A stretch of 44,776 bases of DNA, taken from positions 1 to 44,776 of the forward strand of contig JANWKP010000153.1 of NCBI GenBank assembly GCA_025451315.1. Direction: 5' to 3'. This DNA is from Nitrososphaerales archaeon (GTDB taxonomy: Archaea; Thermoproteota; Nitrososphaeria; Nitrososphaerales; Nitrososphaeraceae). The position numbers were made by a program, and so were the translations under genes. Below are positions 1 to 44,776 of the stretch, in pieces (the stretch's first letter is position 1; every line of letters starts with the position of its first letter). The notes beneath the pieces are model-generated. The model did no database searches. It was not told the origin of the DNA and saw only the letters and a program-made list of their open reading frames with translations.

Positions 1-8262: not shown

Positions 8263-8684
8263 TTAAATCTCCCTGTTTTATTATTTTTCTTTTTAGATTT
8301 TAAATAAAAAATAAATCCAATAATAAATATTGCTAATCCCCCAGCTATAAAAGTATAAGGAACTAAAACAATAAGGGGATGAAAAAATTCAGCAGTAATC
8401 CTAGAACTAATAGAAAGAGCAATCATCATCCCAATGATTAATACCATTCCAGATAAAGCTAATACTAGACCAACTAATCTACTACCATAGTTTTTTGATA
8501 AACCAAATGATATCCCAGCTAAAATAATAGAAGGGACACCAGAAATAGATAACGTCTTGACTACCACTCCACGCACGTCAATATATCTCTCTGGTCCTTG
8601 CCCTTCATTACTAATTAAGACATTATAAAAAGAAATAATTAATAAAACGAACATTATTGCTAAACCGAGAGATGTAATTGACAA
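8259..8684 (-). CDS. Small four-helix membrane protein
   Basis: A 141-aa protein with about four transmembrane segments: an N-terminal LAIMFVLLIISFYNVL, then VPSIILAGISFGL, LVLALSGMVLIIGMMIAL and TFIAGGLAIFIIGFIFYL. It ends in a Lys/Asn-rich tail (LKSKKKNNKTGRFN) that would be cytosolic by the positive-inside rule. I do not recognise a family. Start TTG at 8684. It overlaps the epimerase start by 4 nt, so a role in the same envelope-sugar process is plausible, possibly as a membrane partner. Confidence 0.75.
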   Translation of the reverse strand: MSITSLGLAIMFVLLIISFYNVLISNEGQGPERYIDVRGVVVKTLSISGVPSIILAGISFGLSKNYGSRLVGLVLALSGMVLIIGMMIALSISSRITAEFFHPLIVLVPYTFIAGGLAIFIIGFIFYLKSKKKNNKTGRFN

Positions 8685-8720
8685 CCAACTCTCTAAATTA
8701 AGACTAATTTTTAATATAAC

Positions 8721-9746
8721 TTATTCAACTCCTACTAACTTTGCAATTTCCTTCCGTGCAGCTCCTCCCAATTTTGCCGCAGCAGTCTCAGGTAAAATAT
8801 TATTTACGAAAACACCAAATCCCTTTTCTAAACCAGTAAGTTCGTAGATATGTGGAAAAATTTCTATATGCCAGTGAAATTGTCTACTATTCTTCTTTTC
8901 TGGCGAAAGCTGAAATATGAGATTATAAGATGGATTGTTTAATACTCGGGACATTCCTCCTAAAGTGGATCTTAAAATCATAGCAAGGTCAAATATTTCT
9001 TTCTGAGATATTTTTGTTAGTGTTGTAGAATGTTTTTTTGGATAAATTACAAATTCATAGGGATAAATCGAAGCCCATGGACAAAACGCTACAAAATGAT
9101 CGGTAGCAAGTATTTGCCTAGGTCCATCCAGTTCAGTAGAAATCGCAATACATGAAGGACAATTTCCATTTTCATTAACATATCGATGTGATGATAATGC
9201 CTTAGATTCTATAAAAGGAGGAACTTCCGAAAAAGTGACAATGTCAATATGAGAATGATCAATATTTGTTCCGCATTTATTTCCTTTGTTTATATAAACA
9301 GAAACATATGTAACTTTTTTCTGAGAATAGAGCCATCTTATTCTATCCTGTAATACTAAAAGAACATTACACCATTGTTCCACTGAAATGTTGGAAAAGC
9401 TATCATTGTGGTTAGGAGTTGCTACCAGAACCTGATGATATCCATATGCCGGCTCGCTATACAGAGGCTTATCAGTGTACAAAGTTGAATGATTTAAAGC
9501 AATTATAGGAGTATTACTATTGAAAACTCTGACACTCCAATCTTTAACTATATTTCCCTCAGAGTCAGATAATCGCTGGAGAATTCCGCTTTTAATTACA
9601 AGGGAAACTATTGCAGGAGGTGTATTATTTTCATTGCCTGGACAATAAGGGCATATTGTGAGGGAAGGATTATCATTTTTGCTTTCCTCTAAATTAGGAT
9701 AAATTACAAATTTATCCATGACATAGTCCTTTCTCAATTCTCCCAA
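8721..9746 (-). CDS. galT: Galactose-1-phosphate uridylyltransferase (GalT/HIT superfamily)
   Basis: Transfers UMP between UDP-glucose and galactose-1-phosphate. The 341-aa protein starts GELRKDYVMDKFVIY, the standard GalT N-terminus. It has the zinc CxxC in CPYCPGNE (about residue 33), the NKCGTNIDHSHIDI loop, and the catalytic HxH of the HIT fold in QFHWHIEIFPH near residue 295. A second CxxC (GNCPSC) precedes the middle domain. TTG start at 9746. Substrates in archaea may include other sugar phosphates. It is the first gene of the minus-strand sugar/lipid-carrier run (galT, membrane protein, epimerase, DUF373, uppS). Confidence 0.88.
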   Translation of the reverse strand: MGELRKDYVMDKFVIYPNLEESKNDNPSLTICPYCPGNENNTPPAIVSLVIKSGILQRLSDSEGNIVKDWSVRVFNSNTPIIALNHSTLYTDKPLYSEPAYGYHQVLVATPNHNDSFSNISVEQWCNVLLVLQDRIRWLYSQKKVTYVSVYINKGNKCGTNIDHSHIDIVTFSEVPPFIESKALSSHRYVNENGNCPSCIAISTELDGPRQILATDHFVAFCPWASIYPYEFVIYPKKHSTTLTKISQKEIFDLAMILRSTLGGMSRVLNNPSYNLIFQLSPEKKNSRQFHWHIEIFPHIYELTGLEKGFGVFVNNILPETAAAKLGGAARKEIAKLVGVE

Positions 9747-9898
9747 GGTAATCTTTTAAACGTCATGGTTTCCTTTAATTAAAGGTTCTGAATATTTCAA
9801 TATTAAAATTGTATGCCTATTAAATGTTTTTTACACAAATTATTCTAAATTATAAAAATATTCCACATTTTAAGTTTTATTTTCTTACAATCAATAAG

Positions 9899-9910
9899 TT
9901 TAAAATATAG
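9899..9910 (+). promoter_or_regulatory. TATA box upstream of the 87-aa gene
   Basis: tttaaaatatag is centred about 27 nt before the ATG at 9932, giving a leaderless transcript. It supports the reality of the small gene downstream. It lies in the 185-nt divergent region shared with galT. Confidence 0.5.
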
Positions 9911-9931
9911 TTGATGTCTTGATAAAATATT

Positions 9932-10195
9932 ATGACAATGCCAAAAGGTTTCGGATCAAATGTAAGTCAAAATGGAAAAAGAAATTTTAATGAGTGGTGG
10001 AATACTGTACCTGCAGATTTAAAGCAGAAAGCTAGAAAAGGAGATGAAAGTAATAAGCCCTTATTGAATCAAGTAAATTATGTTTTGTTACATCTTCATC
10101 TAGCAGGAAAGCATGATGCTAAGCCCTCTCATGATGAATTGAAGGATTGGCTTCATAGTGGCCAAGTCGACGTAATGAGAATGATTAAAAAATAA
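9932..10195 (+). CDS. Small hypothetical protein (87 aa)
   Basis: An 87-aa basic, helical protein. It starts MTMPKGFGSNVSQNGKRNFNEWW and contains two likely helices (LLNQVNYVLLHLHLAG and SHDELKDWLHSGQVDVMRMI). No known domain is recognised. Cytoplasmic. It stands alone, divergent from galT, with its own well-placed TATA box. The second ATG (9938) is an alternative start. The Trp- and His-rich composition argues against a random ORF. Confidence 0.7.
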   Translation: MTMPKGFGSNVSQNGKRNFNEWWNTVPADLKQKARKGDESNKPLLNQVNYVLLHLHLAGKHDAKPSHDELKDWLHSGQVDVMRMIKK

Positions 10196-10413
10196 AAATT
10201 ATACTTTTATCTTTTTTTATTATTTGAAATTTTTTATATTAATAAATATATCTTAAATATATTTTCATTATAACAGTATCAATCGCTTGAAGAAATTATA
10301 TCAATATTAGTCAGCTGAATTACCACCTACTTCTGCATATACAAATTGGGACTCATACAAATCTGATGATTTTTTGAAATAAGAAATATTAAGTATTGAA
10401 ATTTATCATATAA
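10196..10413. other. Intergenic stretch with a possible 31-codon remnant
   Basis: AT-rich sequence between the convergent 87-aa gene and gap. On the minus strand, just after the gap stop, a short open stretch reads SSDLYESQFVYAEVGGNSAD and ends in TAA near 10310. It has no ATG in frame and could be a remnant or a very small peptide. Nothing else is seen. Confidence 0.25.
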
Positions 10414-11466
10414 TCATTTAAATTCTTCTTGTAATATTTTTTTCTTTTTACTAAGTTCAAAAATTTTATCCGTGTAGGCAAGAGCCTTTTTTCTAGGTTT
10501 CTTGAAAATGAGAGACTGAACAAGAAGATGGTTTTCAGGAATAACCATTCCGGTTTGATCATCAGAATAAGAGATTTTCAGAACATCATCTTGTGTTCTC
10601 ATTACTTCTTCGTGAATATGAATCATGTTGGTATCACCATGAGCAAATCCCATATCAAGAGCCTTTTTTCTTATCTCTGCAGTACCCTTTGCACCGTTTA
10701 AAATTACTACACCAAACTCTTTTGAAAAAATTTCTAAAATTTCATTTTTGGTAGGTGTTTTATCTCTAAATCTAATAGACATTTGATGTAAATGCATCAT
10801 TCGTGAAGGTACCTTATAGGCATCCACAAATAGGTTTATGTCGGGTATGAAATTGTGCACATCATCTTGATGATGAGGATTCTTATCCCATTGTATAGAA
10901 TCCTTTACCTCAGTCAAGTCTTCCAAATCCGCCCATCTTCTAATCAAGGTAACATCATATCGAGTAATTCTATCACCAAAATGGTCAATTAAAGGTTGAA
11001 TCACTCTGCCCATTCCTGATACATTACAACTACCCTGAATTACATAAGACTTGTCCACTACCTTGTCATAATTAACCCTAGAATTGTGAATAATGTCAGC
11101 AACAGAATATTTGCCTTCGCTATCTTCACCACCTTGAAAGATAGCCCTTTTTTTCATAGGCAGATAAAATTTTTGTTTATTATTAAAACCCAACCCTTCC
11201 TTTGAAGCATCTATTACGATATCACTCTTCTTGATAGCTTCCTCTATAAAGCCAGTAAACTCCAATTTATTGTTCTTGAATTCTTGTTCGAGAGATTGTG
11301 GGATAAAAATACGATACCCTTTAAGGATCGCCTCTTTTGCGCGTTCGTCGGCCTTGTACTTTGCTATACCAATCAAATCTACTTGGCTATCTAAATTAAA
11401 TGCAGTAGCTAGCCTTCTACCGATATTTCCATAACCATTAATAAATAACTTGACCATTTCAACCAC
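10414..11466 (-). CDS. gap: Glyceraldehyde-3-phosphate dehydrogenase, archaeal type II
   Basis: Catalyses the NAD(P)-dependent, phosphate-dependent interconversion of glyceraldehyde-3-phosphate and 1,3-bisphosphoglycerate, mainly for gluconeogenesis in autotrophs. The 350-aa sequence has the Rossmann motif LFINGYGNIGRR at the N-terminus, the catalytic Cys in QGSCNVSGMGR (about residue 145), and the archaeal segments FIPDINLFVDAYKVPSRMMH and MGFAHGDTNMIHIH. The track start is GTG 11466. The ATG at 11457 (MVKLFINGYG) matches family N-termini better. Its product is the substrate of the pgk at 42-43 kb. Monocistronic by spacing. Confidence 0.93.
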   Translation of the reverse strand: MVEMVKLFINGYGNIGRRLATAFNLDSQVDLIGIAKYKADERAKEAILKGYRIFIPQSLEQEFKNNKLEFTGFIEEAIKKSDIVIDASKEGLGFNNKQKFYLPMKKRAIFQGGEDSEGKYSVADIIHNSRVNYDKVVDKSYVIQGSCNVSGMGRVIQPLIDHFGDRITRYDVTLIRRWADLEDLTEVKDSIQWDKNPHHQDDVHNFIPDINLFVDAYKVPSRMMHLHQMSIRFRDKTPTKNEILEIFSKEFGVVILNGAKGTAEIRKKALDMGFAHGDTNMIHIHEEVMRTQDDVLKISYSDDQTGMVIPENHLLVQSLIFKKPRKKALAYTDKIFELSKKKKILQEEFK

Positions 11467-11575
11467 TAAAATCTTCTTATCTTACTCCATCAAAAGTATA
11501 ATATATTTTTATTTTGAATTTTCAACCCTTTGAAATGTTTAAATGGACTCACATTATTAATAAATTATACTCTGA

Positions 11576-12163
11576 ATGAAGATTTTGATTATCGATAATT
11601 ATGATTCTTTTGTTTATAATATTGCACAAACACTTGGAAAACATAATATTACAACTTTCGTTTACAGAAATGACACTATTACTCTTAATCAAATAAAAAA
11701 GATGGGTATAGATGCTATAATCATATCACCTGGTCCAGGAAATCCAGAAGATAAGAAATATTTTGGAATTTGCAATAATGTTATAAAAATTTTAGGAAAA
11801 GAAATCCCAGTTTTGGGCATATGTTTAGGACATCAAGGAATAGTTTCAGCTTTTGGTGGGAAAATTACCAATGCTGGTACCACCAGGCACGGCAAAACTA
11901 GTAAAATATATTATAAATATGATCCAATATTTGAAGATGTAAAGAATCCTTTTGTTGCTACACGTTATCATTCCCTGATAGCCGATAAAGAAACATTCCC
12001 TAATTGCTTAGAAATAACAGCTAAATCAGTGGATGATAACGAGATCATGGCTATAACTCATAAAAAATACCCAATCAAAGGGGTTCAATTTCATCCAGAA
12101 TCAATATTAACTGGTGAGGGATCTAAGATATTAAACAACTTTATTTCATTTATAAAAAAATGA
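11576..12163 (+). CDS. trpG: Anthranilate synthase component II (glutamine amidotransferase)
   Basis: Class I glutamine amidotransferase that hydrolyses glutamine and channels ammonia to the TrpE subunit for anthranilate synthesis. In 195 aa it shows the N-terminal ILIIDNYDSFVYNIAQ, the oxyanion motif IISPGPGNPED, the nucleophilic Cys in VLGICLGHQGI (about residue 82) and the His/Glu pair in GVQFHPESILT. The length is typical. The same fold serves PabA, but the 4-nt ATGA overlap with trpD directs it to tryptophan. trpE is not in this window. A TTTAAA-like box lies 30-38 nt before the ATG. Confidence 0.9.
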   Translation: MKILIIDNYDSFVYNIAQTLGKHNITTFVYRNDTITLNQIKKMGIDAIIISPGPGNPEDKKYFGICNNVIKILGKEIPVLGICLGHQGIVSAFGGKITNAGTTRHGKTSKIYYKYDPIFEDVKNPFVATRYHSLIADKETFPNCLEITAKSVDDNEIMAITHKKYPIKGVQFHPESILTGEGSKILNNFISFIKK

Positions 12164-13236
12164 AAAATATAGAAATTAATGTTAAGGATATATTGAATAA
12201 AATTTCATCAGGAAATAATTTCTCATATAATGAAGCCAAATTGATTTTCGAAAAATTAGTTGAGGGAAAAATTATAGATTCTGATGCTTATTCTATTCTC
12301 AAAAAGATTTCATTGAAAGGAGAGACTGTAGATGAAATTCTTGCAATGATTGAAATTATTAAGTATTTCTCTATTACAATTCATCCAAAGTTCAAAAATA
12401 CTTTATTTGATATTTGCGGTACTGGAGGGTCTAAAATCAAAACATTTAACATTAGTACGGCTGCTGCAATTGTTGCAGCCTCTGCTGGCTGTAATATAGC
12501 AAAACATGGTAATCGTTCGGCTTCTGGAGTTTGCGGAAGCGCAGATTTTTTGGAATATATTGGAATAAACTTGGATAATCCTCCTCATATGGTATCTCGT
12601 AGTATTGAAGAGATAGGCTTAGGTTTTTTGTTTGCTCCGTTATTTCACCCTGTATTAAAAAATGTTGCAAAATTAAGGAAGACAATAGGTATGAGAACAA
12701 TCTTTAATATTGCAGCACCATTATGTAATCCATGTGACAACTTGAGTGGACAAATTATAGGTGTGTATAATTCTGAATTACTAAATAAATTTTCTGAAGT
12801 TACAAAAAAACTAAATAAAAATTATATAATTGTAAATTCAAATGATGGCATCGATGAAATATCTAATACTGGCAAAAACAAATTGGTTTATGTTATCAAA
12901 GGAAACATAAGCAGTATTAACCTAAATCCTATAGATGTTGGAATACCGCTTACATCCTTGAGTAATATTACTATTAAAAATAAGAGAGATTCAATAAAAT
13001 TAACTCTTAAATCTATTTATGGGTTAGCACGCAAAGAAATTGAAGATATCGTTGTCATCAATTCGGCACCTGCATTGGTTCTATCTAAAATCGCCAAAGA
13101 CATTAAAGAAGGTGTTGATATTTCGAGATCTGTAATTAGAGAAGGAAAAGGGAGAAACAAGTTAAGGGATCTAATTGCTTTTTGTGGCAATAAGGATAGA
13201 TTATTGGAAATTGAAAAGAATTTTAATCTAAATTAA
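12160..13236 (+). CDS. trpD: Anthranilate phosphoribosyltransferase
   Basis: Second enzyme of tryptophan synthesis; it joins anthranilate and PRPP to phosphoribosylanthranilate. The 358-aa type III PRTase has the PRPP/Mg loop FDICGTGGSKIKTFNIST (about residue 82), the KHGNRSASGVCGSAD segment (the usual form is KHGNRSVSSKSGSAD), and the KLRKTIGMRTIFNIAAPLCNP motif for anthranilate. The Cys-for-Ser change in GVCGSAD is mild. Translationally coupled to trpG by an ATGA overlap. No other trp genes follow. Confidence 0.93.
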   Translation: MKNIEINVKDILNKISSGNNFSYNEAKLIFEKLVEGKIIDSDAYSILKKISLKGETVDEILAMIEIIKYFSITIHPKFKNTLFDICGTGGSKIKTFNISTAAAIVAASAGCNIAKHGNRSASGVCGSADFLEYIGINLDNPPHMVSRSIEEIGLGFLFAPLFHPVLKNVAKLRKTIGMRTIFNIAAPLCNPCDNLSGQIIGVYNSELLNKFSEVTKKLNKNYIIVNSNDGIDEISNTGKNKLVYVIKGNISSINLNPIDVGIPLTSLSNITIKNKRDSIKLTLKSIYGLARKEIEDIVVINSAPALVLSKIAKDIKEGVDISRSVIREGKGRNKLRDLIAFCGNKDRLLEIEKNFNLN

Positions 13237-13562
13237 ACATAGATAATAGGTAATACAAATGCAGATTAAATATCATGTTAATATTCATCCAAAAAAAAAT
13301 GTGTGTTATTTATAAATGACAGAAACCCAATCTGAATATTAAATAATTTTTTTCAGATAATCAAATTACTTGTAGAATGAGACTTTTAAAAATGATTATA
13401 ATAACTTCATACAAGAAAAGCTAATACATTATGTAATTTTCTTTCTCAATATAATAGAATAAAAATATAGTTTACAATTTTTAAATCTAAAAACATAAAA
13501 TCTACTATATACAAATTAAATAGTTTTCTCTGGCTCAAATCTGAAATAATGCAAATGCTTAT
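13237..13562. other. Noncoding AT-rich spacer before rps24e
   Basis: No plausible ORF on either strand. It contains a ctactatatac TATA-like stretch near 13502-13512, roughly 55 nt before the rps24e ATG. That probably drives the ribosomal-protein pair with a short leader. No tRNA or clear hairpin is seen. Confidence 0.4.
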
Positions 13563-13952
13563 ATGAGTTCAGAAAAATATGATACGACATTGAGCTTCCA
13601 ATTCACAATATTAGAAGATAAGTTAAACTATATGTTAAATAGAAGGGAATTAAAAATATTTTTCAAGAGTGCAGCAGGAAAAATTAGTAAAATTGAGTTA
13701 GTAAAGATGATATCAAAAAATTTTAATGAGGATGAAAAAAAAATTTTTCCTATTTCATTAGCGGGTGAAAAAGGAAAAATTGATGTTACTGCTACTCTTT
13801 TTATCTACGAAAATGATGAAATAGCAAAAAATCATCTTCCAAAGTATCGACTATTGAGAAAATTATCAAAAGAAGACAGAAAGAAACTAATTGATGATGA
13901 AAAAGCAGCAAAATTGAAAGCCAAGCAAGCTGCTAAGGCAGATTCTAAATAA
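13563..13952 (+). CDS. rps24e: 30S ribosomal protein S24e
   Basis: Small-subunit ribosomal protein shared by archaea and eukaryotes. The 129-aa sequence matches S24e: an N-terminal beta-hairpin region followed by NRRELKIFFKSAAGKISKIE (about residues 26-45), DVTATLFIYENDEIAK, and a basic, Lys/Ala-rich C-terminal tail (AAKLKAKQAAKADSK) that binds rRNA. The tail is longer than in many archaea (about 100 aa). The next gene, rps27ae, starts 14 nt after the stop; the rps24e-rps27ae pair is a conserved archaeal arrangement. Confidence 0.92.
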   Translation: MSSEKYDTTLSFQFTILEDKLNYMLNRRELKIFFKSAAGKISKIELVKMISKNFNEDEKKIFPISLAGEKGKIDVTATLFIYENDEIAKNHLPKYRLLRKLSKEDRKKLIDDEKAAKLKAKQAAKADSK

Positions 13953-13966
13953 TAGTGGTGAACTGA

Positions 13967-14149
13967 ATGGTAGATAAAAAAAACAATAAAGAATCTCAAG
14001 TTTATAAATTCTATAAATTAGATGGTAATTCTATCGAATGTCTCAAGAGGGATTGTCCTAGGTGTGGAAAGGGAGTATTCATGGCTGCACATAAAGACAG
14101 ACTAACTTGTGGTAAATGTGGATTTACTGAATTTAACAAAAAAAAATAA
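13967..14149 (+). CDS. rps27ae: 30S ribosomal protein S27ae
   Basis: A 60-aa zinc-ribbon ribosomal protein. Two CxxC pairs, CPRCGKG and CGKCGFTEF, hold the Zn2+, with the conserved [14 protein letters not shown] between. In eukaryotes this domain is fused to ubiquitin; here, as in other archaea, it stands alone. Co-transcribed with rps24e, which ends 14 nt upstream (GGTGAACTGAATG at the junction gives a weak ribosome site). Confidence 0.93.
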
Positions 14150-14200
14150 GCTAAAGATATTTTATGCTTATCTTCTATGTTTAAGGTTTCCTTGAATTGT

Positions 14201-14212
14201 TAATTTTTTTCT
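14201..14212 (+). terminator. Possible oligo-T terminator after rps27ae
   Basis: attttttttctc-like T run about 50 nt after the rps27ae stop. Archaeal RNA polymerase terminates at T-rich tracts without a required hairpin, so this is a reasonable but weak candidate. Confidence 0.25.
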
Positions 14213-14284
14213 CATAAGAATTAACAAAAGTAAATTATTCAAGGTCAAGAGAATATCTTATCATCATTTTGATAATTTTTGTAA

Positions 14285-14710
14285 TTATGAAGCGTTCATT
14301 AATCTATGAGTATTTACTTTAGTGATAATATTATCACAAAATTCTTCTGCAAGCTGAATTATCATCTACACAAAAATCTATTAGCATTACAACTAATTGA
14401 ATTGCACCAAGAATCTGCTTCATGTCTTTTTTAAATTTTGGATAAATGGTTCAACCATGTTATCATATACGATTTTCTTAATATTATCCGATAAAAAAAT
14501 AGAGCATGTAAAAATCCCCTCAGTGATATAGTGTAGATGGGTTTTTTATCCATAAGCAATTATACGAGCAATAATTTGAATTACTATATACTGTTTTCCT
14601 TCAAAGATTAAAATTAAATGCGTCTCCTTAATTATAGAGGTATTCTAATACTCTAATTTATAATATGGAACAATGCGAGTAGATTTTATAAAAATTTGGG
14701 AATTTTGTCT
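14285..14710 (-). pseudogene. Decayed winged-helix-type regulator with several frameshifts
   Basis: Three minus-strand frames give pieces that read as one protein. In order they are KETHLILIFEGKQY, then YTISLRGFLHAL, then DNIKKIVYDNMVEPFIQNLKK, MKQILGAIQLVVMLIDFCVDD and IIQLAEEFCDNIITKVNTHR with a final TAA at 14285. The junctions need at least three frameshifts, and there is also an in-frame TAG. YTISLRGFLHAL resembles the wing/turn segment (Y-S-L-T-x-x-G) of small archaeal winged-helix regulators, with a helical dimerisation tail. The family call is tentative; the decay itself is better supported. Confidence 0.5.
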
Positions 14711-14819
14711 TAGAAATTGTTTAAAGTAAAATTATAGAGATATCTATTAGAAATTTTAATATCAAAATTTGTATAGCAAACTTTAGCCGGTGAATGAATC
14801 TATCTTTGTAATAAAAAAA

Positions 14820-15935
14820 TTAAGATATTGAGATGTTCATAATATCGAATTTTAAACATTCACATTGATTAGAAAGTACTGATGAAATATTTGGTTCAAT
14901 GAAATTTCGTCCTTCTATAAATTGCCTCAAGAAAAGACCGCTGTCACATTCTATATTAATGATCAAATGGAAAGGATCGAGCTTTTTGAATCGAATATAA
15001 TAAATTTTTTTATATATTATTTTTGATTTATAACAATACCTGATGATAGAATTATTTAATTTCATTAATTTGGTAAGATGAATTTTATTTATTGGATTTG
15101 ATGCTTTTATAAATATTTTATTTTTAATTCTAAAATTCCTTTTAACATTTTCTATGAAGTCTTTGTTTTCTATAATTTTAAAGGAGATTCCGTTATTAGT
15201 AAAAACTTTATTAATCTTTATTGTCCTATTCCGTGGATTAATAAGCTGAATCATAAATAATCGACCTTTACCTAGAACTTGACTGTTATCATCTTCGCTT
15301 CCATACCAAGTAAAAACTATTCTATCAGATCTAATATAATTTGATAAAGTCTTTTGTATTATTGTTTCAATTGATTGCTTTTTCAATATTTTCTGGTCAT
15401 GAGCATCAAAAGGACAACTCTTTAAATCATTTTTTTCTCTTTGAGCCATAAATTTTTTCTTGGTGTACCTACCAAGCAAAAACAATGATCGAGATAAAAT
15501 CGTAATAGAATATTCATTATTATCAGAAATAAATAGATTAATTTTAATGTCAGGATTTTTAAGATTTAAGTTTTTCTTTGATAGAAATTTAAATTTGTTC
15601 CTAATTTCAAAATTAAAAGAAGTTTTTATATCTTCAATATCTTTTAATTTAAAAAGTGACCTTATATAATCCTCTTTATCAAACATATAATAAGGTAATG
15701 ATGTACCTATAGTAAATGAACGATAACTATATTTTTCTTGAAAATTAATCGTTTCGAATATTTTATGTGCAATTTCATTAATAATGCTGAAAATGCCTTT
15801 GCAAATAAAGCATTCTACATTAGTCATTTTACTGCTATATTTTAAAGTAGGGAAATTCCTTTTCATACATATATAACATAACGGGTATTCAGAATAGAAA
15901 GAGTTTGAATAATTCAGGTATTTTGAGTGACCCAA
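14820..15935 (-). CDS. pus10: tRNA pseudouridine synthase Pus10
   Basis: Forms pseudouridine 54 and/or 55 in the tRNA T-loop in archaea. The 371-aa protein has an N-terminal zinc site of two CxxC pairs (CYICMKR and CFICKG), a THUMP-like middle region, and the catalytic segment TWYGSEDDNSQVLGKGRLF, with the catalytic Asp in the ED pair (about residue 214), followed by NPRNR. The C-terminal GLFLRQFIEGRNFIEPNIS is also typical. The Lys/Asn/Ile-rich composition follows the genome's bias. It lies 3 nt after the srp54 stop, in an operon with srp54 and dph6. Confidence 0.9.
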   Translation of the reverse strand: MGHSKYLNYSNSFYSEYPLCYICMKRNFPTLKYSSKMTNVECFICKGIFSIINEIAHKIFETINFQEKYSYRSFTIGTSLPYYMFDKEDYIRSLFKLKDIEDIKTSFNFEIRNKFKFLSKKNLNLKNPDIKINLFISDNNEYSITILSRSLFLLGRYTKKKFMAQREKNDLKSCPFDAHDQKILKKQSIETIIQKTLSNYIRSDRIVFTWYGSEDDNSQVLGKGRLFMIQLINPRNRTIKINKVFTNNGISFKIIENKDFIENVKRNFRIKNKIFIKASNPINKIHLTKLMKLNNSIIRYCYKSKIIYKKIYYIRFKKLDPFHLIINIECDSGLFLRQFIEGRNFIEPNISSVLSNQCECLKFDIMNISIS

Positions 15936-15938
15936 GAT

Positions 15939-17306
15939 TTAACCAAAACCAAATCTTCTCAACATGCCATGCATTTGCCTTCCTTTTGCCTGTTTCATCA
16001 TGGTTTTTGAATTATTATATTGTTTTATCATATCTTTCACCTCGTGTTCTGTTATCCCAGAACCACGAGAGATTCTTTTTCTTCTTGCATCATTGATAAT
16101 ATTAGGATCTTTTTTCTCATCTTTTGTCATTGACTGTATTATAAATCTCCATTTTTCAATTTTTCCTTGTAATACATCTAATTGCTCATCTTTTACCATT
16201 CCAGATAATCCAGGTAAATTTTCTATAACATTTCTAAATCCCATCTTATTAACATTTTCCATTTGAGAATAGAAATCCTCTATAGTCATTTTTCCTCCTA
16301 AGAGTCTCTTAGCCTGAGTTTCATCTGCTTCAATCTCTAGACTCTTCGCCATATCTAAGAGTGCTTTGATGTCACCCATACCAAGCAACCGTCCAACAAA
16401 CCTAGTTGGTGAGAATAATTCTAGATCGTCTATACGCTCTCCAGTACCTATAAAACATATTTTTGCTCCTGTAACTGCTGATGCAGCTAAAGCACCACCA
16501 CCTTTTGCTGTTCCATCTAATTTTGTTATTATTATCCCTCCAATAGGAGCAGCATCATGAAATGCTTTTGCCTGATTATAAGCTTGCTGACCGATTGTTC
16601 CATCTATAACTAAAAGAACTAGATCAGGACTTGTAACCTTATGTATTTCATTCATCTCTTCCAGTAATCCAGATTCTTGCTTATGTCTTCCTGCTGTATC
16701 AATTACTATTACGTCCAAATCTTGAGATTCATAATATTTTAATCCATTGTTTACTATGGAAATAGGATTCTTATTTTCTTCTTCTCCATATACTTCAACT
16801 TTAATTTTTATACTATTCATTTTGAGCTGTGTAAGGGCGCCAGGTCTCCAAGTATCAGCACCTATTATTGATACTTTATACCCATGTCGTGAAAGCCATC
16901 TAGCTATTTTAACGGTACATGTAGTTTTACCACTTCCCTGGATTCCAAACATCAATATTATATTTTTTTTCCCTGGTTGAAAGTTAAAAGAGTCTTCTGG
17001 AAGTGATTGAGCTTTGTCTAAATGAATAATCTGGTTGCCTGTATATCCCAAAAGAGACGAAATTTCATTGTATAAAATTGTAATTATATGATCTTTTTTC
17101 GTTAAGCCTTTTGGTGGCTGTTCGTTTAACGCTCGTTCCTTCAGATTTTTTGTAATAGAAAGAACTTGTCTTACATTAACATCAGATTGTAATAATGATC
17201 TTTGTATATCCTTAGACAGAGAATCTATAAGTTCTTCGTTAATATCAGATGCCCCAACTATTTTCTTTAAGGCACTCCTTAATCCTGTCCTCAGATTATC
17301 TAACAT
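15939..17306 (-). CDS. srp54: Signal recognition particle protein SRP54 (GTPase)
   Basis: Binds signal sequences of nascent membrane and secreted proteins and, with SRP RNA and FtsY, targets ribosomes to the membrane. The 455-aa protein has an N-terminal helical bundle, a G domain with P-loop GIQGSGKTTCTVKIA (about residue 105), DTAGRHK and the TKLDGTAKGGGAL specificity loop, then a Met-rich M domain carrying RISRGSGITEHEVKDMIKQ, which binds SRP RNA. The length is normal. Its ATG abuts the dph6 stop with no spacer, and pus10 follows after 3 nt, so the three are one operon. Confidence 0.96.
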   Translation of the reverse strand: MLDNLRTGLRSALKKIVGASDINEELIDSLSKDIQRSLLQSDVNVRQVLSITKNLKERALNEQPPKGLTKKDHIITILYNEISSLLGYTGNQIIHLDKAQSLPEDSFNFQPGKKNIILMFGIQGSGKTTCTVKIARWLSRHGYKVSIIGADTWRPGALTQLKMNSIKIKVEVYGEEENKNPISIVNNGLKYYESQDLDVIVIDTAGRHKQESGLLEEMNEIHKVTSPDLVLLVIDGTIGQQAYNQAKAFHDAAPIGGIIITKLDGTAKGGGALAASAVTGAKICFIGTGERIDDLELFSPTRFVGRLLGMGDIKALLDMAKSLEIEADETQAKRLLGGKMTIEDFYSQMENVNKMGFRNVIENLPGLSGMVKDEQLDVLQGKIEKWRFIIQSMTKDEKKDPNIINDARRKRISRGSGITEHEVKDMIKQYNNSKTMMKQAKGRQMHGMLRRFGFG

Positions 17307-17999
17307 TTACTTGTCTACTAATATTATTTCGGATATTTTTACTATACCTCTTTGACCATCCCAATGTATTCTAGAGTCTAATATTTCCAATCTTTTTCTG
17401 AAAATGGGACAGTCTAGAACTATTGTTTCTGCTTCGCCACCTTCGAAAGAGATATTGAACTTATATTTCATACTCAACTTAATCAATTCCTGCAAAGTTG
17501 AATGGTTTAATGTGATCCCAAGTAAATTAGAATCTAGACCCATTGAAGATACGCTTATAATTTGAATTACGAAATTATTTCTCAGTAGTTCATTCATATA
17601 ATCATACTGATCAATTTGCCATAATGGAGAAATGAGTTTTAAGTTATATTTTTCACATATTTTGTTAAATTTATTTTTTTGATAATTCGAAGCTATTCCA
17701 CCATGAACAATTCCATCAATTTTATATTCCTTATTTGCTTGATCAATTAGTTCATCTAATTTTTCGCATTCATCATTAATAGATATTGAATTGATTTGTT
17801 TCGTGATAATGGGAATTTGTAATGCTTGAGATTGTAGCTCTGTTGTCCAAATATTTGGAAAATGGAATAAATAGCTTTCATCAGAATGTGGAATTAGAGT
17901 TAAAAGACATTTGACTGTCAATCCCCAACGTTTAGCCAAATATAAGGAATAAGTACTATCCTTTCCTCCTGAAAATAAACATGCTACTCTCAAATACAA
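17307..17999 (-). CDS. dph6: Diphthine-ammonia ligase (Dph6-type PP-loop ATPase)
   Basis: Catalyses the ATP-dependent amidation of diphthine to diphthamide on elongation factor 2. The 230-aa protein starts with the PP-loop ACLFSGGKDSTYSLYLA and contains IDGIVHGGIASNYQK and the family signature EGGEAETIVLDCPIF near residue 190. The length equals other archaeal Dph6 proteins. It is the first gene of the dph6-srp54-pus10 operon, all serving translation or protein targeting. A TTTTAATAAATA box lies upstream of the ATG on the minus strand. Confidence 0.9.
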   Translation of the reverse strand: MYLRVACLFSGGKDSTYSLYLAKRWGLTVKCLLTLIPHSDESYLFHFPNIWTTELQSQALQIPIITKQINSISINDECEKLDELIDQANKEYKIDGIVHGGIASNYQKNKFNKICEKYNLKLISPLWQIDQYDYMNELLRNNFVIQIISVSSMGLDSNLLGITLNHSTLQELIKLSMKYKFNISFEGGEAETIVLDCPIFRKRLEILDSRIHWDGQRGIVKISEIILVDK

Positions 18000-18061
18000 A
18001 AATTACAATCAATTACTAGTATTTATTAAAATGCAACTAATTCAAAGGTCAAATCTTTCGC

Positions 18062-18334
18062 TTAAGAACATCTCGATGGTTCTGCGATCTCAGGAAATAG
18101 GATTATTAATTTTTCGTGCTTTTCAAGAAAGTCTAATCCTATTTTAGTCGTTTTATATAGTCCAGTAATTTTTGAATATTCGATAAGACCTGTATTCATA
18201 ACCAAGGATATATATCGAATAACTTGAGAGTGAGATATTGATGCTTTATTCATGATAGTAGTTTGATATTCCCACTTATCTTTTGCACTACGAAGAATCG
18301 ACGCAATTACTTCGATATCTGCCCGTTTTTTCAT
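18062..18334 (-). CDS. Small winged-helix transcription regulator
   Basis: A 90-aa protein reading ADIEVIASILRSAKDKWEYQ, then TTIMNKASISHSQVIRYISL, then an exposed wing with YKTTKIGLDFLEKHEKL. This is the common thaumarchaeal one-domain winged helix (recognition helix about residues 33-47, a wing of the form Y-x-T-x-x-G). It probably binds DNA as a dimer. Its target is unknown. It lies 62 nt upstream of dph6 on the same strand and could be part of that transcription unit. Confidence 0.85.
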   Translation of the reverse strand: MKKRADIEVIASILRSAKDKWEYQTTIMNKASISHSQVIRYISLVMNTGLIEYSKITGLYKTTKIGLDFLEKHEKLIILFPEIAEPSRCS

Positions 18335-19315
18335 TTAATTTACGATTTCCCCCATTTCAATTTGTTTTACAACACTTAATTAACTAATAAAAAAACATTT
18401 GACAACTAATCAAGACCTATTTGTTTGAAAATTTATAACAATTTCCTTATCTTCAATAAGTAACACCTCAGTAACTCATAATCTTCTTCATTTACAAAGT
18501 ATCAGACGGCTCTTCCTATACTTCATCGGCGTATGTATAGTTATCATTACTAAATGTTAATAAAAACATTTTGTAATTATCCTAAATCTTTAAAATTAAG
18601 TATACGACATCTCCAGTTTTATTATTCAAGGATTCATCTATCTAATTATTGTACTAAAAGAGTGAAAGGAGCGAACCTTCTATTATTGAAAACTTCCTGC
18701 AGAAAAACTAAAGAATTAAGTTTTGGCCAGCGATAGAAGCTGCCGGAATCTGCAATAAAAGATTGAATCTATTGGAAGATGTAACATGGAGACAGTTAAG
18801 TAAATTTATGAAAGTAAATCATAAGAGGGTAATATTTCACTAAATTCCTAAAGAGGTTTCAATAAGAATTTCCAGTTGAAGGTTCAGTATTTAACTTTCA
18901 ATTGCAATTATGAAAGTCTATAATAATATTCTGGAATTAATGATTCAAGTTGTTATTTTCATATATGGGAATGATTTATCTGGACCTCCTGAAAACTTGG
19001 CATATGAAGAAGCAACTAAAGATTTGATCTTGTTTCTAAATCTTAAAGAAATAATCAAACTAAATTAGGCGAATTTATAATGTTTATCACTTTGACATTT
19101 TACGAATAAATTCAATTTATCTAATTTGATTTAATTTTTAATTTGACAGATGGATACATTGGTGAATTTAACAATTTAGTAGCATTGGTAGTTACTAAAA
19201 TTGGCAAATCCAATTTTATAGTACTAGACACAATAGTGTAGGAATCATAGTAATGTTGTGAAAGACTTGCAAGACAATAAAATTTCATCTAGTTTTTAAT
19301 CCCAAAACTTTTGTA
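18335..19315. other. Gene-poor interval of about 980 nt with coding remnants
   Basis: No intact gene is convincing. At about 18660-18843 one plus frame reads IENFLQKN, a TAA, then KFWPAIEAAGICNKRLNLLE and WRQLSKFMKVNHK. This looks like real protein broken by a stop. At 18910-19068 a 52-codon ORF ends with GPPENLAYEEATKDLILFLN. The rest is AT-rich without recognisable elements. I read the interval as a decayed gene zone next to the tRNA-Tyr gene. Confidence 0.35.
18910..19068 (+). CDS. Possible 52-aa ORF or gene remnant
   Basis: ATG (18910) to TAG (19068) encodes MKVYNNILELMIQVVIFIYG then a polar, acidic half (NDLSGPPENLAYEEATKDLI). No family is recognised. The first half could be a short membrane-like helix. 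It sits in a decayed zone and may be the tail of a former larger gene rather than a functional small protein. Confidence 0.25.
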   Translation: MKVYNNILELMIQVVIFIYGNDLSGPPENLAYEEATKDLILFLNLKEIIKLN

Positions 19316-19330
19316 TCCCGCGAGCAGGAT

Positions 19331-19361
19331 TTGCCCCATAATAACGAAATAGTTATTTTGT
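19331..19361 (-). other. tRNA-Tyr intron 2 (T-loop, 58/59 position)
   Basis: 31 nt, starting ACAAAATAAC and ending GGGGCAA. The core is a hairpin AATAAC/GTTATT. Removal restores a 7-nt T-loop CTCAAAT closed by GCAGG/CCTGC. The bulge-helix-bulge is relaxed on its 3' side because the T-stem closing base pair is shared. Confidence 0.75.
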
Positions 19362-19382
19362 TTGAGCCTGCGACAATTCGGT

Positions 19383-19438
19383 TTCTGCTAATGTGAGCCT
19401 GATAGGCTGAAAATACGGTTAGCTAAATAAGCCAACTA
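19383..19438 (-). other. tRNA-Tyr intron 1 (canonical 37/38 position)
   Basis: 56 nt, starting TAGTTGGC and ending GCAGAA on the minus strand. It contains two internal hairpins, GTTGGC/GCTAAC (one G-U pair) and AGCCT/AGGCT. The exon-intron junctions form a bulge-helix-bulge suitable for the archaeal splicing endonuclease. Confidence 0.8.
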
Positions 19439-19485
19439 CTACAGCCGAAAGCTCTACCAGGCTGAGCTATCGCGGGATAAATCGT

Positions 19486-19508
19486 TTGATATATTTATTA
19501 TATATAAC
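19486..19508 (-). promoter_or_regulatory. TATA region of the tRNA-Tyr gene
   Basis: On the minus strand TTATATATAATAAATATAT ends about 10 nt before the tRNA 5' end. Its upstream part sits at the -25 to -30 distance expected for an archaeal TATA box. Confidence 0.45.
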
Positions 19509-19540
19509 TGTGTCTCATCTAAAGAATTCAACACCAATAA

Positions 19541-20497
19541 CTATATAAGAAATTTAGATATGTGTAATGAAGAGTAAGTTATAATTTTATCAGCACCTGA
19601 GCGTTTGAGGGCGGAAATTAAATTTAAGATATACATAGTTTCATCAAACAAACCAATTGTAGAGGCCGCTTTTATCATAGAATATTCCCCTGATACGATC
19701 TGAACAACTAACGGGATAGTACATATCTTTTTGATTCTATAAATGAGATCCAGGGACGACATTGCTGGTTTAATCATAACCATATTTGACCCTTCGTGAA
19801 TATCGTTTTCAATTTCTCTCTGTATTTCCCTTGGATTGTGATACGGTACTTGATATGTGGATTTATCTATTTCATTGGTTGAGTGAAAAAAAGTTTCTGA
19901 TCTGAAGGGCTTGTACAATGAGGAAGATTGTTTCGCAGAAAATGATAAAATTTTTATTTTATTATAACCATTGATATCTAATTTTTCTTTAATTCTTTTA
20001 ACCTGGCCATCCATCATGGATGATGGTGCAACAATATCTACCCCTGCTATTGCATGACTCAGTGCAATATTGGATAATAGTTCAATTGTCAAGTCGTTAT
20101 CAACTACTTTTTTTGTCTTTTTAAATAATCCACAGTGACCAGTATCGTTATATTGACAGATACATACATCAGTAATAGTCGAAATTTTGTTTCCAAAATT
20201 AGATTTTATCAACTTGAGAGATTTTTGTACTATCCCATTTTTGGAAATTGCTGCTGTACCCATAGAATTTCGTAGCCTTGGTATGCCAAAAAGAATTATA
20301 GAATGTACACCACTTTCAACAACTTCTTCTAAAGTTTGGATAATCTTATTATATGGAACTTTAAAAATTCCTGGCATAACATTTAACTCTTGAAATTTAT
20401 TACTTTCATCAACAAATAAAGGAAAAATCAAATTGTTTTTAGTTAAATTACTTTTTTTTGAAAACTCATAATAATAATCATCATCATAGTGTATCAT
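19541..20497 (-). CDS. hemB: Delta-aminolevulinic acid dehydratase (porphobilinogen synthase)
   Basis: Condenses two 5-aminolevulinates to porphobilinogen in heme and cobamide synthesis. The 318-aa TIM-barrel protein keeps both Schiff-base lysines (LSFSAKQSSSLYKPFR and MVMIKPAMSS), the zinc cysteines in ITDVCICQYNDTGHCG, and the QIVSGEYSMI motif near the C-terminus. The AKQSSSLYKPFR segment differs from the usual AKYASxxYGPFR but keeps the Lys and Arg. ATG start at 20497. Other hem genes are not adjacent, although heme O synthase lies 16 kb away. Confidence 0.93.
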   Translation of the reverse strand: MIHYDDDYYYEFSKKSNLTKNNLIFPLFVDESNKFQELNVMPGIFKVPYNKIIQTLEEVVESGVHSIILFGIPRLRNSMGTAAISKNGIVQKSLKLIKSNFGNKISTITDVCICQYNDTGHCGLFKKTKKVVDNDLTIELLSNIALSHAIAGVDIVAPSSMMDGQVKRIKEKLDINGYNKIKILSFSAKQSSSLYKPFRSETFFHSTNEIDKSTYQVPYHNPREIQREIENDIHEGSNMVMIKPAMSSLDLIYRIKKICTIPLVVQIVSGEYSMIKAASTIGLFDETMYILNLISALKRSGADKIITYSSLHISKFLI

Positions 20498-20536
20498 TTC
20501 TTTCTTCCTTTAATTTCCTTGTTTCGATGAATCTAA

Positions 20537-21214
20537 TTATTTGGTATTTGATGTATTATCCATATCATCATTATTTAATGTCCATGGAAACCATCTACCA
20601 ATAATCTTTCCCCAATCGATTCTAAGATATAAAAAAATTATCAATATCAATACGCTAATACTGACGCCAACTCCTATATACAAATAAATAGGATTTGTAT
20701 TGTCGGAAGTTAACACTTCAACCACTGGTCTGCCTAAAATAACACTACCAAAGACAATAAATTCGTTGAGAATGAATTTTCCTGAAAAAGTAGCTATCGC
20801 AAATTTGGCTGGATTATATTTCGCTAATCCAAGTGGAATATAAACAACATCATCAGGAATAGGAGTCAATGCCGCAGCAAAGGCGGCAGGCCAACCATAT
20901 TTAGACAAAAGTTTTTGGAGAGGAAGCATCCTTTTTTTAGTTTTAGTGCTCAAAATATTTCTTCCATAGTAACTGACATAAAATATTATTAATTTTGCGA
21001 TTACTGCTCCTACTGCACTAAAAAGAGAGACCAAATGGGGATCAAGGTTCTGATTAATACCTGCCGCAAATAATACAGGGAAATATGGAACAGGAATAAA
21101 TACAATTATGCTGGCGAAAAACGTAATAATTAAGATTCCAAAATATCGACCTACGTTGCCATATTCCTCATATCCAAAGTCAAAAAAAGTGAGTATATCA
21201 TTAATGCCATCCAA
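20537..21214 (-). CDS. VTT/DedA-type membrane protein
   Basis: A 225-aa membrane protein with the SNARE-associated (VTT/DedA) core: hydrophobic hairpins around VFIPVPYFPVLFAAG and a central Gly/Pro re-entrant motif, GWPAAFAAALTPIPDDVVYI, with the conserved P-I-P-D. A final transmembrane helix (VSISVLILIIFLYL) is followed by a polar tail. Members of this superfamily are lipid scramblases or polyprenyl-phosphate flippases. A transport role for a glycan lipid carrier is possible here but not shown. It is 40 nt upstream of hemB. Confidence 0.82.
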   Translation of the reverse strand: MDGINDILTFFDFGYEEYGNVGRYFGILIITFFASIIVFIPVPYFPVLFAAGINQNLDPHLVSLFSAVGAVIAKLIIFYVSYYGRNILSTKTKKRMLPLQKLLSKYGWPAAFAAALTPIPDDVVYIPLGLAKYNPAKFAIATFSGKFILNEFIVFGSVILGRPVVEVLTSDNTNPIYLYIGVGVSISVLILIIFLYLRIDWGKIIGRWFPWTLNNDDMDNTSNTK

Positions 21215-21334
21215 ATATTGAGACTCCTGTGTGTTTATATTTTGTGTAATTTAAGTCAATAATTTTCATTAAATATCCAGCTCATGGAATAATAAATTCC
21301 AGATATCATACTTTTACTTTGGCAAGGAAATAAG

Positions 21335-22783
21335 TTAATATGCTTTAGCAAAAATTACCGTTTTTTTTGAATTTTCATTGCAATATATACATTTATTATC
21401 TGAAGGATATTTTTCAAATGGAATAAGTCTGATATCCGCACCTGTCTCAATTTTTATGTTATTTTCACATTCTTCTTTTTCACACCAGTCTGCCAAAATA
21501 AAGCCTCCCTTTTCATTTAATAATTTCTTCATTTCATCATAATTAGTAATTTTTACAATATTATTATTTTGTATAATCTTAGCCTTTTCGAATAAGGATT
21601 TTTGAATTTGATCCAAATAAACATGTAATGAATTGATACAGTCTTTTCGTTTAATCGACATTTTTTCTCCTGTATCTCTTCTAACAATCTCTAAATTATT
21701 ATTGTTTATATCCCTCAGACCAATATTAATCCTCAGAGGTACTCCCTTAATTTCCCAGTCATTAAACTTCCAACCTGCTGTATATTCTTCTCTATCATCA
21801 ACAGTTATCCTCAAATCGAAACTATTTAATTCCGCAAATAGTTTTTTAGATTCTTCAATTACTATAGCTCGATCTTTCTTCTTAAAAATTGGAACTATCA
21901 CAACTTGGATAGGAGCTATCTTAGGCGGTAAAATTAAACCTTTGTTGTCACCATGGATCATAATCAACGCACCTATCAATCTCCAAGAAATTCCCCAAGA
22001 AGTTTGCCAAGCAAAATACTGTTTTGAATCTCTACCTAAAAAACGGATCTCAAAAGGTTTTGAGAAATTCTGACCTAAATTATGAGAAGTAGCCATTTGC
22101 AATGCTTTTCCATCTGGCATTAGTGATTCAAGAGTGTTAGTATATAGTGCCCCGACAAATTTTTCTCTCTCTGATTTGATCCCTTTGAGGGTTGGGATAG
22201 CCAAAAAGTTTTCAATAATAGAATGATAGTAATTTAGGATTAGCAAAACCTCTTCTTCTGCCTCTTGTTGATTTTCATGGACAGTATGGCCTTCCTGCCA
22301 GAGAAATTCTGAGTTTCTGATAAAAGGTTTGGTAGATTTAATTTCTGCCCGTAATGCTGAATTCCAAAAGTTAATTTTCAAAGGAAGATCCCTATAGCTC
22401 ATTATCCATTTAGAAAAAATTTGATAGGCTAGAGTCTCGGAAGTGGGTCGGACCGCTAACTTGTCAGGTAAAATTGTATCACCTGCTTTTGTGACCCAAA
22501 ATACTTCTGGAGTAAAACCTTTGAAGTGGTCCTTTTCTTTAGATAAAAGACTCTCTGGTATAAGAATGGGTAGGAACCCATTTTGATGTCCTGATTCTTT
22601 TAATTTTTTATCCAGTGATTCCTTGATAATTTCCCAAATTCGATATCCATATGGTTTAAGTACAATAAACCCCTTAACTGGTGAATAATCGATTAATCCC
22701 GCTTTAGTCACTACTTGAGTATACCATTCACTAAAATCATCTTCTTTTCTAGTTGTTATTCCTATATCTTTTAATTCTGACAA
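21335..22783 (-). CDS. proS: Prolyl-tRNA synthetase (archaeal/eukaryotic type)
   Basis: Charges tRNA-Pro. The 482-aa class II enzyme shows motif 2, TKPFIRNSEFLWQEGHTVHE (about residues 150-170), the RPTSE motif (VRPTSETLAY) upstream, motif 3 around ISWRLIGALIMIHGDNKGLI, an anticodon-binding domain, and the C-terminal zinc-type domain with CEKEEC and CIYC, ending in KAY-COOH as in the archaeal/eukaryotic group. The length is standard. The small Cys-rich gene ends 27 nt upstream. Confidence 0.95.
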   Translation of the reverse strand: MSELKDIGITTRKEDDFSEWYTQVVTKAGLIDYSPVKGFIVLKPYGYRIWEIIKESLDKKLKESGHQNGFLPILIPESLLSKEKDHFKGFTPEVFWVTKAGDTILPDKLAVRPTSETLAYQIFSKWIMSYRDLPLKINFWNSALRAEIKSTKPFIRNSEFLWQEGHTVHENQQEAEEEVLLILNYYHSIIENFLAIPTLKGIKSEREKFVGALYTNTLESLMPDGKALQMATSHNLGQNFSKPFEIRFLGRDSKQYFAWQTSWGISWRLIGALIMIHGDNKGLILPPKIAPIQVVIVPIFKKKDRAIVIEESKKLFAELNSFDLRITVDDREEYTAGWKFNDWEIKGVPLRINIGLRDINNNNLEIVRRDTGEKMSIKRKDCINSLHVYLDQIQKSLFEKAKIIQNNNIVKITNYDEMKKLLNEKGGFILADWCEKEECENNIKIETGADIRLIPFEKYPSDNKCIYCNENSKKTVIFAKAY

Positions 22784-22810
22784 AAAAATCCCTTGATCTA
22801 AATTTAATTG

Positions 22811-23113
22811 TTATAATGGATCACCACGACAATACACTTGTCCCGATATTCTACTATGAAAATTCTTGCAGACGTAACATGGGATAAACGATATTTCTCT
22901 TTGAAGAACAGGACAATCTACAGACTCCATTTTCATTCTTTTTAGCATTTTAGGACTAACGCCTTTCAATTTAAGTTTTCCTTTGTCATCCATCATTCCT
23001 ATACTCTTTAATTCATTTTTGACATCGTCACTTAGTTTCATTGTTTTATCTGATAATTTTATCGGTACGATAAATTTTGTATTGGAATCATTAATAGAAT
23101 TAGGCTCACTCAT
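22811..23113 (-). CDS. Small Cys-rich (probable zinc-binding) protein
   Basis: A 100-aa protein with a polar, Lys-rich N-terminal two-thirds (VKNELKSIGMMDDKGKLKLK) and a C-terminal cluster CPVLQREISFIPCYVCKNF then YC, giving four cysteines that could hold one Zn2+ or an iron-sulfur centre. I do not recognise the family. It is divergent from cofG, and the first arm of a 13-bp inverted repeat begins one nucleotide upstream of its ATG. proS follows 27 nt downstream, so the two may be co-transcribed. Confidence 0.75.
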   Translation of the reverse strand: MSEPNSINDSNTKFIVPIKLSDKTMKLSDDVKNELKSIGMMDDKGKLKLKGVSPKMLKRMKMESVDCPVLQREISFIPCYVCKNFHSRISGQVYCRGDPL

Positions 23114-23172
23114 ATCTTTAGTTTTTAATGATAGAATATATGATGTTTCCTATACTATAAAAAACTAAAGAT
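23114..23172. promoter_or_regulatory. Divergent promoter with a 13-bp perfect inverted repeat (possible operator)
   Basis: ATCTTTAGTTTTT at 23114-23126 is the exact reverse complement of AAAAACTAAAGAT at 23160-23172, with a 33-nt spacer holding TATA-like sequences for both directions (catatattc toward the Cys-rich gene, actataaaaaac toward cofG). A smaller palindrome, ATTACTttAGTAAT, follows at 23175-23188. The layout suggests a looping or dimer-binding operator. Confidence 0.5.
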
Positions 23173-23198
23173 AAATTACTTTAGTAATAGATATTATA

Positions 23199-24407
23199 GT
23201 GATGAATTCAGAAATTTCAATTTCTATCAAAGATAGTCCAATATCTGAAATTCTTGAAAAATGCCTAGAAAATAAGAGCATCTCAAAAGATGATGCCCTT
23301 TGCCTTTTGGAGTCTAAAGATATTATATCTATTTTGAAACTTTCCTCCTTATTAAAAACAAGGTTTAAAAAAGACGTTATTACTTATTCTAGAAAAATCT
23401 TTATTAATATAACTAATCTATGTAGAGATTTTTGTTCATATTGTACGTATAGAAAAAATCCATTCGAATCGTCTACAGTTATGATGAAGCCTACTGAGAT
23501 AATTAAATTAGCAAAAATTGGAAAAAAATTTCATTGTACTGAAGCTTTGATTGTTGCTGGAGAGAGGCCGGAAGATAGATACAAAGAAGCAAGGGAATGG
23601 CTAGGACAATTTGGATATAATTCATTGGTAGAATATGTAGTCGATATATCTGAAAAAATTGTTAAAGACACTGGCTTATTGCCTCATTCTAATCTTGGGA
23701 ATATTACAAGAGATGAAATGAAATTATTGAAGACATATAATGTAAGTCTAGGTTTAATGCTCGAATCTTCAAGTGAAAGGTTGAGTGAAAAAGGTATGCC
23801 ACATGAATTTGCCTCTAGTAAAAAACCTAGCAATAGGATCGAAGTAGTTAAGAACGCTGGAAGAATGAAAATACCATTAACCACTGGGCTATTGATAGGG
23901 ATCGGGCAAACCGAAGACGAAATAATTAATGATTTATTTCTCTTGAAAACTATCAATATGGAATTCAATAATATCCAAGAGATAATTTTACAGAATTTTC
24001 AGCCCAAAATAAATACGCGTATGAAAGATTTTCCTTCTCCAACTAACGATTACTTCTTAAAAATAGTATCTATTGCACGAATAATAATGCCTGAAATGAA
24101 TATTCAAATTCCACCTAACCTATCTCCAACAAGTTACAGTTCATTCATCGATGCCGGAATTAATGATTGGGGAGGAATTTCACCCATAACAATTGATCAT
24201 GTTAATCCTGAATTTCAGTGGCCAAATATAAAAAAGTTACAGTATATAACCGAATTAATGCATCAACGACTTAGGGCAAGGTTACCTGTATATCCTGAGT
24301 TTATAGACAAACATGACTTTATATCTCCTCAATTAAGAAATTACGTAGAAAACTTTATTGGATTTGATAGACTAGTCAAAGAGGGATATTTAGATGAATT
24401 TAGATAG
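23199..24407 (+). CDS. cofG: FO synthase subunit 1 (CofG)
   Basis: Radical SAM enzyme that, with CofH, makes 7,8-didemethyl-8-hydroxy-5-deazariboflavin (FO), the core of coenzyme F420. The 402-aa sequence has the 4Fe-4S/SAM motif INITNLCRDFCSYCTYR (CxxxCxxC, about residues 70-86), the VAGERPED loop and LGLMLESSSERL. Its C-terminal PTSYSSFIDAGINDWGGISP motif is typical of CofG. The track begins at GTG 23199, but the next codon is ATG (23202), the likelier start. The stop overlaps cofH by 14 nt. Confidence 0.93.
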   Translation: MMNSEISISIKDSPISEILEKCLENKSISKDDALCLLESKDIISILKLSSLLKTRFKKDVITYSRKIFINITNLCRDFCSYCTYRKNPFESSTVMMKPTEIIKLAKIGKKFHCTEALIVAGERPEDRYKEAREWLGQFGYNSLVEYVVDISEKIVKDTGLLPHSNLGNITRDEMKLLKTYNVSLGLMLESSSERLSEKGMPHEFASSKKPSNRIEVVKNAGRMKIPLTTGLLIGIGQTEDEIINDLFLLKTINMEFNNIQEIILQNFQPKINTRMKDFPSPTNDYFLKIVSIARIIMPEMNIQIPPNLSPTSYSSFIDAGINDWGGISPITIDHVNPEFQWPNIKKLQYITELMHQRLRARLPVYPEFIDKHDFISPQLRNYVENFIGFDRLVKEGYLDEFR

Positions 24408-25638
24408 CATAATAAAAAATCTAGATCCCGTAGTTTCGAATATATTGAATAAAGTACTCGATGGAAATAACATAACTCAAGATGAAACAGTAGAACTATT
24501 CAATTCTAGAGGAATGGAATTGAATATGATTGCTTTTGTTGCTAATCATCTTTGTAAAAGAAAAACAGGAGACATTGTAACCTATGTCATAAATCGAAAT
24601 ATAAATTTCACAAATGTATGCATCAAAAGATGTGGTTTTTGTGCTTTTAGTCGAGATTTCAGAGAAGATGAAGGATACTTTTTACCTATTGAAGAAATAG
24701 TAAGAAGAGCAAAAGAGGCCGAAAAATTGGGTGCAACTGAGGTATGTATTCAAGCTGGCCTTCCTCCGAAAATGGACGGCATGTTATATGTAAATATATG
24801 CAAAGCTATTAAAAAAGAGCTGCCTAATATTCATATTCATGCTTTTTCACCTGAAGAAATTCTATATGGTGCGAAAAGAGCCAATTATTCAGTCCAAGAT
24901 TATTTAAAAATGCTTAAAGAGGCAGGTTTAGGAAGTATTCCTGGAACTGCTGCTGAAATATTGGATCAAAAAATTAGAGATAAAATTTCCCCAGGAAGAA
25001 TAAGTGTAAAAGACTGGATAAAAGTTGTTAAATGTGCTCATTCAATTGGAATTAGTTCAACTTCTACTATCATGTATGGCCATATAGAAAATTATACACA
25101 TATTACCAAACATCTTAGCATACTAAAAGACATTCAAAAAGAAACTGGAGGGTTTACAGAATTTGTCCCATTGAGTTTTGTTCATACGGAAGCACCAATG
25201 TATAATAGAAATCTTATCGACGGTATTAGAAATGGACCAACTGGAGTTGAAGTATTAAAAATGCATGCCATTGCAAGAATTTATTTAAATAACAATATAG
25301 ACAATATTCAAGTTTCATGGGTCAAAGAGGGACCAAGAATGGGACAGATCTTGTTAGAATCAGGTGCTAATGATTTTGGTGGAACTTTGATTAACGAAAG
25401 CATTTCAACATCTGCAGGTGCATCATTCGGCCAGCTATTGAAACCTAAGATGATTAGAAATTTAATACATAAGATGGGCAAAATACCTGCTCAAAGAAAA
25501 TCAGATTATCAAATTATTAAAACATTCTCAAGTGATAATTTCTTTGATGAAGAAATGCTTGATAAATCTAATCCAGAAGATTTTGGGTCATATAAAGAAT
25601 TAATAAAATTGGATCATTTTAGATTCAAAAAAACTTGA
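24394..25638 (+). CDS. cofH: FO synthase subunit 2 (CofH)
   Basis: Radical SAM partner of CofG; it joins 5-amino-6-ribitylaminouracil with tyrosine to form the FO precursor. The 414-aa sequence has INFTNVCIKRCGFCAFSRD (CxxxCxxC near residue 65), the CIQAGLPPKMDG motif, GSIPGTAAEILD, and C-terminal GANDFGGTLINESIS, all characteristic of CofH/MqnC-like enzymes. The start overlaps cofG by 14 nt, which indicates translational coupling. The pair shows the host makes F420. Topoisomerase IB follows 106 nt downstream from its ATG. Confidence 0.94.
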   Translation: MNLDSIIKNLDPVVSNILNKVLDGNNITQDETVELFNSRGMELNMIAFVANHLCKRKTGDIVTYVINRNINFTNVCIKRCGFCAFSRDFREDEGYFLPIEEIVRRAKEAEKLGATEVCIQAGLPPKMDGMLYVNICKAIKKELPNIHIHAFSPEEILYGAKRANYSVQDYLKMLKEAGLGSIPGTAAEILDQKIRDKISPGRISVKDWIKVVKCAHSIGISSTSTIMYGHIENYTHITKHLSILKDIQKETGGFTEFVPLSFVHTEAPMYNRNLIDGIRNGPTGVEVLKMHAIARIYLNNNIDNIQVSWVKEGPRMGQILLESGANDFGGTLINESISTSAGASFGQLLKPKMIRNLIHKMGKIPAQRKSDYQIIKTFSSDNFFDEEMLDKSNPEDFGSYKELIKLDHFRFKKT

Positions 25639-25693
25639 TATAGATTATTCTTTATTATAATCTATGTTTAAGAAAACTTGATAAATTATTTTA

Positions 25694-27412
25694 TTGGTAA
25701 GATTTATCAATAGTAAACTCCGACCATTAAATTTGTATCTATTAATGTCAAACACATTGGAAAAGACCTATAAATGGAAAACATTAGAGCATAACGGAGT
25801 AGCTTTTCCTCCTAATTACATTTTAAAAGGTATTAGTATTAAGATAAATAATGAAAGATTAGCACTTAATAACGAACAAGAAGAAATAGTCTATGCATGG
25901 GCTAAAAAGAAGGATACCCATTATATTAAAGATGTTATTTTTCAAAATAATTTCATGAATGATTTTAAAAAAGTATTACCAACTAGATTCCACAATATGA
26001 ATTATATAAATGAAATTGATTTTTCAGAAGCCTTTAGCCTCGTTGATGAGGAAATTAAACACAAAATAAGAGAGAAAGAAACAATCCAAAGTTTAAGTAA
26101 AGAAGAAAAGAAGAAGTTATTAGATGTAAAAAAACAAGAAAGAGAAAGACTAAAGAATTTTTATGGAAAGGCGTATGTTGATGGATTAGAAGTAGAAGTT
26201 GCCAACTGGTTAGTAGAACCTCCTGGTTTATTCATGGGAAGAGGATTACATCCACTTCGGGGAAGATGGAAACCAAGAGTGGTTCCTCAGGATGTTATTT
26301 TGAATTTAGGTGAAGACGTACCTGTTCCTGAGGGGACATGGAAAAATATAGTTCATGATCATTCATCAACGTGGTTAGCAACTTGGACAGAAAAATTGAC
26401 TGACAAGAGAAAATATGTTTGGTTACATGATTCAGCTTTTTTAAGACAAAATAATGATAAAGAAAAATACGACAAAGCTAAAAACCTCGAAAAATATGCA
26501 AACATGGTTCAGAAAGAGATCATAAACAGAATGATTACGTCAAAAGATGTAAATCAACGTAAAATAGCAACAGTTTGTTATTTGATCCTTAAATTAGCTA
26601 TGAGAGTAGGTGATGAAAAAGATAAAGATGAAGCAGATACTGTGGGTGCTTCTACATTGAGAGTGGAACATGTAAAATTTCCAGAAAAAGATGGTAAGAA
26701 GTATATCGAACTTAATTTTTTAGGAAAAGATAGTGTCCCATGGCAAAAAACGTTGGAAATAAATTCAGAAGACACGAGAGGCTTATATAATAATCTTCTG
26801 TTGTTTATGAGAGACAAAGGACACAATAGTGAAATTTTTGATAACATTAATTCCTCGAAGGTTAACGCATTTTTAAGAAAAATAGATACAAAAAAAGTGC
26901 CAGGTTTAACTGCAAAAGTATTTAGGACTTACCTTGCAACAAAAATAGTAAAAGAAGCCTTAAAAAATCCACCTCTTAATGTAAATTCAGAATCATCAGA
27001 ACCTAAAAAAATTTATGTAGCCAAAATTGCAAATCTAAAAGCAGCGATCGCTTGTAATCATAAGAAAGGAATTGATCCAAATAACCCTGCGAGTAAGAAG
27101 GCATTAGAAAGATTTGCAGAATCGATAACCAAAAAGGAAGAGGCAATTAAAAAAATAAATAATGATATATTGTCTAATAATTGGAATACAGAAAAACAGA
27201 AAAACAAACTAAAATATAGAATGGAGAAAATTCAGTACCAGTTAAAACTACAAAAAGAAACTCGTGATTATAATTTGGGTACGTCTTTAAGAAATTATAT
27301 TGATCCTAGGATCATGAAAACTTGGTTAGATTATGTAGGGCTAGATTGGAAAAAGGTTTATACTACTACTTTACAGCGAAAATTTAGATGGATTGAATTA
27401 TCATATAGGTAA
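25694..27412 (+). CDS. top1B: DNA topoisomerase IB (eukaryote-like)
   Basis: Nicks one DNA strand through a 3'-phosphotyrosine and relaxes supercoils of either sign. All five active-site residues of the eukaryotic family are in place: Arg in KLAMRVGDEKDKDEADT, Lys in FLGKDSV, Arg in KVFRTYLAT, His in AIACNHKK and Tyr in LRNYIDPRI. The N-terminal core (KWKTLEHNGVAFPP) and a coiled linker (about residues 455-520) resemble human Top1 without its N-terminal tail. The track start is TTG 25694; the ATG at 25745 (MSNTLEKTYKW) is more likely, giving 555 aa. This enzyme is a marker of Thaumarchaeota. Confidence 0.95.
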   Translation: MVRFINSKLRPLNLYLLMSNTLEKTYKWKTLEHNGVAFPPNYILKGISIKINNERLALNNEQEEIVYAWAKKKDTHYIKDVIFQNNFMNDFKKVLPTRFHNMNYINEIDFSEAFSLVDEEIKHKIREKETIQSLSKEEKKKLLDVKKQERERLKNFYGKAYVDGLEVEVANWLVEPPGLFMGRGLHPLRGRWKPRVVPQDVILNLGEDVPVPEGTWKNIVHDHSSTWLATWTEKLTDKRKYVWLHDSAFLRQNNDKEKYDKAKNLEKYANMVQKEIINRMITSKDVNQRKIATVCYLILKLAMRVGDEKDKDEADTVGASTLRVEHVKFPEKDGKKYIELNFLGKDSVPWQKTLEINSEDTRGLYNNLLLFMRDKGHNSEIFDNINSSKVNAFLRKIDTKKVPGLTAKVFRTYLATKIVKEALKNPPLNVNSESSEPKKIYVAKIANLKAAIACNHKKGIDPNNPASKKALERFAESITKKEEAIKKINNDILSNNWNTEKQKNKLKYRMEKIQYQLKLQKETRDYNLGTSLRNYIDPRIMKTWLDYVGLDWKKVYTTTLQRKFRWIELSYR

Positions 27413-27526
27413 TTTGACTTAAAATATTGAAATCTTTTATTATTTAATTTATATTAAAAATAGAAAAGCTACAGTATTTTTTATTCGTTATTAATTTAAA
27501 AAGTTTGAGAAATTAAAATATTAATA

Positions 27527-27540
27527 GAATATATATAACA
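27527..27540 (+). promoter_or_regulatory. TATA box of tRNA-Met
   Basis: agaatatatataac lies about 40 nt before the mature tRNA 5' end, allowing a short 5' leader that RNase P removes. Confidence 0.45.
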
Positions 27541-27574
27541 TTTGAAATAACAGGAATGAAACGCTGCTGAGCTT

Positions 27575-27649
27575 GCCGGAGTGGCTCAGCTTGGTTAGAG
27601 CGTTCGACTCATAATCGAAAGGTCGCGGGCTCGAATCCCGCCTCCGGCA
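27575..27649 (+). tRNA. tRNA-Met (CAT), elongator type, no intron
   Basis: A complete 75-nt cloverleaf: acceptor GCCGGAG/CTCCGGC with discriminator A, D arm GCTC-AGCTTGGTTA-GAGC, anticodon arm TTCGA-CTCATAA-TCGAA, variable loop AGGTC, and T arm GCGGG-CTCGAAT-CCCGC. The anticodon stem lacks the three G-C pairs of initiator tRNA, so it is elongator Met. tRNA-Ile2 with a modified C34 also reads CAT and cannot be fully excluded. CCA is not encoded. Confidence 0.92.
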
Positions 27650-27860
27650 TTGGGTCTACTTATATTCTGCGACAACAAGAAATATGAATAAAGATAAAAC
27701 TAATTGAAGAATTCTGTTGTTCTCAGAAAATATAAAAAAACTAATATATTATATTTAGTATTTTCATTCTCGACGTGATGAAATATCATTAAATTAGATA
27801 ACTTGAAGTCATATTATTTATATAACTGAAATAGCGGATAGTGAAAATGGATAAAACAGG

Positions 27861-28526
27861 TTGATACCAAAAAGTAAAAAATTTGTATTATTAATAGTTA
27901 TATTTATAATTTTATCTTTTTTAGTTACTGTTAAAGCAACAAATAACATTGATAATTTAATCTCTGATTTTTTCTTTCAACTAGGAGGAAATCCTACTAT
28001 GGATATGTTTATGATTATTGTCTCTTCAATAGGTGACTTATTTACTATGTTAATTATAGGAATGATCTTAACTGTAATAAAAAGAACGAGAAAAATTGGC
28101 TTGATTTTTCTAATATCCATTGTAGTCCTATCTATATCTATAATGTATCTTAAACCCTTAATTAATCGGACATCACCTCTCGAACACTATATTCCGCAAT
28201 ATCAGGTACCTGCCAACTATACTATTGAAAAAGATAGCATGATGCCCTTTGCACAAAATTTATCCTTTCCCTCAAATCATGTTGCACGGAATACTGCTTT
28301 TATAATAATTATTGGATATTGGTTTAGTTTTGTTAAAAACAATACATGGCTTGGAAAATTATTATGGACCTTTCCTGTATTGATAGGTTTGAGTAGACTA
28401 TACCTTCTCTATAATTATTTTTTTGACATATTAGGAGGAGTATTATACGGCATGATAATTGCAGTAGCCCTCGTTAACGTATTGAAATTGAAGGAGTCAT
28501 TTACAACAAATAAATTTAACACCTAG
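27861..28526 (+). CDS. PAP2-superfamily membrane protein with altered active site
   Basis: A 221-aa protein with about six transmembrane helices and the layout of type 2 phosphatidic acid or polyprenyl-diphosphate phosphatases. The three signature motifs are present but changed. C1 reads KPLINRTSP, C2 reads FPSNHVARN (normally PSGH), and C3 reads SRLYLLYNYFFDILGG, where the nucleophilic His of SRx5H is Asn. A conventional phosphohydrolase mechanism is therefore unlikely. TTG start at 27861; an ATG 14 nt upstream runs into a stop. It stands alone, between tRNA-Met and a convergent hypothetical gene. Confidence 0.8.
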   Translation: MIPKSKKFVLLIVIFIILSFLVTVKATNNIDNLISDFFFQLGGNPTMDMFMIIVSSIGDLFTMLIIGMILTVIKRTRKIGLIFLISIVVLSISIMYLKPLINRTSPLEHYIPQYQVPANYTIEKDSMMPFAQNLSFPSNHVARNTAFIIIIGYWFSFVKNNTWLGKLLWTFPVLIGLSRLYLLYNYFFDILGGVLYGMIIAVALVNVLKLKESFTTNKFNT

Positions 28527-28536
28527 AAAATCATCC

Positions 28537-28866
28537 TTATGCATTTTTTGTATATTCAGAGTTTATTATAATCCATCCAAAATGTTTTGTATCATGGATA
28601 TATCTAATTTCTCTCATCTTTGTTTTTATTTTTCGTTGTCTCAATTGAGAAGTAAATTCAGATTGAAGAGTATAGCCAATTTTTCTTGCTAAGTTATTAT
28701 TGTCTTCTTTTCTTGGTAATAGAATTCTATAACTAAAATCATTAGTGCTTAATAATTTATGGTAATCAAGGATCATGGTATCACAGACAGATTTTACTTG
28801 TTCTAAATTATCTAGTACCAGAGTTTTTTTTACTGGAAAATCTCTCCAAAATGAAGAACTTGACAT
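28537..28866 (-). CDS. Hypothetical protein downstream of sufU
   Basis: A 109-aa basic protein (MSSSSFWRDFPVKKTLVLDN, later SQLRQRKIKTKMREIRYIHD and a final beta-like FGWIIINSEY). The pattern suggests a small alpha/beta domain that could bind nucleic acid. No family is recognised. It lies 54 nt after the sufU stop on the same strand and may be co-transcribed with sufS-sufU. Convergent with the PAP2 gene (10-nt gap). Confidence 0.65.
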   Translation of the reverse strand: MSSSSFWRDFPVKKTLVLDNLEQVKSVCDTMILDYHKLLSTNDFSYRILLPRKEDNNNLARKIGYTLQSEFTSQLRQRKIKTKMREIRYIHDTKHFGWIIINSEYTKNA

Positions 28867-28920
28867 AAGGAAAGGATAATTTAGTTTTCAAAAAAGATTA
28901 TGATTTAAATTAAAACAACT

Positions 28921-29349
28921 TTAGAAAAGATTAGAATCTTTTTCCATTTCTTCAGCTGTATTAGGCTCTTTGTCAGTATAATATTTGACCATTCCCATCT
29001 TTAAGACCTTTAAAGATAGTAAGGCACATTTTATCCTTGCAGGGCCTAAGTTAGTTAATCCAATATTTTCTAATATGTCATCTTTGGATATATCTTTAGC
29101 TGTAGTCAAAGGCTTATCCATAACCATCTCAGTTAGCATAGATGCACTAGCTTGGCTAATAGCACATCCCTTGCCATCGAATTTAATATCTTTAATTTGT
29201 CCTTCTACTACATTGAGATAAATATCAATTTGATCACCACATAGGGGATTGCTATCGTGGATGACAACATCTGCATTATCAATCTTTCCTTTATTTCTAG
29301 GATTTCGATAATGATCTAGAATAATTTCTCTATAAATATCATCACTCAA
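28921..29349 (-). CDS. sufU: SufU-type Fe-S cluster scaffold / sulfur acceptor
   Basis: A 142-aa IscU-fold protein with the three conserved cysteines in NPLCGDQID (about residue 37, with the neighbouring Asp), GKGCAISQASASML (about residue 62) and ARIKCALLSLKVL (about residue 107). It accepts persulfide from SufS and passes sulfur on for cluster assembly. The inter-Cys spacing is the SufU type rather than the IscU type, and no LPPVK motif is seen. Its ATG overlaps the sufS stop by 4 nt, so the pair is translated together. Confidence 0.9.
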   Translation of the reverse strand: MSDDIYREIILDHYRNPRNKGKIDNADVVIHDSNPLCGDQIDIYLNVVEGQIKDIKFDGKGCAISQASASMLTEMVMDKPLTTAKDISKDDILENIGLTNLGPARIKCALLSLKVLKMGMVKYYTDKEPNTAEEMEKDSNLF

Positions 29350-30590
29350 AGTTGAAACAGTCTAATAGCTTCGCCTAACGCATTAATAAAGATATTGATC
29401 TCTTCTTTCGTATTGTAAATATAGAAACTAATCCTGGATGTTGCAGATACATCTAGCTTTTCCATTAACACTTGGGCACAATGGTGACCAGAACGAATTG
29501 CAATGGCGTGTTCATTTAAAATAGTAGCCAAATCATGAGGATGGATATCACCTAAATTAAAGGATATAATTCCTCCACGGTTTTGTAGGTTAATATCTCC
29601 GTATAGTTTCATTTGTTTAAGTTCAGACATCTTTTCTATTGCGTATTTTGTTAACTCAATTTCATGGTTTCTGATATGATCCATCCCTATTTCATTCAGA
29701 TAATCTAAAGCAGAACTAAAACCAATAACATCAGCTATATTTGGAGTACCTGCCTCAAATTTATAAGGTAAATCATTAAAGAATGTGTTTTCTTTATGTA
29801 CTTCTTTAATCATATCACCTCCACATAAAAATGGGTCCATTTCTTCTAGGATTTTTTTTTTCCCATACAAAATTCCAACTCCTGTGGGTCCTAACATTTT
29901 ATGAGCGGAAAAAGCGAGAAAGTCACAATCCAGAGAGGTGACATCTGTTGTTAAATGAGGAACAGACTGAGCACCATCAACAAATACAGGAATGTTATAA
30001 GTATGGGCTAAGTCTATGATCTTCTTGATTGGTATAATATTGCCAAGTGCATTAGACATATGACATAAAGAAATTAATTTGGCATTATTATGATTATTAA
30101 GATAAAATTCTAATTCATTTAAGTTTAAATTGCCAGTTTCATCAATTTTTAAATATTTTATTTCGGCATTTTTTTCTTTCGCTAATATTTGCCAAGGAAC
30201 AATATTGCTATGATGTTCTTGTTCGGATAGAATTATTAGGTCTCCTTTTTTAATATTCTGTCTACCCCAACTGTAGGATACTAAATTTATTGCTTCAGTA
30301 GCATTGCGAGTAAAAATTATTTCTTGAGGAGAATTTGCATTGATAAACTTACATACTTTTTTTCTTGTTAATTCATAAGCATTAGTAGCTTCTTCTGCTA
30401 TATCATAAACAGCTCTATGTATATTAGAATTATATAAAGAATAATAATCCACGATTTTATTTATAACTGATAATGGTTTTTGGGTGGTTGATGCATTATC
30501 GAGATACACGAATGGCTTGCCATTAATTTTGCGAGTCAGAATTGGAAAATCTTTACGTATTTTATTCGTTTCCAACTCGGATGATTGCAT
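29346..30590 (-). CDS. sufS: Cysteine desulfurase SufS
   Basis: PLP enzyme that strips sulfur from L-cysteine and holds it as a persulfide. The 414-aa class V aminotransferase-fold protein has the PLP lysine in AFSAHKMLGPTGVG (about residue 231), the N-terminal FVYLDNASTTQKP, the EHHSNIVPW motif, and the active Cys in AIRSGHHCAQVLM (about residue 370). The length matches SufS (about 405-415). Followed by sufU with a 4-nt overlap. It starts from ATG at 30590. Confidence 0.95.
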   Translation of the reverse strand: MQSSELETNKIRKDFPILTRKINGKPFVYLDNASTTQKPLSVINKIVDYYSLYNSNIHRAVYDIAEEATNAYELTRKKVCKFINANSPQEIIFTRNATEAINLVSYSWGRQNIKKGDLIILSEQEHHSNIVPWQILAKEKNAEIKYLKIDETGNLNLNELEFYLNNHNNAKLISLCHMSNALGNIIPIKKIIDLAHTYNIPVFVDGAQSVPHLTTDVTSLDCDFLAFSAHKMLGPTGVGILYGKKKILEEMDPFLCGGDMIKEVHKENTFFNDLPYKFEAGTPNIADVIGFSSALDYLNEIGMDHIRNHEIELTKYAIEKMSELKQMKLYGDINLQNRGGIISFNLGDIHPHDLATILNEHAIAIRSGHHCAQVLMEKLDVSATSRISFYIYNTKEEINIFINALGEAIRLFQL

Positions 30591-30690
30591 TATACTAATT
30601 ATTATTATTATAGCAGTAAATATAAATGGATGGAAGGAAAATAAAAATTGCCATTATTTCTCATAGTAATATCTTGGATAACTTGTAATA

Positions 30691-31134
30691 TTACCTTTTC
30701 TTGCTGGTCCAATACGTTCCTCCTTCTTTTTTCCATTTTAAGTAATCGTGTATCAAAAGTTTGTGATCAAATGCAATTTCTATTTCATCTATTTTATTAA
30801 TTGGAATCCATGAAATTTCGTGGGCGTCATCGCGTGCAGTAGGGATTCCTCTTATGACTAATACTATAAAGACAACGGTCATTATGTGTCCCCTTGGATC
30901 TCTGGTTGGGTCAGAATATACCCCTAGAATGTCAATCGGATGAACCTCTAATGATGTTTCTTCATACACTTCTCTAACAATAGCATCTTCGATGGTTTCT
31001 CCTTCATTTACAAAACCTCCAGGTAATGCAAATTGATTTTTAAATGGATAGTTCTTTCGCTTGACGAATAATAGTGAAGAAGACTTTTGAATAATAGCAT
31101 CAACCGTAGGAACAGGATTTTTATAGACTTTCAA
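30691..31134 (-). CDS. Nudix hydrolase, ADP-ribose-pyrophosphatase-like
   Basis: A 147-aa protein with the Nudix box GFVNEGETIEDAIVREVYEE then TSL (about residues 41-63). The usual final Gly is Ser, a common, tolerated variant in this subfamily. Upstream are VDAIIQKSSSLLFVKR and FALPGGF, typical of ADP-ribose or 8-oxo-dGTP type members, and a DPRGHIMTVVFIV strand follows. Substrate unknown. It is divergent from the 80-aa Cys-rich gene and appears to share one symmetrical TATATATA region with it. Confidence 0.85.
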   Translation of the reverse strand: MKVYKNPVPTVDAIIQKSSSLLFVKRKNYPFKNQFALPGGFVNEGETIEDAIVREVYEETSLEVHPIDILGVYSDPTRDPRGHIMTVVFIVLVIRGIPTARDDAHEISWIPINKIDEIEIAFDHKLLIHDYLKWKKEGGTYWTSKKR

Positions 31135-31158
31135 GAGCTTCTCTCATTGACAATTGAA

Positions 31159-31170
31159 AATAATATATAT
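31159..31170. promoter_or_regulatory. Shared divergent TATA element
   Basis: ataatatatatg lies 22-33 nt from the ATG of the 80-aa gene (31192, plus) and 25-36 nt from the ATG of the Nudix gene (31134, minus). The symmetric TATATATA could serve transcription in both directions from one place. Confidence 0.4.
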
Positions 31171-31191
31171 GTTTAACCAAATTATTTATAC

Positions 31192-31434
31192 ATGCAGTTA
31201 TTATGGAGAGAACCTTGGTTAAAACCCTTGATAGATTACGATATTGATTCTGAAAATTGTAGCTTATGTAAAGGAAAATTCGACGATATATCTTTCGTCA
31301 CCTCATGTGAATTCTGTGTTATAGGTATTATGCATGACAAATGTGCTAATTTACACATATTAGAAAGTCATATATCCGAATTAAATACAAAAATCTTACA
31401 ACATAAAGAGAAACCACTACATGATTTTCAATAA
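31192..31434 (+). CDS. Small Cys/His zinc-finger-like protein (80 aa)
   Basis: A protein with three metal-ligand pairs, CSLCKGKFDDI, CEFCVIGIMHDKC and a C-terminal His (LHILESHISEL), resembling a RING/B-box-like or treble-clef zinc site. About residues 24-56 form the metal domain, and the C-terminal half is a helix. I cannot name the family. A leaderless promoter is well placed. Its 3' end lies 21 nt before the IS target duplication, so the insertion did not disrupt it. Confidence 0.75.
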   Translation: MQLLWREPWLKPLIDYDIDSENCSLCKGKFDDISFVTSCEFCVIGIMHDKCANLHILESHISELNTKILQHKEKPLHDFQ

Positions 31435-31455
31435 AATTCTTTTTTATAATAATTA

Positions 31456-31464
31456 TTAATTATC
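31456..31464. repeat. Left target-site duplication of the IS
   Basis: ttaattatc immediately left of the IS, identical to the 9 nt at 32406-32414. Its reverse complement, GATAATTAA, also provides the last two codons and the stop of the transposase. Confidence 0.85.
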
Positions 31465-32277
31465 GGCTGTGTAGAAACCATCACCATAACAACCAACTTC
31501 ACTATTCTGTGAACATTGTATGCTATACATCTCAAAATCAGTTCCCTGTTCTGCATTCTTATCAGCCTGGATGTAATATGTTCCCCCAAATAACCTCTTT
31601 ATGACTGATACAATAGTTTCATCTTTGTTACTCTGGTTGTACAGAATCTTGTTGTATCCACGTTTCATTACCTTTCTGTATCTGCCATGAGTCTTCCATA
31701 TTGGTACATCTTCATATCTTGCAGGCATGATACTCAATCCATGTAGTTTCTTTATTACAAGGACATGGTTATCTTCGCTGTCATATGCTTTATCTGCAAC
31801 AACTACAGATAATGATTTTATTTTTGATATTCTTGTCACAATCGGCTTGAAGTCTATGTTATCATGTCGTGGTGGAGCTCGTCTTACCTTGATGTTACAG
31901 ACTATTTGTTTTAGAACATCTGCGCCAATAGATAATTTAGCATATTTCTTTCTCAATTTGGCTCTATCTGTATAGTATTCTGATGCATGTGTTACCTTGA
32001 ATCCAGTTGAATCTAATCCAGCAAATATGTGTCTTGTACCTGTAAAGAGGATAAAAGATGAAATTATCCTTTCTAATAACACTATAATGATTCTATCAGT
32101 GAATTTCTGTAATGTTGTATAATGTGGTATCTTGGACAACTGGAGAAACAACCTCAAATAGTATGCTTCAACAAGCCAGTCTGTAAACATCCTATAACTC
32201 TTACCTTCATATTGCCTTATTGTAACAAGTACAATGTGTTGCCATACTGTGTAAATGTGATTGCTCTTTCTATGCAA
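31456..32277 (-). CDS. IS5/IS4-superfamily DDE transposase
   Basis: A 273-aa protein with catalytic acidic residues in IFAGLDSTGFKV, VVADKAYDSE and KDETIVSVIKRLFGG. The N-terminus is probably incomplete in the track. The same frame continues upstream of TTG 32277 as KYVRLADQLLRILKHCRIPL without an ATG, back to a TAA. A non-ATG start further upstream or a lost start is therefore possible. The C-terminus reads through the left terminal repeat (GFYTA) and stops in the target-site duplication (D-N-stop). Codon use is slightly less AT-rich than its neighbours. Confidence 0.88.
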   Translation of the reverse strand: MHRKSNHIYTVWQHIVLVTIRQYEGKSYRMFTDWLVEAYYLRLFLQLSKIPHYTTLQKFTDRIIIVLLERIISSFILFTGTRHIFAGLDSTGFKVTHASEYYTDRAKLRKKYAKLSIGADVLKQIVCNIKVRRAPPRHDNIDFKPIVTRISKIKSLSVVVADKAYDSEDNHVLVIKKLHGLSIMPARYEDVPIWKTHGRYRKVMKRGYNKILYNQSNKDETIVSVIKRLFGGTYYIQADKNAEQGTDFEMYSIQCSQNSEVGCYGDGFYTADN

Positions 32278-32405
32278 GTATAATGGAATACGACAATGTT
32301 TGAGAATACGTAATAGTTGATCTGCTAATCTAACATATTTTGATTGTTGTTGTTAATCAATAATTAATGGTAAAATGTTGCTAGTTATGGATGGTTTATA
32401 GAGCC
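31465..32405 (-). mobile_element. Complete insertion sequence, 941 bp, with a 9-bp target duplication
   Basis: Imperfect terminal inverted repeats, GGCTGTGTAGAAACCATCAC... at the left and GGCTCTATAAACCATCCATA... (reverse complement of the right end), bound a single DDE transposase. Exact 9-bp repeats TTAATTATC flank the element. It sits between two convergent genes (80-aa protein and ABC ATPase), a harmless site. The intact duplication and open reading frame suggest recent insertion. The DDE layout and 9-bp duplication suggest an IS5-family (IS903-like) affiliation, tentative without a search. Confidence 0.88.
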
Positions 32406-32414
32406 TTAATTATC
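32406..32414. repeat. Right target-site duplication of the IS
   Basis: ttaattatc directly after the right terminal repeat, identical to 31456-31464. Confidence 0.85.
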
Positions 32415-32487
32415 TACAAGTTGTTTTATCTGATTCTCCTTATCAATATCGATGTTATTATAACAAAAATTTCAAGTTAAAATTAAG

Positions 32488-33318
32488 TCAAAAATCCTTT
32501 AGATTTTTGGCATTCACTTTGAATTTTTTTTCTTGAACCTTTTTTCTTAGTTGAGGGGTAGATGATATTAGATTTTTAGTATATTCATTTTTTGGAGCAA
32601 AAATAATTTCTTTGGTTGTGTTAAACTCGATGATTTTTCCTGCGAACATAATTCCTATTTTGTCTACCAATGCAGAAATTAAAGCAAGATCATGAGAAAT
32701 TAAAATTATACTTATTCCTTTTTCTTTAAGCTTTTTCAATACCTTAATTATTTGTGCCTGAACAAGAACATCTAACGCCGTAGTCGGTTCATCAGCAATA
32801 ATAATATCTGGTTCAAGCAATAACGCTAAAGCAATAACAACTCTTTGTTTCATACCTCCACTTAATTCATGAGGATATTTTTGAAGAACAGATTTCTCTA
32901 ATCCCACATTTTCTAGAATTGTTATTACTTTATTATTATCATATAATTGACCGTGGGATTCAAATAGATCTTTAAACTGGGATTTTATTGGATAAACAGG
33001 ATCTAATGAATTTAGCGCTCCTTGAAAAATAATAGAAATTTTCTTCCATCTAATTTTTGAATCAAATTCTTTATCTGATAACTTTGTTATTTCTTCTCCA
33101 TCTAAAAAAATTCTACCTCCTGTAATTTTACCAGGAGGTGATATATTTCTCATTATTGCAGAAACCATTGTACTTTTTCCACATCCTGATTCTCCAGCAA
33201 TCCCAAGCGATTCACATGATTTTAATTCGATAGATACATTATCAACTGCGTTAATATTTTTATTATGTAAAAAATAGGAGACACTTAGACCAGTTATGAG
33301 TAACTTATTTTCTAACAA
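32488..33318 (-). CDS. Oligopeptide/dipeptide-type ABC transporter ATP-binding protein (orphan)
   Basis: A 276-aa ABC ATPase with Walker A GESGCGKSTM (about residue 41), the Q-loop in IFQGALNSLDP, signature LSGGMKQRV, Walker B IIIADEPTTALD and the H-loop ILISHDLAL. LNSLDPVYPI and the C-terminal NEYTKNLISSTPQL are features of the OppD/DppD subfamily. The C-terminal Cys-containing tail of typical OppD (about 325 aa) is missing. No permease, binding protein or OppF is adjacent, so any partners are elsewhere. Start ATG 33318. Confidence 0.88.
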   Translation of the reverse strand: MLENKLLITGLSVSYFLHNKNINAVDNVSIELKSCESLGIAGESGCGKSTMVSAIMRNISPPGKITGGRIFLDGEEITKLSDKEFDSKIRWKKISIIFQGALNSLDPVYPIKSQFKDLFESHGQLYDNNKVITILENVGLEKSVLQKYPHELSGGMKQRVVIALALLLEPDIIIADEPTTALDVLVQAQIIKVLKKLKEKGISIILISHDLALISALVDKIGIMFAGKIIEFNTTKEIIFAPKNEYTKNLISSTPQLRKKVQEKKFKVNAKNLKDF

Positions 33319-33373
33319 ATCTAATACTTATCAACCCTGAATAAATATATTTTCAATTTTTAGTGCATTTGAG

Positions 33374-33386
33374 CTATATATATATG
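33374..33386 (+). promoter_or_regulatory. TATA box of the NusA-like gene
   Basis: tatatatatatgg-type sequence about 35 nt before the TTG start at 33416, giving a leader of roughly 10 nt. Confidence 0.4.
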
Positions 33387-33415
33387 GACCAACAAGCATT
33401 ATTGATCGAGAATAG

Positions 33416-33922
33416 TTGAAAACTCCTATTTGTTCTTTTGATGCTAAAACAGGAATTTTATGTTCAAGATGTGAATCCAAATTAAAAACTGGTCACCTGA
33501 CAGGAGGAGATATTGAGGCTTCGATGAAATTGACTGTATTAGCTGATAAAAACAATATAATTGATAAATTTGTACTAGTAGGAGCTCACAAAATTGATGA
33601 AGAACTAGTGCTAATACTCCCCACTTCAGATATTAGTATATTACGTTCAAATTTGGAATTATTAAATTATATAAAAAAGGAGTTTAACAACGGTGTTTGG
33701 TTCATTGAAAGTGGTGCAACGGAGAGAAGATTTATTGAAAATTTAATATTCCCAGTTAAGATTGCTTCCATCAATTTAGTCTGGCTTCCTGATGGGAACA
33801 AACTGACAAAAATAATAATCTCTAACAAGAAAAATCAAAATATAAAAATTAACACCAATCTAATTACTAAAATTGCAAAAGAAATGAGAAATATAGAATT
33901 ACTTGTCGAGTATATCGATTAA
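33416..33922 (+). CDS. Zinc-ribbon NusA-like RNA-binding protein
   Basis: A 168-aa protein starting KTPICSFDAKTGILCSRCES (CxnCxxC zinc knuckle). This is the N-terminus of a widespread archaeal NusA-related family, followed by a helical part and a KH-like alpha/beta region (LVWLPDGNKLTKIIISNKK). It likely binds RNA near RNA polymerase or the ribosome; the precise role is not known to me. TTG start. It lies 51 nt before aspS on the same strand and is probably co-transcribed. Confidence 0.75.
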   Translation: MKTPICSFDAKTGILCSRCESKLKTGHLTGGDIEASMKLTVLADKNNIIDKFVLVGAHKIDEELVLILPTSDISILRSNLELLNYIKKEFNNGVWFIESGATERRFIENLIFPVKIASINLVWLPDGNKLTKIIISNKKNQNIKINTNLITKIAKEMRNIELLVEYID

Positions 33923-33973
33923 GTATACTAAATATGGAAAAAATGAAATAAACCATATTCGATATAGATTTAA

Positions 33974-35266
33974 TTGAAAGAAAAGCTTAAAAGAACAAAT
34001 TTTGCTAAAGAATTAAGAGAAGATATTATTGGACAGAAAGTAAATGTTGCCGGCTGGATTGAAGACATTCGCGATATTGGAAAAATAATCTTCTTAGTAA
34101 TTAGAGATATAACAGGTCCAATTCAAGTAATAGTTGATCCAGAAAAGTTCTCCCAAGTTAGGGATATACCTAGACAAAGCTCTATCATACTTTCTGGAAC
34201 AATACAAAGAAGCAAAGCAAAAGAGATGAAAGTAGAGCTTAAATTAGAAGAGATTGGAGAAATCTATTACTCTAAACATCCCCTTCCGATCGACCCAACT
34301 GGACGATTAGAGTCATCAATTGATAAGAGGTTGAATGCAAGGGCATTAGACTTGAGAAATGAAAATGTTTCTAAATTATTTGTTATAAGATCTCATGCTT
34401 TAGAAATTGTAAGACAAACTTTACGAGAGATGGCATTTCTTGAAGTTAATACTCCTAAAATTATTGGAAGTGCAAGCGAAGGAGGTGCAAATTTATTTGA
34501 ATTTGATTATTTTAAAAATAAGGCATATCTAGCACAAAGTCCTCAGCTCTATAAAGAACAACTGATATTGGCATTAGATCGTGTCTTTGAAATCGCTCCA
34601 TATTTTAGAGCAGAGAATTCTAATACTGTAAGGCATTTAACTGAATTTTATAGTGTAGATATTGAAGGAGCTTTTTTAGACTATTATGATATCATGGAAA
34701 TAATGGAGCGATTAATAAAAAATGTTATAATAGGTATACACAATTTAGGTTATCTAGATTTTAAAACAAATGAATTTGTAAAAAAGGCTATAGAGACTAA
34801 ATTCGAAAGACTAACCTATCAAGCCTGCATTCAAGAACTAAAGGAAAATGGTGAAAATGTTGTATATGGGGACGATTTATCAGATTTATCTTTACGAAAA
34901 TTAGGTGATTTACATCCCGGTTTTTATTTTATAACTGAATGGCCTCTAAAGTTAAAACCATTTTATATTCTTGAAAACGAAAATGATCATTTTCTCTCTG
35001 ATTCATTTGACTTGCAACTTGGTTATCTAGAATTAATATCAGGGGGATCACGACAATATGATCCACATAAGATTAGAAATAGATTAGCAGACCAGGGCCT
35101 TCAACCAGATAATTTTTCAGAGCATTTAAAGGTATTTGATTGGGGAATGCCACCCCACGCCGGATGTGGTCTCGGTCTAGATAGATTAATCATGAGTTTA
35201 ACGGGATCGGTGAATATAAGAGAAGTTGTCCTATATCCAAGAGACCCAGATAGGATTAGTCCTTAA
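33974..35266 (+). CDS. aspS: Aspartyl-tRNA synthetase (archaeal type)
   Basis: Attaches Asp to tRNA-Asp, and in many archaea also to tRNA-Asn. The 430-aa class IIb enzyme has an N-terminal OB-fold anticodon domain (VNVAGWIEDIRDIGKIIFLV), motif 2 around FEIAPYFRAENSNTVRHLTE, and motif 3 in HAGCGLGLDRLIMSLTG. The archaeal length lacks the bacterial insertion domain. Whether it is discriminating cannot be read from the motifs alone. Start TTG at 33974 (no earlier ATG in frame). Its 3' end overlaps the convergent JAMM gene by 11 nt. Confidence 0.95.
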   Translation: MKEKLKRTNFAKELREDIIGQKVNVAGWIEDIRDIGKIIFLVIRDITGPIQVIVDPEKFSQVRDIPRQSSIILSGTIQRSKAKEMKVELKLEEIGEIYYSKHPLPIDPTGRLESSIDKRLNARALDLRNENVSKLFVIRSHALEIVRQTLREMAFLEVNTPKIIGSASEGGANLFEFDYFKNKAYLAQSPQLYKEQLILALDRVFEIAPYFRAENSNTVRHLTEFYSVDIEGAFLDYYDIMEIMERLIKNVIIGIHNLGYLDFKTNEFVKKAIETKFERLTYQACIQELKENGENVVYGDDLSDLSLRKLGDLHPGFYFITEWPLKLKPFYILENENDHFLSDSFDLQLGYLELISGGSRQYDPHKIRNRLADQGLQPDNFSEHLKVFDWGMPPHAGCGLGLDRLIMSLTGSVNIREVVLYPRDPDRISP

Positions 35267-35675
35267 TAAAACATATACTAATTTCTTTAAGATGGTCGAA
35301 TTTATCAAATATAAATGCTTTAAAGTTATTTAACGAAGTAGAGTAAATTATCCAAATAACTGGATTAAGCAGCATAAAAATTTGATCAGTTTTGGAAGGG
35401 AGAAGTTTAGATGGGTGTGAATGAAAAATTGAAATAACATCTAGTTCTGATAATCTAGCTGTATTATATGCATTATAGAGATCGTCAGGATTAATATTAA
35501 ATGCAACCGAAGAATGCAATGAGTTAGTCATTGGCAATATAGATTTAACAATAGATTTGGTATCGACTCTCTTTCCTAACAATATAGCGCAAGATTCGTT
35601 TGGTAATGAGCTAATTGCTAATTTTGTGAGCGCGTTCAAATGGCTATTATATAATAATATTAATTCCTTATTCAT
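35256..35675 (-). CDS. JAMM/MPN+ metalloprotease
   Basis: A 139-aa protein with the full zinc-protease signature: Glu in NESCAILLG (about residue 27), then HSHPSKLLPSKTD (H-x-H-x10-D, about residues 86-98) with the Ser. Proteins of this class cleave isopeptide or thioester-linked ubiquitin-like modifiers (archaeal desampylases) or process MoaD/ThiS-like proteins. The length fits single-domain archaeal JAMM enzymes. No ubiquitin-like gene is adjacent, so the substrate is unknown. Confidence 0.88.
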   Translation of the reverse strand: MNKELILLYNSHLNALTKLAISSLPNESCAILLGKRVDTKSIVKSILPMTNSLHSSVAFNINPDDLYNAYNTARLSELDVISIFHSHPSKLLPSKTDQIFMLLNPVIWIIYSTSLNNFKAFIFDKFDHLKEISICFIKD

Positions 35676-35834
35676 TAGATTCAGAGCATAAGTGTCCTTT
35701 ATATTTATAGAAAAAAATGAAACTCGTTACTAGCAGTAATAATAATTCATCAATATCAAAAAAACAGATAAGGTAAACCCATCATATTAATTTGCGATAT
35801 CAATTTAATTGTTGTTCTTAATATATAAAAGAAA

Positions 35835-36647
35835 TTATTCTAATTGAAATTTTCCTTTCATATAGGGATGTATCGTACAGAAATAATCATATTCCTTTTC
35901 TTTAAGATCTGCACGTAAAAGAGTATAATTAGCACTTCCCATTATTATAGACGAGTCAAATGATTTACCATCATCCTTTAAACTAGTTACGGTATGAGGT
36001 ACATTATCTTGGTTTATCCAATTAATACCCACAAATTCTTTCTTAACCGCTAACACATCAGGATCAAAATCTGGATTACCTTGGGCTGAAGAACCAGCAA
36101 GAATATTCACTTTAGCTAGTTTTGTGATATCGATATTTGTAACCGGTTTTAAATCAGCTGTTGTAAGATCCTTTGTTTCTTCTGACTCAGCTTCGGGATT
36201 TTGAAGCTGGTTTCCAACCGTGGAAAACGAAACGATACCAATAATAACTGCAACAACAAATGAGGCCAGATAAAGTTTTACTTTTGAACTATTTCTGTAT
36301 ATTCCAAGAATTACTGCAGCGGCGGTTACTGAAACAAGTATTAATACTCCAATGTAAACAAATATTGTAGGTGTCTGTCCACTTGAATAGACAGCTCCAA
36401 CCAATCCTATTATAACTAAGATTCCTAACGTTATAAAAGAACCGAGTTTAGCTTTCCTAGAAGAAGGAAATCCGTCCTTAAAAATACCAGGAGCTAAAAA
36501 TATTAGACCTATTAAAAGCGTCAGCAGCGAAACAGCATGCATCCCATCAAGAAATGTTTTGGCAATACCAGATAACGCGACGAATACTCCTACAATTCCT
36601 AGAGAGGTCAATCCTATGCCTGGCGTTAACAAATCCCAGTCTGCCAT
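35835..36647 (-). CDS. Membrane-anchored type 1 copper protein (cupredoxin)
   Basis: From ATG 36647 (MADWDLLTP) the protein has 270 aa: about five transmembrane helices (residues about 8-145), a linker, then a C-terminal plastocyanin-like domain facing outside. All four copper ligands are present: His in NVPHTVTS, and Cys, His and Met in YFCTIHPYMKG. It likely carries electrons at the membrane, as such proteins do in thaumarchaeal respiration. The track start at 36773 lies inside the divergent ctaB leader and would add 42 unlikely residues, so I trimmed it. Divergent from heme O synthase. Confidence 0.88.
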   Translation of the reverse strand: MADWDLLTPGIGLTSLGIVGVFVALSGIAKTFLDGMHAVSLLTLLIGLIFLAPGIFKDGFPSSRKAKLGSFITLGILVIIGLVGAVYSSGQTPTIFVYIGVLILVSVTAAAVILGIYRNSSKVKLYLASFVVAVIIGIVSFSTVGNQLQNPEAESEETKDLTTADLKPVTNIDITKLAKVNILAGSSAQGNPDFDPDVLAVKKEFVGINWINQDNVPHTVTSLKDDGKSFDSSIIMGSANYTLLRADLKEKEYDYFCTIHPYMKGKFQLE

Positions 36648-36702
36648 GCTTTGTATTTTGGAGAATTTCGCTATAATTTTAACCTTTTCAACCAATGATA
36701 AA

Positions 36703-36711
36703 TTTATAAAT
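36703..36711 (+). promoter_or_regulatory. TATA box for ctaB in the cupredoxin/ctaB divergent region
   Basis: tttataaat in the short region between the copper protein and ctaB. With a TSS about 26 nt downstream, the transcript would begin near 36733, which favours the internal GTG start at 36792. On the opposite strand TTAAAATTATAG about 30 nt before 36647 is the copper-protein box. Confidence 0.45.
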
Positions 36712-36722
36712 TTCCTTGGGAA

Positions 36723-37679
36723 TTGAAAGTTAGCAGTAGAACGAATAAAATAAATCCAAGATATGTAAAACAATTTTGGAGATCCAATGCAGTGGATATA
36801 AAATCATATATTGAAGTTTCAAAACCTCGTATTGTAGTAGTATTAGTAATAACAGCAATAACTTCTTTGCTAGGTGCAACTCGATTCGATAGTACACCAA
36901 ATATTCCTTGGGATGTTTCTTTCTGGCAAGTTGGTTTTTTACTTCTGGCTGGTGCACTTGCTTCTATGGGTTCTAGCGCATTAAACCAATACTATGATAG
37001 AGATATTGATAAATCCATGGTACGAACATCAAAGAGGCCAATTCCATCAGGTGAATTATCTTCGAAGACTGTTTTAGTTTATGGTCTTTCTCTGAGTATT
37101 ATTTCGGTGGTAATTGCTTGGTTAACATTAAATCCTGTAGCTACTTTTATGATTGCATTAGGAATATTTTTTTATGTTATAATATATACAGTATGGCTTA
37201 AGAGGTCAAATTCTGCTAATATAGTAATTGGAGGATTTGCTGGAAGTGCTGCATCTATGGCAGGATGGGCGACTACAACTGGCTCGATTGATTTAACAGG
37301 ATTCTTGGTCGGTTGGCTTGTCTTCATGTGGACTCCCCCTCATTTTTGGTGTCTTGCAATAAAAATGAGAGAAGAGTATGCCAGTGCCAAGATTCCCATG
37401 TTGCCAGTTTTAATAGGAAATGAAAGAACTGCCAAATATATCTTCATTAACACTGCTATATTGCTTCCATTTTCTATTTCCTTATACTTTTTTGGACTAG
37501 GTCTTTTATATACTTCTATAGCCTTAATTTCAGGAACTCTGATGCTCATTTATCATTATAAATTAACTAAGAATCCTACTCCAGAATTTGCATGGAAAGC
37601 ATACAAAGTAACTGCTCCATATCTTGTCATAATCTTTATTGCAGTAGCTGTAGATGCACTATTCTACTATAGGATTTAA
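36723..37679 (+). CDS. ctaB: Protoheme IX farnesyltransferase (heme O synthase)
   Basis: Adds a farnesyl group to heme B for terminal heme-copper oxidases. The 318-aa membrane protein has about eight helices, the first Asp-rich motif NQYYDRDIDKSMVRTSKRP (about residues 88-106) and a second conserved loop WLKRSNSANIVIGG, with MWTPPHFWCLAI also typical of UbiA-family CtaB. The track start is TTG 36723. The TATA box (36703-36711) is close to it, and GTG 36792 (VDIKSYIEVSKPR), preceded by a GGAG, gives a more family-like N-terminus. The true start is therefore undecided. Divergent from the copper protein. Confidence 0.92.
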   Translation: MKVSSRTNKINPRYVKQFWRSNAVDIKSYIEVSKPRIVVVLVITAITSLLGATRFDSTPNIPWDVSFWQVGFLLLAGALASMGSSALNQYYDRDIDKSMVRTSKRPIPSGELSSKTVLVYGLSLSIISVVIAWLTLNPVATFMIALGIFFYVIIYTVWLKRSNSANIVIGGFAGSAASMAGWATTTGSIDLTGFLVGWLVFMWTPPHFWCLAIKMREEYASAKIPMLPVLIGNERTAKYIFINTAILLPFSISLYFFGLGLLYTSIALISGTLMLIYHYKLTKNPTPEFAWKAYKVTAPYLVIIFIAVAVDALFYYRI

Positions 37680-37712
37680 GGGAGTAGTCAGAAGTAGCTC
37701 TTAACTACTCAA

Positions 37713-37922
37713 TCATTTTATTAACTCTATCCGTCTTTTATCTTTCGAGATCCATGAGACCCTCAAAAGCCCATATATTTCGAGATCCAATAATATCTTG
37801 TTAATTTCAGCACTATCCAATTCTATTCCTTCTTTGGATAAGAGTGAACTTAATTCTGAATCAGTTAAAGTGTTGGATTGTTTTATTTTTTCATAAACAA
37901 TATTTCTTATTGGATATCTCAA
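37713..37922 (-). CDS. Small winged-helix protein (69 aa)
   Basis: A 69-aa protein with three helices and a wing: IRNIVYEKIKQSNTLTDSEL, then LSSLLSKEGIELDSAEINKI as helix-turn-helix, and LEIYGLLRVSWISKDKRRIE as recognition and wing strands. It is a plausible minimal DNA-binding domain. TTG start at 37922. It lies 58 nt downstream of aEF-1beta on the same strand and converges with ctaB. Confidence 0.75.
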   Translation of the reverse strand: MRYPIRNIVYEKIKQSNTLTDSELSSLLSKEGIELDSAEINKILLDLEIYGLLRVSWISKDKRRIELIK

Positions 37923-37980
37923 ACTAATTAAACTAGCTTTGGCAATTATATTAAAATATCTCTAGGATGAAAATAGGTGG

Positions 37981-38262
37981 TTACTTAATATTTACTGATT
38001 TTCTACTTATATTCACTACTTGAATTTCACTAACTCCCTCAGTTTTTTTAATATATTCTTCCAAGGAATCCATTTGGCCTTCTTCGTCGTTTAAACTAAA
38101 ATCACATATTAAAGAGTTAAGTCCAAAAGCAATAGGTTCTTTTCCATATCTTTCTATTCCCATTCCAGTTGGTATACTCGACTTTAATTTGGTAATTACT
38201 TGATCGAGATCTGTGTCTGCTTCTGACGGCAGGATTTTAATTCGAGCAACTAATCGTGACAA
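37981..38262 (-). CDS. ef1b: Elongation factor 1-beta (aEF-1beta, nucleotide exchange factor)
   Basis: Promotes GDP/GTP exchange on aEF-1A. Starting at TTG 38262 it is 93 aa (LSRLVARIKILPSEADTDLD...), with the family segments GIERYGKEPIAFGLNSLIC and DSLEEYIKKTEGVSEIQVVN. Archaeal homologues are about 88-92 aa, so the 123-aa track version includes 30 false residues that overlap the upstream zinc-ribbon gene in another frame. The start is one nucleotide after the zinc-ribbon stop (TAA-A-TTG), which indicates tight translational coupling. Confidence 0.9.
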   Translation of the reverse strand: MSRLVARIKILPSEADTDLDQVITKLKSSIPTGMGIERYGKEPIAFGLNSLICDFSLNDEEGQMDSLEEYIKKTEGVSEIQVVNISRKSVNIK

Positions 38263-38263
38263 T

Positions 38264-38440
38264 TTATGGACCTTCAAAACTACAGTTAACACATTTATAC
38301 AATCTGGCGAATTCTCTACAGCTTTGACATCTCCATAATAGTACATAACCACAATTAGGACAATAAAATTTTACACATTCATCATTTGGCATAATAGGTC
38401 TATTACATGATGAACAAACAGGCAATTGCAACGTTGACAT
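38264..38440 (-). CDS. Small zinc-ribbon protein partner of aEF-1beta (58 aa, not in the ORF track)
   Basis: ATG 38440 to TAA 38264. It encodes 58 residues with four CxxC-type knuckles: CSSCNRPIMP, CPNCGYVLLW, CQSCREFARL and CVNCSFEGP. This eight-Cys, two-zinc pattern is the archaeal zinc-finger protein usually encoded directly before EF-1beta (DUF1610-like, HVO_2753 type). It fell below the 60-aa track cutoff. The TAA is separated from the aEF-1beta start by one nucleotide. Role probably in translation or RNA binding, by neighbourhood. Confidence 0.9.
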   Translation of the reverse strand: MSTLQLPVCSSCNRPIMPNDECVKFYCPNCGYVLLWRCQSCREFARLYKCVNCSFEGP

Positions 38441-38479
38441 TTTAAATCTATTGGAAAAATAACCGAATTTATATTTTGC

Positions 38480-39655
38480 TTAATTTAGAAGATGTCTAAA
38501 TTCATTCCCTAATAACGTACTTATCAATTTGATAGCCTTTTTTGATCCCAAAATCTTTGATAGAGCAAAGCTATGAAAATCAAAATTTGCTGACCTTGAT
38601 ATTTCTAAAATATCGGAATCAGAAATAATAGAAAATATTGCATCAATTGACTTGTTGTCCAATCTTTCCATTATCTTTCTAAAAAAGAGCATTCTTTGGA
38701 ACTCTTTACCAAATATTGAAAACCATTCCTTCTCATAGTCAATACCCAGTGATTTAATCATCGATTTTTTATTTAGTGCAATATGATTTCCACCCAAAAT
38801 TCCACCCATTCCGCAAGAAAAAATACCACCAGCAGTTGTAGGTTTTGTTTGGCCTGCTGCATCTCCAACAATTACTGTATTATCAAATACAAATTTTTTT
38901 AATGGGCCGCCTATCCAAACTGGTGCATAAATTTTACGTATAATAGAATATTTAGAACCAAAGCTCTCGATAAATGATTCAACGGTTTGTAAAGGGTTTA
39001 TTTTTCTCCCTGCGACTCCAAACTTGCCTTTGCCATTACCACTCGGAATTATCCATGCAAAGAAATCAGGATATTTTTCCTTGTCAAATTTCACTAGTAT
39101 CTCGTTTGGACGTATCCAATCTGCATAAATTTCATATTGGGCAGATTGCAATACACCATCTCTAGTGTGATTATTAATAAGAGAAGTGATACCTCTTGCA
39201 TCAATAAAAAACTGGGAATAGTAAATATTATCTTTAGTTTTGATTTTGAACTCTTTTTTAGAGCTATCATAATTCACTGACATCACTAGGCTTCGAGTTC
39301 TTATTTCACTCCCTAATTTCTGAGCCTGAAATGCAACTTGTTTGTCAAGTTCCCTTCTGTCTAAAACTATTATTTTTTCTCTATTTGTACAGACTTCAAA
39401 TCCTTGGTTGGATGAGACAATTTTTGCTTTATTTACCTCAGTTAAAATTGCCTTACTCGAAGGAATTATTCCTAATTGTTTTAATCCCTCAAGACTAACT
39501 AAACCGCCACAATGTTCCGGAGTGCCAACTTCATAATCTTCTTCTAATACTGCAACAGAAAGACCAAATTTTGAAATTTCCCTAGCGCATAATAATCCAG
39601 AAATGCTACCACCTACAACTATGGAATCAAATTTTTTTTCCATGATAATATCCAA
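38480..39655 (-). CDS. Geranylgeranyl reductase family protein (archaeal lipid saturation)
   Basis: FAD-dependent reductase that hydrogenates geranylgeranyl chains of archaeal membrane lipids. The 391-aa protein has the N-terminal dinucleotide fold DSIVVGGSISGLLCAREI, the family Cys in TPEHCGGLVS (about residue 48), a central FFAWIIPSGNGKGKFGVAG strand, and the FAD-binding VIVGDAAGQTKPTTAGG then FSCGMGG. The substrate could be digeranylgeranylglycerol lipid or another polyprenol; homologues vary. The protein may begin at M5 (EKKFDSIVV). It is upstream of the zinc-ribbon gene. Confidence 0.9.
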   Translation of the reverse strand: MDIIMEKKFDSIVVGGSISGLLCAREISKFGLSVAVLEEDYEVGTPEHCGGLVSLEGLKQLGIIPSSKAILTEVNKAKIVSSNQGFEVCTNREKIIVLDRRELDKQVAFQAQKLGSEIRTRSLVMSVNYDSSKKEFKIKTKDNIYYSQFFIDARGITSLINNHTRDGVLQSAQYEIYADWIRPNEILVKFDKEKYPDFFAWIIPSGNGKGKFGVAGRKINPLQTVESFIESFGSKYSIIRKIYAPVWIGGPLKKFVFDNTVIVGDAAGQTKPTTAGGIFSCGMGGILGGNHIALNKKSMIKSLGIDYEKEWFSIFGKEFQRMLFFRKIMERLDNKSIDAIFSIISDSDILEISRSANFDFHSFALSKILGSKKAIKLISTLLGNEFRHLLN

Positions 39656-39689
39656 TTATTTTAATACAAATAATTAAAATGTATTTTTA

Positions 39690-40043
39690 ATGGAATTAAA
39701 ACAAGTCATAATAGTAAGAAAAGATTTGAAAATGGGTAGTGGTAAGTTGGCTGCACAGGTTGCCCATGCGGCTATATTATCAAGCGAAAGAGCACGAAAT
39801 AGAAATATGGAATGGTTTAAAGGATGGTTCGAAGGGGGACAACCTAAAATAGTTTTAAAAGTTAACTCATTAGAAGATTTAGAGAAAATTAACAAGTTAG
39901 GTCAATTCAATAATTTACCGACTGCCATTGTTAGAGATGCTGGATTAACCCAATTGGAGGCTGGTACTGCTACTTGTGTTGGTATTGGTCCTGCACCAGA
40001 TTATTTAATAGATAAGATTACAGGTGGATTGAAACTACTTTAA
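39690..40043 (+). CDS. pth2: Peptidyl-tRNA hydrolase 2 (Pth2)
   Basis: Releases tRNA from stalled peptidyl-tRNA. The 117-aa sequence is the archaeal/eukaryotic Pth2 fold with VRKDLKMGSGKLAAQVAHA at the N-terminus (substrate Lys and His), and DAGLTQLEAGTATCVGIGP with catalytic Asp and Thr near residue 84-102. ATG start, 34 nt from the divergent geranylgeranyl reductase. Confidence 0.94.
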   Translation: MELKQVIIVRKDLKMGSGKLAAQVAHAAILSSERARNRNMEWFKGWFEGGQPKIVLKVNSLEDLEKINKLGQFNNLPTAIVRDAGLTQLEAGTATCVGIGPAPDYLIDKITGGLKLL

Positions 40044-40207
40044 TAAAATCATTTTGTTAATGTCTCTATAAAGTTAAATGTATATTAGTATGAGATTTTA
40101 ATATTATACCGAATCCTCACATAATAATAAATTTAAGGCTTATTAGTTAGTTAACATTTATTAACACAAATATTTATTTTCATTCCCACATTATTAATTA
40201 ATACTAT

Positions 40208-40591
40208 TTGCGCAAGAGAAAAAAAAATTCCATCCATAATTCCCAAATTACTTTAGACGAATTTTTAATTAAAAAATTTAAAGAAAAGATAGATAAAGTC
40301 CTTCTAATTAGCAATAAGAATAATCATCCTATTGTTTTGTATCGAAGAACTATTGAGGAAAATGAAGTAAGCATTGAGGAAGAAATAGCTACTGTTTCAG
40401 AAAAATATGTAGTAGTTCAAATTTTTACTCACGGTGGATATCTACCTGTGTTATTTAGAGAACAACATATCTTTACTTCTGATGAGTTTCCTTATTGGAT
40501 TATAAAAAGAAGTCGTAATATGGTATTACATTGCTTGGAAAATATTGATGAATTTATAAATAATTATAACAATGGGGATTTTGACCTTTGA
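40208..40591 (+). CDS. Hypothetical basic protein (127 aa)
   Basis: A 127-aa protein, Lys/Glu rich, with LDEFLIKKFKEKIDKVLLIS, a polar IEEEIATVSEKYVVVQIFTH stretch, and a tail RNMVLHCLENIDEFINNY. Possibly an alpha/beta fold. No family recognised. Track start TTG 40208. Codon use and composition look like a real gene. The 3' side borders the decayed transposon region. Confidence 0.6.
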   Translation: MRKRKKNSIHNSQITLDEFLIKKFKEKIDKVLLISNKNNHPIVLYRRTIEENEVSIEEEIATVSEKYVVVQIFTHGGYLPVLFREQHIFTSDEFPYWIIKRSRNMVLHCLENIDEFINNYNNGDFDL

Positions 40592-40711
40592 AAAAGACTA
40601 GGTAACTAATCGCTATTATTTATTATAATTATTTAGTAGTTAATGAAAGTTTTATAGCTATGAATGTCTTATTTTAATAACTTGTTAAATTTAGGATAAA
40701 TAGAATCTACA

Positions 40712-41338
40712 GTTATTGTCATGTACTAGTTGTATTTGATTTATTAGTTTCAGGTAAGAAATACTTCCAAGGCAATTGAACATCTCATAGTGAGAAGTTG
40801 TGTTACTTTTTGAAATTGGATACAAATGTGAGGATCAAATCCAGTTTCCCAAGAGAATGATAAGAATTTCTGAAGATAAGCGATGAGACTATTGTTCCAG
40901 ATTGGCAATAATCATACATGGGTTTGGATCTGCATTGAACCAGTAAACCAAGACTATACTTTGTATTCATGTTTCTAATATACTAAATATGCTTATTATG
41001 CCATATTTGTTTGGAATCAATAGTTGAAAACTATTGTCGAAATATTCAGATTATAAAACATAGTATCCAGAAGCATGTCTTTTCCTTGATTTAAAAATAG
41101 CCTGAATTCACTATTGGAAAAGAGTTTGATAGAAAGAATGATGTAGTAATTAAGGACAGAACTTAATCTTTTGATGGTCAATATCCTGATAATGATAATG
41201 AAAATAAACAAAAATTGTGAGCTATTTCATAGATGCAAATGGATTAGATTATTTGTATATACATATAAGATTGCCATTCCAAACAAAACTCCATTTCTTG
41301 TGAAAGGAGTGGATTATTCAAGTTAATATGATAATAAC
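40712..41338 (+). mobile_element. Degenerate IS6/IS240-like transposon remnant
   Basis: Imperfect inverted termini gttattgtcat (left, 40712) and atgataataac (right, 41328-41338) enclose a broken transposase frame. The total of about 0.63 kb is shorter than a typical 0.8-kb IS6 element, so an internal deletion is likely. No target duplication was found, as expected for an old copy. Confidence 0.45.
40745..41326 (+). pseudogene. Decayed DDE transposase (IS6/IS240-like integrase)
   Basis: Plus-strand fragments in shifting frames read, in order, NTSKAIEHLIVRS and TFxNWIQ (N-terminal HTH region of the family), IGNNHTWVWICIEPVNQ (first DDE segment), EKSLIERMM then KDRTxSFDGQYP (end of the DDE core), and NCELFHRCKWIRLFVYTYKI (C-terminus). 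Several stops and frame changes separate them, so no intact protein can be made. The order and spacing match COG3316-type transposases as I recall them. Confidence 0.7.
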
Positions 41339-41776
41339 GACTGAACCTCAATTCTTTAATTCCATTTTCTATTCTGTAATTCTAATTGATTAAATCTACA
41401 TTAGTAGTCTACTCTATCACTAATACTTTCAATGTTACATTGATAGTGGTTTGACAGTGATAGTTATGAAAGACATATAATTTGATAGTGATTGCAAAAG
41501 AAATTAGCGATTGACGGTTGATCGACAATAAATATAGTCAGTGTCAAGACCATTTAGACATATTTTGTTCTAATTTTCGCTCTTTTCTTAAAGATTTTTA
41601 TTACCTTTCAAAGAAAAACATATTAACTAAAAATCCACATTTCACTATTGACAAATATTTTTCCTAAATAACAAAACAAAGGTAGTGTTTCTGACCATTG
41701 TGTACCTTTACAAAAAAGACAATTATAGTTGGAAATCTAAATCGACTCAATCATACTACTTATAACAATTTATATA

Positions 41777-41798
41777 TTTTTTGATCAATATCAAAAAA
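41777..41798. repeat. Perfect 9-bp hairpin within a larger palindrome
   Basis: TTTTTTGAT-CAAT-ATCAAAAAA can form a nine-pair stem with a four-base loop. Outside it, TATAAC (41761-41766) and GTTATA (about 41801-41806) extend the symmetry. It could be a terminator-like hairpin or a protein site; no gene depends on it obviously. Confidence 0.5.
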
Positions 41799-42150
41799 TC
41801 GTTATATGATGTAATAATAATTTTTAGATTATAGGATCTTACAATGCTATATTTTTGCATATTAGAAATTTATATAAAACTTTTCTAGAATCTTACCATT
41901 TACATTTTTTTTATTTTTCTTCTACAGAATCTATTAATTCTTTTTTTAATTCTTCTCAAAGTTTTGATCCGAGGGAGATTCTGTATCAATATTATTAGAA
42001 CTTTCAATAAGCTGTATTAAGATAGATATAGAGTAATTACCTTTATCTTAAAATTTTATTATTTTTGTGCTTAATTGTACGAGATATTTTCGATTCTATT
42101 AATATATTTTCCTTGATTTAACAACGCCTTATGATGAGTTATACATCTTA

Positions 42151-43335
42151 TCAATTTAATATGAATAATCCTGGCATCTTATCTCCAGCTAAATACCTTA
42201 ATGTAGCACCTCCTCCAGTGGACACATGACTTACCTCATTTTCAGACACACCTGCCTTTTTCATCCCTTCCATTGTATCTCCTCCACCAATAAGAGTTGT
42301 CGAACCACGCCAATATGCAAGTGCCATACTTTTGGCAATATTTATAGTTCCATTAGAAAAAACATCTTTTTCAAATAATCCCATTGGTCCATTCCAAAAT
42401 ACCGTGCCTTTTGTTTTAGAACCAAGTTGAGTAGAAAAAGTTCGTATTGTATTGACTCCAATATCAAAACCGCACATGCCATCTGGTATATTTTCCATGC
42501 AATATATTGGGGTAGTATTTTCTGGGTTGGAAGATACAAGATGATCGGAAGGTAAAAGAATTTTTTCGCCGTATTTTTTTAGTGATTGGTCAACCCATTT
42601 CAGATGATCATGATCAATAATGGAATTTCCAATTTTTAATCCTTTTGATTTTAAAAAAGTATAGGCAGCAGCACCGCCTATCAAGACCTTGTCTGCTTTT
42701 GGTAATAAATTTTCTAATGCTCCTATCTTGTCTTTGATTTTCACTCCTCCAATAACTATCGTGAATGGCCTCATTGGATTTTCCTTTATCATGGTCAAAT
42801 ATTCAATCTCCTTTTTTAAATTAAATCCACCTAATTTAATATCAAAGAGTGTAGCTGCGCCATAAGTTGAAGAATGCTTTCTGTGGGATGTACTAAATGC
42901 ATCATTAATATATATATCTGCAAAAGAGGCAAGTTTTTTCGAGAATTCAGGATCATTAAGTTCTTCTTCTTTATAAAACCGAAGATTCTCTAATAATAAA
43001 ACACCGTCACATGGAAGATTTTTAATTTCATTTTCTACTTCAACACCAATTGAATTATTGACAAATCTAACTTGTCTTTTAGAAAGAATTTCTGATAATC
43101 TATGAGCTACCGGTTTTAGAGAATATTTCGTATGATGAGCTATAGGCCTTCCCAAGTGAGATGCTAAAATAACTTTGCAATTTCTTTTTGTAAGGTATTC
43201 TATTGTTGGAAGGGACATTCGAATTCGATAATCCTCTCCAATATGACCATTTCTAATACTGACATTGAAATCCACCCTTACAAGAGCTATTTTTCCTTCA
43301 TATTCTTTATCATCTAAATCCTGTAGAAATCTCAT
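42151..43335 (-). CDS. pgk: Phosphoglycerate kinase
   Basis: Transfers phosphate between 1,3-bisphosphoglycerate and ADP, working with GAPDH in glycolysis/gluconeogenesis. The 394-aa protein has the N-terminal VRVDFNVSIR (3-PG site), ILASHLGRP, ENLRFYKEEE, INDAFSTSHRKHSST, IGGVKIKDKIG, VFWNGPMGLFE, and the C-terminal GGGDTM and STGGGATLRYLAG nucleotide site. All signature segments are intact. ATG 43335; a TATA-like run cttatataac is close to the start. It functions with gap (10.4-11.5 kb). Confidence 0.96.
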   Translation of the reverse strand: MRFLQDLDDKEYEGKIALVRVDFNVSIRNGHIGEDYRIRMSLPTIEYLTKRNCKVILASHLGRPIAHHTKYSLKPVAHRLSEILSKRQVRFVNNSIGVEVENEIKNLPCDGVLLLENLRFYKEEELNDPEFSKKLASFADIYINDAFSTSHRKHSSTYGAATLFDIKLGGFNLKKEIEYLTMIKENPMRPFTIVIGGVKIKDKIGALENLLPKADKVLIGGAAAYTFLKSKGLKIGNSIIDHDHLKWVDQSLKKYGEKILLPSDHLVSSNPENTTPIYCMENIPDGMCGFDIGVNTIRTFSTQLGSKTKGTVFWNGPMGLFEKDVFSNGTINIAKSMALAYWRGSTTLIGGGDTMEGMKKAGVSENEVSHVSTGGGATLRYLAGDKMPGLFILN

Positions 43336-43770
43336 GTTAGTTATATAAGAAAAGATCTATGATACAATAAAGGTTATGATAATTAAATTAAGGTTTAATA
43401 GAAGGAAAAATGTTCAATTATGTAAAGTTTTCATCGATAATTAGATCCTAAAAAAGATGGACTCATTTTATGACCTATGAATTTTGAGTCAGGAAACGCA
43501 CATTAATTTTTGAACTATGTCTACTCTAGAGAGTACTGCTTTTTTTATTATAAGAGTAATTTATTTAAATGCAGGCCTAATAATTTTCATACTTCGAATG
43601 TTTTAGAAGCGGTTAAATCCTTACTAGGCATACAATAATTTTAATATTACACATCATTGAAGATATCGGATATACTTATCTTGAATATAAAAAATAATTG
43701 GTATTTCTCCATCGAAAGATAAATTTATACTTGAATTTTTATAAAAATTCCAATGTAGAATGAAGTATTA
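43336..43770. other. Noncoding spacer between pgk and rpl10e
   Basis: 435 nt, AT-rich, with no tRNA and no convincing ORF on either strand. It holds the pgk promoter near its left end and the 3' untranslated region of rpl10e near its right end. A short complementary pair, tttttataaaaa at about 43736-43747, could serve as an rpl10e terminator. Confidence 0.35.
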
Positions 43771-44265
43771 TTATTTTAAACTGGTTACACGAATTTCAGT
43801 AGGGCATCCTATTTTGCTAGATGCTATTTTGAACCCTTCTTTTGCTAATGAAAGATTAATTGAAAGAACATAGGCTTCAATAACTGTTTGACCTGGTTTA
43901 AGACGCGCCGCTAAACCTGTTGCTTTCCCAAAGGCCCTTCTCATACCTTCTTGAAGTCGATCTGCACCTGCTGTAGCAATCATTTTATTTTCTCTCAGAA
44001 GAACGTGAGGATATACTTTTAATTTAGAAAAGAACGTAGCCTCTCCTGCTTGTGACATTCTCTTGTTGGCAGCTAAGCGAGCTGCTTCTAAGGCATTATG
44101 TCGAATTTGAATGTTTTCAGTCACTAATAATTCTAATTTAAAATCATAATTATTGCTAGGCTGTCCAGAAGAAAATTTTGCAATTTTAGATTGTGGTTTA
44201 CCAGCAATATACTCCCTTCGAACATATGGCATTCCACGGGGTTCTCTATAATTAGCTCCTTTCAT
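43771..44265 (-). CDS. rpl10e: 50S ribosomal protein L10e (uL16 family)
   Basis: A 164-aa large-subunit protein with the conserved N-terminus KGANYREPRGMPYVRREYI, the FSSGQPSNNYDFKLELL and IQIRHNALEAARLAANK segments, and DRLQEGMRRAFGKATGLAAR, which contacts rRNA and the tRNA acceptor region. The length is typical of archaea (165-180). ATG 44265 lies 71 nt from the divergent tRNA-splicing endonuclease start, with a TATA-like TTTTAAGTATAAAAAG between. Confidence 0.95.
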   Translation of the reverse strand: MKGANYREPRGMPYVRREYIAGKPQSKIAKFSSGQPSNNYDFKLELLVTENIQIRHNALEAARLAANKRMSQAGEATFFSKLKVYPHVLLRENKMIATAGADRLQEGMRRAFGKATGLAARLKPGQTVIEAYVLSINLSLAKEGFKIASSKIGCPTEIRVTSLK

Positions 44266-44336
44266 TTTTTAGATCACGAATCTTTTTATACTTAAAATAA
44301 ACTTTGATTTATTCGTTTACGTTAGAGGATAATAGG

Positions 44337-44776
44337 ATGTCAAATGATAATGAGTCAGAATTTGCTTTTGTTATAGAGGGTATTATCGATCGCAATGGAG
44401 TAGTTGTGATTGAATCGGTTCAACAACAAGACCTACTAAGAAATAAAGGATATGGAGTCAAAATTCAAGAAAAATTTATCTTGGAAAGTTATGAATCTCT
44501 ATTTTTATTATATTCAAAAAGATTAGTTTTAAAAAAAAAGAAGAAGATAATTGACTTTTCCAATTTTCTTCAAACATTATTGAAAAAAGATTTATCCATT
44601 TTTACTAAATTTTTAATATTCAGGGATCTTAGGACACGAGGATATATTGCAAAAGAAGGTTTCGGATTTGGAAATGATTTTCGTGTTTATGAAAGAGGAG
44701 AATATTCTAGAAAACCAGCCAAGTATATAATTTTTGGAATTAATGAAGGCATTAGTATAAAGGCAAATTTGTTATA
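44337..44776 (+). CDS. endA: tRNA-splicing endonuclease subunit EndA (partial, runs off the window)
   Basis: An open frame from ATG 44337 to the window edge (146 codons). It has an N-terminal segment RNKGYGVKIQEKFILESYES (the YG-x-L-x-x-EA-type motif, here ESYESLFLLY) and the C-terminal catalytic-domain start FLIFRDLRTRGYIAKEGFGF then GNDFRVYERG with the catalytic Tyr. The usual His that follows (pattern H-x-x-Y-L-V) is Pro here (RKPAKYIIF). The last catalytic Lys lies beyond the window. It is missing from the ORF track because it is cut by the edge. Its substrate would include the intron-bearing tRNA-Tyr in this window. Confidence 0.85.
   Translation, partial: MSNDNESEFAFVIEGIIDRNGVVVIESVQQQDLLRNKGYGVKIQEKFILESYESLFLLYSKRLVLKKKKKIIDFSNFLQTLLKKDLSIFTKFLIFRDLRTRGYIAKEGFGFGNDFRVYERGEYSRKPAKYIIFGINEGISIKANLL

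Follow-up and report, generated by a model that had tools for sequence, protein, structure and literature searches.

The usual enzyme for pseudouridine 35 (psi35) is TruD/aPus7. Yeast Pus7 requires the intron for psi35 formation in pre-tRNA-Tyr, and to our knowledge neither a D-loop antisense element nor an ACA has been described for the yeast system. We also know of no H/ACA guide that resides inside any tRNA intron. In Sulfolobus, psi35 of pre-tRNA-Tyr is guided by an H/ACA particle with a separate RNA (PMC7991803, PMC4652768); the H/ACA sRNA Sso1 adopts a '10/5/9' fold, and the ACA of H/ACA RNAs is located 14-16 nt from the pocket (PMC4652768). Haloferax and other Euryarchaeota possess a box C/D guide within the intron of tRNA-Trp (PMC11408192). 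Non-canonical tRNA introns of Thaumarchaeota have already been catalogued (PMC8450103), and 56/57 and 59/60 are among the listed archaeal tRNA intron positions (PMC4090602).

The locus described here lies in a window of 44,776 nt, the whole stretch of DNA that was analysed (contig JANWKP010000153.1 of assembly GCA_025451315.1), from a soil-type ammonia-oxidising archaeon whose tRNA-Tyr gene is disrupted twice. The tRNA-Tyr(GUA) gene is encoded on the minus strand, with C1 at 19476 and A73 at 19316. Exon/intron reading and comparison with homologues confirmed the two introns of 56 and 31 nt proposed in the initial annotation; together with exons of 38, 21 and 15 nt they make up a span of 161 nt.

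19498..19507, minus strand: TATA-like box TTATATATAA upstream of the tRNA-Tyr gene (retained in family members)
19439..19476, minus strand: exon 1 of tRNA-Tyr(GUA), positions 1-37 (sequence, homologue comparison)
19383..19438, minus strand: intron 1, 56 nt, canonical position 37/38 (central helix CUGU(32-35):GCAG)
19362..19382, minus strand: exon 2, positions 38-58, with the 5' strand of the T-arm and C54 (sequence, homologues)
19331..19361, minus strand: intron 2, 31 nt, in the T-loop, best junction 58/59 (the sequence permits 56/57 to 59/60)
19316..19330, minus strand: exon 3, positions 59-73 (sequence, homologues)

Read down from 19476, exon 1 is CCCGCGA-TA-GCTC-AGCCTGGTA-GAGC-T-TTCGG-CTGTAG (38 nt), exon 2 is ACCGAA-TTGTC-GCAGG-CTCAA (21 nt) and exon 3 is ATCCTGC-TCGCGGG-A (15 nt). 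The spliced product is a 74-mer with C1-G72, A73 and the anticodon GUA, which forms a cloverleaf with every stem paired. A tRNA-Tyr covariance model allowing introns, built from spliced and unspliced homologues with the window gene itself among them, returned the gene as the top match in its own genome (78.2 bits, E 2.4e-17). BLAST of the 4.04-Mb assembly revealed a single tRNA-Tyr copy, and a second, intact gene, which the initial annotation had named as a finding that would speak against its reading, was found in the assembly neither by BLAST nor by the covariance model. The comparison with relatives that had been suggested at the same time showed that both introns are retained throughout the Nitrososphaeraceae, with near-identical exons, and the TATA-like box around 22-31 nt upstream of the gene is conserved as well. 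Since family members retain both introns, the exons and the TATA-like box, this structure is not due to chance. The window gene is probably a working tRNA-Tyr gene, the transcript of which is predicted to be spliced twice by the bulge-helix-bulge endonuclease. ARAGORN and Rfam found no match in the unspliced gene, as might be expected if the T-loop insertion marked a decayed or non-functional copy or an assembly error; this explanation has a negligible probability and is already contradicted by the single copy, the near-invariant exons and the covarying intron helices of the whole family. Elsewhere, a second tRNA-Tyr copy that is truncated and sits at the end of a contig (L092, G119:C12:21-78) is most likely an assembly duplicate, and two records labelled Binatia and 'bacterium' (L210, L215) contain a typical archaeal tRNA-Tyr and are probably mis-binned contigs.

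The bulge-helix-bulge motifs proposed for each junction were recovered, and both have a central helix of 4 bp, which is CUGU(32-35):GCAG for intron 1 and GCUC(53-56):GGGC for intron 2, with GCUC:GRGY as the family form of the latter.

19385..19388, minus strand: GCAG of intron 1, 3' strand of the central helix (sequence, homologues)
19333..19336, minus strand: GGGC of intron 2, partner of G53-C54-U55-C56 (central helix)
19337..19360, minus strand: inner hairpin of intron 2, CAAAAUAAC-UAUUUC-GUUAUUAUG, with one mismatch (fold, covariation)

By the letters alone, the T-loop junction is ambiguous, as CTC-AAA-C ... GGGGC-AAA-TCC fits any position from 56/57 to 59/60. Bulge-helix-bulge geometry favours the originally proposed junction at 58/59, because the central helix predicted for it is paired in 39/39 distinct introns (G53-C/U, C54-G, U55-A/G, C56-G). 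Junctions at 56/57 and 57/58, and 59/60 in the Nitrososphaeraceae, yield no 4-bp central helix and were rejected; 59/60 suits the Brockarchaeota (L176, L235). The inner helix of intron 2 varies in sequence with compensation, and its 3' bulge has 5 nt, a relaxed form of the motif, unless re-pairing occurs between G53 and C61.

The initial annotation had considered a T-loop intron unfamiliar for this lineage, which did not hold: it is found family-wide, in the tRNA-Tyr of other families and in the tRNA-Trp of the same genome. When 400 genomes of the order were searched by BLAST, nearly all members of the Nitrososphaeraceae showed full-length matches with two introns, and in the largest other family the matches stop before the T-loop. 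Family f1 has GGCTCAA, 19-32 nt and ATCC, and families f9 and f2 have an unbroken GGTTCAA; according to named records, the group with the T-loop intron corresponds to the Nitrososphaeraceae (Nitrososphaera, Nitrosocosmicus, TH5895 and others), and tRNA-Tyr genes without it belong mostly to the Nitrosopumilaceae and relatives. T-loop introns are also present in tRNA-Tyr of other families of the order or phylum (L103, L111, L112, L118, L176, L193). The T-loop intron is real and ordinary for the Nitrososphaeraceae, and T-loop introns as well as multiple introns are already known from archaeal tRNAs. As in the non-canonical and multiple tRNA introns of Thermoproteales and Thaumarchaeota, two introns occur in one tRNA and the T-loop intron has a 4-bp central helix; however, 58/59 is absent from the positions named in PMC4090602, and the T-loop intron of the family's tRNA-Tyr is accompanied by a replacement of the usual U54 by C54, the partner of an invariant intron G. 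The T-loop intron adds one family-wide example of archaeal tRNA disruption. Among the other genes inspected, the tRNA-Trp of the same genome (L139, G000:C332:25473-25609) is likewise interrupted at 37/38 and in the T-loop, where the intron sits at 58/59 with the central helix GUUC:GAAC; some tRNA-Tyr genes of other families contain three introns (anticodon stem around 30/31, 37/38 and T-loop; L111, L118, L193, L189), and others have D-arm introns (L107, L109, L113, L116).

Two genes in the window encode proteins that act on tRNA:

14820..15935, minus strand: gene for the pseudouridine synthase Pus10 (Pfam PF21238, PF22023)
44304..44774, plus strand: gene for an EndA-like tRNA-splicing endonuclease, cut by the contig end (Pfam PF01974, PF02778)

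In addition to the EndA-like gene in the window, a 195-aa paralogue is encoded on contig C43; two EndA-like proteins are encoded, as expected for an alpha2beta2-type enzyme, and a further EndA-like fragment is located on C256. The Pus10 gene, placed 3.4 kb away by the initial annotation, was verified (Pfam Pus10_C, E 6.4e-19). The accompanying suggestion that the T-loop intron hides the Pus10 target site stands in part: U55 is paired in the precursor as part of the central helix, but a C occupies position 54 in all family homologues that have the T-loop intron, which leaves position 55 as the sole possible site for Pus10, and no link between the neighbouring Pus10 gene and the T-loop intron was found. 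An ORF resembling a DDE transposase is located at 31456-32277 of the window.

The more unusual feature, which the initial annotation had overlooked, is a D-loop antisense element followed by an ACA in intron 1. The 37/38 intron is common to the whole order and beyond, and the element is present across the Nitrososphaeria and in other Thermoproteota: CAGC and a spacer base precede the complement of D-loop positions 15-21, and ACA follows after one or two bases.

19455..19462, minus strand: D-loop GCCUGGUA (positions 15-21), partner of the intron-1 element (covariation)
19442..19445, minus strand: G31-G34 (GCUG), partner of the intron CAGC, with U35 next at 19441 (covariation)
19418..19436, minus strand: hairpin P2 of intron 1, GUUGGCU-UAUUU-AGCUAAC (fold)
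19406..19409, minus strand: CAGC of intron 1, candidate 3' guide strand (alignment, covariation)
19397..19404, minus strand: UAUCAGGC of intron 1, D-loop antisense, candidate lower stem P1 (fold, covariation)
19392..19394, minus strand: ACA of intron 1, 15 nt past the start of CAGC and apart from the splicing helix (alignment)

Among 122 distinct introns drawn from this genome, from the order and class to which it belongs and from further classes of the phylum, all eight D-loop positions are paired in 115, with at most one bulge. D-loop 8-mers starting at exon-1 positions 14-16 were matched in 74-93 of 98 introns, those with other starts in at most 24. Plain complementarity is weak evidence, since dinucleotide-shuffled introns also reach 8/8 in 12.5% of cases if G-U pairs and a single bulge are tolerated; the case for the helix rests on covariation, position and spacing. 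Compensatory changes occur at D-loop positions 17 (C-G, U-A) and 20 (U-A, C-G, A-U) and, in the adjoining helix, at position 31 (G-C, A-U). D-loops with U17 are combined with an intron A instead of G (L105, L112, L115, L119, L122, L145, L146, L193), except in L118, where the intron G is retained and a G-U pair results; C20 is combined with an intron G (L116, L146, L147, L148, L151), A20 with an intron U (L167, L168, L189), and in one genome A31 goes with a U at the matching guide position (L158). As some of the switches fall within individual families (f10, f13, f22), the covariation does not reflect one inherited event. The eight-pair helix is 98.1% paired over 27 distinct combinations, slid registers reach 15-44%, and neither its covariation score nor its percentage of pairing was attained by any of 500 shuffles; a twelve-pair version including positions 31-34 is 92.0% paired, again with 0/500 shuffles matching, both tests being uncorrected for the relatedness of the sequences. 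Reassignment of the D-loops reached the observed Watson-Crick count in 0/2000 trials. Judged by this covariation, the predicted helix between intron 1 and the D-loop is real and well supported. It is included in the minimum-energy fold of the window precursor and of 81/119 precursors; in many precursors a hairpin of 7-10 bp begins just after U35-A36, and the linker from this upper hairpin to CAGC measures 1 to 10 nt. A plain AGCC-loop-GGCU hairpin was rejected as the cause of the conservation, as it is broken in many Nitrosopumilaceae (CAGCAUAUCAGGC) with the D-loop pairing intact. One TruD-lacking genome has a differing tRNA-Tyr intron without the D-loop antisense (L197, G488:C1:754692-754832; GGCUG-UAGU-CAGCC, a long hairpin and CACACAG), and searching 24 distant Thermoproteota for tRNA-Tyr by pattern gave no matches, which places these genomes outside the pattern-based sample.

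The distance between the CAGC base paired with G34 and the ACA is 15 nt in 98/119 introns and 14 or 16 nt in 15 more, which agrees with the spacing of H/ACA RNAs. An extra helix base is usually offset by a spacer one base shorter, so that the distance is held (L101, L103, L110, L116). In families f1 and f2, in which the splicing strand is separate, the ACA is kept in 46/46 introns and followed by T, A, G or C. Beyond these two families, ACAG is in most lineages also the splicing strand, so that its conservation there proves nothing.

These features can be combined into a model in which the precursor adopts a second fold before splicing. Intron 1 probably pairs with the D-loop (15-21) via UAUCAGGC, and GCUG (31-34) would pair with the intron CAGC directly above this stem, leaving U35 and A36 unpaired and facing an internal loop under the intron hairpin, with the ACA 15 nt downstream. 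Such a fold would resemble a one-stem H/ACA guide in which the tRNA itself serves as both target and lower stem, and U35 would occupy the pocket. Cbf5 is encoded in the genome, and we infer that it pseudouridylates U35 while the precursor is folded in this way, after which the RNA would refold to the cloverleaf and be spliced. Refolding would be needed because positions 32-35 cannot pair with CAGC and the splicing strand simultaneously, and this switch suggests that modification precedes splicing. The stem - internal loop - stem layout of P1, the loop with U35-A36 and the P2 hairpin is present, and the 3' guide CAGC pairs with 31-34; a cis hairpin replaces the 5' guide duplex. As no conserved K-turn or K-loop for L7Ae was seen by eye in the aligned introns, intron 1 is classed as H/ACA-like and not as an H/ACA RNA. 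Like Sso1, it combines a guide strand, a lower stem and an ACA spacing of around 14-15 nt with a presumed target at U35 of pre-tRNA-Tyr; Sso1, however, works in trans as an RNA of its own, whereas the element lies inside the intron of its own substrate. The Haloferax intron likewise contains a guide-like element complementary to the anticodon region of its own tRNA. In contrast to that system, the tRNA is tRNA-Tyr and not tRNA-Trp, boxes C, D, C' and D' were not found in the sequence of intron 1, an ACA and stem layout of the H/ACA type is present, and the lower stem is formed with the D-loop. Intron-containing pre-tRNA-Tyr is also the substrate of yeast Pus7, which is a protein-only enzyme. 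No such intron element is described in the open-access literature searched, and a description elsewhere is possible. The overall explanation, comprising a working, twice-spliced gene, a second fold of intron 1 and psi35 formation by Cbf5 before the switch to the cloverleaf, has in our estimation about an even chance of being correct. That pre-tRNA-Tyr serves as its own H/ACA guide in the Nitrososphaeria and several other Thermoproteota lineages, with Cbf5 acting in cis on U35, appears plausible, at a little below even chances.

The self-guiding role is our preferred inference, and its main rival is that the D-loop:intron helix supports splicing or folding only by fixing the shape of the precursor until the endonuclease acts, the ACA being accidental or a structural remnant. 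In L163, L164 and L180, which belong to one genus and all have TruD, the D-loop antisense is retained and CAGC is lost or out of register; hence, the helix can outlive the guide strand, which favours this rival. The use of ACAG as a splicing strand in most lineages outside f1 and f2 and the presence of TruD in most genomes point in the same direction. However, the helix is incompatible with the D-arm and with the splicing helix of positions 32-35 and should therefore hinder splicing, the invariant ACA of f1 and f2 has no splicing use, and the compensating insertions that hold the 15-nt spacing also argue against this explanation, which we consider possible but rather unlikely. TruD/aPus7 is also encoded in the genome of the window, which counts against the guide reading: a guide would not be strictly needed there, and TruD absence was rejected as a reason for having one. 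Also counting against it are the lack of a conserved K-turn or K-loop, the replacement of the 5' guide duplex by the cis hairpin and the variable linker from this hairpin to CAGC.

TruD was found in 139/152 sampled genomes and not detected in 13. The full element is kept in 11/12 TruD-lacking genomes with a readable tRNA-Tyr versus 7/12 readable genomes with TruD from outside the class, five of which miss part of it, a difference that is not significant (Fisher p = 0.155); a strict anticorrelation between TruD and the element was rejected as suggestive only. By analogy with the intron-requiring yeast Pus7, the intron fold could also be a recognition element for TruD/aPus7, consistent with the wide distribution of TruD and with U33-G34-U35-A36-G37, which fits the Pus7 consensus UNUAR. 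The element is kept, however, in genomes without detectable TruD (L165, L167, L168, L175, L176, L189, L193, L200, L202, L203), and we regard this role as improbable. Equally small is the probability that the intron, once excised, is a small guide or antisense RNA acting in trans. The Haloferax tRNA-Trp intron provides a precedent for a trans-acting intron guide (PMC11408192), and D-loops of the GCCUGG type are present in further tRNAs of these genomes, but CAGC is complementary to positions 31-34 of the very tRNA-Tyr that contains it, and the match to the D-loop covaries within one gene, as would suit cis action or self-targeting.

The element in intron 1 bears on the open question of why tRNA-Tyr has held on to an intron for so long. 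Phylum-wide covariation of the helix between the intron and the D-loop of its own tRNA, together with an ACA at the H/ACA distance, suggests that the intron persists because anticodon modification requires it. If true, this would be the first known H/ACA guide within a tRNA intron and would provide a selected reason for intron retention, and the availability of cultured Nitrososphaera, Nitrosocosmicus and Nitrosopumilus strains makes the idea directly testable.
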